From Coriobacteriia bacterium (GTDB lineage: Bacteria; Actinomycetota; Coriobacteriia; Coriobacteriales; Atopobiaceae): a DNA stretch of 64,000 nucleotides. Position numbers and translations under genes: made by a program. The notes beneath the pieces were generated by a model. The model saw nothing but the letters and a program-made list of their open reading frames with translations, did not search any database and had not been told where the DNA came from. This document shows positions 1 to 64,000 of the stretch, piece after piece (the first letter of the stretch is position 1; the number at the start of each line of letters is the position of its first letter). The stretch lies in NCBI GenBank assembly GCA_030530145.1, contig JAUMVN010000001.1:186001-250000 (forward strand), written 5' to 3'.

Positions 1-510
1 ACCCTGGGCTTCACGGGCGGCGCGCACTGGGTCCGCGAGCGCTTCGGGGTGCGCGACAGCGTCGAGGACATCTGCGACGAGTGGAACCGCATGGGCGCCG
101 CGCTCTACGCCTCGGAGGCGACCCTGCGCCCCGGGGCCGAGGACTACCTGGGCGCCCTCAAGCGGGCAGGCGTCCCGCTCGCCCTCGCCACGACCAACGA
201 CCCGCAGGTCCTGGATTCAATGGCACCGCGCATCCGAGTCGGCGAGCTCTTCGACGCGGTGGTCTGCGGCAAGGAGGTCGGCGTGCCCAAAGACCGCCCC
301 GATATCTACCTCGAGGCCGCGCGCCGCATCGGCGCCGACCCGGCGCGCACCGTCGTCTTCGAGGACATCCTCGCCGGGACGAGAAGCGCGAAGTCGGCCG
401 GCTTCGCCGTCTGCGCCGTGGCTTGCACCGACCCTCTCCAGCCCCGCGCCAAGCTCCAACAGGCCGCCGACCTCTGGCTCGACGACTGGCGAGACATTCC
501 CCTGGATTAA
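1..510 (+). CDS. HAD-superfamily hydrolase, subfamily IA (3' part only)
   Basis: Phosphatase or phosphomutase of the haloacid dehalogenase superfamily, cut by the left edge of the window; the reading frame is open from base 1. Visible are motif II (LALATTND, Thr in the phosphate-binding position), the motif III lysine region (GKEVGVPKDRPDIY) and motif IV (TVVFEDILAGTRSAKSAGF, with an acidic ED metal site). The N-terminal DxDxT/V nucleophile motif would lie upstream of base 1. The VPKDRPDIYLEAARRIG stretch is typical of phosphoglycolate phosphatase or beta-phosphoglucomutase-like members; the substrate cannot be told. It converges on the deacetylase gene, and a long perfect hairpin fills the gap between them. 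Confidence 0.85.
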   Translation, partial: TLGFTGGAHWVRERFGVRDSVEDICDEWNRMGAALYASEATLRPGAEDYLGALKRAGVPLALATTNDPQVLDSMAPRIRVGELFDAVVCGKEVGVPKDRPDIYLEAARRIGADPARTVVFEDILAGTRSAKSAGFAVCAVACTDPLQPRAKLQQAADLWLDDWRDIPLD

Positions 511-544
511 CGCGCCTGCCCTCCAATCACCCATATGAGGGCCT

Positions 545-654
545 GTGCCGCCTGCGGCTTGGCGCCGGGGCGCTTATGGAGCAGGGCATCCAAGCGAGCA
601 AAGCGAGCGCAGCCCTGCGTAATAAGCGCCCCGGCGCCAAGCCGCAGGCGGCAC
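545..654. repeat. Perfect 32-bp inverted repeat forming a long nested hairpin
   Basis: Arms 545-576 and 623-654 are exact reverse complements over 32 bp. Inside them a second 7-bp pair (GCAGGGC at 581-587, GCCCTGC at 612-618) continues the stem. The element lies between two convergent genes, ending 4 bp before the stop codon of the deacetylase. Neither strand has a clear T-run after the stem, so it is not a textbook intrinsic terminator, though it could end or protect both transcripts. Confidence 0.85.
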
Positions 655-657
655 CCT

Positions 658-2313
658 CTACTGTGCGATCTCCGTCGGCCAGACGCTGTCGGACGGCATC
701 GGCGCGTAGCCGCTCGCGATGTCCTCCGGGATGGACGAGTCGCTTTTAAGCAGCTCGCCCACGGTGACGAAGGTGTAGCCCTCGGACTGAAGCGTCTCGA
801 TGATCTGCGGGAGCGCCTCGACGTCCTGGCTCCTGTCGCCGCCGCCGTCGTGCATGAGGATGATCGACCCGGAGAACGCATTCTTCGTCGAGTTGCTCAC
901 GATCGTCTCGACGCCCGGCATGCGCCAGTCCTCTGAGTCGAGGTTCCACAGGACCGAGAGGCTCGCGAGGCCGCCCGACTTGAGCCACGTAGATTCCAAG
1001 AAGTCGCCGTACGGGGGGCGGAAGCTCGTGGTCTGCACGCCCGCGACCTGCGAGATCGTGTCGAAGGCGGAGGAGAACTCGGACTGGAGCGCGGCGGACT
1101 CGAGCGTCGAGAGCTGCTGGTGCTGATAGGTGTGGCTCATGAGCTCGTTGCCGGACTCGACGATCTTCTTGCAGAGCTCGGGGTACTCCTCGATGTTCTG
1201 GCCGAGGTTGAAGAAGGTCGCGTGGATGCCGTACTGGTTGAGGATCTCGATGTACTTCTCGGTATAGGTGGCGGACGGGCCGTCGTCGAAGGTGAGGGCG
1301 ACGAGCTTCTTATCGTCGTCGGGCTTGATTTGGTGGACGGTGACCACGCAGTTCTTGGTCTCCTGGATCACGTCGCCGTCGGCCGTCTCGCCCGAGGTCT
1401 TGCCGCGCCTGATCTCCTTCTTCCCCACCTGCGGCCACTGCGAGATGTAGGTGATGTTGCCCCACGACTCGCCGCCCATCTCGAGCTTGGGCTGCTCCTC
1501 CTCGATCTGAACGTCATAGTCCTCGACCTTGTCCGCGCCGTCCCCGATGGTGAGGTCGTCGCCGTCGGCGGCCTTGTAGGCGTCGAGGTCGTCGATGGTG
1601 ATGTCGGACCCGTTGACGGAGGCGGAGAAGCTGTAGCCCTCGCCCTGCGAGAGCACGTTGCCGCCGACGGACACGAGGTCGCCGGCCTTCGGCGAGAGGC
1701 GCTTGGTCTTGATGATGTCCGCGAGCGAGCTGCCGACCCTCACGCTCATGGTCGAGCCGTTGAGCTTGATGTCGATCGACCTCGTGTTCCAGGCCACGAC
1801 GGCGGCGACCACGACAACGACCACGACGACGGCGCCGATGAGCGTCGAGAGGCTCGGCAGCTCGATGGCGGGGCCGCCGCGGCGCCCGCCGCGCGCAGGG
1901 CCGCGGCCGTACCCGCCGATGCCCTGCTGCGAGCGTCCCCGGGAAGAGGCGCCCTGGCGGCGCTGCCGGCCGGAATACGCGTCGACCCCCGCGGAACGGC
2001 GGGCTGCGGAGCCCGTGTAGGAGCCCGAGCGGCGAGAAGATCCGGACACTTCGCGGGAGGCCGCCCGGCGGGAAGAGGCCCGCTCATACGACGGGGCCTC
2101 CCCATAGCCCGCCTCCCCGCGGCCGCGATAGGCGCCGTCGCGCGAGGAGCCGTAGGAGCCGTCACGATACGAGGAGGCGCGCCCCGCTCGGCGAGGGGAC
2201 CCGTCCCCGCGGCCGCCGGAGCCCTGGCCCCAAGAGCCGGAACCGCCAGAGCCGCCCCGGCGATAGCCGCCCGCCGAGCCGCCGTTCGGATACTGTCCTC
2301 GATACTGGGACAT
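658..2313 (-). CDS. Membrane-anchored polysaccharide deacetylase (NodB domain) with disordered N-terminal tail
   Basis: Predicted metal-dependent deacetylase of cell-envelope polysaccharide or peptidoglycan (carbohydrate esterase family 4). The C-terminal half carries the full NodB set: LTFDDGPS (Asp-Asp), SHTYQH (the metal-binding His pair), FRPPYGDF, and a C-terminal ILMHDGGG histidine. The first 150 or so residues are low complexity, rich in Gly, Arg and Ser with many Tyr (RGG-like). A valine-rich membrane span follows (LIGAVVVVVVVVAAVVAW), then a small beta-type domain and an acidic linker. With one span the tail would face the cytoplasm and the enzyme the outside. Start taken as the ATG at 2313, about 8 nt after an AGGGA; an ATG at 2322 is possible. 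Confidence 0.88.
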   Translation of the reverse strand: MSQYRGQYPNGGSAGGYRRGGSGGSGSWGQGSGGRGDGSPRRAGRASSYRDGSYGSSRDGAYRGRGEAGYGEAPSYERASSRRAASREVSGSSRRSGSYTGSAARRSAGVDAYSGRQRRQGASSRGRSQQGIGGYGRGPARGGRRGGPAIELPSLSTLIGAVVVVVVVVAAVVAWNTRSIDIKLNGSTMSVRVGSSLADIIKTKRLSPKAGDLVSVGGNVLSQGEGYSFSASVNGSDITIDDLDAYKAADGDDLTIGDGADKVEDYDVQIEEEQPKLEMGGESWGNITYISQWPQVGKKEIRRGKTSGETADGDVIQETKNCVVTVHQIKPDDDKKLVALTFDDGPSATYTEKYIEILNQYGIHATFFNLGQNIEEYPELCKKIVESGNELMSHTYQHQQLSTLESAALQSEFSSAFDTISQVAGVQTTSFRPPYGDFLESTWLKSGGLASLSVLWNLDSEDWRMPGVETIVSNSTKNAFSGSIILMHDGGGDRSQDVEALPQIIETLQSEGYTFVTVGELLKSDSSIPEDIASGYAPMPSDSVWPTEIAQ

Positions 2314-2333
2314 GAGCGCCATCCCTACACTAA

Positions 2334-2369
2334 GGCGGGGCCGCGAGGGCCCCGCCGTTCTTCTTGTCT
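2334..2369 (+). terminator. GC-rich hairpin with T-rich tail
   Basis: GGCGGGGCC (2334-2342) pairs with GGCCCCGCC (2348-2356), followed on the plus strand by GTTCTTCTTGTCT. It lies between two minus-strand genes. As an intrinsic terminator it points the wrong way for them, so it may stop antisense transcription or simply act as an RNA hairpin upstream of the deacetylase gene. Confidence 0.35.
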
Positions 2370-2438
2370 GACTTCCAATAGTATCGGCTTTTGCGAGCCG
2401 GGGGCGCCGAAGCGCGTCGGTCGGGCGGGGACGACGGC

Positions 2439-2819
2439 CTATCCCAGGTCGGCGAACTCCTCGGGGACGTCCTCCACGCTGCAGTTGAAGGACTCCGTCA
2501 CGGCCATGGCCTGCGCCCTGCGGATATGCGCGAGGTCCTCGTTGCCCGCCTCGGCATAGATCTCCGAGAGGCGCCGCAGCGCGAAGCAGACGTAGGACGC
2601 CACTGCGTCGCCCATGCCCGAGAGCACCATCATGGTGACGAGCGAGTCGGGGGCGAGCTGCAGCGCCGTGCGGTAGTCGAGCTCGAGGAGCTCGCCGATC
2701 TGGCGCTCCACGTCCTCGCAGGCAGTGAGGTCCTTCTTCTGCGACGCCAGCTTAAGCGAGTCCCTGACGGACTCGGCGAACTGGGCGATGAGCTCGAGTA
2801 TGTAGTCGCGCTGCAGCAT
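2439..2819 (-). CDS. DUF6483-like all-helical protein
   Basis: A 126-residue, acidic, Leu/Ala-rich protein predicted to be all alpha-helical, with no signal peptide or membrane span. It begins MLQRDYILELIAQFAE, an opening I associate from memory with the DUF6483 family. No function is known and no catalytic motif is visible. It sits 63 bp downstream of ruvB on the same strand, so it may be read through from the ruv operon, but it has its own ribosome site (GAAAGGATGC before the ATG). Confidence 0.7.
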   Translation of the reverse strand: MLQRDYILELIAQFAESVRDSLKLASQKKDLTACEDVERQIGELLELDYRTALQLAPDSLVTMMVLSGMGDAVASYVCFALRRLSEIYAEAGNEDLAHIRRAQAMAVTESFNCSVEDVPEEFADLG

Positions 2820-2882
2820 CGTGCATCCTTTCGGTCGGGGTGTTCCCTGCGCGATTGTATACCCGCGCGGGGCTCCCCGGGG

Positions 2883-3950
2883 CTAGCCCCTGCCGCCCGG
2901 GGCCTCGATCCCCAGGTGGTCGAAGGCGGCGAGGGTTGCCTGGCGCCCCTGCGGCGTTCGGACGATGAGGCCGCGCTGCAGGAGATACGGCTCGTAGACG
3001 TCCTCGAGGGTGGCGGGGTCCTCGGCCACGGCGGAGGCGACGGTGGTGAGCCCGACGGGGCGCCCGCGGAAGGTCTCGCAGAGGGCGCGCAGGATCTTCA
3101 CGTCCATCCAGTCGAGCCCGAGCGCGTCGATCTCGAAGAACTCGAGGGCCTCGGCCGCGACCTCCCAGGTGATGTCGCCCGCGGCCTTGACCGTTGCGTA
3201 GTCGCGCACGCGCTTGAGCAGGCGGTTGGCCAGGCGCGGCGTGCCCCGCGAGCGCGAGGCGATCTCGAGCGCGCCCTGCTTGTCCACCATGACGCCCAGG
3301 ATCGAGGCCGAGCGCGTGACGATGTAGGCAAGCTCCTCCGGCGAGTAGTAGTCGAGGCGGTAGCTGATGCCGAAGCGGTCGCGCAGCGGCCCGGTGAGAA
3401 GCCCCGTGCGCGTAGTCGCGCCCACGAGGGTGAAGCGCGGCACGTCGATGCGGATCGAGCGGGCGGCGGGGCCCTTCCCGATGACGATGTCCAGGAAGAA
3501 GTCCTCCATGGCCGGGTAGAGCACCTCCTCGATCTGGTGGTTGAGGCGGTGGATCTCGTCGACGAAGAGGACGTCGCCCTCCTCGAGGTTGGTGAGGATG
3601 GCGGCGAGGTCGCCGGCGCGCTCGATGGCCGGCCCCGAGGTCGTGTGGAGCTTCGCGCCCATCTCGTTGGCGACGATGCCCGCGAGCGTGGTCTTGCCGA
3701 GGCCCGGGGGACCCGAGAAGATGACGTGGTCAAGGGGCTCGTTGCGGCTCTTTGCCGCCTCGATGAGCACCTTGAGGTTGGCGCAGACGCGCTCCTGGCC
3801 GCAGTACTCCTCGAGCGTCCGGGGCCTGAGGCTGCGGTCCTGCTCAAGGTCGTCCCCCGTGAGCTCGCCGGTGACGGCGCGCGGCGCGGGCGCCCCCGAG
3901 ACGCCGGGCGCGTTCGTGGAGAAGAGGTCCTTCTCGCCGGCCTCCCACAT
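2883..3950 (-). CDS. ruvB: Holliday junction branch migration ATPase RuvB
   Basis: AAA+ motor of the RuvAB complex, which drives branch migration of Holliday junctions. Walker [10 protein letters not shown], Walker [12 protein letters not shown] and sensor I GATTR are intact. The C-terminal winged-helix region ([14 protein letters not shown], then RTPQGR) is also present. At 355 residues it is of normal length, with a Gly/Ala/Pro N-terminal extension of about 25 residues. Its ATG shares one base with the TGA of ruvA (TGATG), so translation is probably coupled. It is the last ruv gene. Confidence 0.98.
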
Positions 3951-4597
3951 CAGCGGCCACCCCCCAGGCGCCTCAGCGCGTAGCGGAGCGCGTCCTCGAC
4001 GGTGAGGGCGCCGGCCTCCTCGCGGCCCTCGAGCGCGACCTGCGCCTCCTGTGGGCTGAAGCCCATGGAGAGAAGCGCCTCGGCGGCCTCCGCCTCGACC
4101 GCGGGCGCGGCGGCGGGGCTTCCGGCGGGGGCGAGCGGCAAGGTGCCGGGAGCCGCGGACGTGAGGCCCACAAGCCCCCTGAGCTCAGCGTTCTTCGAGA
4201 ACACGTCGGAGAGCTCGACGAGCAGGCGCGAGGCCTTCTTCTTCCCGACGCCGGGCACCTGGGCCATGCGGCCGGCGTCCTGGCCGGCCACGACGGCCGC
4301 GAGCTGGGAGGGCGAGAAGGTGGAGAGCACGGCGAGCGCGAGCTTGGGCCCCACGCCCGAGATGGCACGCAGCTGGTCGAAGAGCGCCCGCTCCTCGCGC
4401 GTGGCGAAGCCGTAGAGCTCCTGGGCGTCCTCGCGTACGATGAGACGCGTGAGGACCGTGACGCCGGCCTCCCCGACCGGCGGCAGCGCCGCGGCCGTCG
4501 TGGACGAGACGCCGAGCTCGTAGCCCACCCCGTGGACATCGAGGACGATACGGGTGGGCAGCGCCTCGACGAGCGTGCCGGTGAGCTGGACGATCAT
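3950..4597 (-). CDS. ruvA: Holliday junction binding protein RuvA
   Basis: Tetrameric Holliday-junction binder that loads RuvB. The N-terminal OB fold starts [11 protein letters not shown]. Two helix-hairpin-helix motifs follow ([17 protein letters not shown], then [16 protein letters not shown]). After a flexible Ala/Pro linker comes the C-terminal RuvB-binding domain ([16 protein letters not shown], ending in [10 protein letters not shown]). The start at 4597 overlaps the ruvC stop as ATGA; a longer frame upstream is only the ruvC shadow. Length 215 residues, normal for the family. Confidence 0.98.
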
Positions 4598-5100
4598 TGC
4601 AAGACGCTCCTTTGGATGCCGAGGGACTTCGTTCGGGTGAGGTTGGCGTGGCAGATGGCCGCGGCCAGGGCGTCCGCGGCGTGGTCGGGGCGCGGCTCGT
4701 GGTCCAGGCACAGGACGTTGCGCACCATGTACATGACCTGGCGCTTATCCGCCGCGCCGGTGCCGACCACGGCCTGCTTGATCTGCATGGGGGTGTACTC
4801 CCCCACCGTGAGCCCCGCCTTCGCGCAGGCCACGATGGCCACGCCGCGCGCCTGCGCCGTGGCGACGGCGCTCTTCACGTTCTCGCCGAAATAGACGTTC
4901 TCGATGGCGAGCTCCGTCGGGCCGTAGCGGTCGATGACCGCGCGCAGCTCGTCGTAGATCCTGCCGAGCCGCGAGTCGATGGCCTCGTGGGCCCTCGTGG
5001 CGACGCAGCCGTAGGCGCGGGCGCGGCAGGCGCTGCCCCTCGTCTCGACCACGCCCCAGCCCGTGTGCGCGAGCCCGGGGTCGATGCCGAGTATGACCAT
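4594..5100 (-). CDS. ruvC: Holliday junction resolvase RuvC
   Basis: Endonuclease that cuts Holliday junctions symmetrically. The acidic catalytic residues are visible: Asp7 in ILGIDPG, Glu in LAIENVYFGEN (about residue 67), and the C-terminal DHAADALA pair. The start at 5100 follows an excellent AGGAAGGGGG site; a longer frame beginning 27 nt upstream lacks this logic. It is the first gene of ruvC-ruvA-ruvB, with a LexA-type box about 40 bp upstream. Confidence 0.98.
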   Translation of the reverse strand: MVILGIDPGLAHTGWGVVETRGSACRARAYGCVATRAHEAIDSRLGRIYDELRAVIDRYGPTELAIENVYFGENVKSAVATAQARGVAIVACAKAGLTVGEYTPMQIKQAVVGTGAADKRQVMYMVRNVLCLDHEPRPDHAADALAAAICHANLTRTKSLGIQRSVLQ

Positions 5101-5135
5101 CGCCGCCCCCTTCCTAAAACAGAACATGTGATGCT

Positions 5136-5160
5136 AAGAACGCTCGTTCTATTCTAGCAC
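5136..5160 (-). promoter_or_regulatory. SOS promoter of ruvCAB: extended -10 with LexA-type box
   Basis: On the minus strand an extended -10 (TGCTAGAAT, hexamer at 5151-5156) is followed at once by GAAC-GCTC-GTTC (5138-5149), a perfect dyad with the GAAC-N4-GTTC core of Gram-positive LexA boxes. LexA bound here would cover the transcription start of ruvC. The link to RuvABC, a classic SOS operon, supports the reading. Confidence 0.75.
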
Positions 5161-5179
5161 AGGGGCGGCGCGGGGGCGC

Positions 5180-7057
5180 CTAGTTCTCCGAGAAGGGGCC
5201 GCCGCCCCAGAAGAAGCCGCCGCCCTCGCCGCGGCCGCGCCCGCGCCCGTCCTCGGGGGCGGGCGGGCGCTGGCCACCGAAGAGCGCGTCGAGCGGGTCG
5301 GCGGCCTCGTCGGAGGTCGCCCCGAGCATGCCGAGAAGGTCGAGGGCGTCGCGCGCCCGCTCCTCGTCGGCGCCGGCGGACGCCGGGGCCGCGCCCTCGC
5401 CTCCGCCGGCCGGAGCCCCCTCGGCGCGCAGGGCATCGGCCAGCGAGCTCAGGTCCAGGCGCTCCTCAGGCGCCCTCACGCGGTCGCGCCACCTGAGGCC
5501 GAAGGCGCCGCGGGCCTCCTCGAGGGTCTTCGAGGTGAGCACCGGGGCGAGCACGCGGCCGGGGAGCTCGTTGATCGATTTTCTCGCCACGGCCACGACC
5601 GCGCGCGCGAGCTCCTCGTCCCCGCATTCCTCGGCGAGGTCGGAAAGAGGCCGCTCCCACTCGACATAGCCGGAGAGAAGGGAGTCGACGACCTCGATGC
5701 GCTTCTCGGCTGACACGGCACCCTTCGGAGAAACGGGCAGGTCGTCGGCCGAGAAGGACCGGCGCGCCGCGAGCGGGACCACCGGCGAGATGGTGTTGCG
5801 CAGGCGCGAGAGCGCGAGGACATCGGAGCGGTAGAGGTCGCCGAAGGGAAGGACGCACGCGAGGTCGCGCGGGGCAGCCGACCCCAGCGCGAGGCCCGTC
5901 TTGTCCGCGCCCGAGACGACGAAGCCGCCCGCGGGCCTCGCCCAGGCCGTCGCCCGCGCCCAGGCGGCGTCGCGGGCGAGCTCCTCGTCGGGGGACTCGC
6001 CCGCCGCCCGCCCCGTGAGCGCGCGGGCGTCGAGCTCGGCAGCCTCGAGCCTGAGGTTCCTGGCGAGCTTGCGGGAGGAGGCGTCGCGGGCGTCGCCCCA
6101 CGCGAGGACGAAGGGGCGCACGTGCGTGGGTCCGAGCGCGTCGACCGCCGCGGCGCACGCCAGCATCGAGGCGAGCGTCCCGTCGACGACGACGGCCGCC
6201 TCGGTCCTGCCCAGGCCGGCGGCGATGGCGCGCAGCCCCTCGGCCACGGCCTCCCACGCGATGAGCGCCGGGTCGAAGACCTGCATCTGGAGCGGCTCCT
6301 TGAGCGGCCCCTCGAACCCGCGGTCGATGTCCGCGAGCAGGAGCGCCTCCTCGAAGGCGGGCGCCTCGGCCGCGAGCTCGCCCCAGGGCGCGAGCGCGAA
6401 GCTCGACCCCGCGTGCACCTCCAGGTCGAAGGCGCCCACGCCGCCGACGCCGACCACCCAAGCGTTCATGGCGTCCGCGTCGTCGACGAAGCGCGACTCG
6501 GAGAGCGAGGCCCCGAGCGCGCTCGAGGAGTCGTCGAGCGCGAAGCCGTAGGTCGAGACGAAAAGGACCGCGTCGACGTGGTAGTCGTAGCCCACGTACT
6601 CGTCGAGGTCCTCGTGGGTGAAGGCCACGCCGAGGGTGAGGCCGCCCACCTCGAGCTGCGGCAGCGCGAGCCCCGCGGCCGCGTCCTCCGCATCGGCCGC
6701 CCCCGCGCGGCGGGCCGCCTCCCGCAGCTGCCCCATGAGGCGCAGCGGGACCACGGACTCGCCGTCGATGTAGGCCGCTTCGAGCACGGAGCCCGCCTCG
6801 CCGCCGCCCAGGACCACCGGCAGGATGGTAGGCGCCGCGAGCGAGCCGGGGAGCTCGGAGAGCAGCTGCAGCGTGTCCACGAAGAAGCCCTCGCGGTCGG
6901 ACTCGCAGATCGGCTCGGGCGGCGCCAAGAAGTACGCGGGGAAGACGACGAGCCCCGCGCCCGCCTCCGCGGCGCGCGCGACCGTGGCGACGACGCGCTC
7001 CTTGGCCGCGGCGAGGTCGCCCGCGCAGCCGCGGGACTGTGCCACCGCAATTCTCAT
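5180..7057 (-). CDS. NAD synthetase-like protein with degenerate catalytic motifs
   Basis: A 625-residue protein with the two-domain plan of glutamine-dependent NAD+ synthetase: an N-terminal nitrilase-type domain (MRIAVAQSRG, then LVVFPAYF) and a C-terminal PP-loop ATPase-type domain (VVSGADKTGLALGS, then PFGDLYRSDVLALS). The active sites look ruined. The nitrilase Glu (usually FPEL/FPEY) is Ala in FPAYF, the Cys position reads VAFTHED, and the SGGxDS PP-loop reads VDGTLAS. A Gly/Pro/Ala-rich tail ending FFWGGG follows the synthetase part. It probably does not make NAD and may have a structural or regulatory role. Start at 7057 follows TTGGAGCG; the longer upstream frame is the dnaE shadow. 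It lies 26 bp after dnaE on the same strand. Confidence 0.75.
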   Translation of the reverse strand: MRIAVAQSRGCAGDLAAAKERVVATVARAAEAGAGLVVFPAYFLAPPEPICESDREGFFVDTLQLLSELPGSLAAPTILPVVLGGGEAGSVLEAAYIDGESVVPLRLMGQLREAARRAGAADAEDAAAGLALPQLEVGGLTLGVAFTHEDLDEYVGYDYHVDAVLFVSTYGFALDDSSSALGASLSESRFVDDADAMNAWVVGVGGVGAFDLEVHAGSSFALAPWGELAAEAPAFEEALLLADIDRGFEGPLKEPLQMQVFDPALIAWEAVAEGLRAIAAGLGRTEAAVVVDGTLASMLACAAAVDALGPTHVRPFVLAWGDARDASSRKLARNLRLEAAELDARALTGRAAGESPDEELARDAAWARATAWARPAGGFVVSGADKTGLALGSAAPRDLACVLPFGDLYRSDVLALSRLRNTISPVVPLAARRSFSADDLPVSPKGAVSAEKRIEVVDSLLSGYVEWERPLSDLAEECGDEELARAVVAVARKSINELPGRVLAPVLTSKTLEEARGAFGLRWRDRVRAPEERLDLSSLADALRAEGAPAGGGEGAAPASAGADEERARDALDLLGMLGATSDEAADPLDALFGGQRPPAPEDGRGRGRGEGGGFFWGGGPFSEN

Positions 7058-7083
7058 GATCGCTCCAATCCGCCTCGCGCCGC

Positions 7084-10000
7084 CTAGGCGACGAGGACCT
7101 TGCCCATGCGCCCGACAGCGTCCGAGACCTCGGCGAGGAGCACCATGTTCCTCGCGTCGATGGTCACGGGCAGCTCCATGCGCATGACGTCGCCGTTGGC
7201 CGACTCCACGCGGACCTCCACGTGGTCGAGGCCCGGGTAGGCCGCCAGGATCCTGCCGAGGTCGTCCAGGCGCGAGCGCGTGAGGAGCCCCGCGGGGATG
7301 TTGATCTCGAGCACCTTCGGGCGGTTCGTGCGGTCGTTCAGGACGAGCGGCTCGACCTCCATGCAGATGACCTGGTTGCCGCGGTCGCTTCTCTCCAGCT
7401 TGCCCTTGACCTTGACGAAGACGTCGCCGGAGGTCTCGCCGGTCTCGGGGTCGACCTCGCCGGCGAGCACCGACGCGCATTTCTTGTACAGCTTCGGGAA
7501 GATGACCAGGGTGACCTCGCCCTCCATGTCCTCGAGGGTGACGATGGCCATCGGGTCGCCGTTCTTGGTGGTCTTCTTCATGACGGCCGAGACCATGCCG
7601 GCGAAGCGCAGGTTCTTGCCCTCGGGGACCTTGAACTGCTCGTGGACGCCGCCGGCCGAGTCGGTGACCTCGTCGGAGACCTCGATGTCGGCCAGGCTGT
7701 AGTCGCGGGCCTTGCGCAGCGCGTACTCGTAGGGGCGCAGCGGGTGGTCCGAGACGTAGAGGCCGAGCACCTCGCGCTCGCGGCCGAGCTTGACCGAGCG
7801 GTCCCACTCGACGCCGTCGGGCTCGGGGTTGGACTCCTCGAAGCCGGCGCCCTCGACGCCCGCGAACATGTCGAACATCGAGACCTGGCCGGTGGCGCGG
7901 ATCTTCTGCTTGCGGGTGGCGGCGTCGATGATGTTGTCCGGGTTGTTCTTGTCCACGAGCCGCATGAGCTGCATGCGCGTGTAGCCGGTGGAGTCGAAGG
8001 CGCCCGAGCAGATAAGCGCCTCGACCACGCGGCGGTTGGCCGCGCCGGAGTCCATGCGGTTGACGAAGTCGAAGACGTCGCGGAAGTCGCCGGAGCGCTC
8101 GCGCTCGGCCATGATGGCCTCGCCGACGGCCTCGCCCACGCCGCGGATGCCGGCGAAGCCGAAGCGCACGCCGTCCGAGGTGGCCGTGAAGTCGCGGCCG
8201 GACTCGTTGATGTCGGGCGGCAGGATGGCCACGCCCTCGCGGCGGTAGGCGGTGACGTAGTGGACGATCTTCTCGGTCTTGCCCATGTAGGACGTGAGGA
8301 CCGAGGCCATGTACTCCTTGGGGAAGTAGGCCTTCAGCCAGGCCGTCTGCATGACGAGGATGGCGTAGCCCGCGGAGTGCGACTTGTTGAAGGCGTAGGA
8401 GGCGAACTCGAGGACGTCGTCCCAGATGCGCTGGGCGACCTCTTTCTTGTAGCCGTTCTCGACGGCGCCGTTGATCCAGTGGTCGTAGATGGTCTCGTCG
8501 GCGCCGTTGCCCTCCCAGTGGAAGACCTGGTCCGTGAGCATCTTGATCTTCTTCTTCGCCACGGGCTTGCGGATGCGGGAGTCCGACTCGCCCGGGGTGA
8601 AGTTCGACATCTTCATCGAGATCTGCATGACCTGCTCCTGGTAGACCATGGTGCCGTAGGTCTCGTCCAGGATCTCGGAGAGGCGGTCGTCGTAGAAGGC
8701 GATCTCCTCCTTGCCGTTCATGCGGTTGATGTAGCTCGTGACCATGCCGGCGCCCAAGGGGCCCGGGCGATAGAGGGCGATAAGAGCGACGACCTGGCGG
8801 TACTCCTTGGGCTGCATGCCCTTGATGGTGGCCGTCATGCCCGCGGACTCGATCTGGAAGACGCCCGCCGTGTGGCCGCGGCCCATGAGCTCGAAGATCT
8901 TCGGGTCGTCGAAGGGGATCTTGTCGACGTTGATGTCCACGCAGGTCGCGCCCGGCTTGATGGTCTGCTTGACCACGTCGGGCATAAGGTCGATGTCGGA
9001 GACGTTCGGGTAGGTGGCGCGGATGTTCGCGAGCGCCTTCGAGATGACCGTGAGGGTGCGCAGGCCCAGGAAGTCCATCTTCAGCAGGCCCATGTCCGCG
9101 ACCGAGTGGCCCTCGTACTGGGTGATCTCGACGCCGCCCTTGGTGTCGACCTTGGTGGGCACGTGGTCGTTGACGGGCGTCGGGGCGATGAGGACGGCGC
9201 AGGCGTGGACGCCCTCGCCGCGGTGCAGGCCCTCGATGGAGAGTGCCGCGTCGATGATGCGCCGCGAGTCCTCGTCCTTCTTGTAGGCTTCCTCGAAGTC
9301 CGGGGAGTACATGTCCTCCTTGCCCTCGGTCTTCGAGAGCACGAACTTGAGCTTGGCCTTCGGGTCGCCCGAGATCATCTTCGAGAGCTTCTGGCCCTGC
9401 CAGACGGGGAACCCGAGCACGCGCGCGGCGTCGTTGATGGCTTGCTTGGCCTTGATGGTCGAGTAGGTGATGACGTGGCAGACGCGCTCGGGGCCGTACA
9501 CCTCGCGGACGTGCTGGACGACCTCGAGGCGACGCTCATCGTCGAAGTCCATATCGATATCGGGCATCTCCGATCGCTGGGGCGAGAGGAATCGCTCGAA
9601 CATCAGGCCGTTGGAGAGCGGGTCGAAGGTGGTGATGTCCATGGCGTAGGCCACGAGGGCGCCCGCGGCCGAGCCGCGGCCCGGGCCGACGCCGATGCCG
9701 TTCTTCTTTGCCCACTGGACGTACTCCTGGACGATGAGGAAGTAGTCGGCGAAGCCCTTGTCGCAGATGATGTTGTACTCGTGGTCCAGGCGGTCGAGCA
9801 CGTTCCAGCCGCCGATCTCCACGTTCTTCCAGTCCTCGCCGTAGCGCACGGCCAGGCCTTTCTCGCACTCCTCGCGGAAGCGCTGCTCGGAGGTCTCGCC
9901 CTCGCGAAGGCCCGGGAACTTGGGCAGGTACATGCTCGACCAGTCGAGCTCGTAGTTGCACTTGGCGGCCACCTCGAGGGTGTTGTCGATGACCTCGGGC

Positions 10001-10986
10001 GCCCACGAGAAGAGCTCGCGCATCTCGGCCTCGGACTTGATGTAGAACTCCGTGCCGGTCATGCGCTTGCGGTTGACGTCGTCGACGAGCGAGGCCGTGC
10101 CGATGCACGAGAGGATGTCCTGCGTGGAGGCGTCGTCGCGCGTGAGGTAGTGGTTGTCGTTCGTGGCGATGACCTTGATGCCGAGCTCGTGGCCGAGGCG
10201 CAGTATCTGCTCGGAGAGCGAGCGGTCGTTGAAGCCGCCCCAAGCGGGGTCCTCCAGGCCGTGGTCCTGGACCTCGAGGTAGAAGTCCTCGCCGAAGATC
10301 TCCTTATACGTGAGCGCCCACTTCTTCGCCTCGTCGGGCTGGCCGGCGAAGTACATGCGCGGGATGATGCCCGAGACGCACGCCGAGCTGCAGATGATGC
10401 CCTCGTGGTAGCGGCGCAGCATGTCGAGCGTGGTGCGCGGGTAGTAGTAGAACATGTCGCCGGAGCCCGCCTCGCTCATCATCTTCATGAGGTTGACGTA
10501 GCCGGTCTCGTTCTTGGCCAGGAGCAGCAGGTGGTAGCGGTGCTGCTTTGTGCCCTTCTCGATGCAGTCGTCGGTGATGAAGTAGGCCTCGCAGCCGAAG
10601 ATCGGCTTGATGAGAAGCTCGGGCCGGTTGGCCTCGACGGCGGCGAGGTCGTGGCCTGAGGACCCCCAGACGGCGACGTCGGAGGCCCACTGGTCGTGGA
10701 CGCGGTCGTGGGGAGCGGCGTCGGGCGCGTCGGGCGCGGGCTCCTCGAGCTCCCAGCCCTTCTTGAAGCACTCGACGTCGTGCTTCCACTGCTTCATGTC
10801 CTTCTGCGCGTCGTTGTACTTGCGACACTCGAGGTCGAAGTCGGGGACGCCGAACATGTAGCCGTGGTCCGTGAGGGCCAGGGCCGGCATCTGCAGGTCG
10901 ACCGCGCGCTTGACCATGTCGGGGATGCGCGTGGCGGCGTCGAGGATGCTGAAGTCGGAGTGGTTGTGCAGGTGAACGAAGGCCAT
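7084..10986 (-). CDS. dnaE: DNA polymerase III alpha subunit (DnaE)
   Basis: Replicative polymerase, 1300 residues. An N-terminal PHP domain (FVHLHNHSDFS, ALALTDHG) is followed by the palm with the catalytic aspartates (PDIDMDFDDERR), GPGRGSAAGALVAYA, the finger and beta-binding regions, and a C-terminal OB fold (LRFAGMVSAVMKKTTKNGDP). Between DHGYMFGV and IKPIFGCEAYF the usual short loop of about ten residues is replaced by roughly 75 residues (about 50-125) rich in charged residues and Asp-Ala-Pro. Signs of an extra gene inside this region were not found; the frame is open throughout. Expected to be essential. Confidence 0.97.
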   Translation of the reverse strand: MAFVHLHNHSDFSILDAATRIPDMVKRAVDLQMPALALTDHGYMFGVPDFDLECRKYNDAQKDMKQWKHDVECFKKGWELEEPAPDAPDAAPHDRVHDQWASDVAVWGSSGHDLAAVEANRPELLIKPIFGCEAYFITDDCIEKGTKQHRYHLLLLAKNETGYVNLMKMMSEAGSGDMFYYYPRTTLDMLRRYHEGIICSSACVSGIIPRMYFAGQPDEAKKWALTYKEIFGEDFYLEVQDHGLEDPAWGGFNDRSLSEQILRLGHELGIKVIATNDNHYLTRDDASTQDILSCIGTASLVDDVNRKRMTGTEFYIKSEAEMRELFSWAPEVIDNTLEVAAKCNYELDWSSMYLPKFPGLREGETSEQRFREECEKGLAVRYGEDWKNVEIGGWNVLDRLDHEYNIICDKGFADYFLIVQEYVQWAKKNGIGVGPGRGSAAGALVAYAMDITTFDPLSNGLMFERFLSPQRSEMPDIDMDFDDERRLEVVQHVREVYGPERVCHVITYSTIKAKQAINDAARVLGFPVWQGQKLSKMISGDPKAKLKFVLSKTEGKEDMYSPDFEEAYKKDEDSRRIIDAALSIEGLHRGEGVHACAVLIAPTPVNDHVPTKVDTKGGVEITQYEGHSVADMGLLKMDFLGLRTLTVISKALANIRATYPNVSDIDLMPDVVKQTIKPGATCVDINVDKIPFDDPKIFELMGRGHTAGVFQIESAGMTATIKGMQPKEYRQVVALIALYRPGPLGAGMVTSYINRMNGKEEIAFYDDRLSEILDETYGTMVYQEQVMQISMKMSNFTPGESDSRIRKPVAKKKIKMLTDQVFHWEGNGADETIYDHWINGAVENGYKKEVAQRIWDDVLEFASYAFNKSHSAGYAILVMQTAWLKAYFPKEYMASVLTSYMGKTEKIVHYVTAYRREGVAILPPDINESGRDFTATSDGVRFGFAGIRGVGEAVGEAIMAERERSGDFRDVFDFVNRMDSGAANRRVVEALICSGAFDSTGYTRMQLMRLVDKNNPDNIIDAATRKQKIRATGQVSMFDMFAGVEGAGFEESNPEPDGVEWDRSVKLGREREVLGLYVSDHPLRPYEYALRKARDYSLADIEVSDEVTDSAGGVHEQFKVPEGKNLRFAGMVSAVMKKTTKNGDPMAIVTLEDMEGEVTLVIFPKLYKKCASVLAGEVDPETGETSGDVFVKVKGKLERSDRGNQVICMEVEPLVLNDRTNRPKVLEINIPAGLLTRSRLDDLGRILAAYPGLDHVEVRVESANGDVMRMELPVTIDARNMVLLAEVSDAVGRMGKVLVA

Positions 10987-11423
10987 GTAGGAGATGCCCT
11001 TTTCTGGTCGGGAGGGACGCGTCGGGCCCGTAGGCCCGTGAAGAGGATTTCTGGATTCCCTAGTTTAACGCAGATGGCCGCGGAGCCCGCGTGCCCGGCC
11101 GATGCGCCCGGCTTCGCCACAATGCGCGGCGAGGGCTGGCGTGGAGGCGCCCCCTTGCACGTTAACCGCCGAGTTTGGGGCCTGGCGCGCCGTTTTGGCG
11201 GCTGCGCGACAACTTTTTCGAGATTCTGCGTGGATTTTTCGGCTCTGGGCGCGCATATAGCGCCGGCCCGGGCGCACTGAAGGCGCCCGGGCCGGCGTTC
11301 TCCCAGTTGGCTGGTGCTGGCATTGGCATCAAACACTTAATAATGCACGCAAAACCTCGGTTTTTTGCGCACGGAGCCGGCCGGTCCGGTGCCGCACAAG
11401 GCTGCGGCCCGTCGGGGAGCCCG
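10987..11423. other. Intergenic region upstream of dnaE
   Basis: 437 bp without a convincing gene between the dnaE start and the peptidase stop. It holds a 15-bp perfect stem (11261-11275 with 11283-11297) and a small AAAACC/GGTTTT hairpin near 11350-11368 in AT-richer sequence, both of which could end the peptidase transcript. The dnaE promoter should also lie here, but no clear -35/-10 pair is visible. Confidence 0.6.
11261..11297 (-). terminator. Candidate terminator of the P1 peptidase gene
   Basis: CGCCGGCCCGGGCGC (11261-11275) and its exact complement at 11283-11297 form a 15-bp stem with a 7-nt loop. There is no T-run on the minus strand, so the call rests on position and stem strength. 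Confidence 0.4.
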
Positions 11424-12485
11424 CTACGACGCCGATTTGACCGCGTCGACGATGGCGCGGGCCATCACGTCGGCGGCGAGGGTGCCCGCGACGTTCACGT
11501 CCACCTCGACGTCGCCCACCGAGGCGGCATAGATGGTGTCGCCGTCGGCGAGGGTGCCCACCGGGTTGATGCAGCGCGCGTAGGCGTTTCTCGCCATGGA
11601 CGCGAGCTTGCTCATCTCGGCCTTGGTGAAGGACCCGTTGGTCACGATCGCGCCGATGGTCGTGTTGCCGGTGAACATGTCGGTCTGCTTGCTGATCTTA
11701 TAGAGCTCGGTGCGGGTGTCGACGAGCTCGGAGCCGTCCTCGGACCTGAGGCCCGCGATGCGCTCGCCGCTCGCGGGGTCGTAAACGTCGCCGAGCGCGT
11801 TCACGGCCACAATGGCCGCCATCTTGAGCTCGCCGAGCTGCGCCGCGTATATGCCGAGGCCCGAGTTGGACGAGCGCTCCATGCCGCAGATCTTCCCCAC
11901 CGTCGCGCCGCAGCCGGCGCCGTAGTCACCGCTCCTCGGAGCGTTCGCCTCGGCGTTTACGCACGCCTCGTAGCCCATGTCGGCGTCCGGGCGCACGTCG
12001 GCGCTGCCGTAGGCCAGGTCGTAGAGGCAGGAGCCGAGCACGAGCGGGACCTTCGCGTAGCCCGTGTCGTAGCCGAGGCCGTGTTCCTCGAGGTAGCGCA
12101 TGACGCCGTCTGCCGCCGCGAGGCCGAAGGCCGACCCGCCCGCGAGCATGATCGCGTTCGCGGGGTTGTCGGCGGTCGTCGGGTCGGCGAGGTGCGTCTC
12201 GCGCGCAGCGGGGCCGCCGCCCGAGACGTCGATGCCGACCTTGGCGCCCTCGTCGAAGATGAGCACCGTCACGCCCGTCTTCGCCTCGGCGTCCTGGGCG
12301 TTGCCCACGCGGACCCCGTCGATGTCCGTGATCCGAATCTCGTCGAAAAGATTCGTGCTGTCCATACCGTCTCCGTCCTCCGATGCGTTACCCGTGGCCG
12401 AGCAGCCCGCCAGCGTCGCTGCGGCGCCGGCCGAGGCCACGCCCGCGACGAAGGCCCTTCTCGTCACGCCTTCTGTCTTTCCCAA
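11424..12485 (-). CDS. P1 family peptidase (DmpA-like), predicted Tat-exported lipoprotein
   Basis: Member of the DmpA/L-aminopeptidase D-esterase family of self-cleaving N-terminal-nucleophile hydrolases. Visible motifs are VRVGNAQDAEAKTGVTVL, the glycine-rich VSGGGPAARETHL and MLAGGSAFGLAAADGV, the putative self-cleavage/nucleophile region NTTIGAIVTNG, and the C-terminal DGDTIYAASVG. The N-terminus has a twin-arginine motif (TRRAFVAG), a hydrophobic stretch and a lipobox (LAGC), so it should be exported by Tat and anchored as a lipoprotein. Start is a TTG at 12485, 8 nt after GGGGGAG. Substrate probably peptide or amide; unknown. Confidence 0.87.
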   Translation of the reverse strand: MGKTEGVTRRAFVAGVASAGAAATLAGCSATGNASEDGDGMDSTNLFDEIRITDIDGVRVGNAQDAEAKTGVTVLIFDEGAKVGIDVSGGGPAARETHLADPTTADNPANAIMLAGGSAFGLAAADGVMRYLEEHGLGYDTGYAKVPLVLGSCLYDLAYGSADVRPDADMGYEACVNAEANAPRSGDYGAGCGATVGKICGMERSSNSGLGIYAAQLGELKMAAIVAVNALGDVYDPASGERIAGLRSEDGSELVDTRTELYKISKQTDMFTGNTTIGAIVTNGSFTKAEMSKLASMARNAYARCINPVGTLADGDTIYAASVGDVEVDVNVAGTLAADVMARAIVDAVKSAS

Positions 12486-12545
12486 GCCTTGCTCTCCCCC
12501 ATGCCAATCGAAACGGCGCTCCGCGCGCCGGGCACGGCCCCGGGG

Positions 12546-15500
12546 CTACGCCGTGAACTCGTAGCGCGCCACGAGGGGCTCGCCGGGCGCCTCGGGGTCG
12601 TCGCGCTCGACGCAGACGAAGGCGCAGCTCACGTGGGCAAAGCCTTGTTGCAAGAGCACGCCGGCGTAGAACTCCGCCTGCATGGCGTGGCGCGCGCGGA
12701 CCTCCTCGGGAGCGAGCCCGGCGTCTCCCGTCTTGTAGTCGACCACCAGCGCCTCGTCGCTGCCGGCGTCGGTGCAGAGAAGGTCGATGGCGCCCTCAAG
12801 GAACTCGCCGTGCTCCGACGGCCTCCGCACGAAGAAGGGCGCCTCAGGGCGCACCTGCCCGTGCGCGAGCGCCTCGGCGCGGATGGACGAGCGCGACCAG
12901 CGCGCGAGGGCGGCCTCGAGCCTCGCGTGCGCCCGGCCCGAGAGGTTCCAGCGGGCGGACATCGCGTCCACCATGGCCGCGTTCGGCACGCGCCCGCCCT
13001 CGGCCATGGCCTGCGCGAGCTCGTGGAAGGCGGAGCCCAGGTTCGTCGCCCGGTCGGCGTCGCTCGCGGGCGGCGCGCCCTCCTCCTCGGCGGCCCGCTC
13101 CCGGGGGTTGGCCGCCGTCGGCCGGGGAGCGCCCTCCGCTTCCGCGGCCGCGTGCGCCGAGCTGTAGCTGTAGACGCCCTCGCGGGGGCGCCAGCTCTCC
13201 ACGGGGCCCGAGGCCGGCTCGCCCTCGACGGCGTAGAGCGTGAAGGGGCGCCTCTCCCCGGGAGCCTCGTCCCCGCGCGGCGTCGTGCCGGCGGCAATCG
13301 CGGCAGCGTCGCCGGGAAGGACGCCGTCGAGCTCGGCGAACGAGCCGCCCGAGTCGCAGGAGACGACCTTCTCGGCGCCCTTGCCCTCGGACTCGACCAG
13401 GACGCAGCGCACGCGCGCGGCCGACTCGCCGCCGAAGTCCACCGACGAGAGCCCCGCGGCCGGCGCCGAGCGCGCGCCGGTCAGGGCGAACAGCGCGTCG
13501 GAGGCGAGCGCCGACGAGACGCCCTCCTTGCCCGAGGCGCCGTTCACCGCGAGGATGAGCACCTCGCGGGCGCGCGTCATGGCGACGTAGAGCAGGCGGG
13601 CCTTCTCCTCGGCCGCGCCGTCGGCGTCGAGCGCGCGCAGCGCCGCGTAGGTCGAGGCGAGCGGCAGCGGGCGGCCGAGCTGCAGGTCCTCGAGCGCCTC
13701 CTCGGCATCGACCTGCTCGAGCTGCTTCTTCAGCCGCGCCGACGCCCTCGCGTCGAGGCCGAGGGGCCTCAGCACGAGCTTGGGGCCGCGCCCGCGCATC
13801 GCGGGCACGACGGCCAGCGAGGAAGACTCGCGCGGGGCGCCCCAGCACTCCGCCACGGCGCAGACCGGGAACTCGAGCCCCTTCGAGGCGTGGATGGTCA
13901 TGATCCGGACCGTGCCGCCGCCCGCCGCGTCGGCGCCGGCGAGCGACGCCGGGGCGATCTTCGAGGCCGCGAGCCAGCGGTCGAACTCCACGGCGGCGCG
14001 GCAGCAGCCGAGCCCCATGGACTGCGTGAGGTCGCGGATGTAGCGCACCGCCGCGAGGACGTTGGCCGCCCGCGCCGTGCCCTCGGCCCCCTGCTCCCGA
14101 AGGCGCGCGAGCCAGCCGGAGTCGCGCACGACGTCCGCGCAGACGTCGGCGACCGGCCGGCTCCCGGCCTGGCCCCAGGCGCGCGTCAGGACCTCGTGCG
14201 CGCGCAGCAGCCGCGCCGAGGGCGCATGGCCGGGAAGAAGCTCGAGGCACGCGAGGCCCTGGTCGATGGGGCGCTTGGTCGGGGCCGGGAGCTTCTCCTG
14301 CAGGCGGGTGCCGAGCTCGCAGAGGTCGTTCGCGTCGATGCCGAACATCTCGCTCGCGAGCAGCGGGAAGAGCCCGGACTGCGTGTCGGCCGGGTTCGCG
14401 AGGGTATGGAGCAGCGCGCACATGACCTTGACCTCGGGCGTCGAGGTGAAGGTCGAGCCGCCCGTGACCACGCACTCCAGCCCGCGCGAGCGCAGGGCAT
14501 CGATGTAGAGGTCCGCGTGCGTGGTCACGCCGAGGAGAAGCGCCATGTCGCCGGGGCGCTCGCCGTGGTCGGCGTACAGCGCCAGGGCATCGGCCACCTG
14601 GGCGGCCAGGACGGCCGACTGGTGCGCCGTGGCACGGCCGGAGGCGCCCGTGCCGGACACGACCTCCACGTCGACGCGGGGCAGGTCGCGGGCGCGCAGG
14701 GCGTCCTTGCGCGCGGGGTTGTCGTCGAGGTGCATGAAGGAGCGCATGGTGCCCGTCTCGCCGCCGCCCGCGCCCAGGCCGCAGGACGCGCCGCGGCTCA
14801 CGCGCTCCACGAACTTGAGCACGTCGCCGTGGCTGCGGTAGTTGGTGTCGAGGCGCACCGTGCCGGCCGGCCCCACGCCCTCGCCGCGGCGGTAGAAGAC
14901 GCCGACGTCGGCGCCGCGGAAGCGGTAGATGGACTGCTGCGCATCGCCGACCGTGCACAGGTGGCGGGCGCCCTCGCCGGCCAGGAGCTCGATCAAGGCG
15001 AGCTGCCCCTCGTCGGTGTCCTGGAACTCGTCGACCATCACGAGGCGGAAGCGCCCGGCGTAGTCGCGGCGGACCTCGGGCTCGTCCCGGACGGCCGCGA
15101 GCGCGAGCGCGACCAGGTCGTCGTTGTCGACGACGCCCGCCTCGCGCTTAAGCCTCCCGTAGGCCTCCTCCACGCGGCGCGCGAGCGAGAGGAACGCGGG
15201 CGCGTGGCCGGACGCGCGCAGGAAGGCGACCTCGCAGGCCGCCGCCGCGTGGGCCGCCTTGGCCTCGGCGAGCTTCTCGGCGATCGCCTTGCTCGAGCGC
15301 GGCAGCTCGACCGAGGCGAGCGCGCGCTCCGCGGCCTCGCCGGTCTTCTGGCCGGGGGCGAGGGCGTCGAAGGCGCGCAGGGCCTCGAGCGAGGGGCCGA
15401 CCTTGGCCGCCGCGGCGGCGGTGAGCTTCTCGGCGCCGAGCTCCTCCATGCGCAGCAGCAGGTCGCGCATGAGGCCCGCGAGGTCGCACCCCTCCCCGGG

Positions 15501-16121
15501 CTCGGCCGGCTCGAGGCCGGCGAGGCCGCACGGCAGGCAGCGCCCCGCGTCGTAGACGGCCTTCACGAGGCCCATGGCGCCGGAGTAGCCGGAGCCCTGC
15601 TTGTACCCGCCGAGGTCGACCTCGGAAAGGGCCGCGGCCATGCCGGCGTCCTCGCGCGCGGCGGACATGACCTCGTCCATGGCGGCCGAGAAGAGCGCCT
15701 CCTGCTCGGACCCCGCGACGACCCCGAAACCCGGGTCGAGCCCGAGGTCGAGCGCGTGGCGGTGCAGGATCCTCGAGCACATGCCGTGGATGGTGGAGAT
15801 CCAGGCGTCGTCGACCGCGAGGGCGGCCTCGGCCATGCCGGCGCGGCGCAGCGTGGCGCGCACGCGCTCGCGGATCTCGCGCGCAGCGGCCTCGGTGAAA
15901 GTGATCACGAGGACCTGCCCCAGGTCGTCGAGGAAGGGCTCGCCGCCCTCGCCGGAGCCGGGGCTGAGCGCCCAGGCGATGCGCTGGGTCAGCGTGAAGG
16001 TCTTGCCGGAGCCGGCGCCCGCCTCCACGAAGAGGGGCTCGTCGAGCGTGGAGGCGATCCTTCTCTGCCCCTCGTTGAGGGAATCGAGGCTCACGCCGGG
16101 TTTCTGGGCGGTGTTCGTCAC
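12546..16121 (-). CDS. addA: ATP-dependent helicase/nuclease AddA
   Basis: RecBCD-like repair enzyme subunit of 1191 residues. It is a UvrD-type superfamily 1 helicase (Walker A EAGAGSGKTFTLTQRI near residues 33-48, VMVDEFQDTDEGQ for motif II, VRLDTNYRSH for motif IV, VRIMTIHASKGLEFPV for motif V, LLYVAMTRARE for motif VI). A C-terminal PD-(D/E)XK nuclease follows (EGAIDLLC, then ALVVDYKTGD). It processes double-strand ends for RecA together with AddB. Its GTG start at 16121 overlaps the addB stop as GTGA; the longer frame upstream is the addB shadow. Confidence 0.95.
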   Translation of the reverse strand: MTNTAQKPGVSLDSLNEGQRRIASTLDEPLFVEAGAGSGKTFTLTQRIAWALSPGSGEGGEPFLDDLGQVLVITFTEAAAREIRERVRATLRRAGMAEAALAVDDAWISTIHGMCSRILHRHALDLGLDPGFGVVAGSEQEALFSAAMDEVMSAAREDAGMAAALSEVDLGGYKQGSGYSGAMGLVKAVYDAGRCLPCGLAGLEPAEPGEGCDLAGLMRDLLLRMEELGAEKLTAAAAAKVGPSLEALRAFDALAPGQKTGEAAERALASVELPRSSKAIAEKLAEAKAAHAAAACEVAFLRASGHAPAFLSLARRVEEAYGRLKREAGVVDNDDLVALALAAVRDEPEVRRDYAGRFRLVMVDEFQDTDEGQLALIELLAGEGARHLCTVGDAQQSIYRFRGADVGVFYRRGEGVGPAGTVRLDTNYRSHGDVLKFVERVSRGASCGLGAGGGETGTMRSFMHLDDNPARKDALRARDLPRVDVEVVSGTGASGRATAHQSAVLAAQVADALALYADHGERPGDMALLLGVTTHADLYIDALRSRGLECVVTGGSTFTSTPEVKVMCALLHTLANPADTQSGLFPLLASEMFGIDANDLCELGTRLQEKLPAPTKRPIDQGLACLELLPGHAPSARLLRAHEVLTRAWGQAGSRPVADVCADVVRDSGWLARLREQGAEGTARAANVLAAVRYIRDLTQSMGLGCCRAAVEFDRWLAASKIAPASLAGADAAGGGTVRIMTIHASKGLEFPVCAVAECWGAPRESSSLAVVPAMRGRGPKLVLRPLGLDARASARLKKQLEQVDAEEALEDLQLGRPLPLASTYAALRALDADGAAEEKARLLYVAMTRAREVLILAVNGASGKEGVSSALASDALFALTGARSAPAAGLSSVDFGGESAARVRCVLVESEGKGAEKVVSCDSGGSFAELDGVLPGDAAAIAAGTTPRGDEAPGERRPFTLYAVEGEPASGPVESWRPREGVYSYSSAHAAAEAEGAPRPTAANPRERAAEEEGAPPASDADRATNLGSAFHELAQAMAEGGRVPNAAMVDAMSARWNLSGRAHARLEAALARWSRSSIRAEALAHGQVRPEAPFFVRRPSEHGEFLEGAIDLLCTDAGSDEALVVDYKTGDAGLAPEEVRARHAMQAEFYAGVLLQQGFAHVSCAFVCVERDDPEAPGEPLVARYEFTA

Positions 16122-19100
16122 TTGCAGCGCCTCTTCTCGCAGTTGAGGACCGGGCAGTACTGGCAGGCGTGGTCGTCGATCGGCCGCGCCTCGATGTCGC
16201 CGGCGCGCATGCGCTCGAGCTTGGCGGCGATGGCCTCCTCGCAGGCGTCGAGAAGCGCGCCCATGCCGCGCGGCGCCCCCTCGCCGCCGCGGCCGAGGTC
16301 GAGCGAGCGCGGGACCTCGAGGCGCGCCGCGCGGCCGCGGCCCAGCCCGGCCTCGCCGAACACGGCGTCCACGGCCTCGGCGTCCACGGCGCCGGCGAGC
16401 TCGTGGGCGCCCTTGGTGCACAGGTAGACGGCGGCCGTCACCTTGAGGCCGGGGAAGGCGCGCCGCACCACCTGCCCGTAGATGAGCGACTGGACGCGGC
16501 GCGGCAGGGCGATGTCCCCGCCCTGGCCGAACATGGCCTCGGCGCCCTCGGGGCCGAAGGCGTCGTACTCGGCGGGGAAGCCGCGGTCGCCCTTGTGCTT
16601 ATAGTCGATGACGGCCGCCTGGCCATGGGCGTCGACGTCGATGCGGTCGACCGTGCCCGTGATCCTGACGCCGGCGTACTCGACCACCTGGCCGCGCCGG
16701 CCGAACGACCACTCGAAGAAGCGCGGCTCGTAGCCCACGAGCAGCCCGGCCTCGTAGTCGAGCAGGCTCAGGAGGTCGCGCCGCAGCCCGTCGATGTGGC
16801 CGAGGTCTGCCGCCGTGTGCGCGACGAGCGCCTGCGGCAGGGGCTTCTTGCCGCGGATGAGCTGGTACTGATGGGCCAGGTGGGCGTCGAACTCGCGGCC
16901 GAGCAGGTCGCGGGCCTCGTCGAGGGAGGCGTCGGCGAGCACGCGCGAGCCGGGGACGCGGGCCGCGGGGTCGGCCTGGGCGGCGAGCACCAGGCGCTCG
17001 GCCTCCTCGGAGTAGGCCTTCGCCTGCATGCCGTCGGGATCGCCGGCCTCGATGCGGAAGAGCGCGTCGCCGCCGGCCGCCCTCTCGGCCGCGCGGGCGA
17101 GGAGGTTGCGGTGCGTCACCTCGAGAACCCGGTGGGCGAACGTGCCCGTCTCGGCGCCGGAGAACTGGGCGTCGGCATCGTGGAGGCGCAGGCGGCGCAG
17201 GCTGAACCACTTGTACGGGCACTCGAGGTAGCTCTCGATCTGCGAGGCCGAGAGGAGCGGCGCCTCCTCATCGGGCATCGTGCCCTCCTGTGGCGGGTTC
17301 ACGCAGGGCCTGAGCGACGGGTCGATGCGGCCCGCCGGGGCGGGTTCGTCGGCGCCCTCGGCCGGGGCGGCGACGCCGGCAGGAGACGCGTTGCGGCAGA
17401 CGTCCGTCTCGCCGGCGGAGACGACGTTTTCGGCGCCCAGCGCCTGCGCCACGCGCTCGGCCGAGGCGTCGGCGGGAAGCCCGTAGCAGGCGAGCGCCTC
17501 GGACATGGCCACGCTCGCGAAGCGCTCCTTCGAGTCCGCGCCGAAGAGCGTGCGCTCGAGCACGAGGGTGCCCCTGGCCGCGCGCGCGAGGGCGGCGAAC
17601 GAGGCCCGCGCCGCGGCCATGGCGGGGCGCCTGGGCTCGACCCCGTACGCGGCGAGAAGCGCGTGCAGCACGTCGTCGGCCGCCGAGACGGGCGACTCGA
17701 CGGTGGTCTGGCCGCACAGGACGGCCTCGTCGAAGGAGCAGGGCGCGGGGGCCGGGGACGAGGCCGACGCGATGAGCGCCTCGCAGGCGGCGCCCGTGGC
17801 CTCGCGGCGGAGCCTGAGCGAGACCTTGGTGCGCGACAGGACATACGAGGCGAGCGAGGCGAGCTCGGGCAGCCCGACGCCGCCCTCCTCGGCAGGCCCG
17901 AAGAAGACGCCGCACTCCTTGAGCGACTTGGAGACGGCGAGCGCCTGGGCAAGGACGGCCTTGGCCTCGAGAGCCGCCTGCTCGGCCGCGGGGCCGGAGC
18001 CGGCGGGCGCCTGCGCGCCGTCACCGTGCGGCCCCCCGTCGCCCTCCTCCCCCACGAACGGCGAGAGGAGCTTCGAGGCGGCGGAGCCTATGCGCCCGCG
18101 CAGGAGCTCGCGGACGGCGAGGGCGCAGGGCCTGGACGTGGCCTTCTCGTTCTGCAGCTGCTCGAGCACGGCCGCGGGCGTGAGCAGGCGGTTCGCGCGC
18201 CAGGCGGCGTCGAGCGACCATGCGCGGCGCGCCGGGATGCCCGAGATGGACGACGCGGCGAAATCGGCGAGGTCGCGCGGGGGCCACCAGGACATGTCCG
18301 CCAGGCGGACGCGGACGTCGCCCCGGTCGAGCCGCTCGGGCTCGGGCCAGGAGGCGTCGAGCTCCACGAGGCGTGCCACCCCCTCGACGAGCTGCAGGAA
18401 CGCGCGGCCGGCCTCGAGCGAGGCGAACGGGACCGAGAGCCGGGCGCGAGCGGAGACGCCGCGCGCGACCAGGCGGCCGGAGAGCTCGCGCCAGGCGGCG
18501 GCCGCGTCGGGGGCGGCCACGAGCACCTCGCGGGCGCCCGCGGACGCGGCGCGCGCGACCTCGTCGGCGATGGCCGTCGGCTCGGCGGCGGGACCGGCCG
18601 GCAGCAGCGCGCGCACGGCGCCCGTCGGATCGAGGACCGAGCGCGGCGCGTACAGGTTGGAGAGGAGCGCCTCGAGCTCCGCCGCGCGCGCGGGCGCGCC
18701 GTCGGCGTCCGCGGCGCCCTCAGCGCCGTCAGCGCCCGCCGTCTCGGCCTTCTCCTCGACGGGCACGCCGAGAGACCCCGCGCAACCGGCGAGCTCGTCC
18801 GCGAGGGCGCGCCCCCGCTCGTCCTCGGGGAGCTCGCCCGCGCGCACGGAGACGAGGACCTCCCGCGCCCGCGCGAGCGCGCACAGCATCTCGCGCTGGG
18901 CGCGCGGCATGGAGGTGAAGCCGGCGACCACCAGGGCCGACCGGTCCGCGGCGAGAAGCGCGACCGGCAGGAGCGTCATGGCCTCGCAGGGCTCGATCAA
19001 CCCGAGTTCGCGCAGCTCGCGGGCGTAGTCGGCGGCGAGGCCGGCGACCGCCGCCTCGGCGTCGGTCACGCCCTCGGGCCGCGCCGCGCCGGCGACCCAG

Positions 19101-19474
19101 GGAAGCCCGCGCTCGACGAGCGCCGAGAGGAGCGCCCGCGTGCCCGGGTTGTCGATGACCCCCGAGGAGAGCTCGGCGGCGGCGCGGCCGATCACGCGGG
19201 CGCACAGGACCTCGCGGGAGGCGGCGTCGGCGAAGCGGCGGCCGTCGCCCCAGACGCCCCAGCGCGACTCCGCCCAGGCGGCGGGGGTCGTGCACTCGAG
19301 GCCGACGCCCAGGCCGGGCACGCCCGCCAGCAGGCGCCGCGCCTCGAGCGCGCGGTCGAACGAGGGGACGAGCAGGGCGGCGCGGCCGTCGGCGCGCACG
19401 AAGCCCGCAAGGGCGCCGAGCGCCGCCGGCGCGAGCAGCTCTTCTCTACAGGTTCGGATCAGGTGTAACGACAT
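16118..19474 (-). CDS. addB: PD-(D/E)XK nuclease AddB-type subunit
   Basis: Partner of AddA, 1118 residues. The N-terminal part is a helicase-like fold with no Walker A, as expected for the inactive-motor subunit. The C-terminal nuclease shows ITGTVDRIDVDAHG and AVIDYKHKGDRG, and four cysteines (YLECPYKW, then CQYCPVLNCEKRRC) fit the iron-sulphur cluster that staples AddB-type nucleases. Starts at the ATG 19474 and overlaps addA by 4 nt. The gene order addB-addA, on the same strand with nothing between, supports one operon. Confidence 0.9.
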   Translation of the reverse strand: MSLHLIRTCREELLAPAALGALAGFVRADGRAALLVPSFDRALEARRLLAGVPGLGVGLECTTPAAWAESRWGVWGDGRRFADAASREVLCARVIGRAAAELSSGVIDNPGTRALLSALVERGLPWVAGAARPEGVTDAEAAVAGLAADYARELRELGLIEPCEAMTLLPVALLAADRSALVVAGFTSMPRAQREMLCALARAREVLVSVRAGELPEDERGRALADELAGCAGSLGVPVEEKAETAGADGAEGAADADGAPARAAELEALLSNLYAPRSVLDPTGAVRALLPAGPAAEPTAIADEVARAASAGAREVLVAAPDAAAAWRELSGRLVARGVSARARLSVPFASLEAGRAFLQLVEGVARLVELDASWPEPERLDRGDVRVRLADMSWWPPRDLADFAASSISGIPARRAWSLDAAWRANRLLTPAAVLEQLQNEKATSRPCALAVRELLRGRIGSAASKLLSPFVGEEGDGGPHGDGAQAPAGSGPAAEQAALEAKAVLAQALAVSKSLKECGVFFGPAEEGGVGLPELASLASYVLSRTKVSLRLRREATGAACEALIASASSPAPAPCSFDEAVLCGQTTVESPVSAADDVLHALLAAYGVEPRRPAMAAARASFAALARAARGTLVLERTLFGADSKERFASVAMSEALACYGLPADASAERVAQALGAENVVSAGETDVCRNASPAGVAAPAEGADEPAPAGRIDPSLRPCVNPPQEGTMPDEEAPLLSASQIESYLECPYKWFSLRRLRLHDADAQFSGAETGTFAHRVLEVTHRNLLARAAERAAGGDALFRIEAGDPDGMQAKAYSEEAERLVLAAQADPAARVPGSRVLADASLDEARDLLGREFDAHLAHQYQLIRGKKPLPQALVAHTAADLGHIDGLRRDLLSLLDYEAGLLVGYEPRFFEWSFGRRGQVVEYAGVRITGTVDRIDVDAHGQAAVIDYKHKGDRGFPAEYDAFGPEGAEAMFGQGGDIALPRRVQSLIYGQVVRRAFPGLKVTAAVYLCTKGAHELAGAVDAEAVDAVFGEAGLGRGRAARLEVPRSLDLGRGGEGAPRGMGALLDACEEAIAAKLERMRAGDIEARPIDDHACQYCPVLNCEKRRCK

Positions 19475-19580
19475 GCGGCTCCCCCATCGCCCGGCGGGCG
19501 GTCGGCGCTATTCTCGTGCAGATCTCCCAATGGTACGACGGGGTTGTGACGAAAATGCCCCGCGCGGCGCCGGCGGTGCC

Positions 19581-19862
19581 CTAGCGCGTCCCGTCGAGGC
19601 GGCCGAGGACCATCCGGTAGCCGCCCCTCTCGCCGTTCAGGCACTTGGAGACGCGGCTCACCGTGGTCGAGGAAGCCCCCGTGGCGCGGCTCACGTCCAT
19701 GTAGGAGCGGCCCTCCTTGAGCAGGGTCGCGACGGCAAGGCGCTGCGAGAGGTCGTCGATCTCGCGCGGGGTGCAGAGGTCGCCCAAAAACGCGGCCGCT
19801 TCCTCGTCGGTCTTGAGCGACCGGAGCGCCGCGAAGAGCCTTTGGGCCTCTGTCTGCGTCAT
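19581..19862 (-). CDS. YerC/YecD-type TrpR-related DNA-binding protein
   Basis: A 93-residue helical regulator of the TrpR/YerC family. Motifs are LKTDEEAAAFLGDLCTPREI, DDLSQRLAVATLLKEG and the helix-turn-helix YMDVSRATGASSTTVSRVSK. Targets are not known. Start at 19862 follows AAGGACG; an upstream in-frame extension of about 140 codons is not believable. It lies 106 bp upstream of addB on the same strand and diverges from the YvlD-like gene. Confidence 0.88.
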   Translation of the reverse strand: MTQTEAQRLFAALRSLKTDEEAAAFLGDLCTPREIDDLSQRLAVATLLKEGRSYMDVSRATGASSTTVSRVSKCLNGERGGYRMVLGRLDGTR

Positions 19863-20021
19863 GAAAACGTCCTTCCCGGGGCTCGCCGCCCATCGATTTC
19901 GCCTTGAACACTTTAGCGCAATAAAGCACTCGCGCAGCGCGGGAATAACGCGGGCGTCACCCGGGGCGCCCGTTGGGGTAGGCTCATAGGTATCGCCAAA
20001 CCCCACCCCGAAGGAGCAACC

Positions 20022-20378
20022 ATGGGATTCATAGGCAGCTGGATAGCCACGGCCATCGCGACCGCGGCCGCGATCTGGATCGTCCCCGGCATCGAGGCCG
20101 TCGGGGGCTCGTGGGCGGCCCCCATCTTCACCGCCCTCGTCCTCGGCGTCCTGAATGCCACGATCAAGCCCGTGATCGGGTTCTTCTCGATCCCCCTCAA
20201 GGTCCTGACGCTCGGGCTCTTCAGCCTGGTGGTCAACGCCGTCGTGCTCGAGCTGGCGAGCTACTTCTCGCGCAACATCTTCCACGCCGGCATCTACGTC
20301 GAGAGCTTCGGCGCGGCGCTCCTCGGCGCCATCGTGATCTCCGTCGTCGGCACCGTCGTGAGCAACGCCATCAACTAG
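20022..20378 (+). CDS. YvlD-like 4-helix membrane protein (phage holin family IV)
   Basis: A 118-residue integral membrane protein with four hydrophobic spans (about 3-20, 33-52, 60-80, 94-114) and almost no soluble part. The WIVPGIEAVG and ALVLGVLNATIKPVI stretches are typical of the YvlD / mycobacteriophage-holin-IV family. These are chromosomal envelope proteins, not true lysis genes; the role is unknown. Ribosome site AAGGAG, 5 nt before ATG. Single-gene unit closed by a hairpin. Confidence 0.9.
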   Translation: MGFIGSWIATAIATAAAIWIVPGIEAVGGSWAAPIFTALVLGVLNATIKPVIGFFSIPLKVLTLGLFSLVVNAVVLELASYFSRNIFHAGIYVESFGAALLGAIVISVVGTVVSNAIN

Positions 20379-20407
20379 CCCGGCCGGAAAGAAGGTCCGC
20401 GCACGGC

Positions 20408-20443
20408 GGGCGGGGGACGCGCTCCCCCGCCCGTCTTCTTCTT
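20408..20443. terminator. Intrinsic terminator between convergent genes
   Basis: GGGCGGGGG (20408-20416) pairs with CCCCCGCCC (20424-20432) and is followed by GTCTTCTTCTTG. It serves the YvlD-like gene (+) and may also slow transcription of the lipase-like gene arriving on the minus strand. Confidence 0.8.
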
Positions 20444-20452
20444 GCCGGACCG

Positions 20453-21643
20453 CTAGCCCTGCTCGCCGTCCGCCTCGCCAGACGCGAGCCCCGAGATGGC
20501 GCCCGCGATGCCAGCGACGGCCTGCGCGGCGAGGCTCACCGCCGCGTCCTTGGCCGACTCCACGTTCGCGCCCACGGCGGCGCCGAGAAGCTCCCAGACC
20601 AGGTCCTTCGTGCGCTGGTCGGCCGCCCCGAGGGCGCCCAGCACCTTCTGCACCGACTGGGCGGAGCCCATGACCTCGTCGAGCGTCGTCGCGCCGCCCG
20701 CCTGGAGCACGTCGAAGAGCTCGTCGGTGAAGCGCTCGCGCTCATCCGGCTCCACGCCCTCGAGCCAGCCGGCGAGGGCCGCCGAGAGGCGCACCGAGTC
20801 GGGCTCGAGCCCCTCGGCGCGCACGAGGCCGCCGGCGTCGACCTGCCAGCTCATCGGGTCGTGCTGCATGGCGCCCTCGGCGTCGCTTCTCACCACGAGC
20901 TTGGGCGTGCCGTCGTCGAAGAGCGACCCCACGATGTCGTAGGCCGGCACCGCGTGCACGAACCGGTCCCCGTAGACGTCGCGGGCGCGGACCGGGCAGG
21001 CCTCCGAGGCCATGCCGGGGCCGTCGTCGCTCCAGACCGTGTCGACGACCCCGCGCAGCGCCTCGGGCAGCACGGCGGCCGCGTAGGCGGCGAGAAGCCC
21101 GCCCTTCGAGTGCCCGCCGACGTAGAGCCTGCGCCCCTCGTCGCGCGCCCGCAGCGCTTGCGACTCCAGGTAGAGCGCCGCGGCCTTCTGGGCGGGCGTC
21201 ACGGTGAAGCTCAGCATGAAGTCCTCTTTCCAGCCGACGAGCGTGTTGTCGGTCCCGCGGAAGGCCACGTAGGAGCGCTCGTCGTCGAGCTCGCAGCACA
21301 CCGCGGAGAACTGCAGCGTCCTCCGGTCGTCCATGAGGTCGACGTAGGCGCGCAGCCGGGCGTCGCCGAAGCGCGCCGAGGCCCCGAGCGCGCGGACGAA
21401 GCGGGCGTCGATGGTCGCGAGGGAGCGCACCCACGGCGAGACGTCCTCGCCGCCAGCGCGCTCAAGGAAGGCAGCGCACGCGTCACGAACGGGGACCGAG
21501 CCGCCGTCGGAGGGCGCCGGCACAATGCCGACCAGGTCAAGATAGGCGATGCAGCTGGCGACGAGGTTGTCGGCGTCGTTGAAGGGACGCTCGCCGAAGG
21601 TGAGGTCGCCCCTCCACTCAAGGTAGTCACGAATGTCTCCCAA
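20453..21643 (-). CDS. DUF2974 (Mbeg1-like) alpha/beta-hydrolase, lipase-like
   Basis: Predicted cytoplasmic serine esterase or lipase of 396 residues. It opens GDIRDYLEWRGDLTFGE with FNDADNLV, the usual DUF2974 entry. The nucleophile elbow is YVGGHSKGG (Ser179, GxSxG type), a downstream Asp lies in AYDIVGSLFDDG, and a His in QHDPMSWQ completes a likely triad. FRGTDNTLVGWKEDF matches the family lid region. The start is a TTG at 21643 preceded by GAGG; the open frame continues upstream into a repeat array, but that part does not resemble the family. It is read in the same direction as thiD. Confidence 0.85.
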   Translation of the reverse strand: MGDIRDYLEWRGDLTFGERPFNDADNLVASCIAYLDLVGIVPAPSDGGSVPVRDACAAFLERAGGEDVSPWVRSLATIDARFVRALGASARFGDARLRAYVDLMDDRRTLQFSAVCCELDDERSYVAFRGTDNTLVGWKEDFMLSFTVTPAQKAAALYLESQALRARDEGRRLYVGGHSKGGLLAAYAAAVLPEALRGVVDTVWSDDGPGMASEACPVRARDVYGDRFVHAVPAYDIVGSLFDDGTPKLVVRSDAEGAMQHDPMSWQVDAGGLVRAEGLEPDSVRLSAALAGWLEGVEPDERERFTDELFDVLQAGGATTLDEVMGSAQSVQKVLGALGAADQRTKDLVWELLGAAVGANVESAKDAAVSLAAQAVAGIAGAISGLASGEADGEQG

Positions 21644-21739
21644 AGCCTGACCTCGCAATCGAGTCGTCGCCGTCCCGTCGCCCGCGCCGCGCGCGGGCAC
21701 CTGGACAGCATACCCAGTCGGGGCGGGGCGGGGCGAAGT

Positions 21740-21931
21740 CTTCTCGCCACAAAACGGCGCCGCAGGCGACGGAGGGACCCCCATGCGCCACAGAATCGCG
21801 GCCCCGGTGACGTCAAACGCCCTTCTCGCCACAGATACGCGGTGCGGGCGACGTCGCCATGTCGCCGAAGGCGGGGTTCTGTGGCGACGCTCGGTATCGT
21901 CGTCGCCGGAGCCGGGGTTCTGTGGCAAGAG
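21740..21931. repeat. 41-bp-period inverted repeat array, family 1 (3 forward + 2 reverse)
   Basis: Three forward units (TTCTCGCCACA at one end, GGCGACG at the other) have GCCACA at 21746, 21787 and 21828. Two reverse units follow with TGTGGC at 21880 and 21921. Spacing is exactly 41 bp within each half. It fills most of the 321-bp gap between the lipase-like start and the thiD stop. The same family appears at 45876-46104. No open frame here resembles a protein. Confidence 0.88.
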
Positions 21932-21964
21932 GGGCTCAGAGAAGCCCTACCCGCGCGAGGCCCC

Positions 21965-22783
21965 TTACCGGCCGCGCGTTGCCCAGAAGTGATCCAGCGG
22001 ACCCGGGCCGCGCCCAAGGTCGAGCCCGGCCGCAAGGCAACCCGTCAGGTACTTCTTGGCCGCGGCAACGGAAGCAGGCAGGTCCTCGCCCTGCGCCAAC
22101 CCGCAGGCGATGGCCGAGGAAAGCGTGCAGCCCGTGCCGTGCGTGTTGTGATTGCCCATGCGCTCGGCACAGAACCAGCGCACCTCGCCGCCCATGTCTA
22201 CCAGCACGTCGTTCGCGTCGTGGGCGCCGTGCCCGCCCTTGACGAGAAACGCACAGCCGAAGCGGCGGGCAAGCGCGAGGGCGGCCTTCTCGGCGTCGCC
22301 CTCGGCCCTCACCCGCGCGCCCTCGTGCCCGGCCAGGGCAAGAAGCGCCTCGGCCTCGGGGATATTGGGCGTGACCACGCTGGCCATGCCGAAGAGCTCC
22401 GCCGCCTCGACCGCCACCGCGTCGCCGTCGGCGAGCACGGCCCCGCTCGTGGCAACCATCACGGGGTCGAGCACGATGTTTCTCGCCCCGTGGGCCCGCA
22501 GGCGCTCGGCAATCGTGTGCGCGGCGGCTCCGTCGGGCACCATGCCGATCTTCACGGCGTCGGGCACGATGTCGGCGAACACCGCGTCTATCTGGGCGGC
22601 GATCATCTTCGGCGAGGTCGCGGCGACGGCCGTCGCGCCCAGGGTGTTCTGCGCTGTCAGCGCCGTCACGGCCGTCTGTGCAAAGAGGCCCATAGCCTCG
22701 ATGGTCTTGATGTCCGCCTGGATGCCCGCGCCGCCGGAAGAGTCGGAGCCGGCTATGGAGAGAACCGACCTCAGCGTGCCCAT
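21965..22783 (-). CDS. thiD: Hydroxymethylpyrimidine / phosphomethylpyrimidine kinase ThiD
   Basis: Phosphorylates HMP and HMP-P to HMP-PP for thiamine synthesis. Ribokinase fold with [14 protein letters not shown] at the N-terminus (substrate site), [11 protein letters not shown] in the middle, VKGGHG, and the anion-hole motif [12 protein letters not shown]. Length 272 residues. The start at 22783 lies 13 bp inside the end of thiE, preceded by GAGGAGG. Last gene of thiC-thiM-thiE-thiD. Confidence 0.96.
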
Positions 22784-23496
22784 GTGCCTACCGCCTCCTC
22801 GAGCGCCGCCCTCAGCTCGCGCGCCGCAGCGTGGCAGTCGCAAGACGCGAAGATCGCAGAGACGACCGCGCCGCCGTCGACGCCCGTGCCGGCGAGCTCA
22901 TGGGCCGTCGTCGCGTCCACGCCGCCGATACCGACGACGGGGATGCTCACCGCCTCGCAAATGGCGCGCAGCTCATCATAGGTGACGTCCACGGCGTCGG
23001 GCTTGGTCGGCGTGGGGTGGAGCGCCCCTACGCCAAGATAGTCGGCGCGCGCCGCCTCGGCCTCGAGAGCCTCCGCGACCGTGCGGGCGCTCACGCCCAC
23101 GATGGCCTCGGGGCCGAGAATACGGCGCGCCTCGGCGCACGCGGTGTCAGACTGGCCGACATGCACGCCGTCGGCGCCCGCCTCGGCGGCGAGCGCGACG
23201 TCGTCGTCGACGACGAAGGGGACACGCGCCTCGGCGCACGCGGTCTTGAGCTCGCGGGCGAGCGCCAGTGCCTCGTCGCGCGGCGCGCGCTTCTCGCGCA
23301 GCTGCACGAAGGTCGCGCCGCCCTCGACGGCCTCGCGCACGCAGTCGGCGAGCGTGCGCCCGCGAAGCCAGGCGCGGTCGGTCACGGCATAGAGCAGCAT
23401 GCCGCGTCGGATGTCCTCGGCCGACCAGCGGCCGCGCCGGCAGGGGGCGGTTTTCTCGGCAGCGGCGCCGCCCGCTGCGACATCGCCCGCGGCCAC
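22771..23496 (-). CDS. thiE: Thiamine-phosphate synthase ThiE
   Basis: Joins HMP-PP and HET-P to thiamine phosphate. The TIM barrel shows [53 protein letters not shown] and [11 protein letters not shown], all as expected. The core begins at Met 23400. No ribosome site stands before that ATG, while a GTG at 23496 shares a base with the thiM stop (TAGTG), so the longer start is given here. The first 32 residues are Ala/Gly-rich and not conserved in the family, so 23400 remains possible. Confidence 0.93.
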
Positions 23497-24350
23497 TACG
23501 CCACCCACTCGACGCGCGCGCCGCCCGCGAGCTGCTCGGCGCTCAGGTTGTACAGCGCGTCCAGCAGATACGTGCGGAAGCTGCCGTTGCCGTCGAGCTC
23601 GCCCATGCGCGACGCGGCGACCTCGCCTGCCAGCCCCTCGCCGGCGATCGCCGCGACCTCGGCCATGAACGTGTCGTCGGGGTTCGCGGTCACGTAGGCC
23701 CCCGAGACGGCCGAGAGCATGCAGCCCGAGCCTGTCATCTTGCCCATGATGGGGTGGCCGTTGCGGATAGCCGCCGAGCGCCCCGCGTCCGCCACGACGT
23801 CGATGACGCCGGTGATGGCCACCACACAACCGAGCTTCTCGGCGAGGTTGCGCGCGAAAGCGCAGCTCGATGCCAGGTTTTCGTCGGTGACGACGTCAGC
23901 AGGGTCCACGTCGACCCCTCGCGTCGAGCTCGCCGCGCCGGCCACGGCCTTTATCTCCGACATGTTGCCGCGAACGACCGTCACAGCCATGGTGTCCAGG
24001 ATGTTCGCCGCCGCCTCGGTGCGCAGCCTGCTTGCGCCGGCGCCCACAGGGTCGAGCACGATGGGGTGGCCGAGCTCGGTCGCGCGGACGCCCGCCACGG
24101 CCATGCCCTCGAGGCTGCGGCGGTTCAGCGTGCCGATGTTGAGCACGAGGCCGCCGCAGATCGACGTGATGTCGGCCACGTCCTCGGGCTCGTCGCTCAT
24201 GATGGGCGAGCCGCCGCAGGCAAGAAGCGCGTTGGCGCAGTCGTTGACGGTCACATAGTTGGTGATGCAGTGCACGAGGGGCACGGTGGCGCGCACGCGG
24301 GCGGCGCGCTCGCCGAGGGCCGGGGCATCAAAGTTCGTCGTTTCTGCCAT
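23496..24350 (-). CDS. thiM: Hydroxyethylthiazole kinase ThiM
   Basis: Salvage kinase for the thiazole half of thiamine. Diagnostic stretches are PLVHCITNYVTVNDCAN, LACGGSPIMSDE, LDPVGAGASRLR, RGNMSEI and the phosphate-binding MTGSGCMLSAVSGA. Start chosen at the ATG 24350, 7 nt after AGGGGG; another ATG at 24356 would be too close to that site. Lies 11 bp after thiC. Confidence 0.96.
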   Translation of the reverse strand: MAETTNFDAPALGERAARVRATVPLVHCITNYVTVNDCANALLACGGSPIMSDEPEDVADITSICGGLVLNIGTLNRRSLEGMAVAGVRATELGHPIVLDPVGAGASRLRTEAAANILDTMAVTVVRGNMSEIKAVAGAASSTRGVDVDPADVVTDENLASSCAFARNLAEKLGCVVAITGVIDVVADAGRSAAIRNGHPIMGKMTGSGCMLSAVSGAYVTANPDDTFMAEVAAIAGEGLAGEVAASRMGELDGNGSFRTYLLDALYNLSAEQLAGGARVEWVA

Positions 24351-24361
24351 GGTCATGCCCC

Positions 24362-25696
24362 CTACTCGTCCATGCCGAGGTCGATGGTCGTGCCCTCGAA
24401 CACCTTGTTCACGGTCCGCACGGCGCACATCTTGCCGCACATGGTGCAGGTTCCCTCGGTGGCCGCGGGCGAGGCCTCGTAGCGGGCGCGGCCGGTGTCC
24501 GGGTCGAGGGCATGCTTCCACATCTCCGGCCAGTCGAGCTTGCGGCGCGCCTGGCCCATGCGGTCGTCCTCGTCGCGGGCGTGCGGGACCTTCTTGGCGA
24601 TGTCGGCCGCGTGGGCCGCGATCTTGGTGGCGATAAGTCCGTCGAGCACGTCCTTGCTGTCGGGCAGGCACAGATGCTCGGCGGGCGTCACGTAGCAGAG
24701 GAAGTCCGCGCCGGCGCTCGCGCTGATGGCGCCGCCGATGGCCGCGGTGATGTGATCGTAGCCCACGCCGATGTCGGTGACGAGCGGCCCCAGCACGTAG
24801 AAGGGGGCGTTGTGGCACAGGCGCTTCTCCATCTTCATGTTGGCCGCGATCTCGTCGATGGCCATGTGGCCGGGGCCCTCGATCATCACCTGGACGCCGC
24901 GCTCCCACGCGCGCACCGCGAGCTTGCCCATCTCGATGATCTCTGCCGTCTCGGTGGCGTCGTTGGCATCGTAGAGGCAACCCGGGCGGCAGGAGTCGCC
25001 GAGGCTGATGGTGACGTCGTACTCATGGCAGATTTCGAGGAGCTCGTCGTAGTACTCGAAGAAGGGGTTCTCGTTGCCGGTGACCTCCATCCAGCCGAAG
25101 AGCAGCGAGCCGCCGCGGCTCACGATGTTCATGAGGCGGCCGGTCTCCTTGAAGGTCTTGACGACCGAGCGGTTGATGCCCGCGTGGATGGTCATGAAGT
25201 CGACGCCGTCCTCGGCATGAGCGCGGACAACGCGCAGCAGGTCATCGGGGGTGAGCTCGACCAAGGGCTTCTCCATGTAGCCGATGGCGTCGTACATGGG
25301 GACGGTGCCCACCATGAGGTCGGTCTCGTCGATGAGCTGCTGGCGGAACTGGCGCGTCTTGCCGGAGTTGGAGAGGTCCATGATGGAGTCGGCGCCGTAC
25401 TTCTCGGCGATGGCGACCTTCTTCCACTCCTCGGCGGCATCGGCCTTGTCGCCCGAGATGCCAAGGTTGACGTTGACCTTGGTGGAAAGGCCCTCGCCCA
25501 CGCCGAAGGCGCGCATGCCCTTCTTGATGTGGACGACGTTGGCCGGGATGGCGATGCGGCCGTCCGCGACGCGCTCCCGGATGTACTCGGGGTCGCGATG
25601 CTCGCGTTCGGCGACCTCGCGCATCTGGGGCGTGACCTGCCCCGCCCGCGCGAAGTCCATCTGTGTGACGAGATTCGTTTCCGTATGCGTGCCCAT
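24362..25696 (-). CDS. thiC: Phosphomethylpyrimidine synthase ThiC
   Basis: Radical-SAM enzyme turning AIR into HMP-P. At 444 residues it is of the short class. Recognisable are RIAIPANVVHIKKGMRAFGVG, KVNVNLGISGDK, VDFMTIHAGINR, SRGGSLLFGWM, MIEGPGHMAIDEI and LGPLVTDIGVGYDHI. The C-terminal cluster site reads CTMCGKMC, that is CX2CX3C, one residue shorter than the textbook CX2CX4C. First gene of the operon, directly behind a TPP riboswitch. Confidence 0.97.
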   Translation of the reverse strand: MGTHTETNLVTQMDFARAGQVTPQMREVAEREHRDPEYIRERVADGRIAIPANVVHIKKGMRAFGVGEGLSTKVNVNLGISGDKADAAEEWKKVAIAEKYGADSIMDLSNSGKTRQFRQQLIDETDLMVGTVPMYDAIGYMEKPLVELTPDDLLRVVRAHAEDGVDFMTIHAGINRSVVKTFKETGRLMNIVSRGGSLLFGWMEVTGNENPFFEYYDELLEICHEYDVTISLGDSCRPGCLYDANDATETAEIIEMGKLAVRAWERGVQVMIEGPGHMAIDEIAANMKMEKRLCHNAPFYVLGPLVTDIGVGYDHITAAIGGAISASAGADFLCYVTPAEHLCLPDSKDVLDGLIATKIAAHAADIAKKVPHARDEDDRMGQARRKLDWPEMWKHALDPDTGRARYEASPAATEGTCTMCGKMCAVRTVNKVFEGTTIDLGMDE

Positions 25697-25702
25697 GGCA
25701 CC

Positions 25703-25797
25703 TCTCCCTTCGTCGGAATTACCCGCATCAGGTTCAAGGGTCGAGCGACGAAGCGGCCGCTCCTCTCAGCCGGGCGAATCACCCCAGCTCCCCTGGA
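25703..25797 (-). promoter_or_regulatory. TPP riboswitch (THI box) of the thi operon
   Basis: On the minus strand the conserved blocks are in order: GGGGAGCTGGGG, GGCTGAGAGGAG, ACCCTTGAACCTGATG and CGGGTAATTCCGACGAAGGG. They end 6 bp before the thiC start. With the element so close to the ribosome site, control of translation start is likely. Confidence 0.97.
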
Positions 25798-25865
25798 CGG
25801 TATGCAGTTGTCGTTTGCCACTATAGCACCGAGCGGGGCGCCCCCGTGCGCGGCCGAGGCGCCCA

Positions 25866-25900
25866 CGACAAGAAGGGCGCCGGCCGCGAAGCCGACGCCC
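25866..25900 (-). terminator. Intrinsic terminator of the fucO-like gene
   Basis: Minus-strand stem GGGCGTCGGC / GCCGGCGCCC (25891-25900 with 25875-25884, one G-T pair), then TTCTTGTCG. It ends the alcohol dehydrogenase transcript before the thi leader. Confidence 0.7.
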
Positions 25901-25950
25901 TTGTGCGAGCGGTCAGGTTGTCCTGCGGGCGCCTGCGCGCCGAGAAGACC

Positions 25951-27117
25951 TTAGCCCTCGGGGCAGATCTTCTTGAAGAGCTCGACGACGTCCTCGAGGG
26001 AGGCGTCGCGCGGGTTGCCGGGGAAGCAGGCGTCGGCGACGGCGTCCTTGGCCAGGACCTCGATCTCGTCGGCCTTCATGGCCTCGCAGACCTTGGGGAT
26101 GTTGACGTCCTCGGAGAGCTGCTTGACGGCAGCGATGGCGGCATCGGCGGCCTCGTCGGTGCTCATGCCGGCGGTGTCGACGCCCATGGCGCAGGCGACC
26201 TTGGCCAGGCGCTCGGCGACGACGGGCTTGTTGAACTCCATGGCGATGGGGAGCAGCATGGCGCAGGCGACGCCGTGCGGGGTGTCGTAGTGCGCGGAGA
26301 GGGTGTGGGCCATGGCGTGGTCGATGCCGAGACCGACGTTGGAGAAGCCCATGCCGGCGACGTACTGGCCGAGCGCCATGCCCTCGCGGCCGGCGCCGGG
26401 GACGCCGCTCTTGGCCTCCTCGACGGAGGCGCGCAGGTTCTTGGAGATGAGGGAGATGGCCTCGTAGTGGAACATGTCGGAGAGCTCCCAGGCGCCCTTG
26501 GTGGTGTAGCCCTCGATGGCGTGGGTGAGGGCGTCCATGCCGGTGGCGGCGGTGAGGCCGACGGGCATGGTGGCCATCATGTCGGGGTCGACGACGGCGA
26601 CCTCAGGGGCGTCGTTCACGTCGACGCACACGAACTTGCGGACCTTCTCGGGGTCGGTGATGACGTAGTTGATGGTGACCTCGGCGGCGGTGCCGGCGGT
26701 GGTGGGGACGGCGATGGTGAAGACCGCGTGGTTCTTGGTCGGGGCGACGCCCTCGAGGGAGCGGACGTCGGCGAACTCGGGGTTGTTGATGATGATGCCG
26801 ATGGCCTTGGCGGTGTCCATGGAGGAGCCGCCGCCGATGGTCACGATGGAGTCGGCCTCGGCCGCCTTGAAGGCCTCGACGCCGTCGAGGACGTTCTGCA
26901 CAGTCGGGTTCGGCTTGATCTCGGAGTAGAGGCTCCAGGCGATGCCCTCGGCGTCGAGCTCGTCGGTGACCTTGGAGGTCACGCCGAACTTGACGAGGTC
27001 GGGGTCGGAGCAGACGAAGACCTTCTTGTAGCCGCGGCGCTGGAGCTCGCCGGGGATCTCCTTGATGGCGCCCTTGCCGTGATAGCTGATGGTGTTGAGA
27101 ACGAAACGGTTAGCCAT
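25951..27117 (-). CDS. Iron-containing alcohol dehydrogenase, lactaldehyde reductase (FucO)-like
   Basis: NAD-dependent group III alcohol dehydrogenase of 388 residues. The nucleotide site GGGSSMDTAKAIG and the metal ligands (ATGMDALTHAIEGY, then GLGIDHAMAHTLSAHYDTPHG) are complete. It is most like FucO, which reduces L-lactaldehyde from fucose or rhamnose breakdown to propanediol. The GH78 rhamnosidase gene at 34 kb would supply rhamnose, but no rhamnose isomerase or kinase is in view, so other aldehydes are possible. ATG 27117 follows GGAGGAG. Codon use is unusually uniform (GAG/GTG/AAG rich), suggesting high expression. Confidence 0.9.
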   Translation of the reverse strand: MANRFVLNTISYHGKGAIKEIPGELQRRGYKKVFVCSDPDLVKFGVTSKVTDELDAEGIAWSLYSEIKPNPTVQNVLDGVEAFKAAEADSIVTIGGGSSMDTAKAIGIIINNPEFADVRSLEGVAPTKNHAVFTIAVPTTAGTAAEVTINYVITDPEKVRKFVCVDVNDAPEVAVVDPDMMATMPVGLTAATGMDALTHAIEGYTTKGAWELSDMFHYEAISLISKNLRASVEEAKSGVPGAGREGMALGQYVAGMGFSNVGLGIDHAMAHTLSAHYDTPHGVACAMLLPIAMEFNKPVVAERLAKVACAMGVDTAGMSTDEAADAAIAAVKQLSEDVNIPKVCEAMKADEIEVLAKDAVADACFPGNPRDASLEDVVELFKKICPEG

Positions 27118-27185
27118 GCTCTCCTCCAAAATAGAGTTCTCGGGACCGGCCCCCGCCGGTCATTTACCGATGGACATTATGCGCC

Positions 27186-27203
27186 AATTGAAGCGCTTTA
27201 ATT
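27186..27203. promoter_or_regulatory. LacI-family or cre-like operator upstream of the fucO-like gene
   Basis: AATTGAAGCGCTTTAATT is an 18-bp dyad with one mismatched pair, centred on the CG typical of LacI/CcpA-type operators. It is 69 bp upstream of the gene start and next to an AT-rich stretch (CATAAT on the minus strand could be the -10). Confidence 0.6.
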
Positions 27204-27273
27204 CAGTTATACCACTTACCGAGAAAATCGACCACTGAGACGCGCCGCGCTGGGCATAGCCAGCCGGGCATCG

Positions 27274-27496
27274 CGCCCCGGAAACGACGGTTGCAGCAGC
27301 AAGAGAGACAAACCCGCCCCTCAAATGTCGGTTGCAGCAACGTGAGGCGCCCTTTCGCCCCTTAAACGACGGTTACAGCAATCGCCCGTTGCTGCAATCG
27401 TCATTAAAGGGGCGCGCTTCTCATCGCCGTTGCTGCAACCGTCATTAAAGGGGCGCGCTTCTCACCACCGTTGCTGCAACCGTCGTTAAAGGGGCG
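27274..27496. repeat. 41-bp-period inverted repeat array, family 2 (3 forward + 3 reverse)
   Basis: Forward units (CGCCCC..., ACGACGGTTGCAGCAA) have TTGCAGCA-type cores at 27291, 27332 and 27373. Reverse units (TTGCTGCAAYCGTC, then TTAAAGGGGCG) have TTGCTGC at 27389, 27430 and 27471. All four within-half steps are exactly 41 bp. The centre of symmetry is near 27385. It fills the space between the fucO-like promoter and the end of the TIM barrel gene; no credible gene overlaps it. Confidence 0.9.
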
Positions 27497-27528
27497 ACGG
27501 ACCCGGCGGGCGGAAGACCGTGGACATC

Positions 27529-27562
27529 ACCCGGCTTCAATCGTGCTTTCTCAGAAATTTGG
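27529..27562. repeat. Single copy of the repeat seen at 37921-37953
   Basis: ACCCGGCTTCAATCGTGC and the following TTTCTCAGAAATTTGG match the right arm of the 37823-37945 hairpin region (ACCCGGTTTCAATCGTAC, then ATTCTCAGCAGTTTG) at most positions. Here only one orientation is present. It lies just downstream of the TIM barrel gene. Confidence 0.6.
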
Positions 27563-27612
27563 CCAAAGCAGGCACCAAGCGACAGCATTCGCGGACAAAT
27601 CCCGCAACGCCC

Positions 27613-28464
27613 TCAGCGCACGTGCGCGCGCAACCACTCGGCGGAGATCTCCGCGCTTTTGAGCGGGGACTTCTCCACCCAGTTACGGTGGCTCTCGAGC
27701 ACGACGGCATCGACGCCAGCAGCAAGCGCCTGCTCGCACAGGGCTTCAAGCGGAATGTTGCCGCGCCCCAGCTCAACGGAGTCGGACTTGAGGATAGGCG
27801 TCATATTGGGGCCGGCAGGCCTCGTGCCGCGGTCGGCCACGTGCCACAGCTTCATACGGCTCCCCAGCATCCGCATCAGCGCCAGTGCGTCCGCGCCCGC
27901 CTCGCTCGGCCAGTAGGTGTCCAACTCGAAGTTCACGAAGCGCTCATCGCAGGCGTCGAGAAGCACGTCATAGGCACGAACTCCAGGCTCAACCTGCAGA
28001 AGCTCGCAGTTATGGTTGTGGTAGAGAAGGCCGACACCCTCCCCAGCGAGCTTCTCGCCGCAGTCGTTCAGGCTCCGTGCGAGGCCGAGCACGGCACCCT
28101 TGTCCGAGTAGTCGAAGCGGTACATGCCGGTGATGACGGCGTAGCGGCAGCCGAGCTCGCGGCACCGCGCAGCCACGGCCGCCGGGTCCTTCTTAAGGGA
28201 CCCCAGGTCGATGTGCAGCGACGTGACCCCAAGGCCGGCATCGCGTACCAGACGAGCCCAATCGAGTTTGCCGCCGCGCCCGGTCGGCATCCCCGCCGCC
28301 CGTGTGAGAGCCCTTACCAAGAAGGGCGTCGAAGTGATCTGGAAGTTATTGAGTTCGATCTCCTCGAACCCGGCTTCTGCCAAGCGGGCAAGCGACGCCG
28401 CCGCCGACGGCTCGCTCCCGGTGACGGTGCCGAGCATGATCTGCTGTATGGAAATCCTGGCCAT
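27613..28464 (-). CDS. Sugar phosphate isomerase/epimerase family TIM barrel protein
   Basis: 283-residue protein of the xylose-isomerase-like TIM barrel (AP endonuclease 2) superfamily. Metal-site signatures are GFEEIELNNFQ, SLHIDLGSLKK, LLYHNHNCELL, FVNFELDTYWP, MKLWHVADRG and DAVVLESHRNW. Such proteins isomerise or epimerise sugars, inosose or keto-sugars; the substrate is not shown. Start at 28464 follows GGAAGGGG. It is read in the same direction as the PucR-type regulator upstream (127 bp gap), so both may respond to the same sugar. Confidence 0.85.
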   Translation of the reverse strand: MARISIQQIMLGTVTGSEPSAAASLARLAEAGFEEIELNNFQITSTPFLVRALTRAAGMPTGRGGKLDWARLVRDAGLGVTSLHIDLGSLKKDPAAVAARCRELGCRYAVITGMYRFDYSDKGAVLGLARSLNDCGEKLAGEGVGLLYHNHNCELLQVEPGVRAYDVLLDACDERFVNFELDTYWPSEAGADALALMRMLGSRMKLWHVADRGTRPAGPNMTPILKSDSVELGRGNIPLEALCEQALAAGVDAVVLESHRNWVEKSPLKSAEISAEWLRAHVR

Positions 28465-28591
28465 GGAACGCCCCTTCCCTTGTCGGTTCCCTCGTAGTTT
28501 GGGGGCGCCGCCCGCGCCGGGGCCGCCTATTCGGCGAGCGCGGGAATCACCGCGCGCAAAACCCATACAGCTTGTAGGGCAACTGCAAGCT

Positions 28592-30103
28592 TCAGCCCGC
28601 CGTTTCGCCTGCCCCCGAAATGTCTCCCCGATAGCGCATCGAGCGAAGGACGATCTGTGCGAGAAGGCGCTCGTCGGGATTCGAGAGGTCGCTGCCCAAG
28701 AGGGCGAACACCCTCTCGAGCCGCTCCACGAGCGTGCTGCGGTGCACGCCCAAAGCGCGGGCGGTCGCCGTCGGGCTCATGTTGTTATCAAGATAGGCGG
28801 CGAGCGTGGCGAGATAGCTCGTACGGGATGCGGAGTCGTGCTCGACGAGCCTGCGCAGGCCCTCCCCCATGAACGCCTCCATCGGCAACTCGCTGAACGC
28901 GCGGCGCAACACGTCGGCAAGCGCTATGTCCGCAAATCGGTGAATCGACGACCCGGGGGCGAAGGCATGGCCCATGTTCAGGGCGTCTCGAGCCTGCAGG
29001 AAGTACATCCGCGCGGCAAAGGGATCGTCGAACGTTTCCGAGATGCCGCAGCTCATCTTCGCGCTAGCGAGCACGGGAAGCAGCAGGCTGACCACGGCAT
29101 CCGTGCCGAGCTGCGCGACATCGGGCGACGACGCGAACGCCACGAGCACGCCGTCGTCCACCTCGAACGCGGCGCAGCCGGGAAGCGCGCGCTCAACGCG
29201 GGCCGTCAGGTAGCTCACGGGCAGCCTGCCGCGAAAACGGCTGAGGCCGAGGCAAACGCACACGTGCGCAAGGTCTCGCGAGGCGTCGAGCAGGTCGCGC
29301 TCACGCTGGTCGAGCGGCCGCTCGTCTACAAGGCCGTGCAGCGCCCAGCGGCGCAGATCCGCGTCGGTCTCGAAGGGCCTCGCCCCCTTGAGCAGGGAGT
29401 TCTTGATTGCTCTGGCAAGATAACCGAGAAGCGCGGACGCACCGGCGGGCATCTCCCCCTCGCCATAGAGCACGAACACGCAACCGAGGAAGCTCTCGCC
29501 TTCGACCAGGTTCAACGAGAGGGATTCCCCACAGTCGTGGCGCAGCACGAACGGCTCGTCGCTCAGCGCGGCCAGCTCGCGGGCGTCCCCGTAGCGCTGA
29601 ATGGTGTCGAGCGTCATGCTCGTGCGCTCATCCGCGGCGTCGGTGCGGGCGAGGAACCGGAACGAATCGTCGATAACGACTATCTGCCCGGCGAGGAGCC
29701 GTCGCGAAGCGTCGGCCATGACCTGGATAGGCTCCTCGAGCGCCTGCGCCCGCGCCAAGGAGCGCTCCCAGTCGTCGAGCTCGTCGAAGAGACGTTGGCA
29801 GGCGTTGAACGCCTTGAAGAAGGCGCCCTCGTCGGGCACGAATATGACACGGCATCGGTCCTCGTACCAAGAAAGAAGCGAGCCGCGGCCGACGACCACC
29901 ACGACCACGCCGCGGCCCAGCCTCGGGTAGCGGGGCAGCTGGCGCCCGAGGCAGACGTAGAGCTGGTTCTCGGCGAGTTCCGTCGCCGTTCCGTCGAGGG
30001 CGAGCGCCCGCCTGAGCAGTAGCCCATCCGTGCCCGGGCCGCAGGCGCTCGCCCCAAGCTCATCGCGAAGCCGGTCAAAGAGTATGTCGGCGCTGAGCAG
30101 CAT
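28592..30103 (-). CDS. PucR/CdaR-type transcriptional regulator
   Basis: 503-residue regulator. The N-terminal 250 residues form the sensing region (LYVCLGRQLPRYP, IVVIDDSFRFLART). The C-terminal 60 carry the PucR helix-turn-helix (LAAYLDNNMSPTATARALGV, HRSTLVERLERVF). No phosphorylation site or membrane span. It diverges from the glycoside operon with a palindrome-rich 269-bp gap, so it is the likely regulator of that operon and perhaps of the TIM barrel gene after it. ATG 30103 follows TGAGGGGG. Confidence 0.88.
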   Translation of the reverse strand: MLLSADILFDRLRDELGASACGPGTDGLLLRRALALDGTATELAENQLYVCLGRQLPRYPRLGRGVVVVVVGRGSLLSWYEDRCRVIFVPDEGAFFKAFNACQRLFDELDDWERSLARAQALEEPIQVMADASRRLLAGQIVVIDDSFRFLARTDAADERTSMTLDTIQRYGDARELAALSDEPFVLRHDCGESLSLNLVEGESFLGCVFVLYGEGEMPAGASALLGYLARAIKNSLLKGARPFETDADLRRWALHGLVDERPLDQRERDLLDASRDLAHVCVCLGLSRFRGRLPVSYLTARVERALPGCAAFEVDDGVLVAFASSPDVAQLGTDAVVSLLLPVLASAKMSCGISETFDDPFAARMYFLQARDALNMGHAFAPGSSIHRFADIALADVLRRAFSELPMEAFMGEGLRRLVEHDSASRTSYLATLAAYLDNNMSPTATARALGVHRSTLVERLERVFALLGSDLSNPDERLLAQIVLRSMRYRGDISGAGETAG

Positions 30104-30169
30104 CTGACCCCCTCACAGCCGGTCCTGTCGCCGAGTGCGGCAACGGCCCCCTACCTGCGGGCCACTCTA

Positions 30170-30223
30170 GGCAGGGCGCCCTGCCGCGCCCGTGCCGCGC
30201 TCGGCGAGCGGGTGCGGCAGGGC
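30170..30223. promoter_or_regulatory. Palindromic operator candidates between PucR-type gene and glycoside operon
   Basis: GGCAGGGC-GCCCTGCC (30170-30185) is a perfect 16-bp palindrome, and GCGGCAGGGC (30214-30223) repeats one half. GCCCTGCCGC (30178-30187) also pairs with 30214-30223 as a 10-bp inverted repeat. The location in a divergent promoter region fits regulator binding sites. Confidence 0.5.
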
Positions 30224-30372
30224 GGCGAACGGCAGCACCAGCCCCTACGAATCGTCTGGCTGTACCCTCGCATCTAAGGCGTTTTGCAGCCTTACTCCGC
30301 CGCCTCCGTAACCACACGATGGAGCCACGGATACATGCGCGCCCGTCGCGGGCGCCTATGAAGGAGGAAAGC

Positions 30373-31881
30373 ATGCGACCTAAGCAAACCGCGTCACAAA
30401 CCGACGGCGTGGAGTACCGCCGGGCCAAGACATGGCAGATCGCCCTGACCATGATGTCCAATTCCCTCTCGATGACGTTCTACACGCTCATCGGGTACAT
30501 GAGCTACCTCGCCAACGTGGGCTACGGGATTGCCCTGGCCGCCGCGGGCGTGATCCTCACGGTGACGCGCCTCTTTGACGGCGTGATCGACCCCTTCCTG
30601 GCCCTTCTCATGGACCGCGTGAACACCAAGCACGGCAAGCTGCGCCTCTTTATGGTGGCCGGCTGGCTCTTGCGCACCCTGTCCGTGCTGCTGCTCTTTG
30701 TGTGGCTCTCCGACACGGGGCGCGGGCCGGTGCTCTTCGTTATCCTCTACTGTCTCTACATCATTGGGGCCTCCACCTGCGACATCGCGGGCAACATGGC
30801 CGCGGCCGTGATCACCAACGACCCCCAGCAGCGCCCGATGGTGGGCGTGTGGGGCACGGTCTACGCCTACCTCGTGCCCACAGCCCTCTCCGCCCTCATC
30901 GTCATGCTCGTCCTGCCGCGCTTCGGCAACGAGTACACGGCGCAGATGCTCTCGACCACGGCGCTCATCGTCGTGCCCGTCTCGCTGGCGTTTCTCGTCT
31001 TGACCTGCGTTGGCATCAGCGAGGCCGACAAACCCGAGAACTTCGAGAACGTGAGCGCCGCGGGCGACGACGCAGGCGTGAGCCTCGCCGACATGTGGCG
31101 CCTGGTCAAGGCCAACCGCCCCTTCCAGATGTACGTGCTGCACTGCGTCTCTTCCAAGCTCTCGCAGCAGACCATGAGCCAGGCCATCGTGACCACCGTG
31201 GTCTTCGGCATCCTCATCGGCAACATCCAGTACGGAACCATGATCAGCATCGTGGCCATGCTGCCGTCTATCGTCTTCGCCATCGTCGCGGGCAAGTTCT
31301 GCGGCAAGGTTGGCAGCAAGAAGATCGCTGTGTTTTCCATGATCACGGGTATCGCCGTCACCGTTGTGATGGTCATATTCTGTGCAGCCATCGACATGAC
31401 CTCGATTGCCGGTTTCTCGGTGCAGATGATTGTGTTCTTTATTCTCATCCTTATCATCAACGGCCTTAAGATGTGCATCACGACGGCCGACAACGCCATG
31501 CGCTCCGACGTCATCGACTACGAGCTGTCGCGCTCGGGCAAGTACCTGCCCGCCGTGGTCAACGCCACGTACAACGTCATCGACCAGGTCATTTCATCGC
31601 TGGGCTCCACAATTGCGGCCGTGTGCATCTCGTTTGTGGGCTACGCGAGCACCACTCCGCAGCCCACCGACCCCTCGACGCCGGCCTTGAAGGCGATGGG
31701 CCTCTTCCTCTACTTTGGCCTGCCCGTGTTGGGCTGGTTGATAGGCCTGTTTGCCATGAAGCACTACGACCTGGGCCGCGCGCGCATGGTCGAAGTCCAG
31801 AAGGACATCGCGGATAAGAGGGCCGCGCTGCACCACGGTGAAGCCGCGGCAGACAGCGACGAGACTGCGAAGGAGGCCTAG
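30373..31881 (+). CDS. GPH-family sugar:cation symporter (MFS)
   Basis: Twelve-span transporter of the glycoside-pentoside-hexuronide family, 502 residues. The family signature is clear: TRLFDGVIDPFLALLMDR in the first half, KHGKLRLFMV, and MRSDVIDYELSRSGKYLPA near span 10. It would take up a glycoside or sugar with Na+ or H+. Start at 30373 after AAGGAGG; an earlier in-frame ATG at 30319 has no site. First gene of the operon with three glycosidases and no extracellular enzyme, so it probably imports the intact glycoside. Confidence 0.92.
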   Translation: MRPKQTASQTDGVEYRRAKTWQIALTMMSNSLSMTFYTLIGYMSYLANVGYGIALAAAGVILTVTRLFDGVIDPFLALLMDRVNTKHGKLRLFMVAGWLLRTLSVLLLFVWLSDTGRGPVLFVILYCLYIIGASTCDIAGNMAAAVITNDPQQRPMVGVWGTVYAYLVPTALSALIVMLVLPRFGNEYTAQMLSTTALIVVPVSLAFLVLTCVGISEADKPENFENVSAAGDDAGVSLADMWRLVKANRPFQMYVLHCVSSKLSQQTMSQAIVTTVVFGILIGNIQYGTMISIVAMLPSIVFAIVAGKFCGKVGSKKIAVFSMITGIAVTVVMVIFCAAIDMTSIAGFSVQMIVFFILILIINGLKMCITTADNAMRSDVIDYELSRSGKYLPAVVNATYNVIDQVISSLGSTIAAVCISFVGYASTTPQPTDPSTPALKAMGLFLYFGLPVLGWLIGLFAMKHYDLGRARMVEVQKDIADKRAALHHGEAAADSDETAKEA

Positions 31882-31884
31882 GCG

Positions 31885-34113
31885 ATGAGAAGGACGATTG
31901 AGCTGGCCGGCCCCTGGGACTTCTCCCGCCAGGGTTTCGACTCCGAGAAGGTCATGCTGCCGCACACTTGGAACGCCATAGACGGCCAGGACGGCGGCGG
32001 GGACTACTGGCGCGGGCAGGCAACGTACGAGATGGCACTGCCGGCGCTTGAGCTTGCGGCTGACGAGGAGGCCTGGCTGGAGTTCGAAGGCGCCTCTGCG
32101 GCGGCCGATGTTTACGTCAATGAAGCGCAGGTCGCGCACCATGAGGGCGGGTACTCGACGTTTCGCGCGAACATCACCGGGGCGCTGGCGGGGCGCGGCG
32201 GCGATGGCGACGGCGGCGTCGCGACCAGCGGCGAGAACCGCGTGGCCGTTGTCGTGGACAACTCGCAAAGCCAGGTTGTCTACCCCCAGACCGCCGACTT
32301 CACCTTCTACGGCGGCCTCTACCGCCCGGCGCGCGTCGTCGTGGTGCCTGCGACCCACTTTGCCCTGGATCGCGACGGCGGGCCGGGCATCTACGCCACG
32401 CCCAGCGTCGACCTTGAGGCCAAGACGGCTCAGGTCGCGCTCGAGGCCTGGGTCGAGGGCGCGTCGGCGGGCGAAGCCGTGACCTTCGAAGTCGCAGGTC
32501 AGCGGGTCGAGGCGCCTGTTAGTGCCGACGGCTGCGCCCGCGCAAGCGTCCTTCTCGCCAACGTCCACCTGTGGGAGGGCCTGGATGACCCCTACCTCTA
32601 CACCCTGCGCGCCAGCATGGCATCCGGCGACGAGAAGACCGTCCGCTTTGGCTGCCGCACCATGCAGGCCACCGGCGACGGCTTCTTCTTGAACGGCCGT
32701 CCCTACCCGCTGCGCGGCGTGTCTCGGCACCAGGACCGCGCGGGCGTGGGCAGCGCCCTTACGCCCGCGATGCACCGCGAAGACATGGCCCTTATCCGCG
32801 AGATGGGCGCCAACGCGGTGCGCCTGGCGCACTACCAGCATGCTCAGGAGTTCTACGATCTATGCGATGAGCTGGGTGTTATTTGCTGGGCCGAGGTTCC
32901 GGTCATCACCATGCGCCTGAACGGCGGCGACGCGAACGCCCTGCTGCAGATGCGCGAGTTGATCGAGCAGAACCGCAACCACGCATCTGTCTTTTGTTGG
33001 GCGCTCTCCAACGAGATCACGACGGCCAGCGCCATCGACGACGCCCTTCTCGCCACCTTGAACGGCCTGAACGACCTGGCACACGAGCTGGACCCCTCGC
33101 GCCCCACGGCCAACGCGCATGTGTTCATGCTGGACCCGGCAAGCCCGGTCGCCCACCTGGCCGATGCCAACGCCTACAACCTGTATTACGGCTGGTACGT
33201 GGGCGAGCTCGAGCAAAACGAGGAGTTCTTCGACGCTTGGCACAAGGCTTACCCCAATGAACCGATGGGCCTCACGGAGTACGGCGCCGACTGCAACCCG
33301 CAGTTCCAGTCCAGCGACCCCGCCCGCGGCGACTACAGCGAGCAGTACCAGTGCGTCTACCACGAGCACATGCTTCGGATGCTCGATGCGCGCCCCTGGA
33401 TGTGGTGCTCGTTCGTGTGGAACATGTTTGACTTCGGCGCCGACGGGCGCAACGGCGGCGGAAACGACGGCAAAAACCAGAAGGGCCTGGTCACGATCGA
33501 CCGCAAGGTGCGCAAAGACGCGTTTTACCTGTACCGCGCGTTTTGGTCGGCGGATCCCTTTGTCCACGTGTGCGGGCGGCGCTATGTCCACCGCGCACAA
33601 GACGTGACGCAGGTGGTCGTGTATTCAAACCAGCCGCAGGTAGAGCTGTACGTCGACGGGGAGTTTCTCGGCTCCTCGGACGCAGGCCGGGTGTTCTGCT
33701 TCGAGGTTCCCATATCTGGTAGCCACACGATCTGCGCCCGCGCGGGCGAGCTTTCCGACGCCATCGAGGTGGAGCACGTCGATGTGCCCGACCCCAGCTA
33801 CACCCTGCAAAGCGACGAGGAAGTGGTCAACTGGTTCGACGACATCGCCATCGACCCGGCGTTCTTCTCGGTGAAGGACACCATCGGCGAGCTGCAGGCG
33901 CACCCCGTTGCCGGGGCCATCGTCGGACGCATGATGCAGGCCGCTGCCGAACGCTACGGCGGCGACGTGGCGAGCCAGGCCATGAGCAACCCCGCCATTC
34001 GCCAGATCATGGAGCGCTCGAGCCTGGAGAGCCTGCTCACTCAGGCCGGCGCCGCAGACCCTGAGACGATCGCGCGGCTCAACGACACGCTGCAGAAGAT
34101 CGCGAAGGGCTAG
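31885..34113 (+). CDS. Glycoside hydrolase family 2 (beta-galactosidase / beta-glucuronidase type)
   Basis: 742-residue cytoplasmic enzyme, no signal peptide. Order: GH2 sugar-binding domain (PWDFSRQGFDSEKVMLPHTWN), Ig-like domain, TIM barrel with acid/base Glu377 (ALSNEIT) and nucleophile Glu465 (LTEYGAD), then a DUF4982-like beta domain. The KNQKGLVTIDRK segment is compatible with either beta-galactosidases or the NxK motif of beta-glucuronidases, so the sugar is open. The last 100 residues form a helical tail (from about SDEEVVNWFDDIAID) I do not recognise in standard GH2 enzymes. The gene starts 3 bp after the transporter stop. Confidence 0.9.
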   Translation: MRRTIELAGPWDFSRQGFDSEKVMLPHTWNAIDGQDGGGDYWRGQATYEMALPALELAADEEAWLEFEGASAAADVYVNEAQVAHHEGGYSTFRANITGALAGRGGDGDGGVATSGENRVAVVVDNSQSQVVYPQTADFTFYGGLYRPARVVVVPATHFALDRDGGPGIYATPSVDLEAKTAQVALEAWVEGASAGEAVTFEVAGQRVEAPVSADGCARASVLLANVHLWEGLDDPYLYTLRASMASGDEKTVRFGCRTMQATGDGFFLNGRPYPLRGVSRHQDRAGVGSALTPAMHREDMALIREMGANAVRLAHYQHAQEFYDLCDELGVICWAEVPVITMRLNGGDANALLQMRELIEQNRNHASVFCWALSNEITTASAIDDALLATLNGLNDLAHELDPSRPTANAHVFMLDPASPVAHLADANAYNLYYGWYVGELEQNEEFFDAWHKAYPNEPMGLTEYGADCNPQFQSSDPARGDYSEQYQCVYHEHMLRMLDARPWMWCSFVWNMFDFGADGRNGGGNDGKNQKGLVTIDRKVRKDAFYLYRAFWSADPFVHVCGRRYVHRAQDVTQVVVYSNQPQVELYVDGEFLGSSDAGRVFCFEVPISGSHTICARAGELSDAIEVEHVDVPDPSYTLQSDEEVVNWFDDIAIDPAFFSVKDTIGELQAHPVAGAIVGRMMQAAAERYGGDVASQAMSNPAIRQIMERSSLESLLTQAGAADPETIARLNDTLQKIAKG

Positions 34114-34116
34114 GGG

Positions 34117-36417
34117 GTGGCCAATTTGACGCAATCGATTGATGTCGCGGACGCCCTGCGCGCCTCCTTCATCGAGGTGCCGCGCGAGTTCGCCGAGGGC
34201 ACGGTCGAGGTGTTCGAGCAGGTCGTCGACCTTGGTGTGGCCGTGACCTCCTTGCGCAAGGCGACCCTCGCCGTGACGGCCCTCGGCGTGGCCGACGCGC
34301 GCATCGACGGCGAGCCCGTGGGCGACTCGTTTCTTGCCCCTGGCTTCACCTATTACCCGCACGAGCTCCACTACCAGAGCTTCGACGTGACCGAAGCCTT
34401 GGCCGCGCCGGGCACCCACACGTTGCGCGTCGCCCTGGGGCAAGGCTGGTACTGTGGGCGCTTTACCTGTGAGAACAAGACGCAGATGTACGGCGAGCGC
34501 CCGGCGGTCTCATGGGTGCTGCGTGTGGAGATAAGCGACGGTCAGACGCGCCGCCTCACTTCCGCCGACGCGGACGTCCGCGCAGTCGAGTCCCCCTGGG
34601 ATGCCGCGAGCCTCTACGACGGCGAGGTCTTCTGGGCGCCGGGCTCGACGGGCCGCGGCAACGCGCCGCAGGCCATCCAACCCGTACCGTATGCGGGCCC
34701 CCTCCCCGAGCTGTTCCGCCCCTCCCCCATCCGCACCACCCTGCACGAGGTCATAGCCCCCGTGTCAGCCACCGAACGGCCCGACGGCTCATGCATCATC
34801 GACTTCGGCCAGAACATGGCGGGCGTCGTGGTCGTCGACCCCGCGAAGATGGCGAGCGATCATCTCCACCTGCGCCACGGAGAGATCCTCACGCCAGCAG
34901 GCGATCTCTATACGGCGAACCTCCGAACGGCAAAGGCAGAGGTCGATTACCACAAGGGGACTTGCACCAAGCCTTGGCACATCACCTTCTCCTACATGGG
35001 ATTTCGTTACGTCGAGCTCAGCGGTTGCCCCTGGCAAGAAGGGCTTCTCTCTGCACGGCCCGTCCATACGGCGATGACGCGAACCGGCGAGTTCACCTGC
35101 GGCCACGCGGGGGTAACCCGCCTTTACCTTAACCAGCTCTGGGGCCAGCGCAGCAACTACGTCGAGATTCCCACCGATTGCCCCCAGCGCGACGAGCGCC
35201 AAGGTTACACCGGCGACGGGCACGTCTTCGCGCGCACGGGCGCCTACAACTACGACACCGAGGCGTTCCTGCGCAAGTTCTGCGCCGACATGCGCGCCAG
35301 CCAGCTCGACAACTCCGAGGGCTACGTGCCGGCCACCGTGCCGGCCGTCGGCCCCACGGGCATCGGCTTCGTGACCATGCAGGGCTGGGGCAACGCGTGC
35401 ACCATCGTGCCGGAGCTTCTCTACGACCAGTTCGGGTGCCTCGACGCCCTGGCCGAGCAGTACGACTGCATGCGCCGCTTCGTCGACTGCGAGCTCGCGC
35501 GCGCCGGGAAGAAGCACCTCTGGTGCGCCCCGAGCCTCGGCGACTGGCTCACCCTCGGCCGCGACATCAAGTACATGGCCATGCACAACGGGCCTGTCTC
35601 GAACGCCTTCCTCGTCAACGACCTGCGCATCCTTGTGCGCGCGGCTAGATTGCTGGGAAGAACCGACGATGCCGCCCGCTACGCCGATGAGCTAGGGCTT
35701 GTTCGCGCGGCCTACATCAAAAAGTACGTCACGCGCGGTCTTCTCGGCCGAGGCGGGCCGCGCATGGCCGACGACTACCAGGGCGCTTACATCATGGCCC
35801 TAGCGCTCGTCATCCCCCGCGAGGGCGAGCATGCCGGCCTCTGGCGCTCGCTCTTCGCCCATCTTGTGGAGAAAATCGGCGACGAGGGGATGCAGACCGG
35901 GTTCTTCTCGACGCAACACCTGCTGCCGCTGCTCGTGGACGGAGGGGAAGAGCGCCTGGCGTTCGATCTGCTGCTGCAACCCGAATGTCCCGGCTGGATG
36001 TACGAGGTGGACCGCGGCGCGACCACCATCTGGGAGCGGTGGGACGCGCTGCGCCCCGACGGCACGGTCAACGAGACGAGCACGACTCGCGGCGGCGAGA
36101 ACATGGTCTCTTTCAACCACTACGCCTTCGGGTCCGTGGGCGAGTTCCTCTATCGCTACGTGCTCGGCATCGAGCCTGCGGCGCCGGGCTTCTCGCGCGT
36201 TGTTGTGCGGCCGCACGTCGACGCGCGCATCGGACACGCCGAGGGCTCGTATGTCTCGCGGGCCGGGAAGATCGCCTCTGCGTGGCGGGTCGAGGGCGGG
36301 CACGCAACCTTCGACATCGAGGTGCCGACGGCGGCGACCGTGCTTCTTCCCGACGGATCTGTGCGCGAAATAGAAGCCGGAACGCATCACTTTACCTGCG
36401 AAATCGTAGAAAACTAA
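34117..36417 (+). CDS. Alpha-L-rhamnosidase, glycoside hydrolase family 78
   Basis: 766 residues, no signal peptide. The GH78 hallmark is intact: EIPTDCPQRDERQGYTGDG (about residues 350-368, with the catalytic acid), then ATTIWERWDALRPDG and SFNHYAFGSVGEFLY, and a C-terminal beta sandwich (GFSRVVVRPH). It removes terminal L-rhamnose from glycosides such as rutinosides or from plant polysaccharide fragments. The start is a GTG at 34117, three bases after the GH2 stop, with AAGGG upstream. Confidence 0.95.
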   Translation: MANLTQSIDVADALRASFIEVPREFAEGTVEVFEQVVDLGVAVTSLRKATLAVTALGVADARIDGEPVGDSFLAPGFTYYPHELHYQSFDVTEALAAPGTHTLRVALGQGWYCGRFTCENKTQMYGERPAVSWVLRVEISDGQTRRLTSADADVRAVESPWDAASLYDGEVFWAPGSTGRGNAPQAIQPVPYAGPLPELFRPSPIRTTLHEVIAPVSATERPDGSCIIDFGQNMAGVVVVDPAKMASDHLHLRHGEILTPAGDLYTANLRTAKAEVDYHKGTCTKPWHITFSYMGFRYVELSGCPWQEGLLSARPVHTAMTRTGEFTCGHAGVTRLYLNQLWGQRSNYVEIPTDCPQRDERQGYTGDGHVFARTGAYNYDTEAFLRKFCADMRASQLDNSEGYVPATVPAVGPTGIGFVTMQGWGNACTIVPELLYDQFGCLDALAEQYDCMRRFVDCELARAGKKHLWCAPSLGDWLTLGRDIKYMAMHNGPVSNAFLVNDLRILVRAARLLGRTDDAARYADELGLVRAAYIKKYVTRGLLGRGGPRMADDYQGAYIMALALVIPREGEHAGLWRSLFAHLVEKIGDEGMQTGFFSTQHLLPLLVDGGEERLAFDLLLQPECPGWMYEVDRGATTIWERWDALRPDGTVNETSTTRGGENMVSFNHYAFGSVGEFLYRYVLGIEPAAPGFSRVVVRPHVDARIGHAEGSYVSRAGKIASAWRVEGGHATFDIEVPTAATVLLPDGSVREIEAGTHHFTCEIVEN

Positions 36418-36435
36418 CCAAGGAAAGGCATCAAC

Positions 36436-37749
36436 ATGAACAAGTTCCCCAAAGAGTTCCTCATCGGCGCCGCGACCGCAGGCCAACAGGTCGAGGGCAA
36501 CAACGACAAGTGCGACGTCTGGGCCATGGAGCACATCGAGCACTCCACCTACAACGACTTCTCCGGCGATGCCTGCGACCACTATCATCGCTATGAGGAG
36601 GACCTGCGGCGCGCGGCGGACGCCGGCCTCAACGCCTACCGCTTCAGCATCGAATGGTCGCGCGTCGAGCCCGAGGAAGGCGTCTTCGACGAGGCCGAGA
36701 TCGACCACTACCGTCGGATGATCCGCACCTGCCGCGAGCTCGGTCTCGAGCCGATGACCACGCTCATGCACTTCACCTCCCCCGTTTGGCTCATTAAGAA
36801 AGGCGGCTGGGAGGCCGAGAGCACCGTGGCCGACTTCGCGCGCTACGCCGGGCACGTGGCAACCGAGCTGGCCGATGACCTGGGTCTCGTTTGCACCATC
36901 AACGAAGCGAACATGGGCACGCAGATCGCGCGGCTCATGAGGCGCTACGAAATGATGGCTCGCCTCGCCGCGCAGAAGGCCGCGGCCGCGAGGGCCGGGG
37001 GCGAAGGCGCCGGCAACCTCGACGGCAACGTCCAGATGGGAATCAACCTGCAGCAAATGATGGAGCAACAGAAGCTCCAGGCAGCCGAGTACGCCCAGGT
37101 CTTCGGTACGCCCGATCCGCACGTCTTCCAGTCGGCCCGCACCGCGGAAGGCGACGCCATCGTCATGCGCGCGCACCAGGCGGCCCGCGAGGCAATTCGT
37201 GCTGCGGCACCGAACGCGAAGGTCGGCCTCACGCTGTCGCTGCACGACATCCAGTGGATCCCCGGCGGCGAGGCCGTGGCCGCCGCCGAGTGGGGCGAGG
37301 AGTTCACCCACTACCTGCCCGCCCTTGCAGGCGACGACTTCCTGGGCGTGCAAAACTACGCGCGCGCCATCGCGGGCCCCGATGGCGACTTGCCCGTGCC
37401 CGAGGGCGCCGAGGTCACACAGGCCGGTTACGAGTACTACCCGCAGGCGCTCGAGCACGTGCTGCGCAAGGTGGCACAGGGTTTTGAAGGCACCCTTTAC
37501 GTCACGGAGAACGGCATCGCGACGGACGACGACGAGCGCCGCCGCGAGTTCATCTCAAGCGCCCTGGGCGGCGTGCGTCGCTGCCTCGCCGACGGCCTGC
37601 CCATCGGCGGCTACTTCTACTGGAGCCTGCTCGATAACTGGGAGTGGCAGCACGGCTACAGCAAGACCTTCGGCCTCATCGCCGTCGACCGCGAGACCCA
37701 GAAGCGCTCCGTGAAGCCGAGCCTCTTCTTCCTCGGCGGCATGCGCTAG
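36436..37749 (+). CDS. Beta-glucosidase-type glycoside hydrolase, family 1
   Basis: 437-residue cytoplasmic GH1 enzyme. Acid/base Glu157 lies in TINEAN and nucleophile Glu358 in VTENG. The N-terminal FLIGAATAGQQVEG and YRFSIEWSRVEP match the family. An Ala/Gln-rich insertion (about 175-215, NVQMGINLQQMMEQQK) lies between the two catalytic residues. It would remove glucose or 6-phospho-glucose left after rhamnose removal; a non-PTS importer favours the unphosphorylated form. AAGGAAAGG precedes the ATG. Last gene of the operon. Confidence 0.94.
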   Translation: MNKFPKEFLIGAATAGQQVEGNNDKCDVWAMEHIEHSTYNDFSGDACDHYHRYEEDLRRAADAGLNAYRFSIEWSRVEPEEGVFDEAEIDHYRRMIRTCRELGLEPMTTLMHFTSPVWLIKKGGWEAESTVADFARYAGHVATELADDLGLVCTINEANMGTQIARLMRRYEMMARLAAQKAAAARAGGEGAGNLDGNVQMGINLQQMMEQQKLQAAEYAQVFGTPDPHVFQSARTAEGDAIVMRAHQAAREAIRAAAPNAKVGLTLSLHDIQWIPGGEAVAAAEWGEEFTHYLPALAGDDFLGVQNYARAIAGPDGDLPVPEGAEVTQAGYEYYPQALEHVLRKVAQGFEGTLYVTENGIATDDDERRREFISSALGGVRRCLADGLPIGGYFYWSLLDNWEWQHGYSKTFGLIAVDRETQKRSVKPSLFFLGGMR

Positions 37750-37822
37750 CCCAAGACACCGCCGATCCCCGTTTACAAGGCAGCGAACGATTCGCTGCGG
37801 CGCCCTAAAGACACGAACTCGC

Positions 37823-37945
37823 GAGAATGTACGATTGACTGGCGACTGAGTGAGTAGCAATGGGTTTCGAGTGGCGCACAACTGCGCAAACGCACACGAA
37901 ACCGGGCCGGCTACTCAGCCGACCCGGTTTCAATCGTACATTCTC
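37823..37945. repeat. Long nested hairpin between convergent genes
   Basis: Outer arms 37823-37838 and 37930-37945 are exact 16-bp complements. Inside, GAGTAGC/GCTACTC and GGTTTCG/CGAAACC pair again, and an alternative strong stem (37898-37912 with 37917-37931, one mismatch) also forms. Total length 123 bp. It separates GH1 (+) from dapH (-) and may stop both transcripts. A single related copy lies at 27529-27562. Confidence 0.8.
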
Positions 37946-37971
37946 AGCAGTTTGAGCGACCGGCGCGCCGC

Positions 37972-38676
37972 TTACAGGCTGCGGAGCGCGTCCACAAGGG
38001 CGACCTTGCCCTCGGCGACCTCGGCGGCCTGCTTGATCACGCGCGCGGGGACGCCCGCCACGACCGCGCCGGGGGCAACGTCCTCGACGCAGACGGCGCC
38101 GGCGGCCACGACGGCGCCCTTGCCCACGCGAACGCCCTCGAGCACGACGGCGTTCGCGCCGATCATGACGTCGTCCTCGATGATCACCGGCGTGGCGCTC
38201 GCCGGCTCGACGACACCCGCGAGCACGGTGCCCGCGCCGATGTGACAATGCTTGCCCACCGTCGCGCGGCCGCCCAGCACGGCGCCCATGTCGATCATGG
38301 TGCCCTCGCCGATGACGGAGCCGATGTTGATGACGGCGCCCATCATGATGACGGCGTTGTCGCCGATCTCCACCTTCTCGCGGATGATGGCGCCCGGCTC
38401 GATGCGAGCCTTGATGTTCAGCTTGTTGAGCATCGGCACGCCGGTGTTGCGGCCGTCGTTCTCGATGACGAGGTCCTCGACGGCGTCGCCGGCGGCCTCG
38501 AGCACGGGGCCGAGCTCGGCGTAGTCGGCAAAGACGACCTTGTCCGCGCCCTCGCCGAAGACGTGGTCAGCGCAGGAGAGGTCGAGCTCGGCGCCCTCCT
38601 TCACGCGGATGTAGGCCTTGACCGGGGTCTTCTTGGGGGCGATGGCGATGTAGTTGATGATCTCCTGGGCGTCCAT
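37972..38676 (-). CDS. dapH: Tetrahydrodipicolinate N-acetyltransferase DapH
   Basis: Acetylates tetrahydrodipicolinate in the acetyl branch of lysine/diaminopimelate synthesis. 234 residues: an N-terminal domain ([20 protein letters not shown]), then a left-handed beta-helix of hexapeptide repeats ([58 protein letters not shown]). No succinyl-type DapD N-terminus, so acetyl is expected. Last gene of lysA-dapA-dapB-dapH. Confidence 0.95.
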
Positions 38677-38751
38677 GCGAAGGTGTTCTCCTATCGTTCG
38701 TTGGCAAGAAGGGCGGCCGCGCGGCCGCCCCGGGGCGGATGTTCCGCTCGG

Positions 38752-39498
38752 TTACTCGAACATGAGCTGCTCGAAGGTGTAGAAGCCGTTCTCCGTGCGC
38801 GCGAGCAGGCGCTTGGCCGCGGCCACGGCGCCGTTGACGAAGATCTGGCGGCTCGTCGCGCGGTGCGTGAGGCAGACCTCCTCGTCGGTCCCGAAGAAGT
38901 GCACCTCGTGGGTGCCCGCCTCGGTGCCGCCGCGCAGCGAGTGCATACCGATCTCGTTGGCCGGGCGCGCGCCGACCATGCCTTCTCGCCCGTGGGCGAC
39001 CGTGCGCTCGTGAGCGGGGTCGACGGCGTCCAGGAGCAGCAGTGCCGTCCCGGAGGGGGCGTCGGCCTTCTGGTTGTGATGGGTCTCGACGATCTCGCAG
39101 TCCCACTCGCCGAGGGCGAGAGCCGCCTGGGCCGCCGCGCGCTTGAGCGCGGCCACGCCGAGCGAGTAGTTGGCGGAGTAGATCACGCGGGTCTTCTCGC
39201 CGAGGGCGTGCAGGCGGGCGAGCTCGTCGTCCGAGAAGCCCGTGGTGCCCGAGACCAGCGCGGCGCCCGTGCGCTCGACGTAGGCCAGCACGTGGGGCAG
39301 GCCCGCCTTGTTGGAGAAGTCGATGACGAGGTCGACCACCGGCGCGCGGCCGTCGAGCTCGTCGGCGTTGCTCACGTCGTAGATTCCCTCCACGGCGAAC
39401 CCGCCGTCGGCGTCGAGCTTCTGGGCGATGAGCTGGCCCATGCGGCCGCCGCCCACCAGGATGACGCTCGTGAGCTGCACGTCGTTCTCGTTAGTCAA
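38752..39498 (-). CDS. dapB: 4-hydroxy-tetrahydrodipicolinate reductase DapB
   Basis: NAD(P)H reductase for the second dedicated step to diaminopimelate and lysine. N-terminal Rossmann motif VGGGRMGQLIA, VIDFSNKAG, VSGTTGFSD, and the substrate site ETHHNQKADAPSGTA (His pair and Lys). 248 residues. The start overlaps the end of dapA by 8 bp. Confidence 0.96.
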   Translation of the reverse strand: MTNENDVQLTSVILVGGGRMGQLIAQKLDADGGFAVEGIYDVSNADELDGRAPVVDLVIDFSNKAGLPHVLAYVERTGAALVSGTTGFSDDELARLHALGEKTRVIYSANYSLGVAALKRAAAQAALALGEWDCEIVETHHNQKADAPSGTALLLLDAVDPAHERTVAHGREGMVGARPANEIGMHSLRGGTEAGTHEVHFFGTDEEVCLTHRATSRQIFVNGAVAAAKRLLARTENGFYTFEQLMFE

Positions 39499-40381
39499 TC
39501 AGACCAGCCCCTTCCATGGCGCGGTACAGGCGCTCGCGGTCGCCGTCGGCCATCGGCCACAGCGGCTTGCGGTAATACTCGTCGATAAGCCCCATCTTCG
39601 CCAGCGCGGCCTTGACGGGGATCGGGTTGACCTCGCAGAAGAGCGCGTGGATAAGCTCGAGGTTCTCGATCTGCGCCTTGCGCGCGGCCTCGACGTTGCC
39701 GGCGAGGTAGTCGGCGCACAGGTCATGGACGGTCTTCGGCGCGACGTCGGCCCAGACCGAGATGACGCCCGAGGCGCCCAGGCTCATGAGCGGCACGATC
39801 ATGTCGTCGTTGCCCGACATCATGCGGAAGTCGTCGGAGAGGCAGTGCGCGATGTCCGCGGCGTAGGAGATGTCGCCGGACGCTTCCTTGATGCCCCAGC
39901 AGTTGGGGTGGACGGAGAGGCGCTCGACGTTGTTGACGGAGATCTTGCAGCCCGTGCGGCCGGGAATGTTGTAGAGGATGCACGGCACGTTGACGGCGTC
40001 CATGACGTCGGCGAGGTGGTGGTACATGCCCTCCTCGTTCGACTTGTTGTAGTACGGGCTGATGATGAGCAGGCCGTCCACGCCGAGCTTCTGGAGCTCG
40101 AGCGACTTGCGCAGCGACTCGCCGGTGCAGTTGGAGCCGGAGCCGCCGATGACGGGGACGCGGCCGGCCGCGCGCTGCACGACGCACTCGGCCACGGCCA
40201 GGTCCTCGGAGTCCGTCATGGTGGCGGACTCGCCGGTGGTGCCGAGCACCAGGATGCCGTCGGTGCCGTTGGCCAGGTGGAAGTCCACGAGGCCCTCGAG
40301 CTTCTCGAAGTCGACCGAGCCGTCGCGCTTGAACGGCGTGATGAGCGCGACGACCGAGCCTGTGAGGTTGCTCATGTCCAT
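39491..40381 (-). CDS. dapA: 4-hydroxy-tetrahydrodipicolinate synthase DapA
   Basis: Condenses pyruvate with aspartate semialdehyde. The Schiff-base Lys lies in CWGIKEASGD, and the LGTTGESATM, SPYYNK and YNIPGRTG motifs are intact. 296 residues from the ATG at 40381, which follows AAAGGAA; an in-frame start 24 nt upstream has no site. Confidence 0.97.
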   Translation of the reverse strand: MDMSNLTGSVVALITPFKRDGSVDFEKLEGLVDFHLANGTDGILVLGTTGESATMTDSEDLAVAECVVQRAAGRVPVIGGSGSNCTGESLRKSLELQKLGVDGLLIISPYYNKSNEEGMYHHLADVMDAVNVPCILYNIPGRTGCKISVNNVERLSVHPNCWGIKEASGDISYAADIAHCLSDDFRMMSGNDDMIVPLMSLGASGVISVWADVAPKTVHDLCADYLAGNVEAARKAQIENLELIHALFCEVNPIPVKAALAKMGLIDEYYRKPLWPMADGDRERLYRAMEGAGLID

Positions 40382-40435
40382 AGAGGGTTTCCTTTCATCA
40401 AACATCTAATGACGCGGCGGGGTTGCCCGGTCGCG

Positions 40436-41713
40436 TCACTTCTTTGCAAGGCAAGAGAAGCGCGGGTCGTCGTCGAAGGTGGCGAAGTAGTCCGCCTGCG
40501 TCTCGGCGCGGCGGATGCGCTGGACCGAGCCGTCCTCGCGCAGCAGCAGCTCCGCCGAGCGGAGCGACCCGTTGTAGTTGTAGCCCATCGAGAACCCGTG
40601 GGCGCCCGCGTCGTGAATAAACAGCAGGTCGCCGATGCCGGTCTCGGGCAGCATCCGGTCGTGGGCGAACTGGTCGTTGTTCTCGCAGAGGCGCCCGACG
40701 ACGTTGTACTCGCGGCGCGCCGGCTCGTCTTCCTTGCCCATGACCGTGATGTGGTGGTAGGCGTCGTAGATGGCCGGGCGCATGAGATTGGCCGCGCACG
40801 CGTCCACGCCGAGGTAGTCTTTGTAGGTGACCTTCTCGTGGATGACGCGCGTGACGAGGCCGCCCGCGGGGGCGAGCATCCAGCGCCCGAGCTCGGAGCA
40901 GATCCGCACGTCGTCCATACCGGCGGGAAGAAGCACCTGCTCATAGGCCTCGCGAACGCCCTCGCCGATGGCGGCGATGTCGGCCGCGGGGTCCTCGGGC
41001 GCGTAGTCGACGCCGACGCCGCCGGAGAGGTCGATCAGGCAGACGTGAACGCCGAGCTCGTCGCGGGCCCGCACCGCGAGCTCGAAGAGCTGGCGGGCCA
41101 GGCGCGGATAGTAGTCGTTCTCCTGCGTGTTGCTGGCCAGGAACGCATGGATGCCGAAGTCCTCGACGCCGAGCTCGGCCAGGCGCGCGAACGCCTCCAT
41201 GAGCTGCGGGACCGTCATGCCGAACTTGGCGTCCTGGGGGTTGCCGATGATGCCGTTGGCCGAGGAGAAGGTCCCGCCCGGGTTCACGCGGCAGCAGACC
41301 ATCTTCGGCAGCTCGCCGCCGAGCGCGCGGACGAGGCAATCGACCATGTCGAGCGAGTCCAGGTTGATGATGGCGCCGAGCTCGGCCGCCCGGCGGTAGT
41401 CCTCGTCGGGCGTGTCGTTGGAGCTGAGCATGATGTCCCGCCCCGTGACGCCACAGGCCTCGGCGAGCGTGAGCTCGGTGCCCGTGGCGCAGTCGCAGCC
41501 GCAGCCCTCCTCGGCGAGGATGCTCACGATCCAGGGGTTCGGCGTGGCCTTGACGGCGAAGTACTCCTTGAAGCCCGGGTTCCACGAGAAAGCGGCGTTG
41601 AGCGCGCGGGCACGGCGACGGATCTCGGCCTCGTCGTAGAGGTGGAAGGGCGTCGGATACTCGGCGCATATGGCCTCGAGCTGGGCCTTATTGACGAACG
41701 GGCGCTTCTCCAT
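40436..41713 (-). CDS. lysA: Diaminopimelate decarboxylase LysA
   Basis: PLP enzyme for the last step to lysine, 425 residues. PLP lysine in KEYFAVKATPNPW; phosphate-loop region IDLSGGVGVDYAPED; substrate residues ELGRWMLAPAGGLVTRV, YKDYLGVDACAANLMRPAIY and DAGAHGFSMGYNYNGSLRS. It belongs to the variant in which the usual HIGS motif reads HAFLASNT, and it retains the fold III features. Start at 41713 with AAGGAG 8 nt upstream. First gene behind a lysine riboswitch. Confidence 0.94.
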   Translation of the reverse strand: MEKRPFVNKAQLEAICAEYPTPFHLYDEAEIRRRARALNAAFSWNPGFKEYFAVKATPNPWIVSILAEEGCGCDCATGTELTLAEACGVTGRDIMLSSNDTPDEDYRRAAELGAIINLDSLDMVDCLVRALGGELPKMVCCRVNPGGTFSSANGIIGNPQDAKFGMTVPQLMEAFARLAELGVEDFGIHAFLASNTQENDYYPRLARQLFELAVRARDELGVHVCLIDLSGGVGVDYAPEDPAADIAAIGEGVREAYEQVLLPAGMDDVRICSELGRWMLAPAGGLVTRVIHEKVTYKDYLGVDACAANLMRPAIYDAYHHITVMGKEDEPARREYNVVGRLCENNDQFAHDRMLPETGIGDLLFIHDAGAHGFSMGYNYNGSLRSAELLLREDGSVQRIRRAETQADYFATFDDDPRFSCLAKK

Positions 41714-41788
41714 GCGCGCTGCTCCTTGCATATACGTGCGGGGGCGCCCTCGTGCGGGACCGGCACAGCGAGGCCGGCCGGGCCCAGG

Positions 41789-41954
41789 CGATAGCGCTCC
41801 CGCGGCCTTATTGCCGCAGACAGTCCCGCGGGTGTTCCCCGCGGGCCCACCTCCGCCCCGTGCCCGGGGCAAGAAGTTCGGCGGGCAGTCGCCTCGCCCC
41901 GGGATCGGCGCCTGCCGGCTCCCCCGAGGCTCTTCGTGCCCGCGCCCTCTATCG
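41789..41954 (-). promoter_or_regulatory. Lysine riboswitch (L box) of lysA-dapA-dapB-dapH
   Basis: On the minus strand the closing helix pairs CGATAG (41949-41954) with CTATCG (41789-41794). Between them are the L-box blocks AGAGGGCGCG, GGCGCCGATCCC, GCGAGGCGACTGCCC followed by GCCGAAC, GGGGAACACCCGCG and GGGACTGTC. The order matches the five-arm lysine aptamer. A GC-rich stretch (GGCCGGCC, CCGG) between it and lysA could form the switching hairpin that hides the ribosome site. Confidence 0.85.
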
Positions 41955-42258
41955 GTTTGCCCACGGTAACACCCCCGCGCCCGCGGCTCAACCCATAACA
42001 CGCAGACGAAACACTCTACACGGCCCGCCGACCTCGGGCACGGGCTCGGGGCGCGGCGACGCTTGCCATTGCTGCGCGGCGCGAATTCGGGGCGCCAACC
42101 AGCCGCCCGAAACGTCGCACGGGTGCAGCCGAGCCGAATTTTGGGACTTGCGGCCCACGGGGGCGCCCCGCGCGGGCCGCAGGGGTATTACGCGGCGGCA
42201 CGGCTGCGGCCAGAATCAAGGCAACAAGCAAGGCACGGCACGGCGAGAGGAGAAGGCC
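41955..42258. other. Divergent intergenic region between lysine leader and zinc-ribbon gene
   Basis: 304 bp with no convincing gene. It must hold the promoter of the lysA operon (minus) and of the zinc-ribbon gene (plus). The only AT-richer stretches are near 41990-42020 and 42125-42145; no clear -35/-10 pair is seen. Confidence 0.5.
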
Positions 42259-43572
42259 ATGGGCGTCGAGAGCGTCAACTATCAGTGCCCGGCGTGCGGC
42301 GGGCCCCTGCGCTACGACGGCGCGAAGGCGATGCTGGTCTGCGACCACTGCGACTCCGAGTTCGGGGTGGCCGAGGTCGAGGCGCACTACGCGGCCAAGC
42401 AGCAGGCGGCGGAGGGCAAGGCAGCTGCGTCCGCGGTAAACGAGGCGCAGGCCAGCGACGGTGCGGCGACCCTCGACGCCGCCTACCGCTGCTCCTCCTG
42501 CGCAGCCGAGCTCGTCTGCGACGAGACCACCGCCGTCACCGAGTGCCCCTACTGCGGCAACCCCGTCGTCGCGGCCGGTCGTCTCGCCGGCGAGTTCCGC
42601 CCCCAGCTCGTCATCCCCTTCAAGCTCGACCGCGACGCCGCCAAGGCCGCCCTGGCCGAGCACTACAAGGGCAAGGCGCTTCTTCCCAAGGGGTTCGTCG
42701 ACGGAAACCGGATCAACGAGGTCCAGGGCGTCTACGTGCCCTTCTGGCTCATGGACACGACGGCGGGGGCGAGCGCCACCTACACCGCCACGAAGACCCG
42801 GCGCCGGCGCGAGGGCGACGACGAGATCGTCGACACCGACCACTTCGACGTGGAGCGCGCGGGCACGATGAGCTTCTCGCGGATCCCCGTGGACGCCTCC
42901 ACGAAGATGCCCGACGCCCACATGGACGCCATCGAGCCCTTCGATTACGGCGCGCTCGTGCCGTTCTCGGTGGCCTACATGCCGGGGTTCGTGGCCAACC
43001 GCTACGACGAGGACGCCGCGGCGTGCCGGGCGCGCGCGGAGAAGCGCGTGGACGCGAGCGCCGGCCAGGCCCTCCGGAAGAGCGTCGAGGGCTACGACAG
43101 CGTCTCTTGCCAGCGCTGCGACGTCGAGAAGGACTGGGCGGAGCCGGTCTACGCGCTCATGCCCGTCTGGATGCTCGGCACCACCTGGGAGGGGCAGCAG
43201 TTCCTCTTTGCCATGAACGGCCAGACCGGGCGGCTCGTCGGCGACCTCCCGGTGGACAAGAGAAAGCGCGCCCTCATCGGCGCGGGCGTCTTCGCGGCGC
43301 TCTTCGCCGCGTGCCTCGCCGCGGTCAAGCTCGGCGGCTTCCTCGCCAAGAACGCGCCGGCCATCCAGTGGGGCTTCATGCTGCTCGTCCCGCTGCTGGT
43401 CGCCCTCATCGTCTGCGCGAGCCTCACCGCCCAGATGAAGAGCGCCGTCGAGGCCGCGCACGCCAGTAACTACCTCGACGCGTCCACGCTCCAGATCACA
43501 CGGCGCCGGGACGTCTTCACGCACACCACGACCGAGGTGGTCCATCACGAGAAGACGGACAAGAAATCATAG
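42259..43572 (+). CDS. Zinc-ribbon membrane protein (TFIIB-type zinc ribbon domain)
   Basis: 437 residues. Two zinc ribbons open the protein (CPACGG with CDHCDS, about 9-33; CSSCAA with CPYCGN, about 75-100). A soluble beta-rich middle follows with a third Cys pair (CQRC), then two membrane spans (about 336-360 and 373-395) and a polar tail. Similar zinc-ribbon/membrane proteins sit beside SPFH proteins in B. subtilis-type ydjGHI clusters tied to envelope stress; the SPFH gene 66 bp downstream makes the same pair here. The exact role is unknown. ATG 42259 after GAGGAGAAGG. Confidence 0.8.
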   Translation: MGVESVNYQCPACGGPLRYDGAKAMLVCDHCDSEFGVAEVEAHYAAKQQAAEGKAAASAVNEAQASDGAATLDAAYRCSSCAAELVCDETTAVTECPYCGNPVVAAGRLAGEFRPQLVIPFKLDRDAAKAALAEHYKGKALLPKGFVDGNRINEVQGVYVPFWLMDTTAGASATYTATKTRRRREGDDEIVDTDHFDVERAGTMSFSRIPVDASTKMPDAHMDAIEPFDYGALVPFSVAYMPGFVANRYDEDAAACRARAEKRVDASAGQALRKSVEGYDSVSCQRCDVEKDWAEPVYALMPVWMLGTTWEGQQFLFAMNGQTGRLVGDLPVDKRKRALIGAGVFAALFAACLAAVKLGGFLAKNAPAIQWGFMLLVPLLVALIVCASLTAQMKSAVEAAHASNYLDASTLQITRRRDVFTHTTTEVVHHEKTDKKS

Positions 43573-43638
43573 CGGCATCGCAATGCGCCGCAGGTCAAAG
43601 GGCGTATTTACCAACATCACCAACGAGAGGAGCGCATC

Positions 43639-44889
43639 ATGGGACTTCTGAAGGCAGGCATCGGGGCGGCCGGCGGCGTGCTCGCCGACCAGTGGCGCGA
43701 GTACTTCTATTGCGAGGCCCTGGACGCGGACACCTTGGTGGCAAAGGGCGCCAAGCGCACGGGAGGCCGCAGCTCCAACACGCGCGGCGAGAACAACGTC
43801 ATCTCCGACGGCTCGATCGTGGCGGTGGCGGACGGCCAGTGCATGATGATCGTCGAGAACGGCAAGGTGCTCGAGGTCTGCGCCGAGCCGGGCGAGTTCG
43901 TCTACGACACGGGTACCGAGCCCTCGGTCTTCTCGGGGAGCCTCGGCGACGCGGTCAAGCGGTCGTTCGAGCAGGTGGGAAGCCGTTTCTCCTTCGGCGG
44001 GGACGCGGGCAAGGACCAGCGCGTCTATTACTTCAACACCAAGGAGATCGTGGGCAATAAATACGGCACCGCAAGCCCCGTCCCCTTCCGCGTGGTCGAC
44101 GAGAAGATCGGCCTGGACGTGGACATCACCGTGCGCTGCAACGGCGAGTACTCCTACCGGCTCGTAGACCCGCTCATGTTCTACAAGAACGTCTGCGGCA
44201 ACGTCGACGACGCCTATACGCGCGACCTCATCGACTCCCAGCTCAAAAGCGAGCTTCTCACCGCGCTGCAGCCGGCCTTCGCGCGTATCAGCGAGATGGG
44301 CATCCGCTACAGCGCCGTACCCGCCCACACCAGGGAGCTCGCCGACGCGCTGAACGAGGAGCTCTCGCACCAGTGGAGAGAGACGCGCGGCATCGAGATC
44401 GCGGCCTTCGGCGTGAACACCATCTCGGCGCCGGAGGACCAGGAGCAGATGATCCGCGACCTGCAGAAGGCGGCCGTCATGGCCAACCCCGCGATGGCGG
44501 CGGCCAACATCGCCGCTGCCCAGAGCGACGCCATGCGGACCGCGGCGGCCAACCCCTCGGGCGCCGCCATGGGCTTCATGGGCATGGGGATGGCGAGCGG
44601 CATGGGAGGCATGAACGCGGCGCAGCTCTTCGGGCAGGCGGCGCAGTCACAGCAGCCAGTGGCAAACCAGGCGCAGGTAAGCGGTGTGACCGGCGGCATG
44701 GCGGCGGCTGCGCCGGCCCCCGCGGCGGGCGGCGCCTGGACCTGCTCCTGCGGCGCGCAGAACACCGGCAAGTTCTGCGGCAACTGCGGCAGCCCCAAGC
44801 CCGAGGCGGCCGGGCCCTGGTTCTGCACCAACTGCGGCACACAGAACACGGGCAACTTCTGCTCCGCCTGCGGCACCAAGCGCCCGTAG
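43639..44889 (+). CDS. SPFH domain protein with C-terminal zinc ribbons (YdjI-like)
   Basis: 416 residues. SPFH/virion-core-like domain (about 1-280: QCMMIVENGKVLEVCAEPGEF, KYGTASPVPFRVVDEKIGLD, ALQPAFARISEMGIRYSAVP), then an Ala/Met/Gly-rich linker, then two zinc ribbons (CSCGAQNTGKFCGNCG and CTNCGTQNTGNFCSACG). No membrane span, so it probably binds membranes peripherally as an oligomer, like YdjI recruited with PspA-type proteins. GAGAGGAG lies 8 nt before the ATG. Part of the same unit as the zinc-ribbon membrane protein. Confidence 0.85.
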   Translation: MGLLKAGIGAAGGVLADQWREYFYCEALDADTLVAKGAKRTGGRSSNTRGENNVISDGSIVAVADGQCMMIVENGKVLEVCAEPGEFVYDTGTEPSVFSGSLGDAVKRSFEQVGSRFSFGGDAGKDQRVYYFNTKEIVGNKYGTASPVPFRVVDEKIGLDVDITVRCNGEYSYRLVDPLMFYKNVCGNVDDAYTRDLIDSQLKSELLTALQPAFARISEMGIRYSAVPAHTRELADALNEELSHQWRETRGIEIAAFGVNTISAPEDQEQMIRDLQKAAVMANPAMAAANIAAAQSDAMRTAAANPSGAAMGFMGMGMASGMGGMNAAQLFGQAAQSQQPVANQAQVSGVTGGMAAAAPAPAAGGAWTCSCGAQNTGKFCGNCGSPKPEAAGPWFCTNCGTQNTGNFCSACGTKRP

Positions 44890-45008
44890 CCTCCCGGCCC
44901 GCGCGAAGGCCCGGAACCCGGGGGCGGAAGGCCCCGAGCGGGAAGCGACTCTCCCCTCTTCCTTCCGCCCCGCAAGCGACGAACGACCGCTCGAGAAAGG
45001 AGCACACC

Positions 45009-45839
45009 ATGAAGAAGAAACTCACGGCACTTATCACCAGCGCCGCGTGCGCCCTGTGCGCCGTCGCGATGTGCCTCGTCATAGCCGGCTGCGGCGGCTC
45101 GACCTCGGCGGCAGAGCCCGTGGGCAAGGACATGCTCGGCTACTGGGAGCTCACGAGCGGCAAGGCCGACGGCGAGGAGCTCACCGCCGAGGAGGTCGAG
45201 TTCATGGCCTCCATCGACGTGAAATTCCTCCTCTACCTCGCCGAGGACGGGACCGCCACGGTCGACACCTTCGGCACGGTCGAAGACCTGACCTGGGACT
45301 ATGACAAGGCGACCCTGGCCTACGCCGGCGTGACCGGCACGTTCAAGCTCTCCGGCGGCACCCTCATCTACGGCGACGGCGGCTCCAACGAGCTCGTGTT
45401 CAAGAAGGGCGACGACTCCGCGGCCGAGAAGATCGAGCAGGACCGCAAGTCGATGGAGGAAGGCGCGGCCGGCACCGCCGTGGAGACCCAGCGCGTCGCC
45501 ATCGACCCGCCCATCGTCATCGCCGACGACGAGGTCGCGAACATCACCGCGGTCGCACGCGTGGTGGACGAGAACGGCATGGGCGGCATCGAGCTCGCCA
45601 TCGTCAACAAGTCCGGCGAACGCTTCGCGACGCACACGCTCACTGACGGCACCGTCAACGGCCGCACGTACGAGACCTACGACTACGCCGACGTCAACGC
45701 CGGGGAAACGGCCAACGAGGTCGTCGCATTCGACGGGATCACCACCATCGACGAGCTGAAGGACGTCAACTTCACGCTCACCGTCTACGAGGTCAAGTAC
45801 TTCAACGACCTCGGCGTCTACGAGGTCAGCATCCCGTAG
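45009..45839 (+). CDS. Lipoprotein of unknown function
   Basis: 276 residues beginning with a lysine-rich signal peptide and lipobox (CLVIAGCGG), so the mature protein should start at Cys28 and be anchored outside. After it, a beta-rich lipocalin-like or DUF4352-like layout: LGYWELTSGKADGEEL, then FLLYLAEDGTATVDTFGTV. The C-terminal domain (NITAVARVVDENGMGGIELA) looks like an Ig-type fold. AAAGGAG precedes the ATG. It follows the SPFH gene by 119 bp and may share its operon. Confidence 0.75.
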   Translation: MKKKLTALITSAACALCAVAMCLVIAGCGGSTSAAEPVGKDMLGYWELTSGKADGEELTAEEVEFMASIDVKFLLYLAEDGTATVDTFGTVEDLTWDYDKATLAYAGVTGTFKLSGGTLIYGDGGSNELVFKKGDDSAAEKIEQDRKSMEEGAAGTAVETQRVAIDPPIVIADDEVANITAVARVVDENGMGGIELAIVNKSGERFATHTLTDGTVNGRTYETYDYADVNAGETANEVVAFDGITTIDELKDVNFTLTVYEVKYFNDLGVYEVSIP

Positions 45840-45875
45840 CGCAGGACGGGGCGACGCCGGAAGCGGCGCGGCGGC

Positions 45876-46104
45876 GCGCCACATAATCGCGTCCCCGGCG
45901 ACGGCGGCCGGGCTTCTTGCCACAAAACCGCGTCCCCGGCGACGGCCCTGGTCTTCTTGCCACAAATACGCGCCCCCGGCGACGTTGCGATGTCGCCGGG
46001 GGCGTTGATCTGTGGCGGGCAGCAGGTTTCAAGTCGCCGGGGGCGTTGTTCTGTGGCGAGAATAGCGGGGGCCGTCGCCGGGGACGCGGTTCTGTGGCGA
46101 GAAG
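45876..46104. repeat. 41-bp-period inverted repeat array, family 1 (3 forward + 3 reverse)
   Basis: Forward units read GCCACA...CGCG(T/C)CCCCGGCGACG, with GCCACA at 45878, 45919 and 45959; reverse units have TGTGGC at 46011, 46052 and 46092. Steps are 41, 40 | 41, 40 bp. The centre of symmetry is near 45988 (GGCGACG-TTGCGA-TGTCGCC). It fills the gap between the ends of the convergent lipoprotein and response-regulator genes. Same family as 21740-21931, but better preserved. No gene seen. Confidence 0.92.
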
Positions 46105-46146
46105 GGCAAGGCGCGCCGCCCGTGACAAGAAACCCTGCCCAACCCG

Positions 46147-46770
46147 CTATTCTCCGCCGAGCCCGGGCACGATGTTGCCCTCGGCCACCGCGTGGACCGC
46201 GAGCCGCAGGATGTTGTCGTAGCCCGTCTTGGCCAGGATCTCGCCGATGCGGCGCTTGACGGTGCCTTCGCTCATGTAAAGCTCGGCGGCGATCTCCTTG
46301 CGCGTCTTGGCCTCGCACACCAGGCGCAGGATCTGGACCTCGACGTCCGTGAGCGCGGCGGTGCCGGAGAAAATCGAGTCGGGCGCCTTCGGGAACGTCT
46401 GGTAGCCCGAGGCGGTGGAGCGCATGACGGCGAGAAGCTCATCGATCCCGACGTTCTTGTAGACGAAGCTGTCCACACCGGCGCTTCTCGCCTGCTCGAC
46501 GAAGGTGACCTCGGGCATGCCCGTCATGATGACCACGCGAACCGACGGGTCGGCCTCCTTGATGCGCCGCGCAGCGACGATGCCGTTGGAGCCGTTCTCC
46601 GTGCAGACGTCCATGAGCACGAGCGCGCACCCGAGCTCGGCCGCCCGCGCCGGGGCCTCGGCCGCGTCGGCGAGGCTCGCCGCCACGTGCATGTCCGCCT
46701 GGGCGTTTATCGCGCAGGCCAGGCTCTCGCGCAGCATCGCCTGGTCCTCGACCAGAAGCACCTCGATCAT
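46147..46770 (-). CDS. LuxR-family response regulator
   Basis: 207 residues. The receiver has acidic pocket VEDQ, phospho-acceptor Asp54 (VLMDVC), switch residue in IMTGMP and conserved Lys in FVYKNVG. The LuxR helix-turn-helix follows (LTDVEVQILRLVCEAKTRKE, then SEGTVKRRIGEILAKTG). Its start overlaps the histidine kinase stop as ATGA. Targets unknown. Confidence 0.93.
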   Translation of the reverse strand: MIEVLLVEDQAMLRESLACAINAQADMHVAASLADAAEAPARAAELGCALVLMDVCTENGSNGIVAARRIKEADPSVRVVIMTGMPEVTFVEQARSAGVDSFVYKNVGIDELLAVMRSTASGYQTFPKAPDSIFSGTAALTDVEVQILRLVCEAKTRKEIAAELYMSEGTVKRRIGEILAKTGYDNILRLAVHAVAEGNIVPGLGGE

Positions 46771-48233
46771 CTTGCTCCCCCTTCCATGGGAATCTCGGCG
46801 CGGAGCGTGAACCGCGCGCCCCGCTCCGCGCTAAGCGTGCCGCCCAACGCGCCGACCCTTCTTCGCATGCCCGCGATGCCGCCCCGCTCGATAATCGGGC
46901 CCTCGCCCGCCTCCCCGTCGTCGAAGACGGTGAGCACGAAGACCCGCCCCCCGCGACGCGGCCCCATGTCGACGAAGACGCGTCGCGCGTGGCCGTGGCG
47001 GCACGCGTTCGTGCACGCCTCGCGGACAATATGGGCGAGCACGGAGCCGGCCTCGCCGGCGGGAAGCTCCCCTGCGACCTCAACATCGACCCCAACCAGG
47101 GCAAACGCGGCCACGACCGCCTCCAACTCGGCGGAAGCGTCCCGGCCGCCGCCGCGAAGGTCGGCCATAACGGACGAGAGGAGCCGGTCCAGCTCCGCCA
47201 CCGACGCGGCGTCGGTGCGCCCCGTCTCCAGATAGCGGTGCAGGATAGAGAGCCGCTGGCCCACGACGTCGTGGACTCGAGAGCGCATGCGCAGGTAAGC
47301 CGCGGCCTCGGCGGCGCAGCCCACGTCCGCAAGCGTCGCCCGCAGCTCCTCGGCCGCCTCCTCGATCTCGCGGTTCGTCCGGCTAAGCGCGGCGTTCGTG
47401 CGCACCGCCTCGGTTACGTCGAGGCACACGATTCTAGCCCCGCGCCCCTGCGCCCCGCCCACGTCCCGGGCAAAAAGCCAGGTCGTGGCGTCGGGAAGGT
47501 CGACCAGCAGGCGTTGCTGCCCTGCGGCAAGCGCCTCGGGCACGCCGAGTGAGCTCGCCTCCGCGGAAAGGTCGCGGCCGAGCGCGGAGAGGCGCCTCCA
47601 CAGCCCGCTCTGGTCGCCGAGGTCGCACGGGAACCCGAGGGCCTGGAGGCATTCCCGCATCCGCACGTTCATAAAGGCGGACCCGCCGGTCGCCCCGACG
47701 ACCAGGATGCCCGCGGGTATGCCCATGAGGGCCTCCGCCAGGCTCAGCCCCGAGAGCTCTTCCGAGCGCCTGACCAGGTCGTCCACGATCCCGGAAAGCC
47801 CGCGGAAGAGGAACCACGCGATGTCGAGAACCGCCGCGACGTTCCAGGCGGGTCCGAGCGCGCGTATGACCGCCGGCGCGCACAGGCCCATGAACAGGGC
47901 GTCTGCCAGGGCGGCCGGCGCGCGCAGGCGCACCGCGTAGACAACGGCCAGGGCGGCGAACAGCGCGTTTACCCACAGCAGCCAGAACGCCCGCGAGGCC
48001 TCGAGCGCCCAGGCAAGCACCGGCGCGCCGATAAGCCCGGCCCCCACGGTGAGGATCAGCGCGAGCGCCAAATGAAGCAAGGCCGCGAGCTCGAGGGCGC
48101 ACGCGAGAAGCCCGGACGCACGACGCCCCCGGAACAGAACGAGGAAGAGATGCACCACCTGAAGCCCGACGCAGACGAACTCGCCCGCGACGACGGCCAT
48201 CAGGCTCGCCTCGTTGAGCAGCGGCGCGTTCAC
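46767..48233 (-). CDS. Membrane histidine kinase (HisKA_3 / LuxR-partner type)
   Basis: 488 residues. Five to six membrane spans fill residues 12-155, then a linker with PAS-like character (about 165-275) and a coiled coil. The phospho-acceptor is His321 in RSRVHDVVGQRLS, and an HATPase domain follows (REACTNACRHGHA as N box; FDDGEAG; GGIAGMRRRVGALGG). GTG start at 48233 overlaps the upstream gene stop as GTGA; ATGA overlap with the regulator. The signal is unknown. Together the three genes form one tightly coupled signalling operon. Confidence 0.88.
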   Translation of the reverse strand: MNAPLLNEASLMAVVAGEFVCVGLQVVHLFLVLFRGRRASGLLACALELAALLHLALALILTVGAGLIGAPVLAWALEASRAFWLLWVNALFAALAVVYAVRLRAPAALADALFMGLCAPAVIRALGPAWNVAAVLDIAWFLFRGLSGIVDDLVRRSEELSGLSLAEALMGIPAGILVVGATGGSAFMNVRMRECLQALGFPCDLGDQSGLWRRLSALGRDLSAEASSLGVPEALAAGQQRLLVDLPDATTWLFARDVGGAQGRGARIVCLDVTEAVRTNAALSRTNREIEEAAEELRATLADVGCAAEAAAYLRMRSRVHDVVGQRLSILHRYLETGRTDAASVAELDRLLSSVMADLRGGGRDASAELEAVVAAFALVGVDVEVAGELPAGEAGSVLAHIVREACTNACRHGHARRVFVDMGPRRGGRVFVLTVFDDGEAGEGPIIERGGIAGMRRRVGALGGTLSAERGARFTLRAEIPMEGGAR

Positions 48234-49981
48234 GCGGCCTCCCCTCCCCTCACGCGCGCGAGGAGCAAGAGGCGCCCGACATCGCCGGAAACCGAATAGA
48301 TGACGTCGCAGGCGTCCAGCCGCTCGCGCAGGGCACGGGTTCGAGGCAGGTCGCCCAGGTCCGCGTGATCCTCGGACTGCAGGTGCGCGCGGAGCTCGAC
48401 CGTGCCGTCGCCCCTCTCGCCGAGGTGGTACATGAGCACGGGCGAGTCGCATTCGAAGGCGACGAACGCCATAGCGTAGATACAGTCGTAGAGCGTGCTC
48501 GCCTGCGCGGCCGCCACCGGGCGGGTCAGGTTGGCGATGGCGGCGCAGTCTATGCCGACGGCGCGCAGGTCGCAGGCGAGCTCGTTGGCGATAAGGACGA
48601 TGCGGTCGCGGTCGAGCTCCGGGTCGGCCGCCTCGGCGAGCACGAGCGAGCCCTTGCGCTTGCAGTAGGCGACGAGCATCCGCGCGCGCTCGAGCTGCCG
48701 GCGCCGGGCGGCGGAGTCGTCCGGAAGGCCGCGCAGAAGCGCAGACACCTCGGCCATAGAAGCCGAGAGCGCCGCGTCCACGTCCCCCACCAGGCGCGAC
48801 TCCGCCTCGAGGCCCGCCAGGAGCTCGGCCACGTCGCGATCGTGCTCGAGGGTGCGTCGGTCGCGCTCAAGGTCGGAGCCTCGGCGCGCGAGGGTTCGGT
48901 TGAGCGCGCGCAGGCCGCTCATGTCCTGGGCAAGAAGCGCCGTGCCGCCGGAGAGCGGCCAAGCGTAGAAGACGTCGTCGGGGTCGTCAGGCAACGTGAA
49001 CGTCCCCGGCGCGGCGCTTCTCGCCCGCTCGGCTGCTGCGGCGCGCACGGGGCCGGCAGCGCGCGTCTTGCGGAAGAGCGAGCCGTCGCGGGAAAGGATG
49101 GCCAGGTCGAACGGCAGCTCGTCGAACACGCGCGCGAACGACCGCGTCGAGGGAATGAGCCCCAGTTCGAGGCAGAGCTCGAGGGTCGCCATGACCACGA
49201 TGCCGTAGACGAGCGAGAAGTTGAGCGAGGCGGCCCACTCGAGGCGGAAGGCGTACGCCGCGCAGAAAAGGAGCCCCGCCAGCGCGACCGCGGCCGCGGG
49301 AACGACGAGCCCGCGCAGCGTGGCGCGGCTCGCCCGCCACAGCACCCCAAAGAAGGCCAGGTAAAGCACCGTGCTGTACGCAAAGAACGCCCAGTATGCG
49401 GGCCCGTAGCCGTAGTGCCCGACGATTCCCGGGTTCGGCACGCCGAAGGTGAAGAAGAGGCGGTGCGCGTCGTTTGTGAGCGCGAGGGCGGAGAACGCGA
49501 CGGCCGTGGCGACGCAGGCGGCCCGCAGGCGGCGGCGCCATGCGCCCATCTCGACCGCGGCCGCGCGCAAGGCGCACGAGAGGCACAGCGGCGGGACGCA
49601 CGACATCGGGATGTAGTAGGCGTACCACAGGTAGCGGGCGAGGACCAGGTCGGTCGTGTTCCATTTGACGGCGACGGCAAGAAGCCACAGGTCAAGAAGC
49701 ACGGCAACCGCCGCGAGCCGGCGAGAGATCCACGGGTCCTGGCAGCGCAGGTACGCCATGACGCCCCAGAACGAGACGACCACGCCGAAAACGCAGTTCA
49801 AAGCCGTGCGGTCGATCCCCGCCGAGCCGGCGGCCGCAGCGGCCGAGGGCACGGACGGCGGCGACGCCAGCGCGAGCGCGACGACCAGCAAGGCGTACGC
49901 GAGGGCGGCGGCCGCGCATGCGGCGACCAGGCGCGTCTTTTGCCCTCGTGTGAAGATGGCCAGAACAGAACCGTTTGACAT
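48230..49981 (-). CDS. 7TM sensor with degenerate kinase-like C-terminus
   Basis: 583 residues. The N-terminal half holds about eight hydrophobic spans in the pattern of the histidine-kinase N-terminal 7TM domain (RYLWYAYYIPMSCVPPLCLS, FGVPNPGIVGHYGYG). A PAS-like piece (FDLAILSRDGSLFRK) and a coiled coil follow. The last 200 residues look like a kinase dimerisation/ATPase region, but no phospho-acceptor His motif, N box or GxG box can be seen. It probably senses for, or regulates, the true kinase downstream. ATG 49981 with GGGGAGG 8 nt upstream; a GTG at 49990 is less well placed. Confidence 0.8.
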   Translation of the reverse strand: MSNGSVLAIFTRGQKTRLVAACAAAALAYALLVVALALASPPSVPSAAAAAGSAGIDRTALNCVFGVVVSFWGVMAYLRCQDPWISRRLAAVAVLLDLWLLAVAVKWNTTDLVLARYLWYAYYIPMSCVPPLCLSCALRAAAVEMGAWRRRLRAACVATAVAFSALALTNDAHRLFFTFGVPNPGIVGHYGYGPAYWAFFAYSTVLYLAFFGVLWRASRATLRGLVVPAAAVALAGLLFCAAYAFRLEWAASLNFSLVYGIVVMATLELCLELGLIPSTRSFARVFDELPFDLAILSRDGSLFRKTRAAGPVRAAAAERARSAAPGTFTLPDDPDDVFYAWPLSGGTALLAQDMSGLRALNRTLARRGSDLERDRRTLEHDRDVAELLAGLEAESRLVGDVDAALSASMAEVSALLRGLPDDSAARRRQLERARMLVAYCKRKGSLVLAEAADPELDRDRIVLIANELACDLRAVGIDCAAIANLTRPVAAAQASTLYDCIYAMAFVAFECDSPVLMYHLGERGDGTVELRAHLQSEDHADLGDLPRTRALRERLDACDVIYSVSGDVGRLLLLARVRGGEAA

Positions 49982-50053
49982 GCGCGGCACCTCCCCTATT
50001 CCTGAAGGTACGCGATTGGGCGAGACGACCGCAAGGACATCGGTCCCGAATCG

Positions 50054-50084
50054 CCGAGCGGCGAGGACACGCCCCGCCGCTCGG
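50054..50084. terminator. Hairpin between kup end and sensor gene start
   Basis: CCGAGCGGCG (50054-50063) and CGCCGCTCGG (50075-50084) form a 10-bp stem. An AT-rich stretch (AATTAATTATT) lies on the kup side. It is well placed to end kup transcription, but no T-run follows on the minus strand; it could also be part of the sensor operon leader. Confidence 0.4.
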
Positions 50085-50156
50085 AAAGCAATTAATTATT
50101 CGCATGGCGCGCCGCCGGGCGCAAAGCCTTGCCCGCGCCACGCGCATGAGGCGCCG

Positions 50157-52433
50157 CTACCCCTGCGCGTCCTCGTCCACGTCGACGACGACGGGCCTGA
50201 AGACGGCGGTGTCGCCGCCGATGATGCGGCTCCCCACGTAACGTGCCTCGTCGTCGTGGGCGCGGCGCGTGGCCGCGTCGAAAAGGTCGACGTCCTCATC
50301 GGCCCCCAAAGGCGCGTCGTTCTCCTCGAGCACCACCTCGGAGCCGCCCTCGCGCGCCATGTACTCCCGGGTCGCCTCGGCAAGCGCCTCGTTCGCGCGC
50401 TCCACGGCCTCGGGGAGCTCGACGTACTTGAGCACGTGCTGACGCTTGGCGCGGGCAAAGAGCGGCACGTACTCGAACAGAAGCGACGAGTTCTCCAAGC
50501 CGTACCAATGCGCCGGCGAGCCGCAGACGCGGCGGATGAGGTACTTCGCCATGATCACATTGCGGTCGAGCGCCGAGATGTCGGCCGAGCTCGACGGCAC
50601 CTTGCGGATCAGGCAGAAGCGGAAGTCGCCCACCTGCCCCTTGTCCTTGTAAATGGAATAGCGGTGGTGCTGCGGCGCAATCTTGTTGTCTGCCACGAGC
50701 TTCTCGACGACCTGGTAGAGATACTCGTTCACGCGCTGGTTCACACGGAAGCCCAGGCGGATCTGCACCTTAAAGAGGAAATCGGTCCCGAAGGTGTTGA
50801 TCGAGAACTCGTGCGTGTTGGGCTCGTCGGTGACCTGGATGTTCAGGAAAAAGTACGCGCGTGCGCGCTTGGGGCGTTTATCGAGGATCGAGTAGAGGAT
50901 GTCGCGGTCGAGGTGGTCGGGCGACGAGTCGTTTGTGAGGAACACCAGGTTATCCGCCAGGTACGGAATCTCGTCGTCTGCCCGCAGGTCGAAGATCTGA
51001 TCGAGGTACTCGGCGACGGGAAGGTAGACGCTCTGCGTACGCTCGATGGCGGTGCCACGGCGCCAGATGTACATGACCGCGAAGATAAGCGCCGCGAGGA
51101 TCACGGTCACGTAGCCGCCGTGCATGAACTTCGTGAGGCTCGAGAAGAAGAACGACGCCTCGATCGCCGCGAAGAACACGAGGAACGGCACCGCGGCGAC
51201 GAGACGCCTGCGCACGCGCGATAGGTACATAAACAGCAGGATCGTCGTCATGAGCATGGTCACCGTGATGGCCAGGCCGTAGGCGGCCTCCATGTGCGAC
51301 GAGGTCTGGAAGAGGAGCACGACTCCGATGCAGCTCACCCACATGATGTTGTTCACGAGCGGGATGTAGATCTGGCCCTTGGTCTCGGAGGGGTAGGCGA
51401 TGCGCATGTGCGGCATGAGGTCGAGGCGGATCGCCTCGGAGATGATGGAGTAGGAGCCGGTGATGAGCGCCTGAGAGGCGATGATGGCCGCGAAGGTCGA
51501 GAGCACGACGGCGAACACGCGCACCGCCTCGGGGAGCATCTGGAAGAACGGGTTGAGCTCGGGCATGGCGGCGAGCGCGGGGTCGCCGTTGTTCGCGAGG
51601 ATCCATGCGCCCTGGCCCAGGTAGTTAAGGATGAGGCAGAGCTTCACGAACGGCCAGGAGGCGTAGATGTTCGCCTTGCCCACGTGCCCCATGTCCGAAT
51701 AGAGCGCCTCGGCGCCGGTGGTGCAGAGGAAGACGTTGCCGAGCACCATGAGGCCGGCGCGGTTAAGGTTGCCGTCAAAGAGGAAGAGGATGCCGCGCAC
51801 CGGGTTCAGGGCGCGGAACACGTCGAGGTCGGCGCCCACGTTCACCAGGCCGACGACACCGAGATAGAGGAACCACACGGTCATGATCGGGCCGAACGCC
51901 TTGCCGATGGTGGCGGTGCCGGCGCGCTGCATGGCAAAGAGCACGCACAGGATAACGATGGTGATCGCGACCACGACCCCCTGGTCGTCACCGATGAGCC
52001 CGTGGAAGAAGTCGATCGTGCGCAGACCCTCGATGGCCGTGGTCACGGTGACGGCGGGGGTGAGGATGCCGTCGGCGAGAAGCGCCGCGCCGCCCACCAT
52101 GGCGGGGATGATCAGCCACTTGCCGCACCTCTTGACGAGGGAATACAGCGCGAATATGCCCCCCTCGTTGTGGTTGTCGGCCTTCATAGCCACGAGCACG
52201 TACTTGACCGTGGTGATGAGGGTCATCGTCCAGATGATGAGGGAAAGCGCGCCCATGACCACATCCTTGCTCATTGTGGCAAGGCCGCCATTGCCGCTCA
52301 TAATGGCCTTGAGCGTGTACATCGGGCTCGTGCCGATGTCTCCGTAGACTACGCCGAGCGTGACGAGGATCATGGCCGCGCTGATGGGGATGGACCTCTG
52401 GGCAGAGGCCCCGGCCGTTTTTGTGGATGCCAA
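50157..52433 (-). CDS. kup: KUP-family potassium transporter
   Basis: Twelve-span K+ uptake protein, 758 residues. Family signature VVYGDIGTSPMYTLKA, TLITTVKYVLVAMKADNHNE with GGIFALY, and LYSDMGHVG are all present, with a large cytoplasmic C-terminal domain from about residue 460. The start is a TTG at 52433, 6 nt after AAAGGAG. A C-terminal acidic tail (VLEENDAPLGADEDVDLFDA) is longer than in many relatives. Transcribed alone, divergent from the M20 peptidase. Confidence 0.96.
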   Translation of the reverse strand: MASTKTAGASAQRSIPISAAMILVTLGVVYGDIGTSPMYTLKAIMSGNGGLATMSKDVVMGALSLIIWTMTLITTVKYVLVAMKADNHNEGGIFALYSLVKRCGKWLIIPAMVGGAALLADGILTPAVTVTTAIEGLRTIDFFHGLIGDDQGVVVAITIVILCVLFAMQRAGTATIGKAFGPIMTVWFLYLGVVGLVNVGADLDVFRALNPVRGILFLFDGNLNRAGLMVLGNVFLCTTGAEALYSDMGHVGKANIYASWPFVKLCLILNYLGQGAWILANNGDPALAAMPELNPFFQMLPEAVRVFAVVLSTFAAIIASQALITGSYSIISEAIRLDLMPHMRIAYPSETKGQIYIPLVNNIMWVSCIGVVLLFQTSSHMEAAYGLAITVTMLMTTILLFMYLSRVRRRLVAAVPFLVFFAAIEASFFFSSLTKFMHGGYVTVILAALIFAVMYIWRRGTAIERTQSVYLPVAEYLDQIFDLRADDEIPYLADNLVFLTNDSSPDHLDRDILYSILDKRPKRARAYFFLNIQVTDEPNTHEFSINTFGTDFLFKVQIRLGFRVNQRVNEYLYQVVEKLVADNKIAPQHHRYSIYKDKGQVGDFRFCLIRKVPSSSADISALDRNVIMAKYLIRRVCGSPAHWYGLENSSLLFEYVPLFARAKRQHVLKYVELPEAVERANEALAEATREYMAREGGSEVVLEENDAPLGADEDVDLFDAATRRAHDDEARYVGSRIIGGDTAVFRPVVVDVDEDAQG

Positions 52434-52609
52434 GAATAGCTCCTTTATCCAAACGAAGCGGCAACCCTATGGTTCAGGCTTCCGCAATTGCAACAGAGGA
52501 TTCTAGGTCTTTGGCCGCGGGAATCAATGTCGTTTTTCGAGGCCATACATCGCGCGGGCGCGCGCATCCAGGTCTACACTCGTGCCAACGGCGCTAAGAA
52601 GGGGACGCG

Positions 52610-53767
52610 ATGGACCAGAAGCTCGTGAAGGCTGCGAAGGATTACGCGCGCGAGGCACACGAGGAGGAGCTCGAGCTGCTGCGGACGCTGGCGCGCATCC
52701 CGGCGCCGACGGGGAGCGAGGAGCGGCGCGCGGCGTTCGTCGAGCGCTGGCTGCTCGAGCAGGGCGCGTCGCGCGAGCAGGTCGCGGTCGACGCGGCCGG
52801 TAACGTCGTCCTCACCCTGGCGGGCGCCGACCGCTCGCGCTGCTCGGTCTTTTCGGCGCACATGGACGTGGTGGCCAACGACGAGGACGAGCTCCCCTTC
52901 CGCGAGGACGCGAAGCGCATGTATGCCCCTGGCGTGGGCGACGACACGGCGAACCTGGTCGGGCTGCTCATGGCAGCGAAATGGCTCCTTGCGCAGAAAC
53001 CGCGGCTCAAGCACGACGTCTTGATCGTGGCGAACACCTGCGAAGAAGGGCTCGGCAACCTCGCGGGCACCAAAGCGCTTGTTGCAAGCCTTGGTGTAAG
53101 CGGCAAAGCCATCGCCGACTTCACGTCGTTCGACCTGTACCTGGGGCAGCACATAGTGAGCGCCGTGGGGTCGCACCGCTGGCGCGCGACGTGCCGCTGC
53201 GAGGGCGGCCACTCGTGGGAGGACGCGGGCGCCCCGAGCGCGATCGAGGCCGTGAGCCGTGTCATCTGCGGCCTCTACGACCTGCCGCTCCCCGACGGCG
53301 CCAAGACCAGCGTGAACGCAGGCTGCGTGCGCGGCGGCACGACCGTGAACGCCATCGCCTCCGAGGCCGAGGCGCTGCTCGAGTACCGCTCGGCGAGCCA
53401 TGAGAACCTCGCCTTCATGCGCGGGCGCTTCGAGGCCATGGTCGAGGGCCTGCGCGGGCATGGGGTCGAGATCGAGCTTGAGCTCATCGGCGAGAGACCC
53501 GCGAGCCCCGCGGCAGACCCGAAGGGGCAAAAAGCGCTCGTCGCGGCGGGCGACGCCGCCATCCGGGAGGCCGCCGGCACCGAGCCGGCCCACCAGCAGT
53601 CCTCGACCGACGCGAACGTGCCCCTCTCGCTGGGCGTGCGCGCCCACACCATGGGCGCCGTCGCCGGCGCGCTTCTCCACACCCGCGACGAGTGGGTCGA
53701 GAAATCGAGCTTGGAGCCCGGACTTGCGCTTATCCTCGCCCACATACTGGATTTGGCCGGCGAGTAG
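52610..53767 (+). CDS. M20 family metallopeptidase (PepT-like)
   Basis: Cytoplasmic zinc aminopeptidase or carboxypeptidase, 385 residues. Metal ligands in FSAHMDVV (His, Asp), VGDDTANLVG (bridging Asp), CEEGLGN (catalytic Glu pair) and STDANVPLS (Asp). A dimerisation domain lies in the middle (RATCRCEGGHSWEDAG to EALLEYRSAS). Most like tripeptidase-type members; the exact peptide is not shown. ATG 52610 with AAGGGGACG upstream. Followed by a repeat array. Confidence 0.9.
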   Translation: MDQKLVKAAKDYAREAHEEELELLRTLARIPAPTGSEERRAAFVERWLLEQGASREQVAVDAAGNVVLTLAGADRSRCSVFSAHMDVVANDEDELPFREDAKRMYAPGVGDDTANLVGLLMAAKWLLAQKPRLKHDVLIVANTCEEGLGNLAGTKALVASLGVSGKAIADFTSFDLYLGQHIVSAVGSHRWRATCRCEGGHSWEDAGAPSAIEAVSRVICGLYDLPLPDGAKTSVNAGCVRGGTTVNAIASEAEALLEYRSASHENLAFMRGRFEAMVEGLRGHGVEIELELIGERPASPAADPKGQKALVAAGDAAIREAAGTEPAHQQSSTDANVPLSLGVRAHTMGAVAGALLHTRDEWVEKSSLEPGLALILAHILDLAGE

Positions 53768-53810
53768 GCCGCCCGAGGAGCCCTTGTGCACGTGCACCCT
53801 GGCCGAGCCT

Positions 53811-54130
53811 TGGTACTCGGCCGGTTCCGCGAGCGCGCTGGCCCTGTCCGCTTCGAAAACGGACCGAGTACCGATCGCGGTGCGCCGCCGGCTCGCATCC
53901 CGTGGTATTCGGTGCTTTTTTCGCGCACGCACCCGAGGCAAATTGGTTCTCGGCCGATTCCGCGAGCGCGCCGCACCCGGCCCGCGTCGAAAACCAGCCG
54001 AGTACCGATCGCGGTGCGCCGCAGGCCCGCCATCAGTGGTATTCGGCGCCATTTCCGCGCACCCAAGGCGGAAATTTGGTACCCGGCAGATTTCCCGCGC
54101 ACGCACCCGAGACGAATTGGTACTCGGTCG
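53811..54130. repeat. 41-bp-period repeat array, family 3 (TGGTAYTCGG units)
   Basis: Forward cores TGGTACTCGG or near variants start at 53811, 53903, 53944, 54037, 54077 and 54118; reverse cores (CCGAGTACC) lie at 53864 and 53998. Close steps are 41, 40 and 41 bp, and a larger unit of about 133 bp (forward-reverse-forward) is duplicated. Shared flanks include TTCCGCGAGCGCGC and CGCGCACGCACCCGAG. It fills the gap between the M20 gene and the converging small gene. Open frames cross it in several phases but look like repeat translations, not proteins. Confidence 0.88.
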
Positions 54131-54208
54131 ATTCCACAAGCAGCCCAACCGGCACGCCGCGATCAACCCCTGCCGGCCCAGTCCCCGCGCCCAGCAACGG
54201 CCCGCCGC

Positions 54209-54234
54209 CTAAAGAAAAAGGAGCCCTCGGCTCC
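54209..54234 (-). terminator. Intrinsic terminator of the 72-residue gene
   Basis: On the minus strand GGAGCC-GAG-GGCTCC is followed by TTTTTCTTT, a textbook stem and T-run just past the stop of the small gene. Confidence 0.88.
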
Positions 54235-54244
54235 CCGTCCCTGC

Positions 54245-54463
54245 CTATGCGCTGTACTTGACCACGATGCCCGCATCGGAATGGTTCATGGCGTGGGACT
54301 CGAACCATTCGTGGACCTCGCGGAAAAGCCAGGCGGGGCTGTCGGCGAAGAACTCACGCTCGTGGTTATCAAAGATTGCACGATAGTTTCCGCCGACCAA
54401 CCAGCCGTTGCGGCACGCGTTATAGACCTTACGCTGGGAATCGTTGAGCTTCCAAAGAGACAT
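54245..54463 (-). CDS. Small hypothetical protein
   Basis: 72 residues, aromatic-rich (six Trp/Tyr in the first 40: LWKLNDSQRKVYNACRNG, FFADSPAWLFREVHEWFE). No membrane span, signal or cysteine motif. A good ribosome site (GAAAGGAAAC) and a textbook terminator support expression. Not recognised. It diverges from the LysR gene with a 145-bp gap, so it could be a LysR target. Confidence 0.65.
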   Translation of the reverse strand: MSLWKLNDSQRKVYNACRNGWLVGGNYRAIFDNHEREFFADSPAWLFREVHEWFESHAMNHSDAGIVVKYSA

Positions 54464-54608
54464 GGTGTTTCCTTTCGTCGTTCGTTGTTTGTCGGGGATA
54501 GAATACCGTCAAAACTGCCGCGGCAAACGTAAAACGTTTGAATGTGCATGTCCTGTGTTCGGCGATATAATCTATGTATATCGTTTGCTACTCAATAAGG
54601 ATTTCGCT

Positions 54609-55478
54609 ATGAATCTGAAGCAGCTCGAGTACTTCATCGCCATCGCCGAGGAGCACCAGATCACCGCGGCGGCGCGCAGGCTCCACATCTCGCAGCCACC
54701 TCTCTCCTACGAGCTCGCCAAGCTGGAGAAGGAGCTCGGCGTGCAGCTCGTCGTCCGCGGGCCCCGGAGCGTCTCGCTCACCGAGGCCGGCAAGGTGCTC
54801 TACGAGCGCGCGACCCGGCTCGTGGCCCTCGCCCGCGCGACGGAGCGCGAGGTCGCGAACGTCGGATCGGGGGCCGGCGGCACGATCACGCTCGGCGTCG
54901 ACCCGAGCTGCGCGGGCCTCATGCCGGCCGACCGCCTCCTCGACCTGCGCCGCCGCTTTCCCAACGTCGAGTTCGAGGTCAGGGAGTCGGCGACCCCCGG
55001 CGTGATGGACCTTCTGGACGGAAGCATCGCGGACATCGGCGTGGTGAGGACGCCCTTCAAGTCCGACGGCCTGCGTTGCCGCTTCGCCGCGGCGGAGCCC
55101 CTCGTCGCCGTGATGCCGCCGAGCATGGAGGTCGGCACAGAGGCCGCCTGCACGGTCGACGACCTCTTCGGGACCCCCCTCATCGTCAATCGGCGCCTCT
55201 TGCCGGAGGTGGAGAAGGCCTTCGAGATCACGGGAGGCGAGCTGCGCGTGGCCATCACCGTCGACGACCCCCGCACGGCCGCGCTCTGGGCGCGCGAGGG
55301 CATGGGCGTCGCGCTCGTGCCGCGTTCGCTTATCCGCGTGACGGACACCGGCGAGCAGTTCATAAAGACGGTCGAGAGCCGCGAGCTCGAGACGCGCCCG
55401 GCCGTCATCTGGAAGGCCCAGCACGCCCCGTCCGACCTCTTCCGCACCGTCGTCGCCCTTCTCGGCGACCTCTCCTAG
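54609..55478 (+). CDS. LysR-family transcriptional regulator
   Basis: 289 residues. N-terminal winged helix-turn-helix (LKQLEYFIAIAEEHQITAAA, then RRLHISQPPLSYELAKLEKE), followed by the two-lobe effector domain (TITLGVDPSCAGLMPADRLL onward). The effector is unknown. An in-frame TTG far upstream is ignored; ATG 54609 follows AAGGA. A TATAAT lies at about 54566-54571. The divergent small gene at 54463 is the natural first target to test. Confidence 0.93.
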   Translation: MNLKQLEYFIAIAEEHQITAAARRLHISQPPLSYELAKLEKELGVQLVVRGPRSVSLTEAGKVLYERATRLVALARATEREVANVGSGAGGTITLGVDPSCAGLMPADRLLDLRRRFPNVEFEVRESATPGVMDLLDGSIADIGVVRTPFKSDGLRCRFAAAEPLVAVMPPSMEVGTEAACTVDDLFGTPLIVNRRLLPEVEKAFEITGGELRVAITVDDPRTAALWAREGMGVALVPRSLIRVTDTGEQFIKTVESRELETRPAVIWKAQHAPSDLFRTVVALLGDLS

Positions 55479-55488
55479 GCAACGCCCG

Positions 55489-55500
55489 CCCCGGCCACAA
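55489..55500. repeat. Left 12-bp direct repeat flanking the accessory island
   Basis: CCCCGGCCACAA occurs here, just after the LysR stop, and again exactly at 58943-58954 next to tatA. The copies bracket the whole lower-GC island. They could be a target duplication or att core, or a chance repeat in GC-rich DNA. Confidence 0.4.
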
Positions 55501-55610
55501 GGTCAAGATCGTCGGTTCATGTGGTAGAGCCGCTCACAGTTCGTCCCACTGGGAAGGGTTGCCACATGTTGGGGACATTTCCCCGGTCCCTATTTCAAGG
55601 AGGCCGATGG

Positions 55611-55650
55611 ATGGCTGACCTCAGCATCCTCTTCGACGAGTCGGGCAAGA
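55611..55650 (+). pseudogene. 5' remnant of a DUF3800-type gene
   Basis: A good ribosome site (AAGGAGG, 7 nt upstream) leads to ATG and the peptide MADLSILFDESGKT, which matches the opening of DUF3800 proteins (metal-binding DESG). After that the frame loses all resemblance and ends within 156 bp, inside the 3' end of the converging gene. It looks like a gene cut off by insertion of, or recombination with, the neighbouring island. Confidence 0.45.
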
Positions 55651-55686
55651 CCTGTATCAAGCATCACTCATCTCGTCCAGAACGGC

Positions 55687-56901
55687 TCAATCGATGTGCC
55701 CGAGCGCGCGAGCCTCGTCATACCACCTTACGACGGAATCCGAGTACCTTTGCCCAATGTCCATAACAGCCTCTTCCAATGGAACACCGCGCAGGCACAG
55801 CGCAATCGCTCTCTCCCTCCTCTGCTTACTAGCAGATGTTTTGTGCGAACTGCAGCAATACTCGACCCTGTCCTTTTCTCCGCGCGTAATGATTGGGGTG
55901 CCACAGTACGGGCACAACGCCACGCGACCGGAAAGCACAGCCTCCTCAACCGCCTGAACCAGGTCGTCCTGCCAACGCGTAAAGCTGAAACTCTCGCTTA
56001 CAAGACCGAAGCCGTTCTCCAGCGAAAAGGTCCCACCGTCAATCTCGTCGGGCAGGTCGGCATAGAGATGCTTAAAGCATGATTCGTCATCCCACCTGCA
56101 AACCCCCAATACAGGAGCGACGATCAGCCCACACGCGAGCCTCTCGACAATTTCCTCGTCCATTCCCTCCTTGTCGTAGGAGACAAACATCGGGTCTTCG
56201 TCTCCCCCATAATAAAAACGGAACCCGAGAACACCCAGCTCCTCGTCCGCCGCACTGCAATAATCCTTCTTCCTGTCCCCCAGGTCGCAAGCAAAACAGC
56301 AATTGTTCTCGCACAGCTCATAGGGGCCGTATTCCGACGCAGGCCAATATTTAGTGTTAAAACGTAGAAATCCGATCTCGGCTCCCCTACGGAACGGCTC
56401 GGCGACCCTACCAAAAAACCAATCCCGGACCTCCTCATCCTCGAGATACTCGCCGGGATCGACAGCTTCAAACATGTCTTCCGGAGCCCGTGTCTTACCG
56501 AGAGCGACCGCAGCAAGCGTCAAAAGGCATCTAAAATCCTCTGCGTAGCTCAACAGCTCAGGCACCCAAACCTCGTGCGGCTCCTCAGACCCAAGGAGAT
56601 CGGACCTGGTCAGCTCGTCAAGAAAGTCTATCTCAAGGTCTTTGTCGACCCAGGTGTTGAGATGTCCCCAGAGAGGTTCGTACCAGTAGTTGTCCCCACC
56701 GGGCAAGCCAATACCGGAAAGCGGATCAATCTCTCTCCTAGCGAGCCGGTTACCAACTCCAGGCCCTTTAAGGAATCCGATAAGACCCTTCCATGACCTG
56801 ACCGTCATGAGCCTATTAAGCAGGGCGTCGACGCCCATCTCAGACAATTCTTGAGAGGGCACGTAAGCGGCCACATGCTCGTTGAGGGCAACAAGCTTCA
56901 T
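55687..56901 (-). CDS. Uncharacterised protein with C-terminal zinc-finger-like motif
   Basis: 404 residues, acidic, cytoplasmic. The middle has a Cys cluster (ENNCCFACDLGDRKKDYCS). The C-terminal 70 residues carry CPYCGTP and YCCSSHKTSASKQRRERAIA, which recalls the CGNR-type or recombinase zinc ribbon, then a helical end. No enzyme motif recognised. Its GC is visibly lower than the core genes around it. Start at 56901 after AAGGAG. It diverges from the HTH gene across a symmetrical operator, so the HTH protein may regulate it. Confidence 0.7.
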   Translation of the reverse strand: MKLVALNEHVAAYVPSQELSEMGVDALLNRLMTVRSWKGLIGFLKGPGVGNRLARREIDPLSGIGLPGGDNYWYEPLWGHLNTWVDKDLEIDFLDELTRSDLLGSEEPHEVWVPELLSYAEDFRCLLTLAAVALGKTRAPEDMFEAVDPGEYLEDEEVRDWFFGRVAEPFRRGAEIGFLRFNTKYWPASEYGPYELCENNCCFACDLGDRKKDYCSAADEELGVLGFRFYYGGDEDPMFVSYDKEGMDEEIVERLACGLIVAPVLGVCRWDDESCFKHLYADLPDEIDGGTFSLENGFGLVSESFSFTRWQDDLVQAVEEAVLSGRVALCPYCGTPIITRGEKDRVEYCCSSHKTSASKQRRERAIALCLRGVPLEEAVMDIGQRYSDSVVRWYDEARALGHID

Positions 56902-56919
56902 TATTAACGCTCCTTCATC

Positions 56920-56947
56920 GTTTACGGTAAATCTACCGTAGGTAAAC
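56920..56947. promoter_or_regulatory. Double palindromic operator between divergent island genes
   Basis: GTTTAC (56920-56925) and GTAAAC (56942-56947) enclose a second dyad, TACGGTA (56923-56929) and TACCGTA (56934-56940). The element sits 19 bp before the 404-residue gene and about 75 bp before the HTH gene, the usual place for a self-regulating HTH repressor. Confidence 0.65.
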
Positions 56948-57022
56948 GTCTTCCGTCAAATCGTAAGCAGATAATGGCTTTTGTCGCGACACGACCGACA
57001 CACGAAAGACAAGGAGCCTCAA

Positions 57023-57241
57023 ATGGCCTTTGACCCTGCATTACTGGCAAAGAGACGCGCAGCGCTCGGCCTTACAGCAGCTGAGCTCGCACGGCGCGCC
57101 GGCATCAATCGCAGCATAATCAGCGGGATCGAACATGGGCGCCTCACGCCCTACCCGAGCCAGATTCGCAGAATCAAAGCCGTTCTCGACACCTCGCCAA
57201 CAAGCGGTAAGAACACAGCGCTTTCATTGAGAGCCACCTGA
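57023..57241 (+). CDS. XRE-family helix-turn-helix protein
   Basis: 72 residues, almost all one HTH_3 domain (LLAKRRAALGLTAAELARRA, GINRSIISGIEHGRLTPYPS). AAGGAG 6 nt before ATG 57023; an upstream in-frame start is not needed. Its TGA overlaps the next ATG (TGATG). Likely repressor of the island, acting at the palindromes 56920-56947. Confidence 0.88.
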   Translation: MAFDPALLAKRRAALGLTAAELARRAGINRSIISGIEHGRLTPYPSQIRRIKAVLDTSPTSGKNTALSLRAT

Positions 57242-57924
57242 TGAGCACCCGCAAGGGTCGCCCGACCCATGCCCGCGATGTCTTTCATGCATTCCTTATC
57301 GAGGGGGCCTCGTTCTCAGAGGAGTGGGAGATGCCTCGCCTCGCCCCCGTGCCAAACGGAATTCTTCCACCAAGCGAACTCGTTGCCTTTTCACGCGCAC
57401 AGGAGGAGAAGCTGCCAGGAGCCGGTAGGACTGTCCACTTCTTCGAGGACGACTTCCGATTCGAGCGCATCTGGAACGAACCCAAGAAGTACCTCGCCCG
57501 GCTGCTCGAATTCGACAGCATCATCATGCCCGACTTCAGCACGTGCATCGATTTTCCAAAGCCGCTCAAGATGTGGGAGGCATATCGCAACCTCTCGCTC
57601 GCCTCATGGCTGCAGCGCCAGGGCGCAATCGTATACCCCAACGCACGTCACCAGCCGGGCTGCGATTGGCTGATTGAGTCGCTACCGCGTCAAAGCGTCA
57701 TAGCCGTGTGCGGAAGATGCCTCATACAGAACGTCGAGGAGCGCAGACGATTCGTCCGAGACTTGAGAACCACCATTGACATGCTCGAGCCAAGCGGAAT
57801 CGTCTATTACGGCTCAGACTCGCACAACGTCCTCGACTACCCACGAGCACTCGGAATCAAGCTATGGACCTACCCCGCCGATCGCAAAGGCGGCTTAAGA
57901 GAGGACAGTGATGGGAACCGGTAA
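57241..57924 (+). CDS. DUF4417 domain protein
   Basis: 227 residues. The C-terminal two thirds match DUF4417 as I know it: the conserved block IIMPDFSTCIDFPKPLKMWE, AYRNLSLASWLQRQGAIVYP, then PRQSVIAVCGRCL and PSGIVYYGSDSH. The family is common on phages, plasmids and islands; its function is unknown. Translationally coupled to the HTH gene and overlapping the next gene by 14 bp. Confidence 0.82.
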   Translation: MSTRKGRPTHARDVFHAFLIEGASFSEEWEMPRLAPVPNGILPPSELVAFSRAQEEKLPGAGRTVHFFEDDFRFERIWNEPKKYLARLLEFDSIIMPDFSTCIDFPKPLKMWEAYRNLSLASWLQRQGAIVYPNARHQPGCDWLIESLPRQSVIAVCGRCLIQNVEERRRFVRDLRTTIDMLEPSGIVYYGSDSHNVLDYPRALGIKLWTYPADRKGGLREDSDGNR

Positions 57925-58345
57925 CAGCGGGTACGAAATCTCGGGAACAGCGGGGGCGGCCGATGCCGGCTACACCGGAGGAACGCGTTCGCACCACTCG
58001 ATGGCCGACAACAAGGGAGCACTTACGTCGAAATACCCAATCACCAACGGATACTTCGGTTCAAAGGGCTCAACGAGCAATGTGCGGCGCATCGAGTCAG
58101 ACAACCCAATCTCCACTGCAGCAGATTTCTATGGAAAGGCTGCAAAGGGCGGAATCGAAAAACCTATGCCAAACGGCAAAGGAGTCATGACATGCCTCTC
58201 CGATGGCACCATCATTACAATGAGGCGCATAAGCAGCAGCGATGGATCACCTGCCGTCGACATCAACATAAGCAAGAGCAACGACCCGGCCGGCATCAAG
58301 CGGCAAAAAATCCACTTCCTAAGGAGGCGTAATGAAGGTGACTGA
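57911..58345 (+). CDS. Small toxin-domain-like protein
   Basis: 144 residues. The N-terminal 60 are Gly/Ser/Ala-rich and likely flexible. The C-terminal part (GVMTCLSDGTIITMRRISSS, DGSPAVDINISKSNDPAGIK, RQKIHFLRRR) resembles, from memory, small C-terminal domains at the ends of polymorphic toxins or phage head proteins; I cannot confirm a family. Basic C-terminus suits nucleic-acid binding. ATG 57911 with AGAGGA upstream. It overlaps the next gene by 14 bp, as toxin and immunity genes often do. Confidence 0.7.
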   Translation: MGTGNSGYEISGTAGAADAGYTGGTRSHHSMADNKGALTSKYPITNGYFGSKGSTSNVRRIESDNPISTAADFYGKAAKGGIEKPMPNGKGVMTCLSDGTIITMRRISSSDGSPAVDINISKSNDPAGIKRQKIHFLRRRNEGD

Positions 58346-58901
58346 CAACAAGCTCGTTGCCAAGGACAAAGAACTTCTTGCCACCCTCATAGGCTCCGAG
58401 CTTGAATTTCTCATCAGCGATAAGATCTCTTCCGTGCGCCCCATGTCCTTCGGCATCGTGGGCATATGCGTCGGCGGCCGCACCTTCGCTCTGCGAGCAG
58501 ACATTGGGCCCGGAGAGCCCTTCGGGGAGCCGGATGACGTCGTCCAGCTCTCGTTCCGAGAAGAGGAGCGAAACTCGATCCGGCCCATCTGCATAGGCAC
58601 GCAGCAGGCAGAATACCGAATCGGACGAAACATCAAGGGCATCGTCGTCTACGAGGACACAATCGAGCGCTTAGCTTACAACAAAGTCGTGAGCCGCTAT
58701 ATCTCCACCGCCGCCATCGCATTTCTGCTCGAGGGCACGGAGCTCGTCTTCGAGAATCAGGGCTGGCTCGACGAAGTCATCGACATTCACCGAGGTCCAG
58801 GGGCGTCGCACAAGGTAAGACCCCCTGAAGCCCCCATCGAGGACGACGACCCCGAGGATTTCAGGGTTTTGAGAGAGGCCATATCGCTCGGTAAGAAGTG
58901 A
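58332..58901 (+). CDS. Uncharacterised protein, possible partner/immunity protein
   Basis: 189 residues, mixed alpha/beta with an acidic C-terminus (APIEDDDPEDFRVLREAIS). No signal or membrane span. Start at 58332 with AAGGAGG inside the end of the toxin-like gene, so expression is coupled. The role as an immunity partner rests on position and charge only. It is followed by a strong terminator. Confidence 0.7.
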   Translation: MKVTDNKLVAKDKELLATLIGSELEFLISDKISSVRPMSFGIVGICVGGRTFALRADIGPGEPFGEPDDVVQLSFREEERNSIRPICIGTQQAEYRIGRNIKGIVVYEDTIERLAYNKVVSRYISTAAIAFLLEGTELVFENQGWLDEVIDIHRGPGASHKVRPPEAPIEDDDPEDFRVLREAISLGKK

Positions 58902-58942
58902 GCATACGAAATGAGCTTCCAGCCGTTGCGCAGAGAAACTGT

Positions 58943-58954
58943 CCCCGGCCACAA
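58943..58954. repeat. Right 12-bp direct repeat flanking the accessory island
   Basis: Exact second copy of the 12-mer at 55489-55500, 42 bp after the last island gene and before the terminator shared with tatA. Confidence 0.4.
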
Positions 58955-58969
58955 CCGCCGCGACGCAAA

Positions 58970-59001
58970 GAAGCCCCGACCATGCCGGCCGGGGCTTCTT
59001 C
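58970..59001. terminator. Bidirectional intrinsic terminator
   Basis: GAAGCCCCG (58970-58978) pairs exactly with CGGGGCTTC (58990-58998). T-rich tails follow on both strands (TTCGG on plus; TTTGCG on minus). It ends the island operon and the tatA transcript. Confidence 0.8.
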
Positions 59002-59034
59002 GGGGAAGAGGAGCATCGAATGGGATGGGGCGCG

Positions 59035-59271
59035 CTACTCCGCGTCCACGTCGTCGGGGTCGACGGCGACGGCCTCGGACACCGTCTCGTGCGCGTGGGC
59101 GCCGGCGGAAGCGGGTGCGGGCTCACCGCCGTCACCCTCCATGCCCTCGCGGAAGTTCTTGACCGTCTTTCCGATCGAGCTGCCGAGCTTCGGCAGGTTC
59201 TTCGGGCCGAAGATGACGAGGCAGACGGCGAGGATAACGGCGAGCTCGGGAACACCAAGACCAAGGATCAT
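59035..59271 (-). CDS. tatA: Sec-independent translocase subunit TatA
   Basis: 78 residues. One N-terminal membrane span (LGVPELAVILAVCLVIFG), the hinge FGPKNLPKLG, and an amphipathic helix (SSIGKTVKNFREGME), then an acidic tail. Forms the Tat pore with TatC, which is not in the window. Start at the ATG 59271, 8 nt after AAAGGTGG, not at the GTG 59283. The Tat-type signal on the P1 peptidase at 11.4 kb is a candidate cargo. Confidence 0.93.
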   Translation of the reverse strand: MILGLGVPELAVILAVCLVIFGPKNLPKLGSSIGKTVKNFREGMEGDGGEPAPASAGAHAHETVSEAVAVDPDDVDAE

Positions 59272-59380
59272 TTGTAAGACCACCTTTCGGGACGTGCGAC
59301 GCGTCTATCGTAGGCCGCCTATATCCATAGGTCTAATACATGTTTTAAGCCTTCCCATACACACTCTGTATCGCACTTGG

Positions 59381-59416
59381 CAAGAAGAACGGGCGGCCGG
59401 CAACCACCGAGCGCCC
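59381..59416 (-). terminator. Terminator of the paaK-ACT unit
   Basis: Minus-strand stem with GGGCG...TCGG against CCGG...CGCCC (59407-59416 with 59391-59400), then GTTCTTCTTG. It lies 31 bp after the ACT gene stop. Confidence 0.6.
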
Positions 59417-59446
59417 GCGCACAGAACGAGCCGCTCTTCTCCCCCG

Positions 59447-59872
59447 CTAGAGGTCGGACTGCTTGAGCGCCTTGAAGCCCTTGGCCTCGAGCGTCCAGAC
59501 GGCCTTCGCGGCCGCCGCGGCATCGGCCACCTTGAGCGCGAAGACCGCCGCGTCGTCGCTGTGGCTGAAGCAGTAGCAGTACTCGATATTCACGTCGAGG
59601 TCGTCCAAGGCCTCGAAGAGCTCGGCCAGGCCGCCCGGCCGGTCGGGCACGGCCACAGCCGCCACCTTGACGACCTTCGCGCGGTAGCCCGCCTCGCCGA
59701 GCGCGCGCACGGCCCCCTCGGGGTCGCCGCACACGATGCGCGCCAGGCCGTACTCCTCGGAGTCGGCGAGCGAGAGCGCCGTCATGTTGATGCCGGCGTC
59801 GGCGAGCGTGCGCGCCACGGAGGCGACGCGGCCCTTCTTGTTCTCGAGAAAAACGGTGATCTGGTCGATCAT
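59447..59872 (-). CDS. Tandem ACT domain protein
   Basis: 141 residues made of two ACT domains (VFLENKKGRVASVARTLADA and VPDRPGGLAELFEALDDLDV), the type found next to PaaK ligases and indolepyruvate oxidoreductases. Probably binds an aromatic amino acid or keto acid and adjusts the ligase. Starts 3 bp after the paaK stop. Confidence 0.9.
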   Translation of the reverse strand: MIDQITVFLENKKGRVASVARTLADAGINMTALSLADSEEYGLARIVCGDPEGAVRALGEAGYRAKVVKVAAVAVPDRPGGLAELFEALDDLDVNIEYCYCFSHSDDAAVFALKVADAAAAAKAVWTLEAKGFKALKQSDL

Positions 59873-59875
59873 GGC

Positions 59876-61183
59876 CTACTTCTCCTTCCTCAGGTCGACG
59901 ATGCGCTTGGCCTTGCCCTCAGAGCGCGGAATGGTCTTGGGCTCCACGAGCTTGACCTTGACGCCCACGGAGAGCGCGGTCTTCATGGCCGCGCTGATCT
60001 GGCGCTGGAGCCGCTCGACGGCGGCCATGGAGTCGAGGTCGACGTCCGGGTTCGGCTCGGCCTTGAGCGTGACGATGTCGAGCGAGCGGTGGTCGGTGTC
60101 GACCTCGATCTGGTACCAGGACGACATCTGCGGGAAGGTCTTCATCACGTCCTCGATCTGCGAAGGGAAGACGTTCACGCCGCGGATGATGAGCATGTCG
60201 TCGGTGCGGCCGTGGATGCGGTCGATCCTGCGGTGCGTGCGGCCGCAGGGGCACTGGCCGGGGATGATGCGCGTGATGTCGCGCGTGCGGTAGCGCACGA
60301 CCGGCGACGCCTCGCGGTCGAGCGTGGTCAGCACGAGCTCGCCCCACTCGCCGTCGGGAAGCACCTCGCCCGTCTCGGGGTTGATGATCTCGGGGTAGAA
60401 GTGGTCCTCGGCGATGTGGAGGCCCTGCTGCTCCCAGCACTCGAGCGCGACGCCTGGGCCCATGGTCTCGGTGAGGCCGTAGACGTCGAGCACGCGGTAG
60501 TTGAGCTTGCGTTCGAGGTCGCGGCGGAAGTTGTCCGAGAAGGGCTCGGCGCCGTGGATGCCCGCGCGCAGGTGGAAGTCGCGCGCCGGGTCGAGGCCCA
60601 TCTCGAGCGCGGTGTCGGCGATGTGCATGGCGTAGGAGGGCGTGCAGCACAGGATGGTGGAGCCCATCTCGCGCAGGACGCGGATCTGGCGCTCGGTGTT
60701 GCCGGCGCTCATGGGAATGGTCGTGCAGCCGGCCGCGACGCCGCCGTAGTGGGCGCCGATGCCGCCGGTAAAGAGGCCATAGCCGTAGGCCACGTGCATG
60801 ACGTCGTTCTCGTCGCCGCCAGCATACTCGACGCCGCGCGCGAAGCACTCGCCCCAGATCTTCAGGTCGTGCTCGGTATAGGCCCCCACGGTCGCGATGC
60901 CCGTCGTGCCGGACGACATGTGGATCTCGCGCACGTCCTTGAGCGGCACGGCGAGCATGCCGTAAGGGTAGGCGTCGCGCAGGTCCTGCTTCTGGACGAA
61001 GGGGATGCGCGCCACGTCGTCGAGCGAGGTCACCGAGTACGGGTCGAAGCCGGCCTCGTCGAAGGACTTCTTGTAGAAGTCGATGTGCTCGTAACAATCG
61101 ATGACGGTCTTCTTTATGCCCGCGAGCTGCATCTCCTCGATCTGCTCGTGCGGGGCATAGAGGACCTCGGTCTTCTTTGCCAT
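59876..61183 (-). CDS. Phenylacetate-CoA ligase family protein (PaaK)
   Basis: AMP-forming acid-CoA ligase of 435 residues. A3 motif MSSGTTGIATVGAYT, YGLTETMGPG for A5, VRYRTRDI for A7/8, and RTDDMLIIRGVNVFPSQIED with a late KAKR for A10. In gut anaerobes these ligases often act with indolepyruvate ferredoxin oxidoreductase on aryl-acetates from amino acids; no oxidoreductase is in the window. The symbol paaK is withheld because the acid is not shown. Confidence 0.93.
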   Translation of the reverse strand: MAKKTEVLYAPHEQIEEMQLAGIKKTVIDCYEHIDFYKKSFDEAGFDPYSVTSLDDVARIPFVQKQDLRDAYPYGMLAVPLKDVREIHMSSGTTGIATVGAYTEHDLKIWGECFARGVEYAGGDENDVMHVAYGYGLFTGGIGAHYGGVAAGCTTIPMSAGNTERQIRVLREMGSTILCCTPSYAMHIADTALEMGLDPARDFHLRAGIHGAEPFSDNFRRDLERKLNYRVLDVYGLTETMGPGVALECWEQQGLHIAEDHFYPEIINPETGEVLPDGEWGELVLTTLDREASPVVRYRTRDITRIIPGQCPCGRTHRRIDRIHGRTDDMLIIRGVNVFPSQIEDVMKTFPQMSSWYQIEVDTDHRSLDIVTLKAEPNPDVDLDSMAAVERLQRQISAAMKTALSVGVKVKLVEPKTIPRSEGKAKRIVDLRKEK

Positions 61184-61249
61184 GGGTCGGCCTTCCTCTC
61201 TCTAACCTGGGCGCGGTGCGCGCAACGAAGAAGAAGGTAACCCCGCGGC

Positions 61250-61669
61250 CTAGCCCCGCGCCGCCTCCAGTCGGCGCACGGCCCCCTTTACCTTGCCGAT
61301 GGCGTCGTCGACGCGCTCCGCGGCGTCCGAGATCTCCCGTTGCACAAGGAGGTCGGCGAGCCAGTTGTCGCAGGCGATGTCGAAGAAGGCGTTCCAGCTG
61401 CTCACGTTGGCGTTCAGGTCCGCGAGCTCGCGCACGTCGGCGAGCTCGCGCGAGAAGCGCCTGATGGCGGCGCGGGCGTCCGCGAGGGCGCGGTTGGCGT
61501 CGCCCAGGCGCGCGTGCTTGACCACGCTGGTGAGAAGCCCGCCGCCCAGGATGTCGACGACGCCCCAGCGCTTGGCCGAGTCGAGGGAGTCGGCCGCGTC
61601 CTCGAGCGCCTCGAGCGCCTCGCGGCCGGCGGCGATGGCCTCGTCTATCTCCTTGACCCTGTTGTACAC
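61250..61669 (-). CDS. Helical coiled-coil hypothetical protein
   Basis: 139 residues, Ala/Leu/Asp-rich heptads (IDEAIAAGREALEALEDAAD, FSRELADVRELADLNANVSS), with a glycine-rich turn (WGVVDILGGGLLTSVVKHAR) in the middle. No known domain recognised, though the SAKRWG-to-KHARL core recalls a family of small Firmicutes/Actinobacteria proteins of unknown role. GTG start with a weak ribosome site, so the start is uncertain. Confidence 0.6.
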   Translation of the reverse strand: MYNRVKEIDEAIAAGREALEALEDAADSLDSAKRWGVVDILGGGLLTSVVKHARLGDANRALADARAAIRRFSRELADVRELADLNANVSSWNAFFDIACDNWLADLLVQREISDAAERVDDAIGKVKGAVRRLEAARG

Positions 61670-61901
61670 GGCGCGTCCGATCTCCCGGGGCGTTCAGTGG
61701 CAAAAGCGTGCGGTGGCAACAAAAGCGTACGACATCGCGGCGGCGGAGCGGCCGGGCGCCGTGTAAACACCGGTGAACCTCCGGCGATTCCGGGGCCGGC
61801 GGCGGGCGCCAAGGGCTACTCTTTACAACGTCTGTATTGCGCGTGCCCCAGGTCCGCCGGAAGCGCGAGCCGAGGCCGAACCCGAGAGAGGAATCCCCCC
61901 A

Positions 61902-62981
61902 ATGATCCGAATCGGTCTTCTCACCAGCGGCGGCGACTGCCAGGCACTCAACGCCACCATGCGCGGCATCGTGAAGACGCTCTTCCACAACGTCAAGGAC
62001 GGCATCGAGATCTACGGCTTCGAGGACGGCTACCAGGGCCTCATCTACGGCCGCTACCGCGAGATGTCCTACGGCGACTTCTCGGGCGTGCTCACGCGCG
62101 GCGGCACCATACTGGGCACCTCCCGCACCCCGTTCAAGCTCCTCGACACCCCGGGCGAGGACGGCATCGAGAAGGTCCCTGCGATGCTGCACACCTACCA
62201 CAAGCTCAACCTCGACTGCCTCTTCGTCCTGGGCGGCAACGGCTCCACCAAGACCGCGAACCGCCTGCGCGAGGAGGGGCTGAACGTCATCGCCCTGCCC
62301 AAGACCATCGACAACGACACCTACGGCACGGACATCACCTTCGGCTTCACCTCCGCCATCGACATCGCCACCAAGTGCATCGACGACATTCACACCACGG
62401 CGAACTCCCACCGCCGCGTCTTCGTCATCGAGATCATGGGCCACAAGGTCGGCTGGATCCCGCTGTACGCGGGCGTCGCCGGCGGCGCGGACGTCATCCT
62501 CATCCCCGAGATCCCCTACGACATGGACAACGTCATCAAGGCCATCGAGGCGCGCGACAGCAACGGCGGCCGCTTCGCCATCATCGCCGTGGCCGAGGGC
62601 GCCATCTCCAAGGAGGAGGCGGCCATGAAGAAGAAGGAGTACAAGAAGAAGGTCGCCGCCCGCGTCAAGCCCTCCGTCGTCTACGACATCGCCGAGGAGA
62701 TCGCCGCCCGCACCGACCGCGAGGTCCGCGTGGCCATCCCCGGCCACACCCAGCGCGGCGGCCAGCCCGACGCCATGGACCGCATCTTCGCCACCCAATG
62801 CGGCGTCGAGGCGGCCAAGGCCTGCATGGACGGCAAGTTCGGCATCATGATCGCCCAGGTCGCGGGCAAGATGTGCCACGTGCCCCTGGAGGACGTGGCC
62901 GGCAAGCTCAAGTACGTCGACCCCGACGGCGACCTCGTGCGCGAGGCCAAGGCCCTCGGCATCAGCTTCGGCGACGAGTAG
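61902..62981 (+). CDS. pfkA: 6-phosphofructokinase
   Basis: Glycolytic kinase of fructose 6-phosphate, 359 residues. LLTSGGDCQALNATMRG (phosphate site), TRGGTILGTSR, PKTIDNDTYGTD (catalytic Asp) and PGHTQRGGQPDAMDR are intact. The donor loop reads LGGNGS instead of GGDGS and is paired with Lys in PKTIDND, a mixture of ATP- and pyrophosphate-type features; the donor is therefore open. ATG 61902 follows GAGAGAGGA. Confidence 0.93.
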   Translation: MIRIGLLTSGGDCQALNATMRGIVKTLFHNVKDGIEIYGFEDGYQGLIYGRYREMSYGDFSGVLTRGGTILGTSRTPFKLLDTPGEDGIEKVPAMLHTYHKLNLDCLFVLGGNGSTKTANRLREEGLNVIALPKTIDNDTYGTDITFGFTSAIDIATKCIDDIHTTANSHRRVFVIEIMGHKVGWIPLYAGVAGGADVILIPEIPYDMDNVIKAIEARDSNGGRFAIIAVAEGAISKEEAAMKKKEYKKKVAARVKPSVVYDIAEEIAARTDREVRVAIPGHTQRGGQPDAMDRIFATQCGVEAAKACMDGKFGIMIAQVAGKMCHVPLEDVAGKLKYVDPDGDLVREAKALGISFGDE

Positions 62982-63032
62982 CGCCGCGCTCGGCCCCCGG
63001 CCGCGGCCGTGACGCAGAGGTCCATCGACCCG

Positions 63033-63070
63033 GGCGCCCGGGCCTGCCCCATGCAGGCCCGGGCGCCTTC
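63033..63070 (+). terminator. Hairpin after pfkA
   Basis: GGCGCCCGGGCCTGC (63033-63047) and its exact complement (63053-63067) form a 15-bp stem with a 5-nt loop, then TTCC. Well placed to end pfkA transcription, 51 bp past the stop, though the T-run is short. Confidence 0.65.
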
Positions 63071-63124
63071 CATAAGAAGCGCTATCCTTTCCCTGCAACA
63101 TGACGGCAAGAAAGGAGCACCAAG

Positions 63125-64000
63125 ATGATCGGAGACATCGGGCTCGAAGAGATCCACGGCGCGCTCGGCGACGGGCCTTCGCGCACGGCGGCGCTGGCCG
63201 GGGTCGCAGAGTGCGTGCTCGCGCAGATCGAGCGGCCCTACCCCTGCTCGGAGCGCCAGACGCTCACGTGCGAAGAAGACCTCGAGCTCCCGAGGCTGCG
63301 CTTCCCCGCGTTCTACGGCTCGTTCGACTGGCACTCCTGTGTGCACTCGCACTGGACGCTCGTGAGGATGCTCTGCCACGGCTACCTCGAGGGCGAGCTG
63401 CGCGAGGCCTGCGCCGAGCAGCTCGAGCGGACCTTCGAGCCGTCCCGCATGGCCGCCGAGGCCGAGAGCTGGCGCACGAAGGTCCCCGCCTACGAGGAGA
63501 AGCCCTACGGCTGGACCTGGCTGCTCGCGCTCGACGCCGAGCTGCTGCGCCTCTCCGGCTCGCCCGACCGGGCGCTCGCGGAGCGCGCCCGCGCATGGCG
63601 CGAGGCCTGCGGGCCCCTGACGGCCGAGATGCGCAGGCGCGTCGACGGCTGGCTCGCGCGCATCGACCTCGCCTGCCGCAGCGGCGTCCACTCCGACACC
63701 GCCTGGAGCCTGGCGATGGCGCACGACTACGCCTGCGCCTTCAACGACGCCCAGCTCAAAGGGGCTGTCGAGGCCAACGCGAGGCGCCTGTACCTGGGCG
63801 ACGTCGCGGCCCCGGTGGCCTATGAGCCCAACGCGGATACCTTCACCTCGGCCATCCTCAACGAGGCCGCCCTCATGGCGCGCGCCCTCCCCGAGGCGGA
63901 GTACGGGGCCTGGCTGCGCGGGTATCTCCCGCAGCTCTGGGACGAGGGCTTCTCCTCTCCCCTGATCCCCGACTTGCCGGGGCGCTGGGACGGCGAGGGC
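63125..64000 (+). CDS. DUF2891 domain protein (5' part)
   Basis: The frame is open from ATG 63125 (after AAAGGAG) to the right edge, 292 codons. The DUF2891 entry is clear: RFPAFYGSFDWHSCVHSHWT, then the all-helical barrel region with KPYGWTWLLALDAELL and SGVHSDTAWSLAMAHDYA. Function unknown; the fold resembles an alpha/alpha barrel. C-terminus outside the window. Confidence 0.88.
   Translation, partial: MIGDIGLEEIHGALGDGPSRTAALAGVAECVLAQIERPYPCSERQTLTCEEDLELPRLRFPAFYGSFDWHSCVHSHWTLVRMLCHGYLEGELREACAEQLERTFEPSRMAAEAESWRTKVPAYEEKPYGWTWLLALDAELLRLSGSPDRALAERARAWREACGPLTAEMRRRVDGWLARIDLACRSGVHSDTAWSLAMAHDYACAFNDAQLKGAVEANARRLYLGDVAAPVAYEPNADTFTSAILNEAALMARALPEAEYGAWLRGYLPQLWDEGFSSPLIPDLPGRWDGEG

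Follow-up and report, generated by a model that had tools for sequence, protein, structure and literature searches.

The locus examined here poses the question of what kind of element sets short units in two opposite orientations around a single centre, in the gap between the ends of two convergent genes. It lies in the window, i.e. the whole stretch of 64,000 nucleotides that was analysed, and an earlier note on this DNA had counted three forward and three reverse units in it, with steps of 41, 40 | 41, 40 bp. The count of units stands, each of the six being 25 bp long, and the measured steps are 41, 40 | 41, 41 bp, so that only the last of the steps was given wrongly (Table 1). The placement of the array between convergent gene ends also holds, with a + strand stop on its left and a - strand stop on its right. 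As detailed below, the defining feature of the class to which this array belongs is its geometry, namely units placed almost exactly four helical turns (41 bp) from one another to the left and right of a single inverted pair at the centre.

The whole 229 bp had further been viewed as a single imperfect palindrome. This description applies to the conserved blocks of the units only, and fails for the spacers and the outer unit pairs: mirrored spacers are 0.357 alike against 0.345 for random ones, and the complementarity of mirrored unit pairs 2 and 3 does not exceed that given by the consensus. We noted that the central loop is identical to the loops of two other arrays of the genome (L041 and L056), where it stands in the other orientation (ATCGCAAC); centres have hence been copied from locus to locus. 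Separately, a 12-bp exact inverted copy (GAGAATAGCGGG / CCCGCTATTCTC) links an array spacer (46058-46069) with positions 46143-46154 at the stop of the response regulator gene.

Table 1. Coordinates of the array, its parts, its flanking genes and further arrays within the window
Feature	Position	Strand	Remarks
Left flanking gene, putative lipoprotein	45009..45839	+	No Pfam match; start uncertain; stop (45839) 36 bp before array
Family-1 phased array, 3 forward + 3 reverse units	45876..46104	.	G000:C54:231876-232104
Forward unit 1, outermost	45878..45902	+	GCCACATAATCGCGTCCCCGGCGAC
Forward unit 2	45919..45943	+	GCCACAAAACCGCGTCCCCGGCGAC; 41 bp after forward unit 1
Forward unit 3, innermost	45959..45983	+	40 bp after forward unit 2; left arm of central hairpin
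Central loop, 8 nt	45984..45991	.	GTTGCGAT
Reverse unit 1, innermost	45992..46016	-	Starts 33 bp after the start of forward unit 3; forms right arm of central hairpin
Reverse unit 2	46033..46057	-	41 bp after reverse unit 1
Reverse unit 3, outermost	46074..46098	-	41 bp after reverse unit 2
Terminator-like stem-loop from central pair	45971..46004	-	13 pairs; tail CGTATTTGTG; 1 vs 0.5 expected in shuffles
Right flanking gene, response regulator	46147..46770	-	LuxR-type (GerE) domain; stop (46147) 42 bp after array
Second family-1 array	21746..21926	.	3F/2R; pitch 41, centre 33
Family-2 array	27274..27496	.	Unit CGCCCCTTAAACGACGGTTGCAGCAACG; 3F/3R; pitch 41, centre 31; family-1 geometry, other sequence
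Third-family array	53811..54127	.	TGGTACTCGG...; same-orientation steps 41, 40, 41, plus inverted copies

Copy number, pitch and helical phase

The units of this array define a family (family 1) with the consensus GCCACARAA-N9-CGGCGAC, of which a weight-matrix scan of fetched loci detected about 119 units in about 24 arrays of the 2.47-Mb genome (124 hits before one doubly counted locus was dropped). The idea that the array might be the only one of its kind, raised earlier as a point that would tell against it, is thereby rejected. With up to 3 mismatches allowed, the pattern GCCACANNNNCGCGYCCCCGGCGAC has 83 matches in the genome versus 1 for the reversed pattern, and the family-1 pattern has 10 in the window, where 0.06 would be expected by chance. 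A typical array consists of 3 forward and 2-3 reverse units at a 41-bp pitch, with one centre enclosing an 8-nt loop. Conservation is mostly at or above 95% in GCCACA, A8 and CGGCGAC, with position 24 at 89% and position 20 at 83%, and the middle of the unit is tolerant of change; about one-third of the units are preceded by a CTTCTY motif. One family-1 array is interrupted by a contig break, falling at the end of contig C21 and the start of C29 (L042, L044), and given that the genes flanking the break are neighbours in the sister species, these contigs are probably adjacent.

The pitch is nearly invariant: 67 of the 74 same-orientation steps in family 1 are 41 bp, the rest being 40 (2), 42 (3), 51 (1) and 62 (1), with the last two values corresponding to one or two extra helical turns. 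The centre measures 33 bp in 18 arrays and 32 bp in one, and arrays lacking an inner unit have values of 73 and 75. An unseeded lag scan of noncoding DNA recovered lag 41 in 17 regions and lag 82 in 10, with 23, 40 and 51 in 2 each and a median of 0; over 464 kb, codon multiples aside, only 41 and 82 were prominent. Spacers of different family-1 arrays are 0.346 alike at the same position and 0.345 elsewhere. Given that the spacers are thus saturated with substitutions and the end blocks of the units are conserved, both spacer length and end blocks appear to be constrained.

Adjacent spacers within one arm are 0.457 alike, compared to about 0.35, which points to local tandem duplication. It might accordingly be argued that the 41-bp steps were inherited from an old duplication and are under no selection, with hairpin correction perfecting the centres. 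Duplication is indeed apparent in these spacers (0.46 vs 0.35), at locus L037 and at 27428/27469 of the window, but saturated spacers that are almost free of indels, exceptions that are mostly of ±1 bp or whole turns, the conserved end blocks, and a single pitch across families of different sequence make this neutral origin very unlikely.

Across distinct interval classes a common period of 10.2-10.25 bp was obtained (mean cosine 0.94; p ~5e-5 against uniform spacing), a p-value that is optimistic because the repeat classes were picked after the lag scans, the scans themselves being unseeded. Spacing in whole DNA turns, as expected of a helically phased protein-binding array, is therefore present, and the earlier surmise that steps of about four turns could place bound proteins on one face of the DNA is upheld by a pitch that stays at 41 bp despite the saturation of the spacers and departs from it mostly by ±1 bp or by whole turns.

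The same pitch is seen in at least four further sequence families of this genome, made of directional units of about 25-28 bp, and the centre of 57-58 bp (outer span) of family 1 is common to families 2, 4 and 6. Family 2 (unit CGCCCCTTAAACGACGGTTGCAGCAACG) comprises 76 units in 15 arrays, with a pitch of 41 bp in 46 of 47 steps and a centre of 31 bp. Families 4, 5 and 6, found by inspecting places reported by the lag scan, share the pitch of 41 bp, with exceptional intervals of 51 in family 4 and a centre of 105 bp in family 5. The third-family array of the window contains a duplication of 133/134 bp. Two other inverted features were observed in the window: a near-perfect long hairpin at 545-654, with 43-nt arms that are 93% complementary and a 24-nt loop, and a pair of 42-nt inverted arms (71%) at 37797-37971, lying 91 nt apart and ending in ATGTACGATTGA / TCAATCGTACAT.

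Nowhere in the genome of the sister species (G001) does the family-1 unit have a match, families 1 and 2 have none in 400 kb, and the lag scan of 400 kb yielded no lag 41. That species has four arrays of its own, each with exactly three palindromic units of 39 bp (TTCCAGTGGAA core) that are spaced only by 50, 60 or 61 bp; a second repeat type, CTCACACGAAGGGGGCTTCTGC, occurs there at L205:17783-17860 with a 40-bp step. In Tractidigestivibacter a related 25-bp unit, GCAACAAAA...CTCCGGCGAC, alternates R-F-R-F, mostly at 30 bp, and a member of another genus (G021) carries an eight-unit tandem array of the palindromic unit CACCCGnAGAnnnTTCTGCGGGTG (L237:7654-7940) with steps of 41, 30, 41, 41, 41, 30 and 41 bp. 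Independent families and species hence show spacings of 30, 41, 50-51 and 60-62 bp, several of the comparison genomes being represented by just 100 kb and by a single array or a few. An exact-match scan for same-orientation unit pairs in 84,980 species genomes, which may leave out the genome of the window itself, returned 43 scattered single matches, four of them in Olsenella, two species of Tractidigestivibacter and bacterium OL-1. The open-access literature yielded no description of such arrays in this group of bacteria. The common pitch of unrelated families, together with the whole-turn pitches of the relatives, is more suggestive of DNA structured by bound protein than of a single long RNA stem. 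That the Atopobiaceae possess an array system that is flexible in sequence and strict in geometry, with whole-turn spacing and each genome mainly using a pitch of its own, is a wider proposal that we regard as rather doubtful.

Location behind genes and pairing at the centre

The 39 arrays of families 1 and 2 are distributed over 22 tandem, 9 convergent and 2 divergent gaps, with 6 at contig edges. Divergent gaps are depleted (2/33, p 0.02), and in 17 of the 22 tandem gaps the array is nearer the 3' end of the upstream gene (p 0.017). None of the 24 family-1 arrays overlaps a gene, and 1 of the 39 does so under a second gene model; gene starts are rough, as the genes were derived with a simple codon-usage finder. 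Pfam searches with 20 proteins, mostly products of flanking genes, revealed no shared function.

For family 1, a comparison of the variable unit middles gave a match of 0.73 in the innermost forward-reverse pair, versus 0.545 between arrays (permutation p 2e-4), and of 0.51 in the second mirrored pair (p 0.63). The corresponding values in family 2 are 0.81 (p 2e-4) for the innermost pair and 0.635 vs 0.52 (p 0.002) for the second. Covariation in the central helix, measured by pair counts, scored 0.177 versus 0.110 in shuffled data, a value reached in 0 of 500 shuffles. Given that only the innermost pair of family 1 is complementary beyond the consensus and that the spacers are random, the data do not support one long palindrome or RNA stem, and what is left of the large palindrome is a hairpin of about 58 nt at the centre, with a folding energy of up to -62 kcal/mol. 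Its pairing could be selected or could be a product of quasi-palindrome correction. No covariation of an intra-unit stem was detected in families 1 and 2; pairing in these families is between units, as opposed to the palindromic units of G001 and G021, and the pairing signal of the Tractidigestivibacter units does not exceed that of composition. In the window array, one strand of the central pair resembles a terminator, with 1 such structure found and 0.5 expected from shuffles. A short, bidirectional terminator-like hairpin at the array centre is possible.

These results bear on the suggestion that the RNA of the whole array folds into a long stem serving both mRNAs, which we reject for family 1, where the test of mirrored pairs showed only the innermost pair to covary, and for the spacers, given their random-level likeness. 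A more general form of the RNA explanation holds that the element is transcribed from both sides and ends transcripts in both directions or stabilises their 3' ends, its forward and reverse halves being interchangeable and pairing with each other. The covarying 58-nt hairpin, the terminator-like call on one strand, and the location at 3' ends with its rarity in divergent gaps are consistent with it. However, the outer mirrored pairs of family 1 lack covariation and family 2 has a weaker signal (0.635 vs 0.52), the Tractidigestivibacter pairs do not covary beyond composition, the phase is that of B-DNA (10.2 bp) and not of A-RNA (11), and U-tracts are weak, with the T-run of family 5 on the wrong side. 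We consider this explanation quite unlikely. No Rfam family scored above its gathering score.

Dispersal and the proposed nucleoprotein array

The similarity between arrays ends where the arrays end. At the three orthologous sites that could be placed (one array of the genome of the window and two of G001), no array is present in the other species; since positions are not shared at these comparable loci, dispersal fits better than a fixed local function. We found no target-site duplications (longest flank repeat 5.87 vs 5.72 ± 0.21) and no match of the array units to plasmids, phages or viral contigs.

The genome has a single-copy, RAYT-like Y1 transposase gene on contig C52 (L212, 19877-20209), situated between inverted copies of GTCCCCAAAGCTCTCAAAYGAGAG, a repeat with a 35-bp pitch and 18 genome matches. 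Mobilisation of the arrays by this resident gene is rejected, as a different repeat flanks it. Families 2 and 6 carry a tag (CGCCCCnnAAA) similar to that of the RAYT repeat, GTCCCCAAAG, so that a distant link is conceivable. Two Y1 genes of G001 are likewise flanked by yet other repeats and not by the phased units of that species. The palindrome GACAAAGGGACNGTCCCTTTGTC and its relatives flank both of these (L214:1290-1312, 3576-3598 and 3616-3638; L213:1050-1076 and 1976-2002), and palindromes of this type were also seen at gene ends in two Tractidigestivibacter loci (L078 and L106); they are likely to be the RAYT-type REPs of Atopobiaceae. The earlier note had also allowed that the units could belong to the end of a known mobile element, a possibility that gains no support from the above searches, the Rfam result or the differing repeat of the RAYT-like gene.

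The main rival to a host function is selfish dispersal, in which the arrays are non-autonomous, REP/MITE-like DNA spread by a transposase, their extragenic location reflecting purifying selection and their geometry that of a transposase synaptic complex. Species-specific sequences and positions, homology that stops at the array ends, the copying implied by three arrays with identical central loops, and the presence of one RAYT-like Y1 gene whose repeat has a related grammar (GTCCCCAAAG plus a palindrome) all accord with it. On the other side, the repeats of this gene and of the G001 Y1 genes differ from the array units, target-site duplications are lacking, and, unlike in decaying selfish copies, almost all units are intact next to spacers that have diverged to the level of random sequence. 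We hence view selfish dispersal as somewhat unlikely.

Our tentative preference, held with a little less than even confidence, is for dispersed, REP/BIME-like extragenic repeats that are helically phased, forming a predicted protein-binding DNA array around a terminator-like hairpin and serving as a two-way boundary. In each unit a protein would recognise double-stranded DNA by way of the two conserved end blocks, GCCACARAA and CGGCGAC, and tolerate change in the middle. Given the whole-turn spacing, the bound proteins would all lie along the same side of the helix, and from the centre towards both ends a short nucleoprotein tract may grow within the untranslated DNA downstream of genes. The inverted pair at the centre might in addition fold as a terminator-like hairpin, such that the element would act as a two-way boundary of transcription and topology at gene 3' ends. 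Binding by a protein, the cooperativity of that binding and the role as a boundary are predictions from these sequence patterns. REP-like repeats are common and their function is a long-standing question; as it is the spacing, with exceptions of whole helical turns, and not the sequence that is kept across families and species, spacing offers a testable way to ask if extragenic repeats serve as architectural DNA bound by protein, and the arrays point to a candidate binder in actinobacteria of the gut and mouth, whose molecular biology is little developed. If the wider, rather doubtful proposal of a sequence-flexible and geometry-strict array system holds, a genome-specific architectural protein or co-evolving paralogues would build one-face tracts behind genes, and such tracts would be a novel class of element in bacteria, acting in the nucleoid or as transcription boundaries.

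Comparison with known repeat systems

The earlier claim that the layout is neither that of CRISPR nor of a simple REP pair is sustained, as the units invert at one centre and head-to-tail runs flank that centre. Regular unit spacing is shared with CRISPR, from which the arrays differ in this inversion, in having 5-6 units per array at many loci, and in the variable middle between conserved blocks. Iteron-like and operator arrays with helical phasing use direct repeats a whole number of turns apart to align proteins along one face. The arrays described here resemble these in their direct repeats spaced in whole turns, but occur as dozens of dispersed, mirror-symmetric copies behind unrelated genes, in several families with one pitch.

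The likeness to REP/BIME elements, including the GTAG- and CGTC-tagged ones (PMC3733652), lies in short, dispersed, intergenic units of many copies, with several families per genome, located mostly behind genes in tandem or convergent gaps near 3' ends, and in inverted pairs that can form hairpins. The broad sense of a short, many-copy extragenic repeat thus applies. However, in families 1 and 2 the unit is not itself a palindrome and shows no intra-unit stem covariation. The arrays furthermore have head-to-tail runs with 2-6 units per side of one centre at exactly 41 bp, are spaced in whole helical turns, and have no transposase link that we could find. A GTAG or GGAG tag is absent from the family-1 unit consensus. 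CGTC-tagged REPs have a CGTC (or TGTC, CCTC) tag, an 8-9 bp stem, a 4-5 nt loop and a CCA tail, and form mostly HH dimers, with HT dimers negligible and no Actinobacteria named (PMC3733652). The family-1 unit carries cGTCGCC at its inner end but has no stem of 8-9 bp within the unit, and its arrays consist mainly of head-to-tail runs, which sets it apart from that class. With regard to REPINs, the RAYT-mobilised REP doublets (PMC3116915), the core with its two inverted REP-like units and the RAYT-like gene in the genome are points of likeness, and the flanking of that gene by GTCCCCAAAGCTCTCAAAYGAGAG and not by array units is a point of difference; in neither this genome nor G001 is a RAYT gene flanked by the array's own repeat. 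Given that the tests for an intra-unit palindrome and for a RAYT association failed, we consider the phased arrays to be REP/BIME-like in their distribution, as a variant and not a member of that class.
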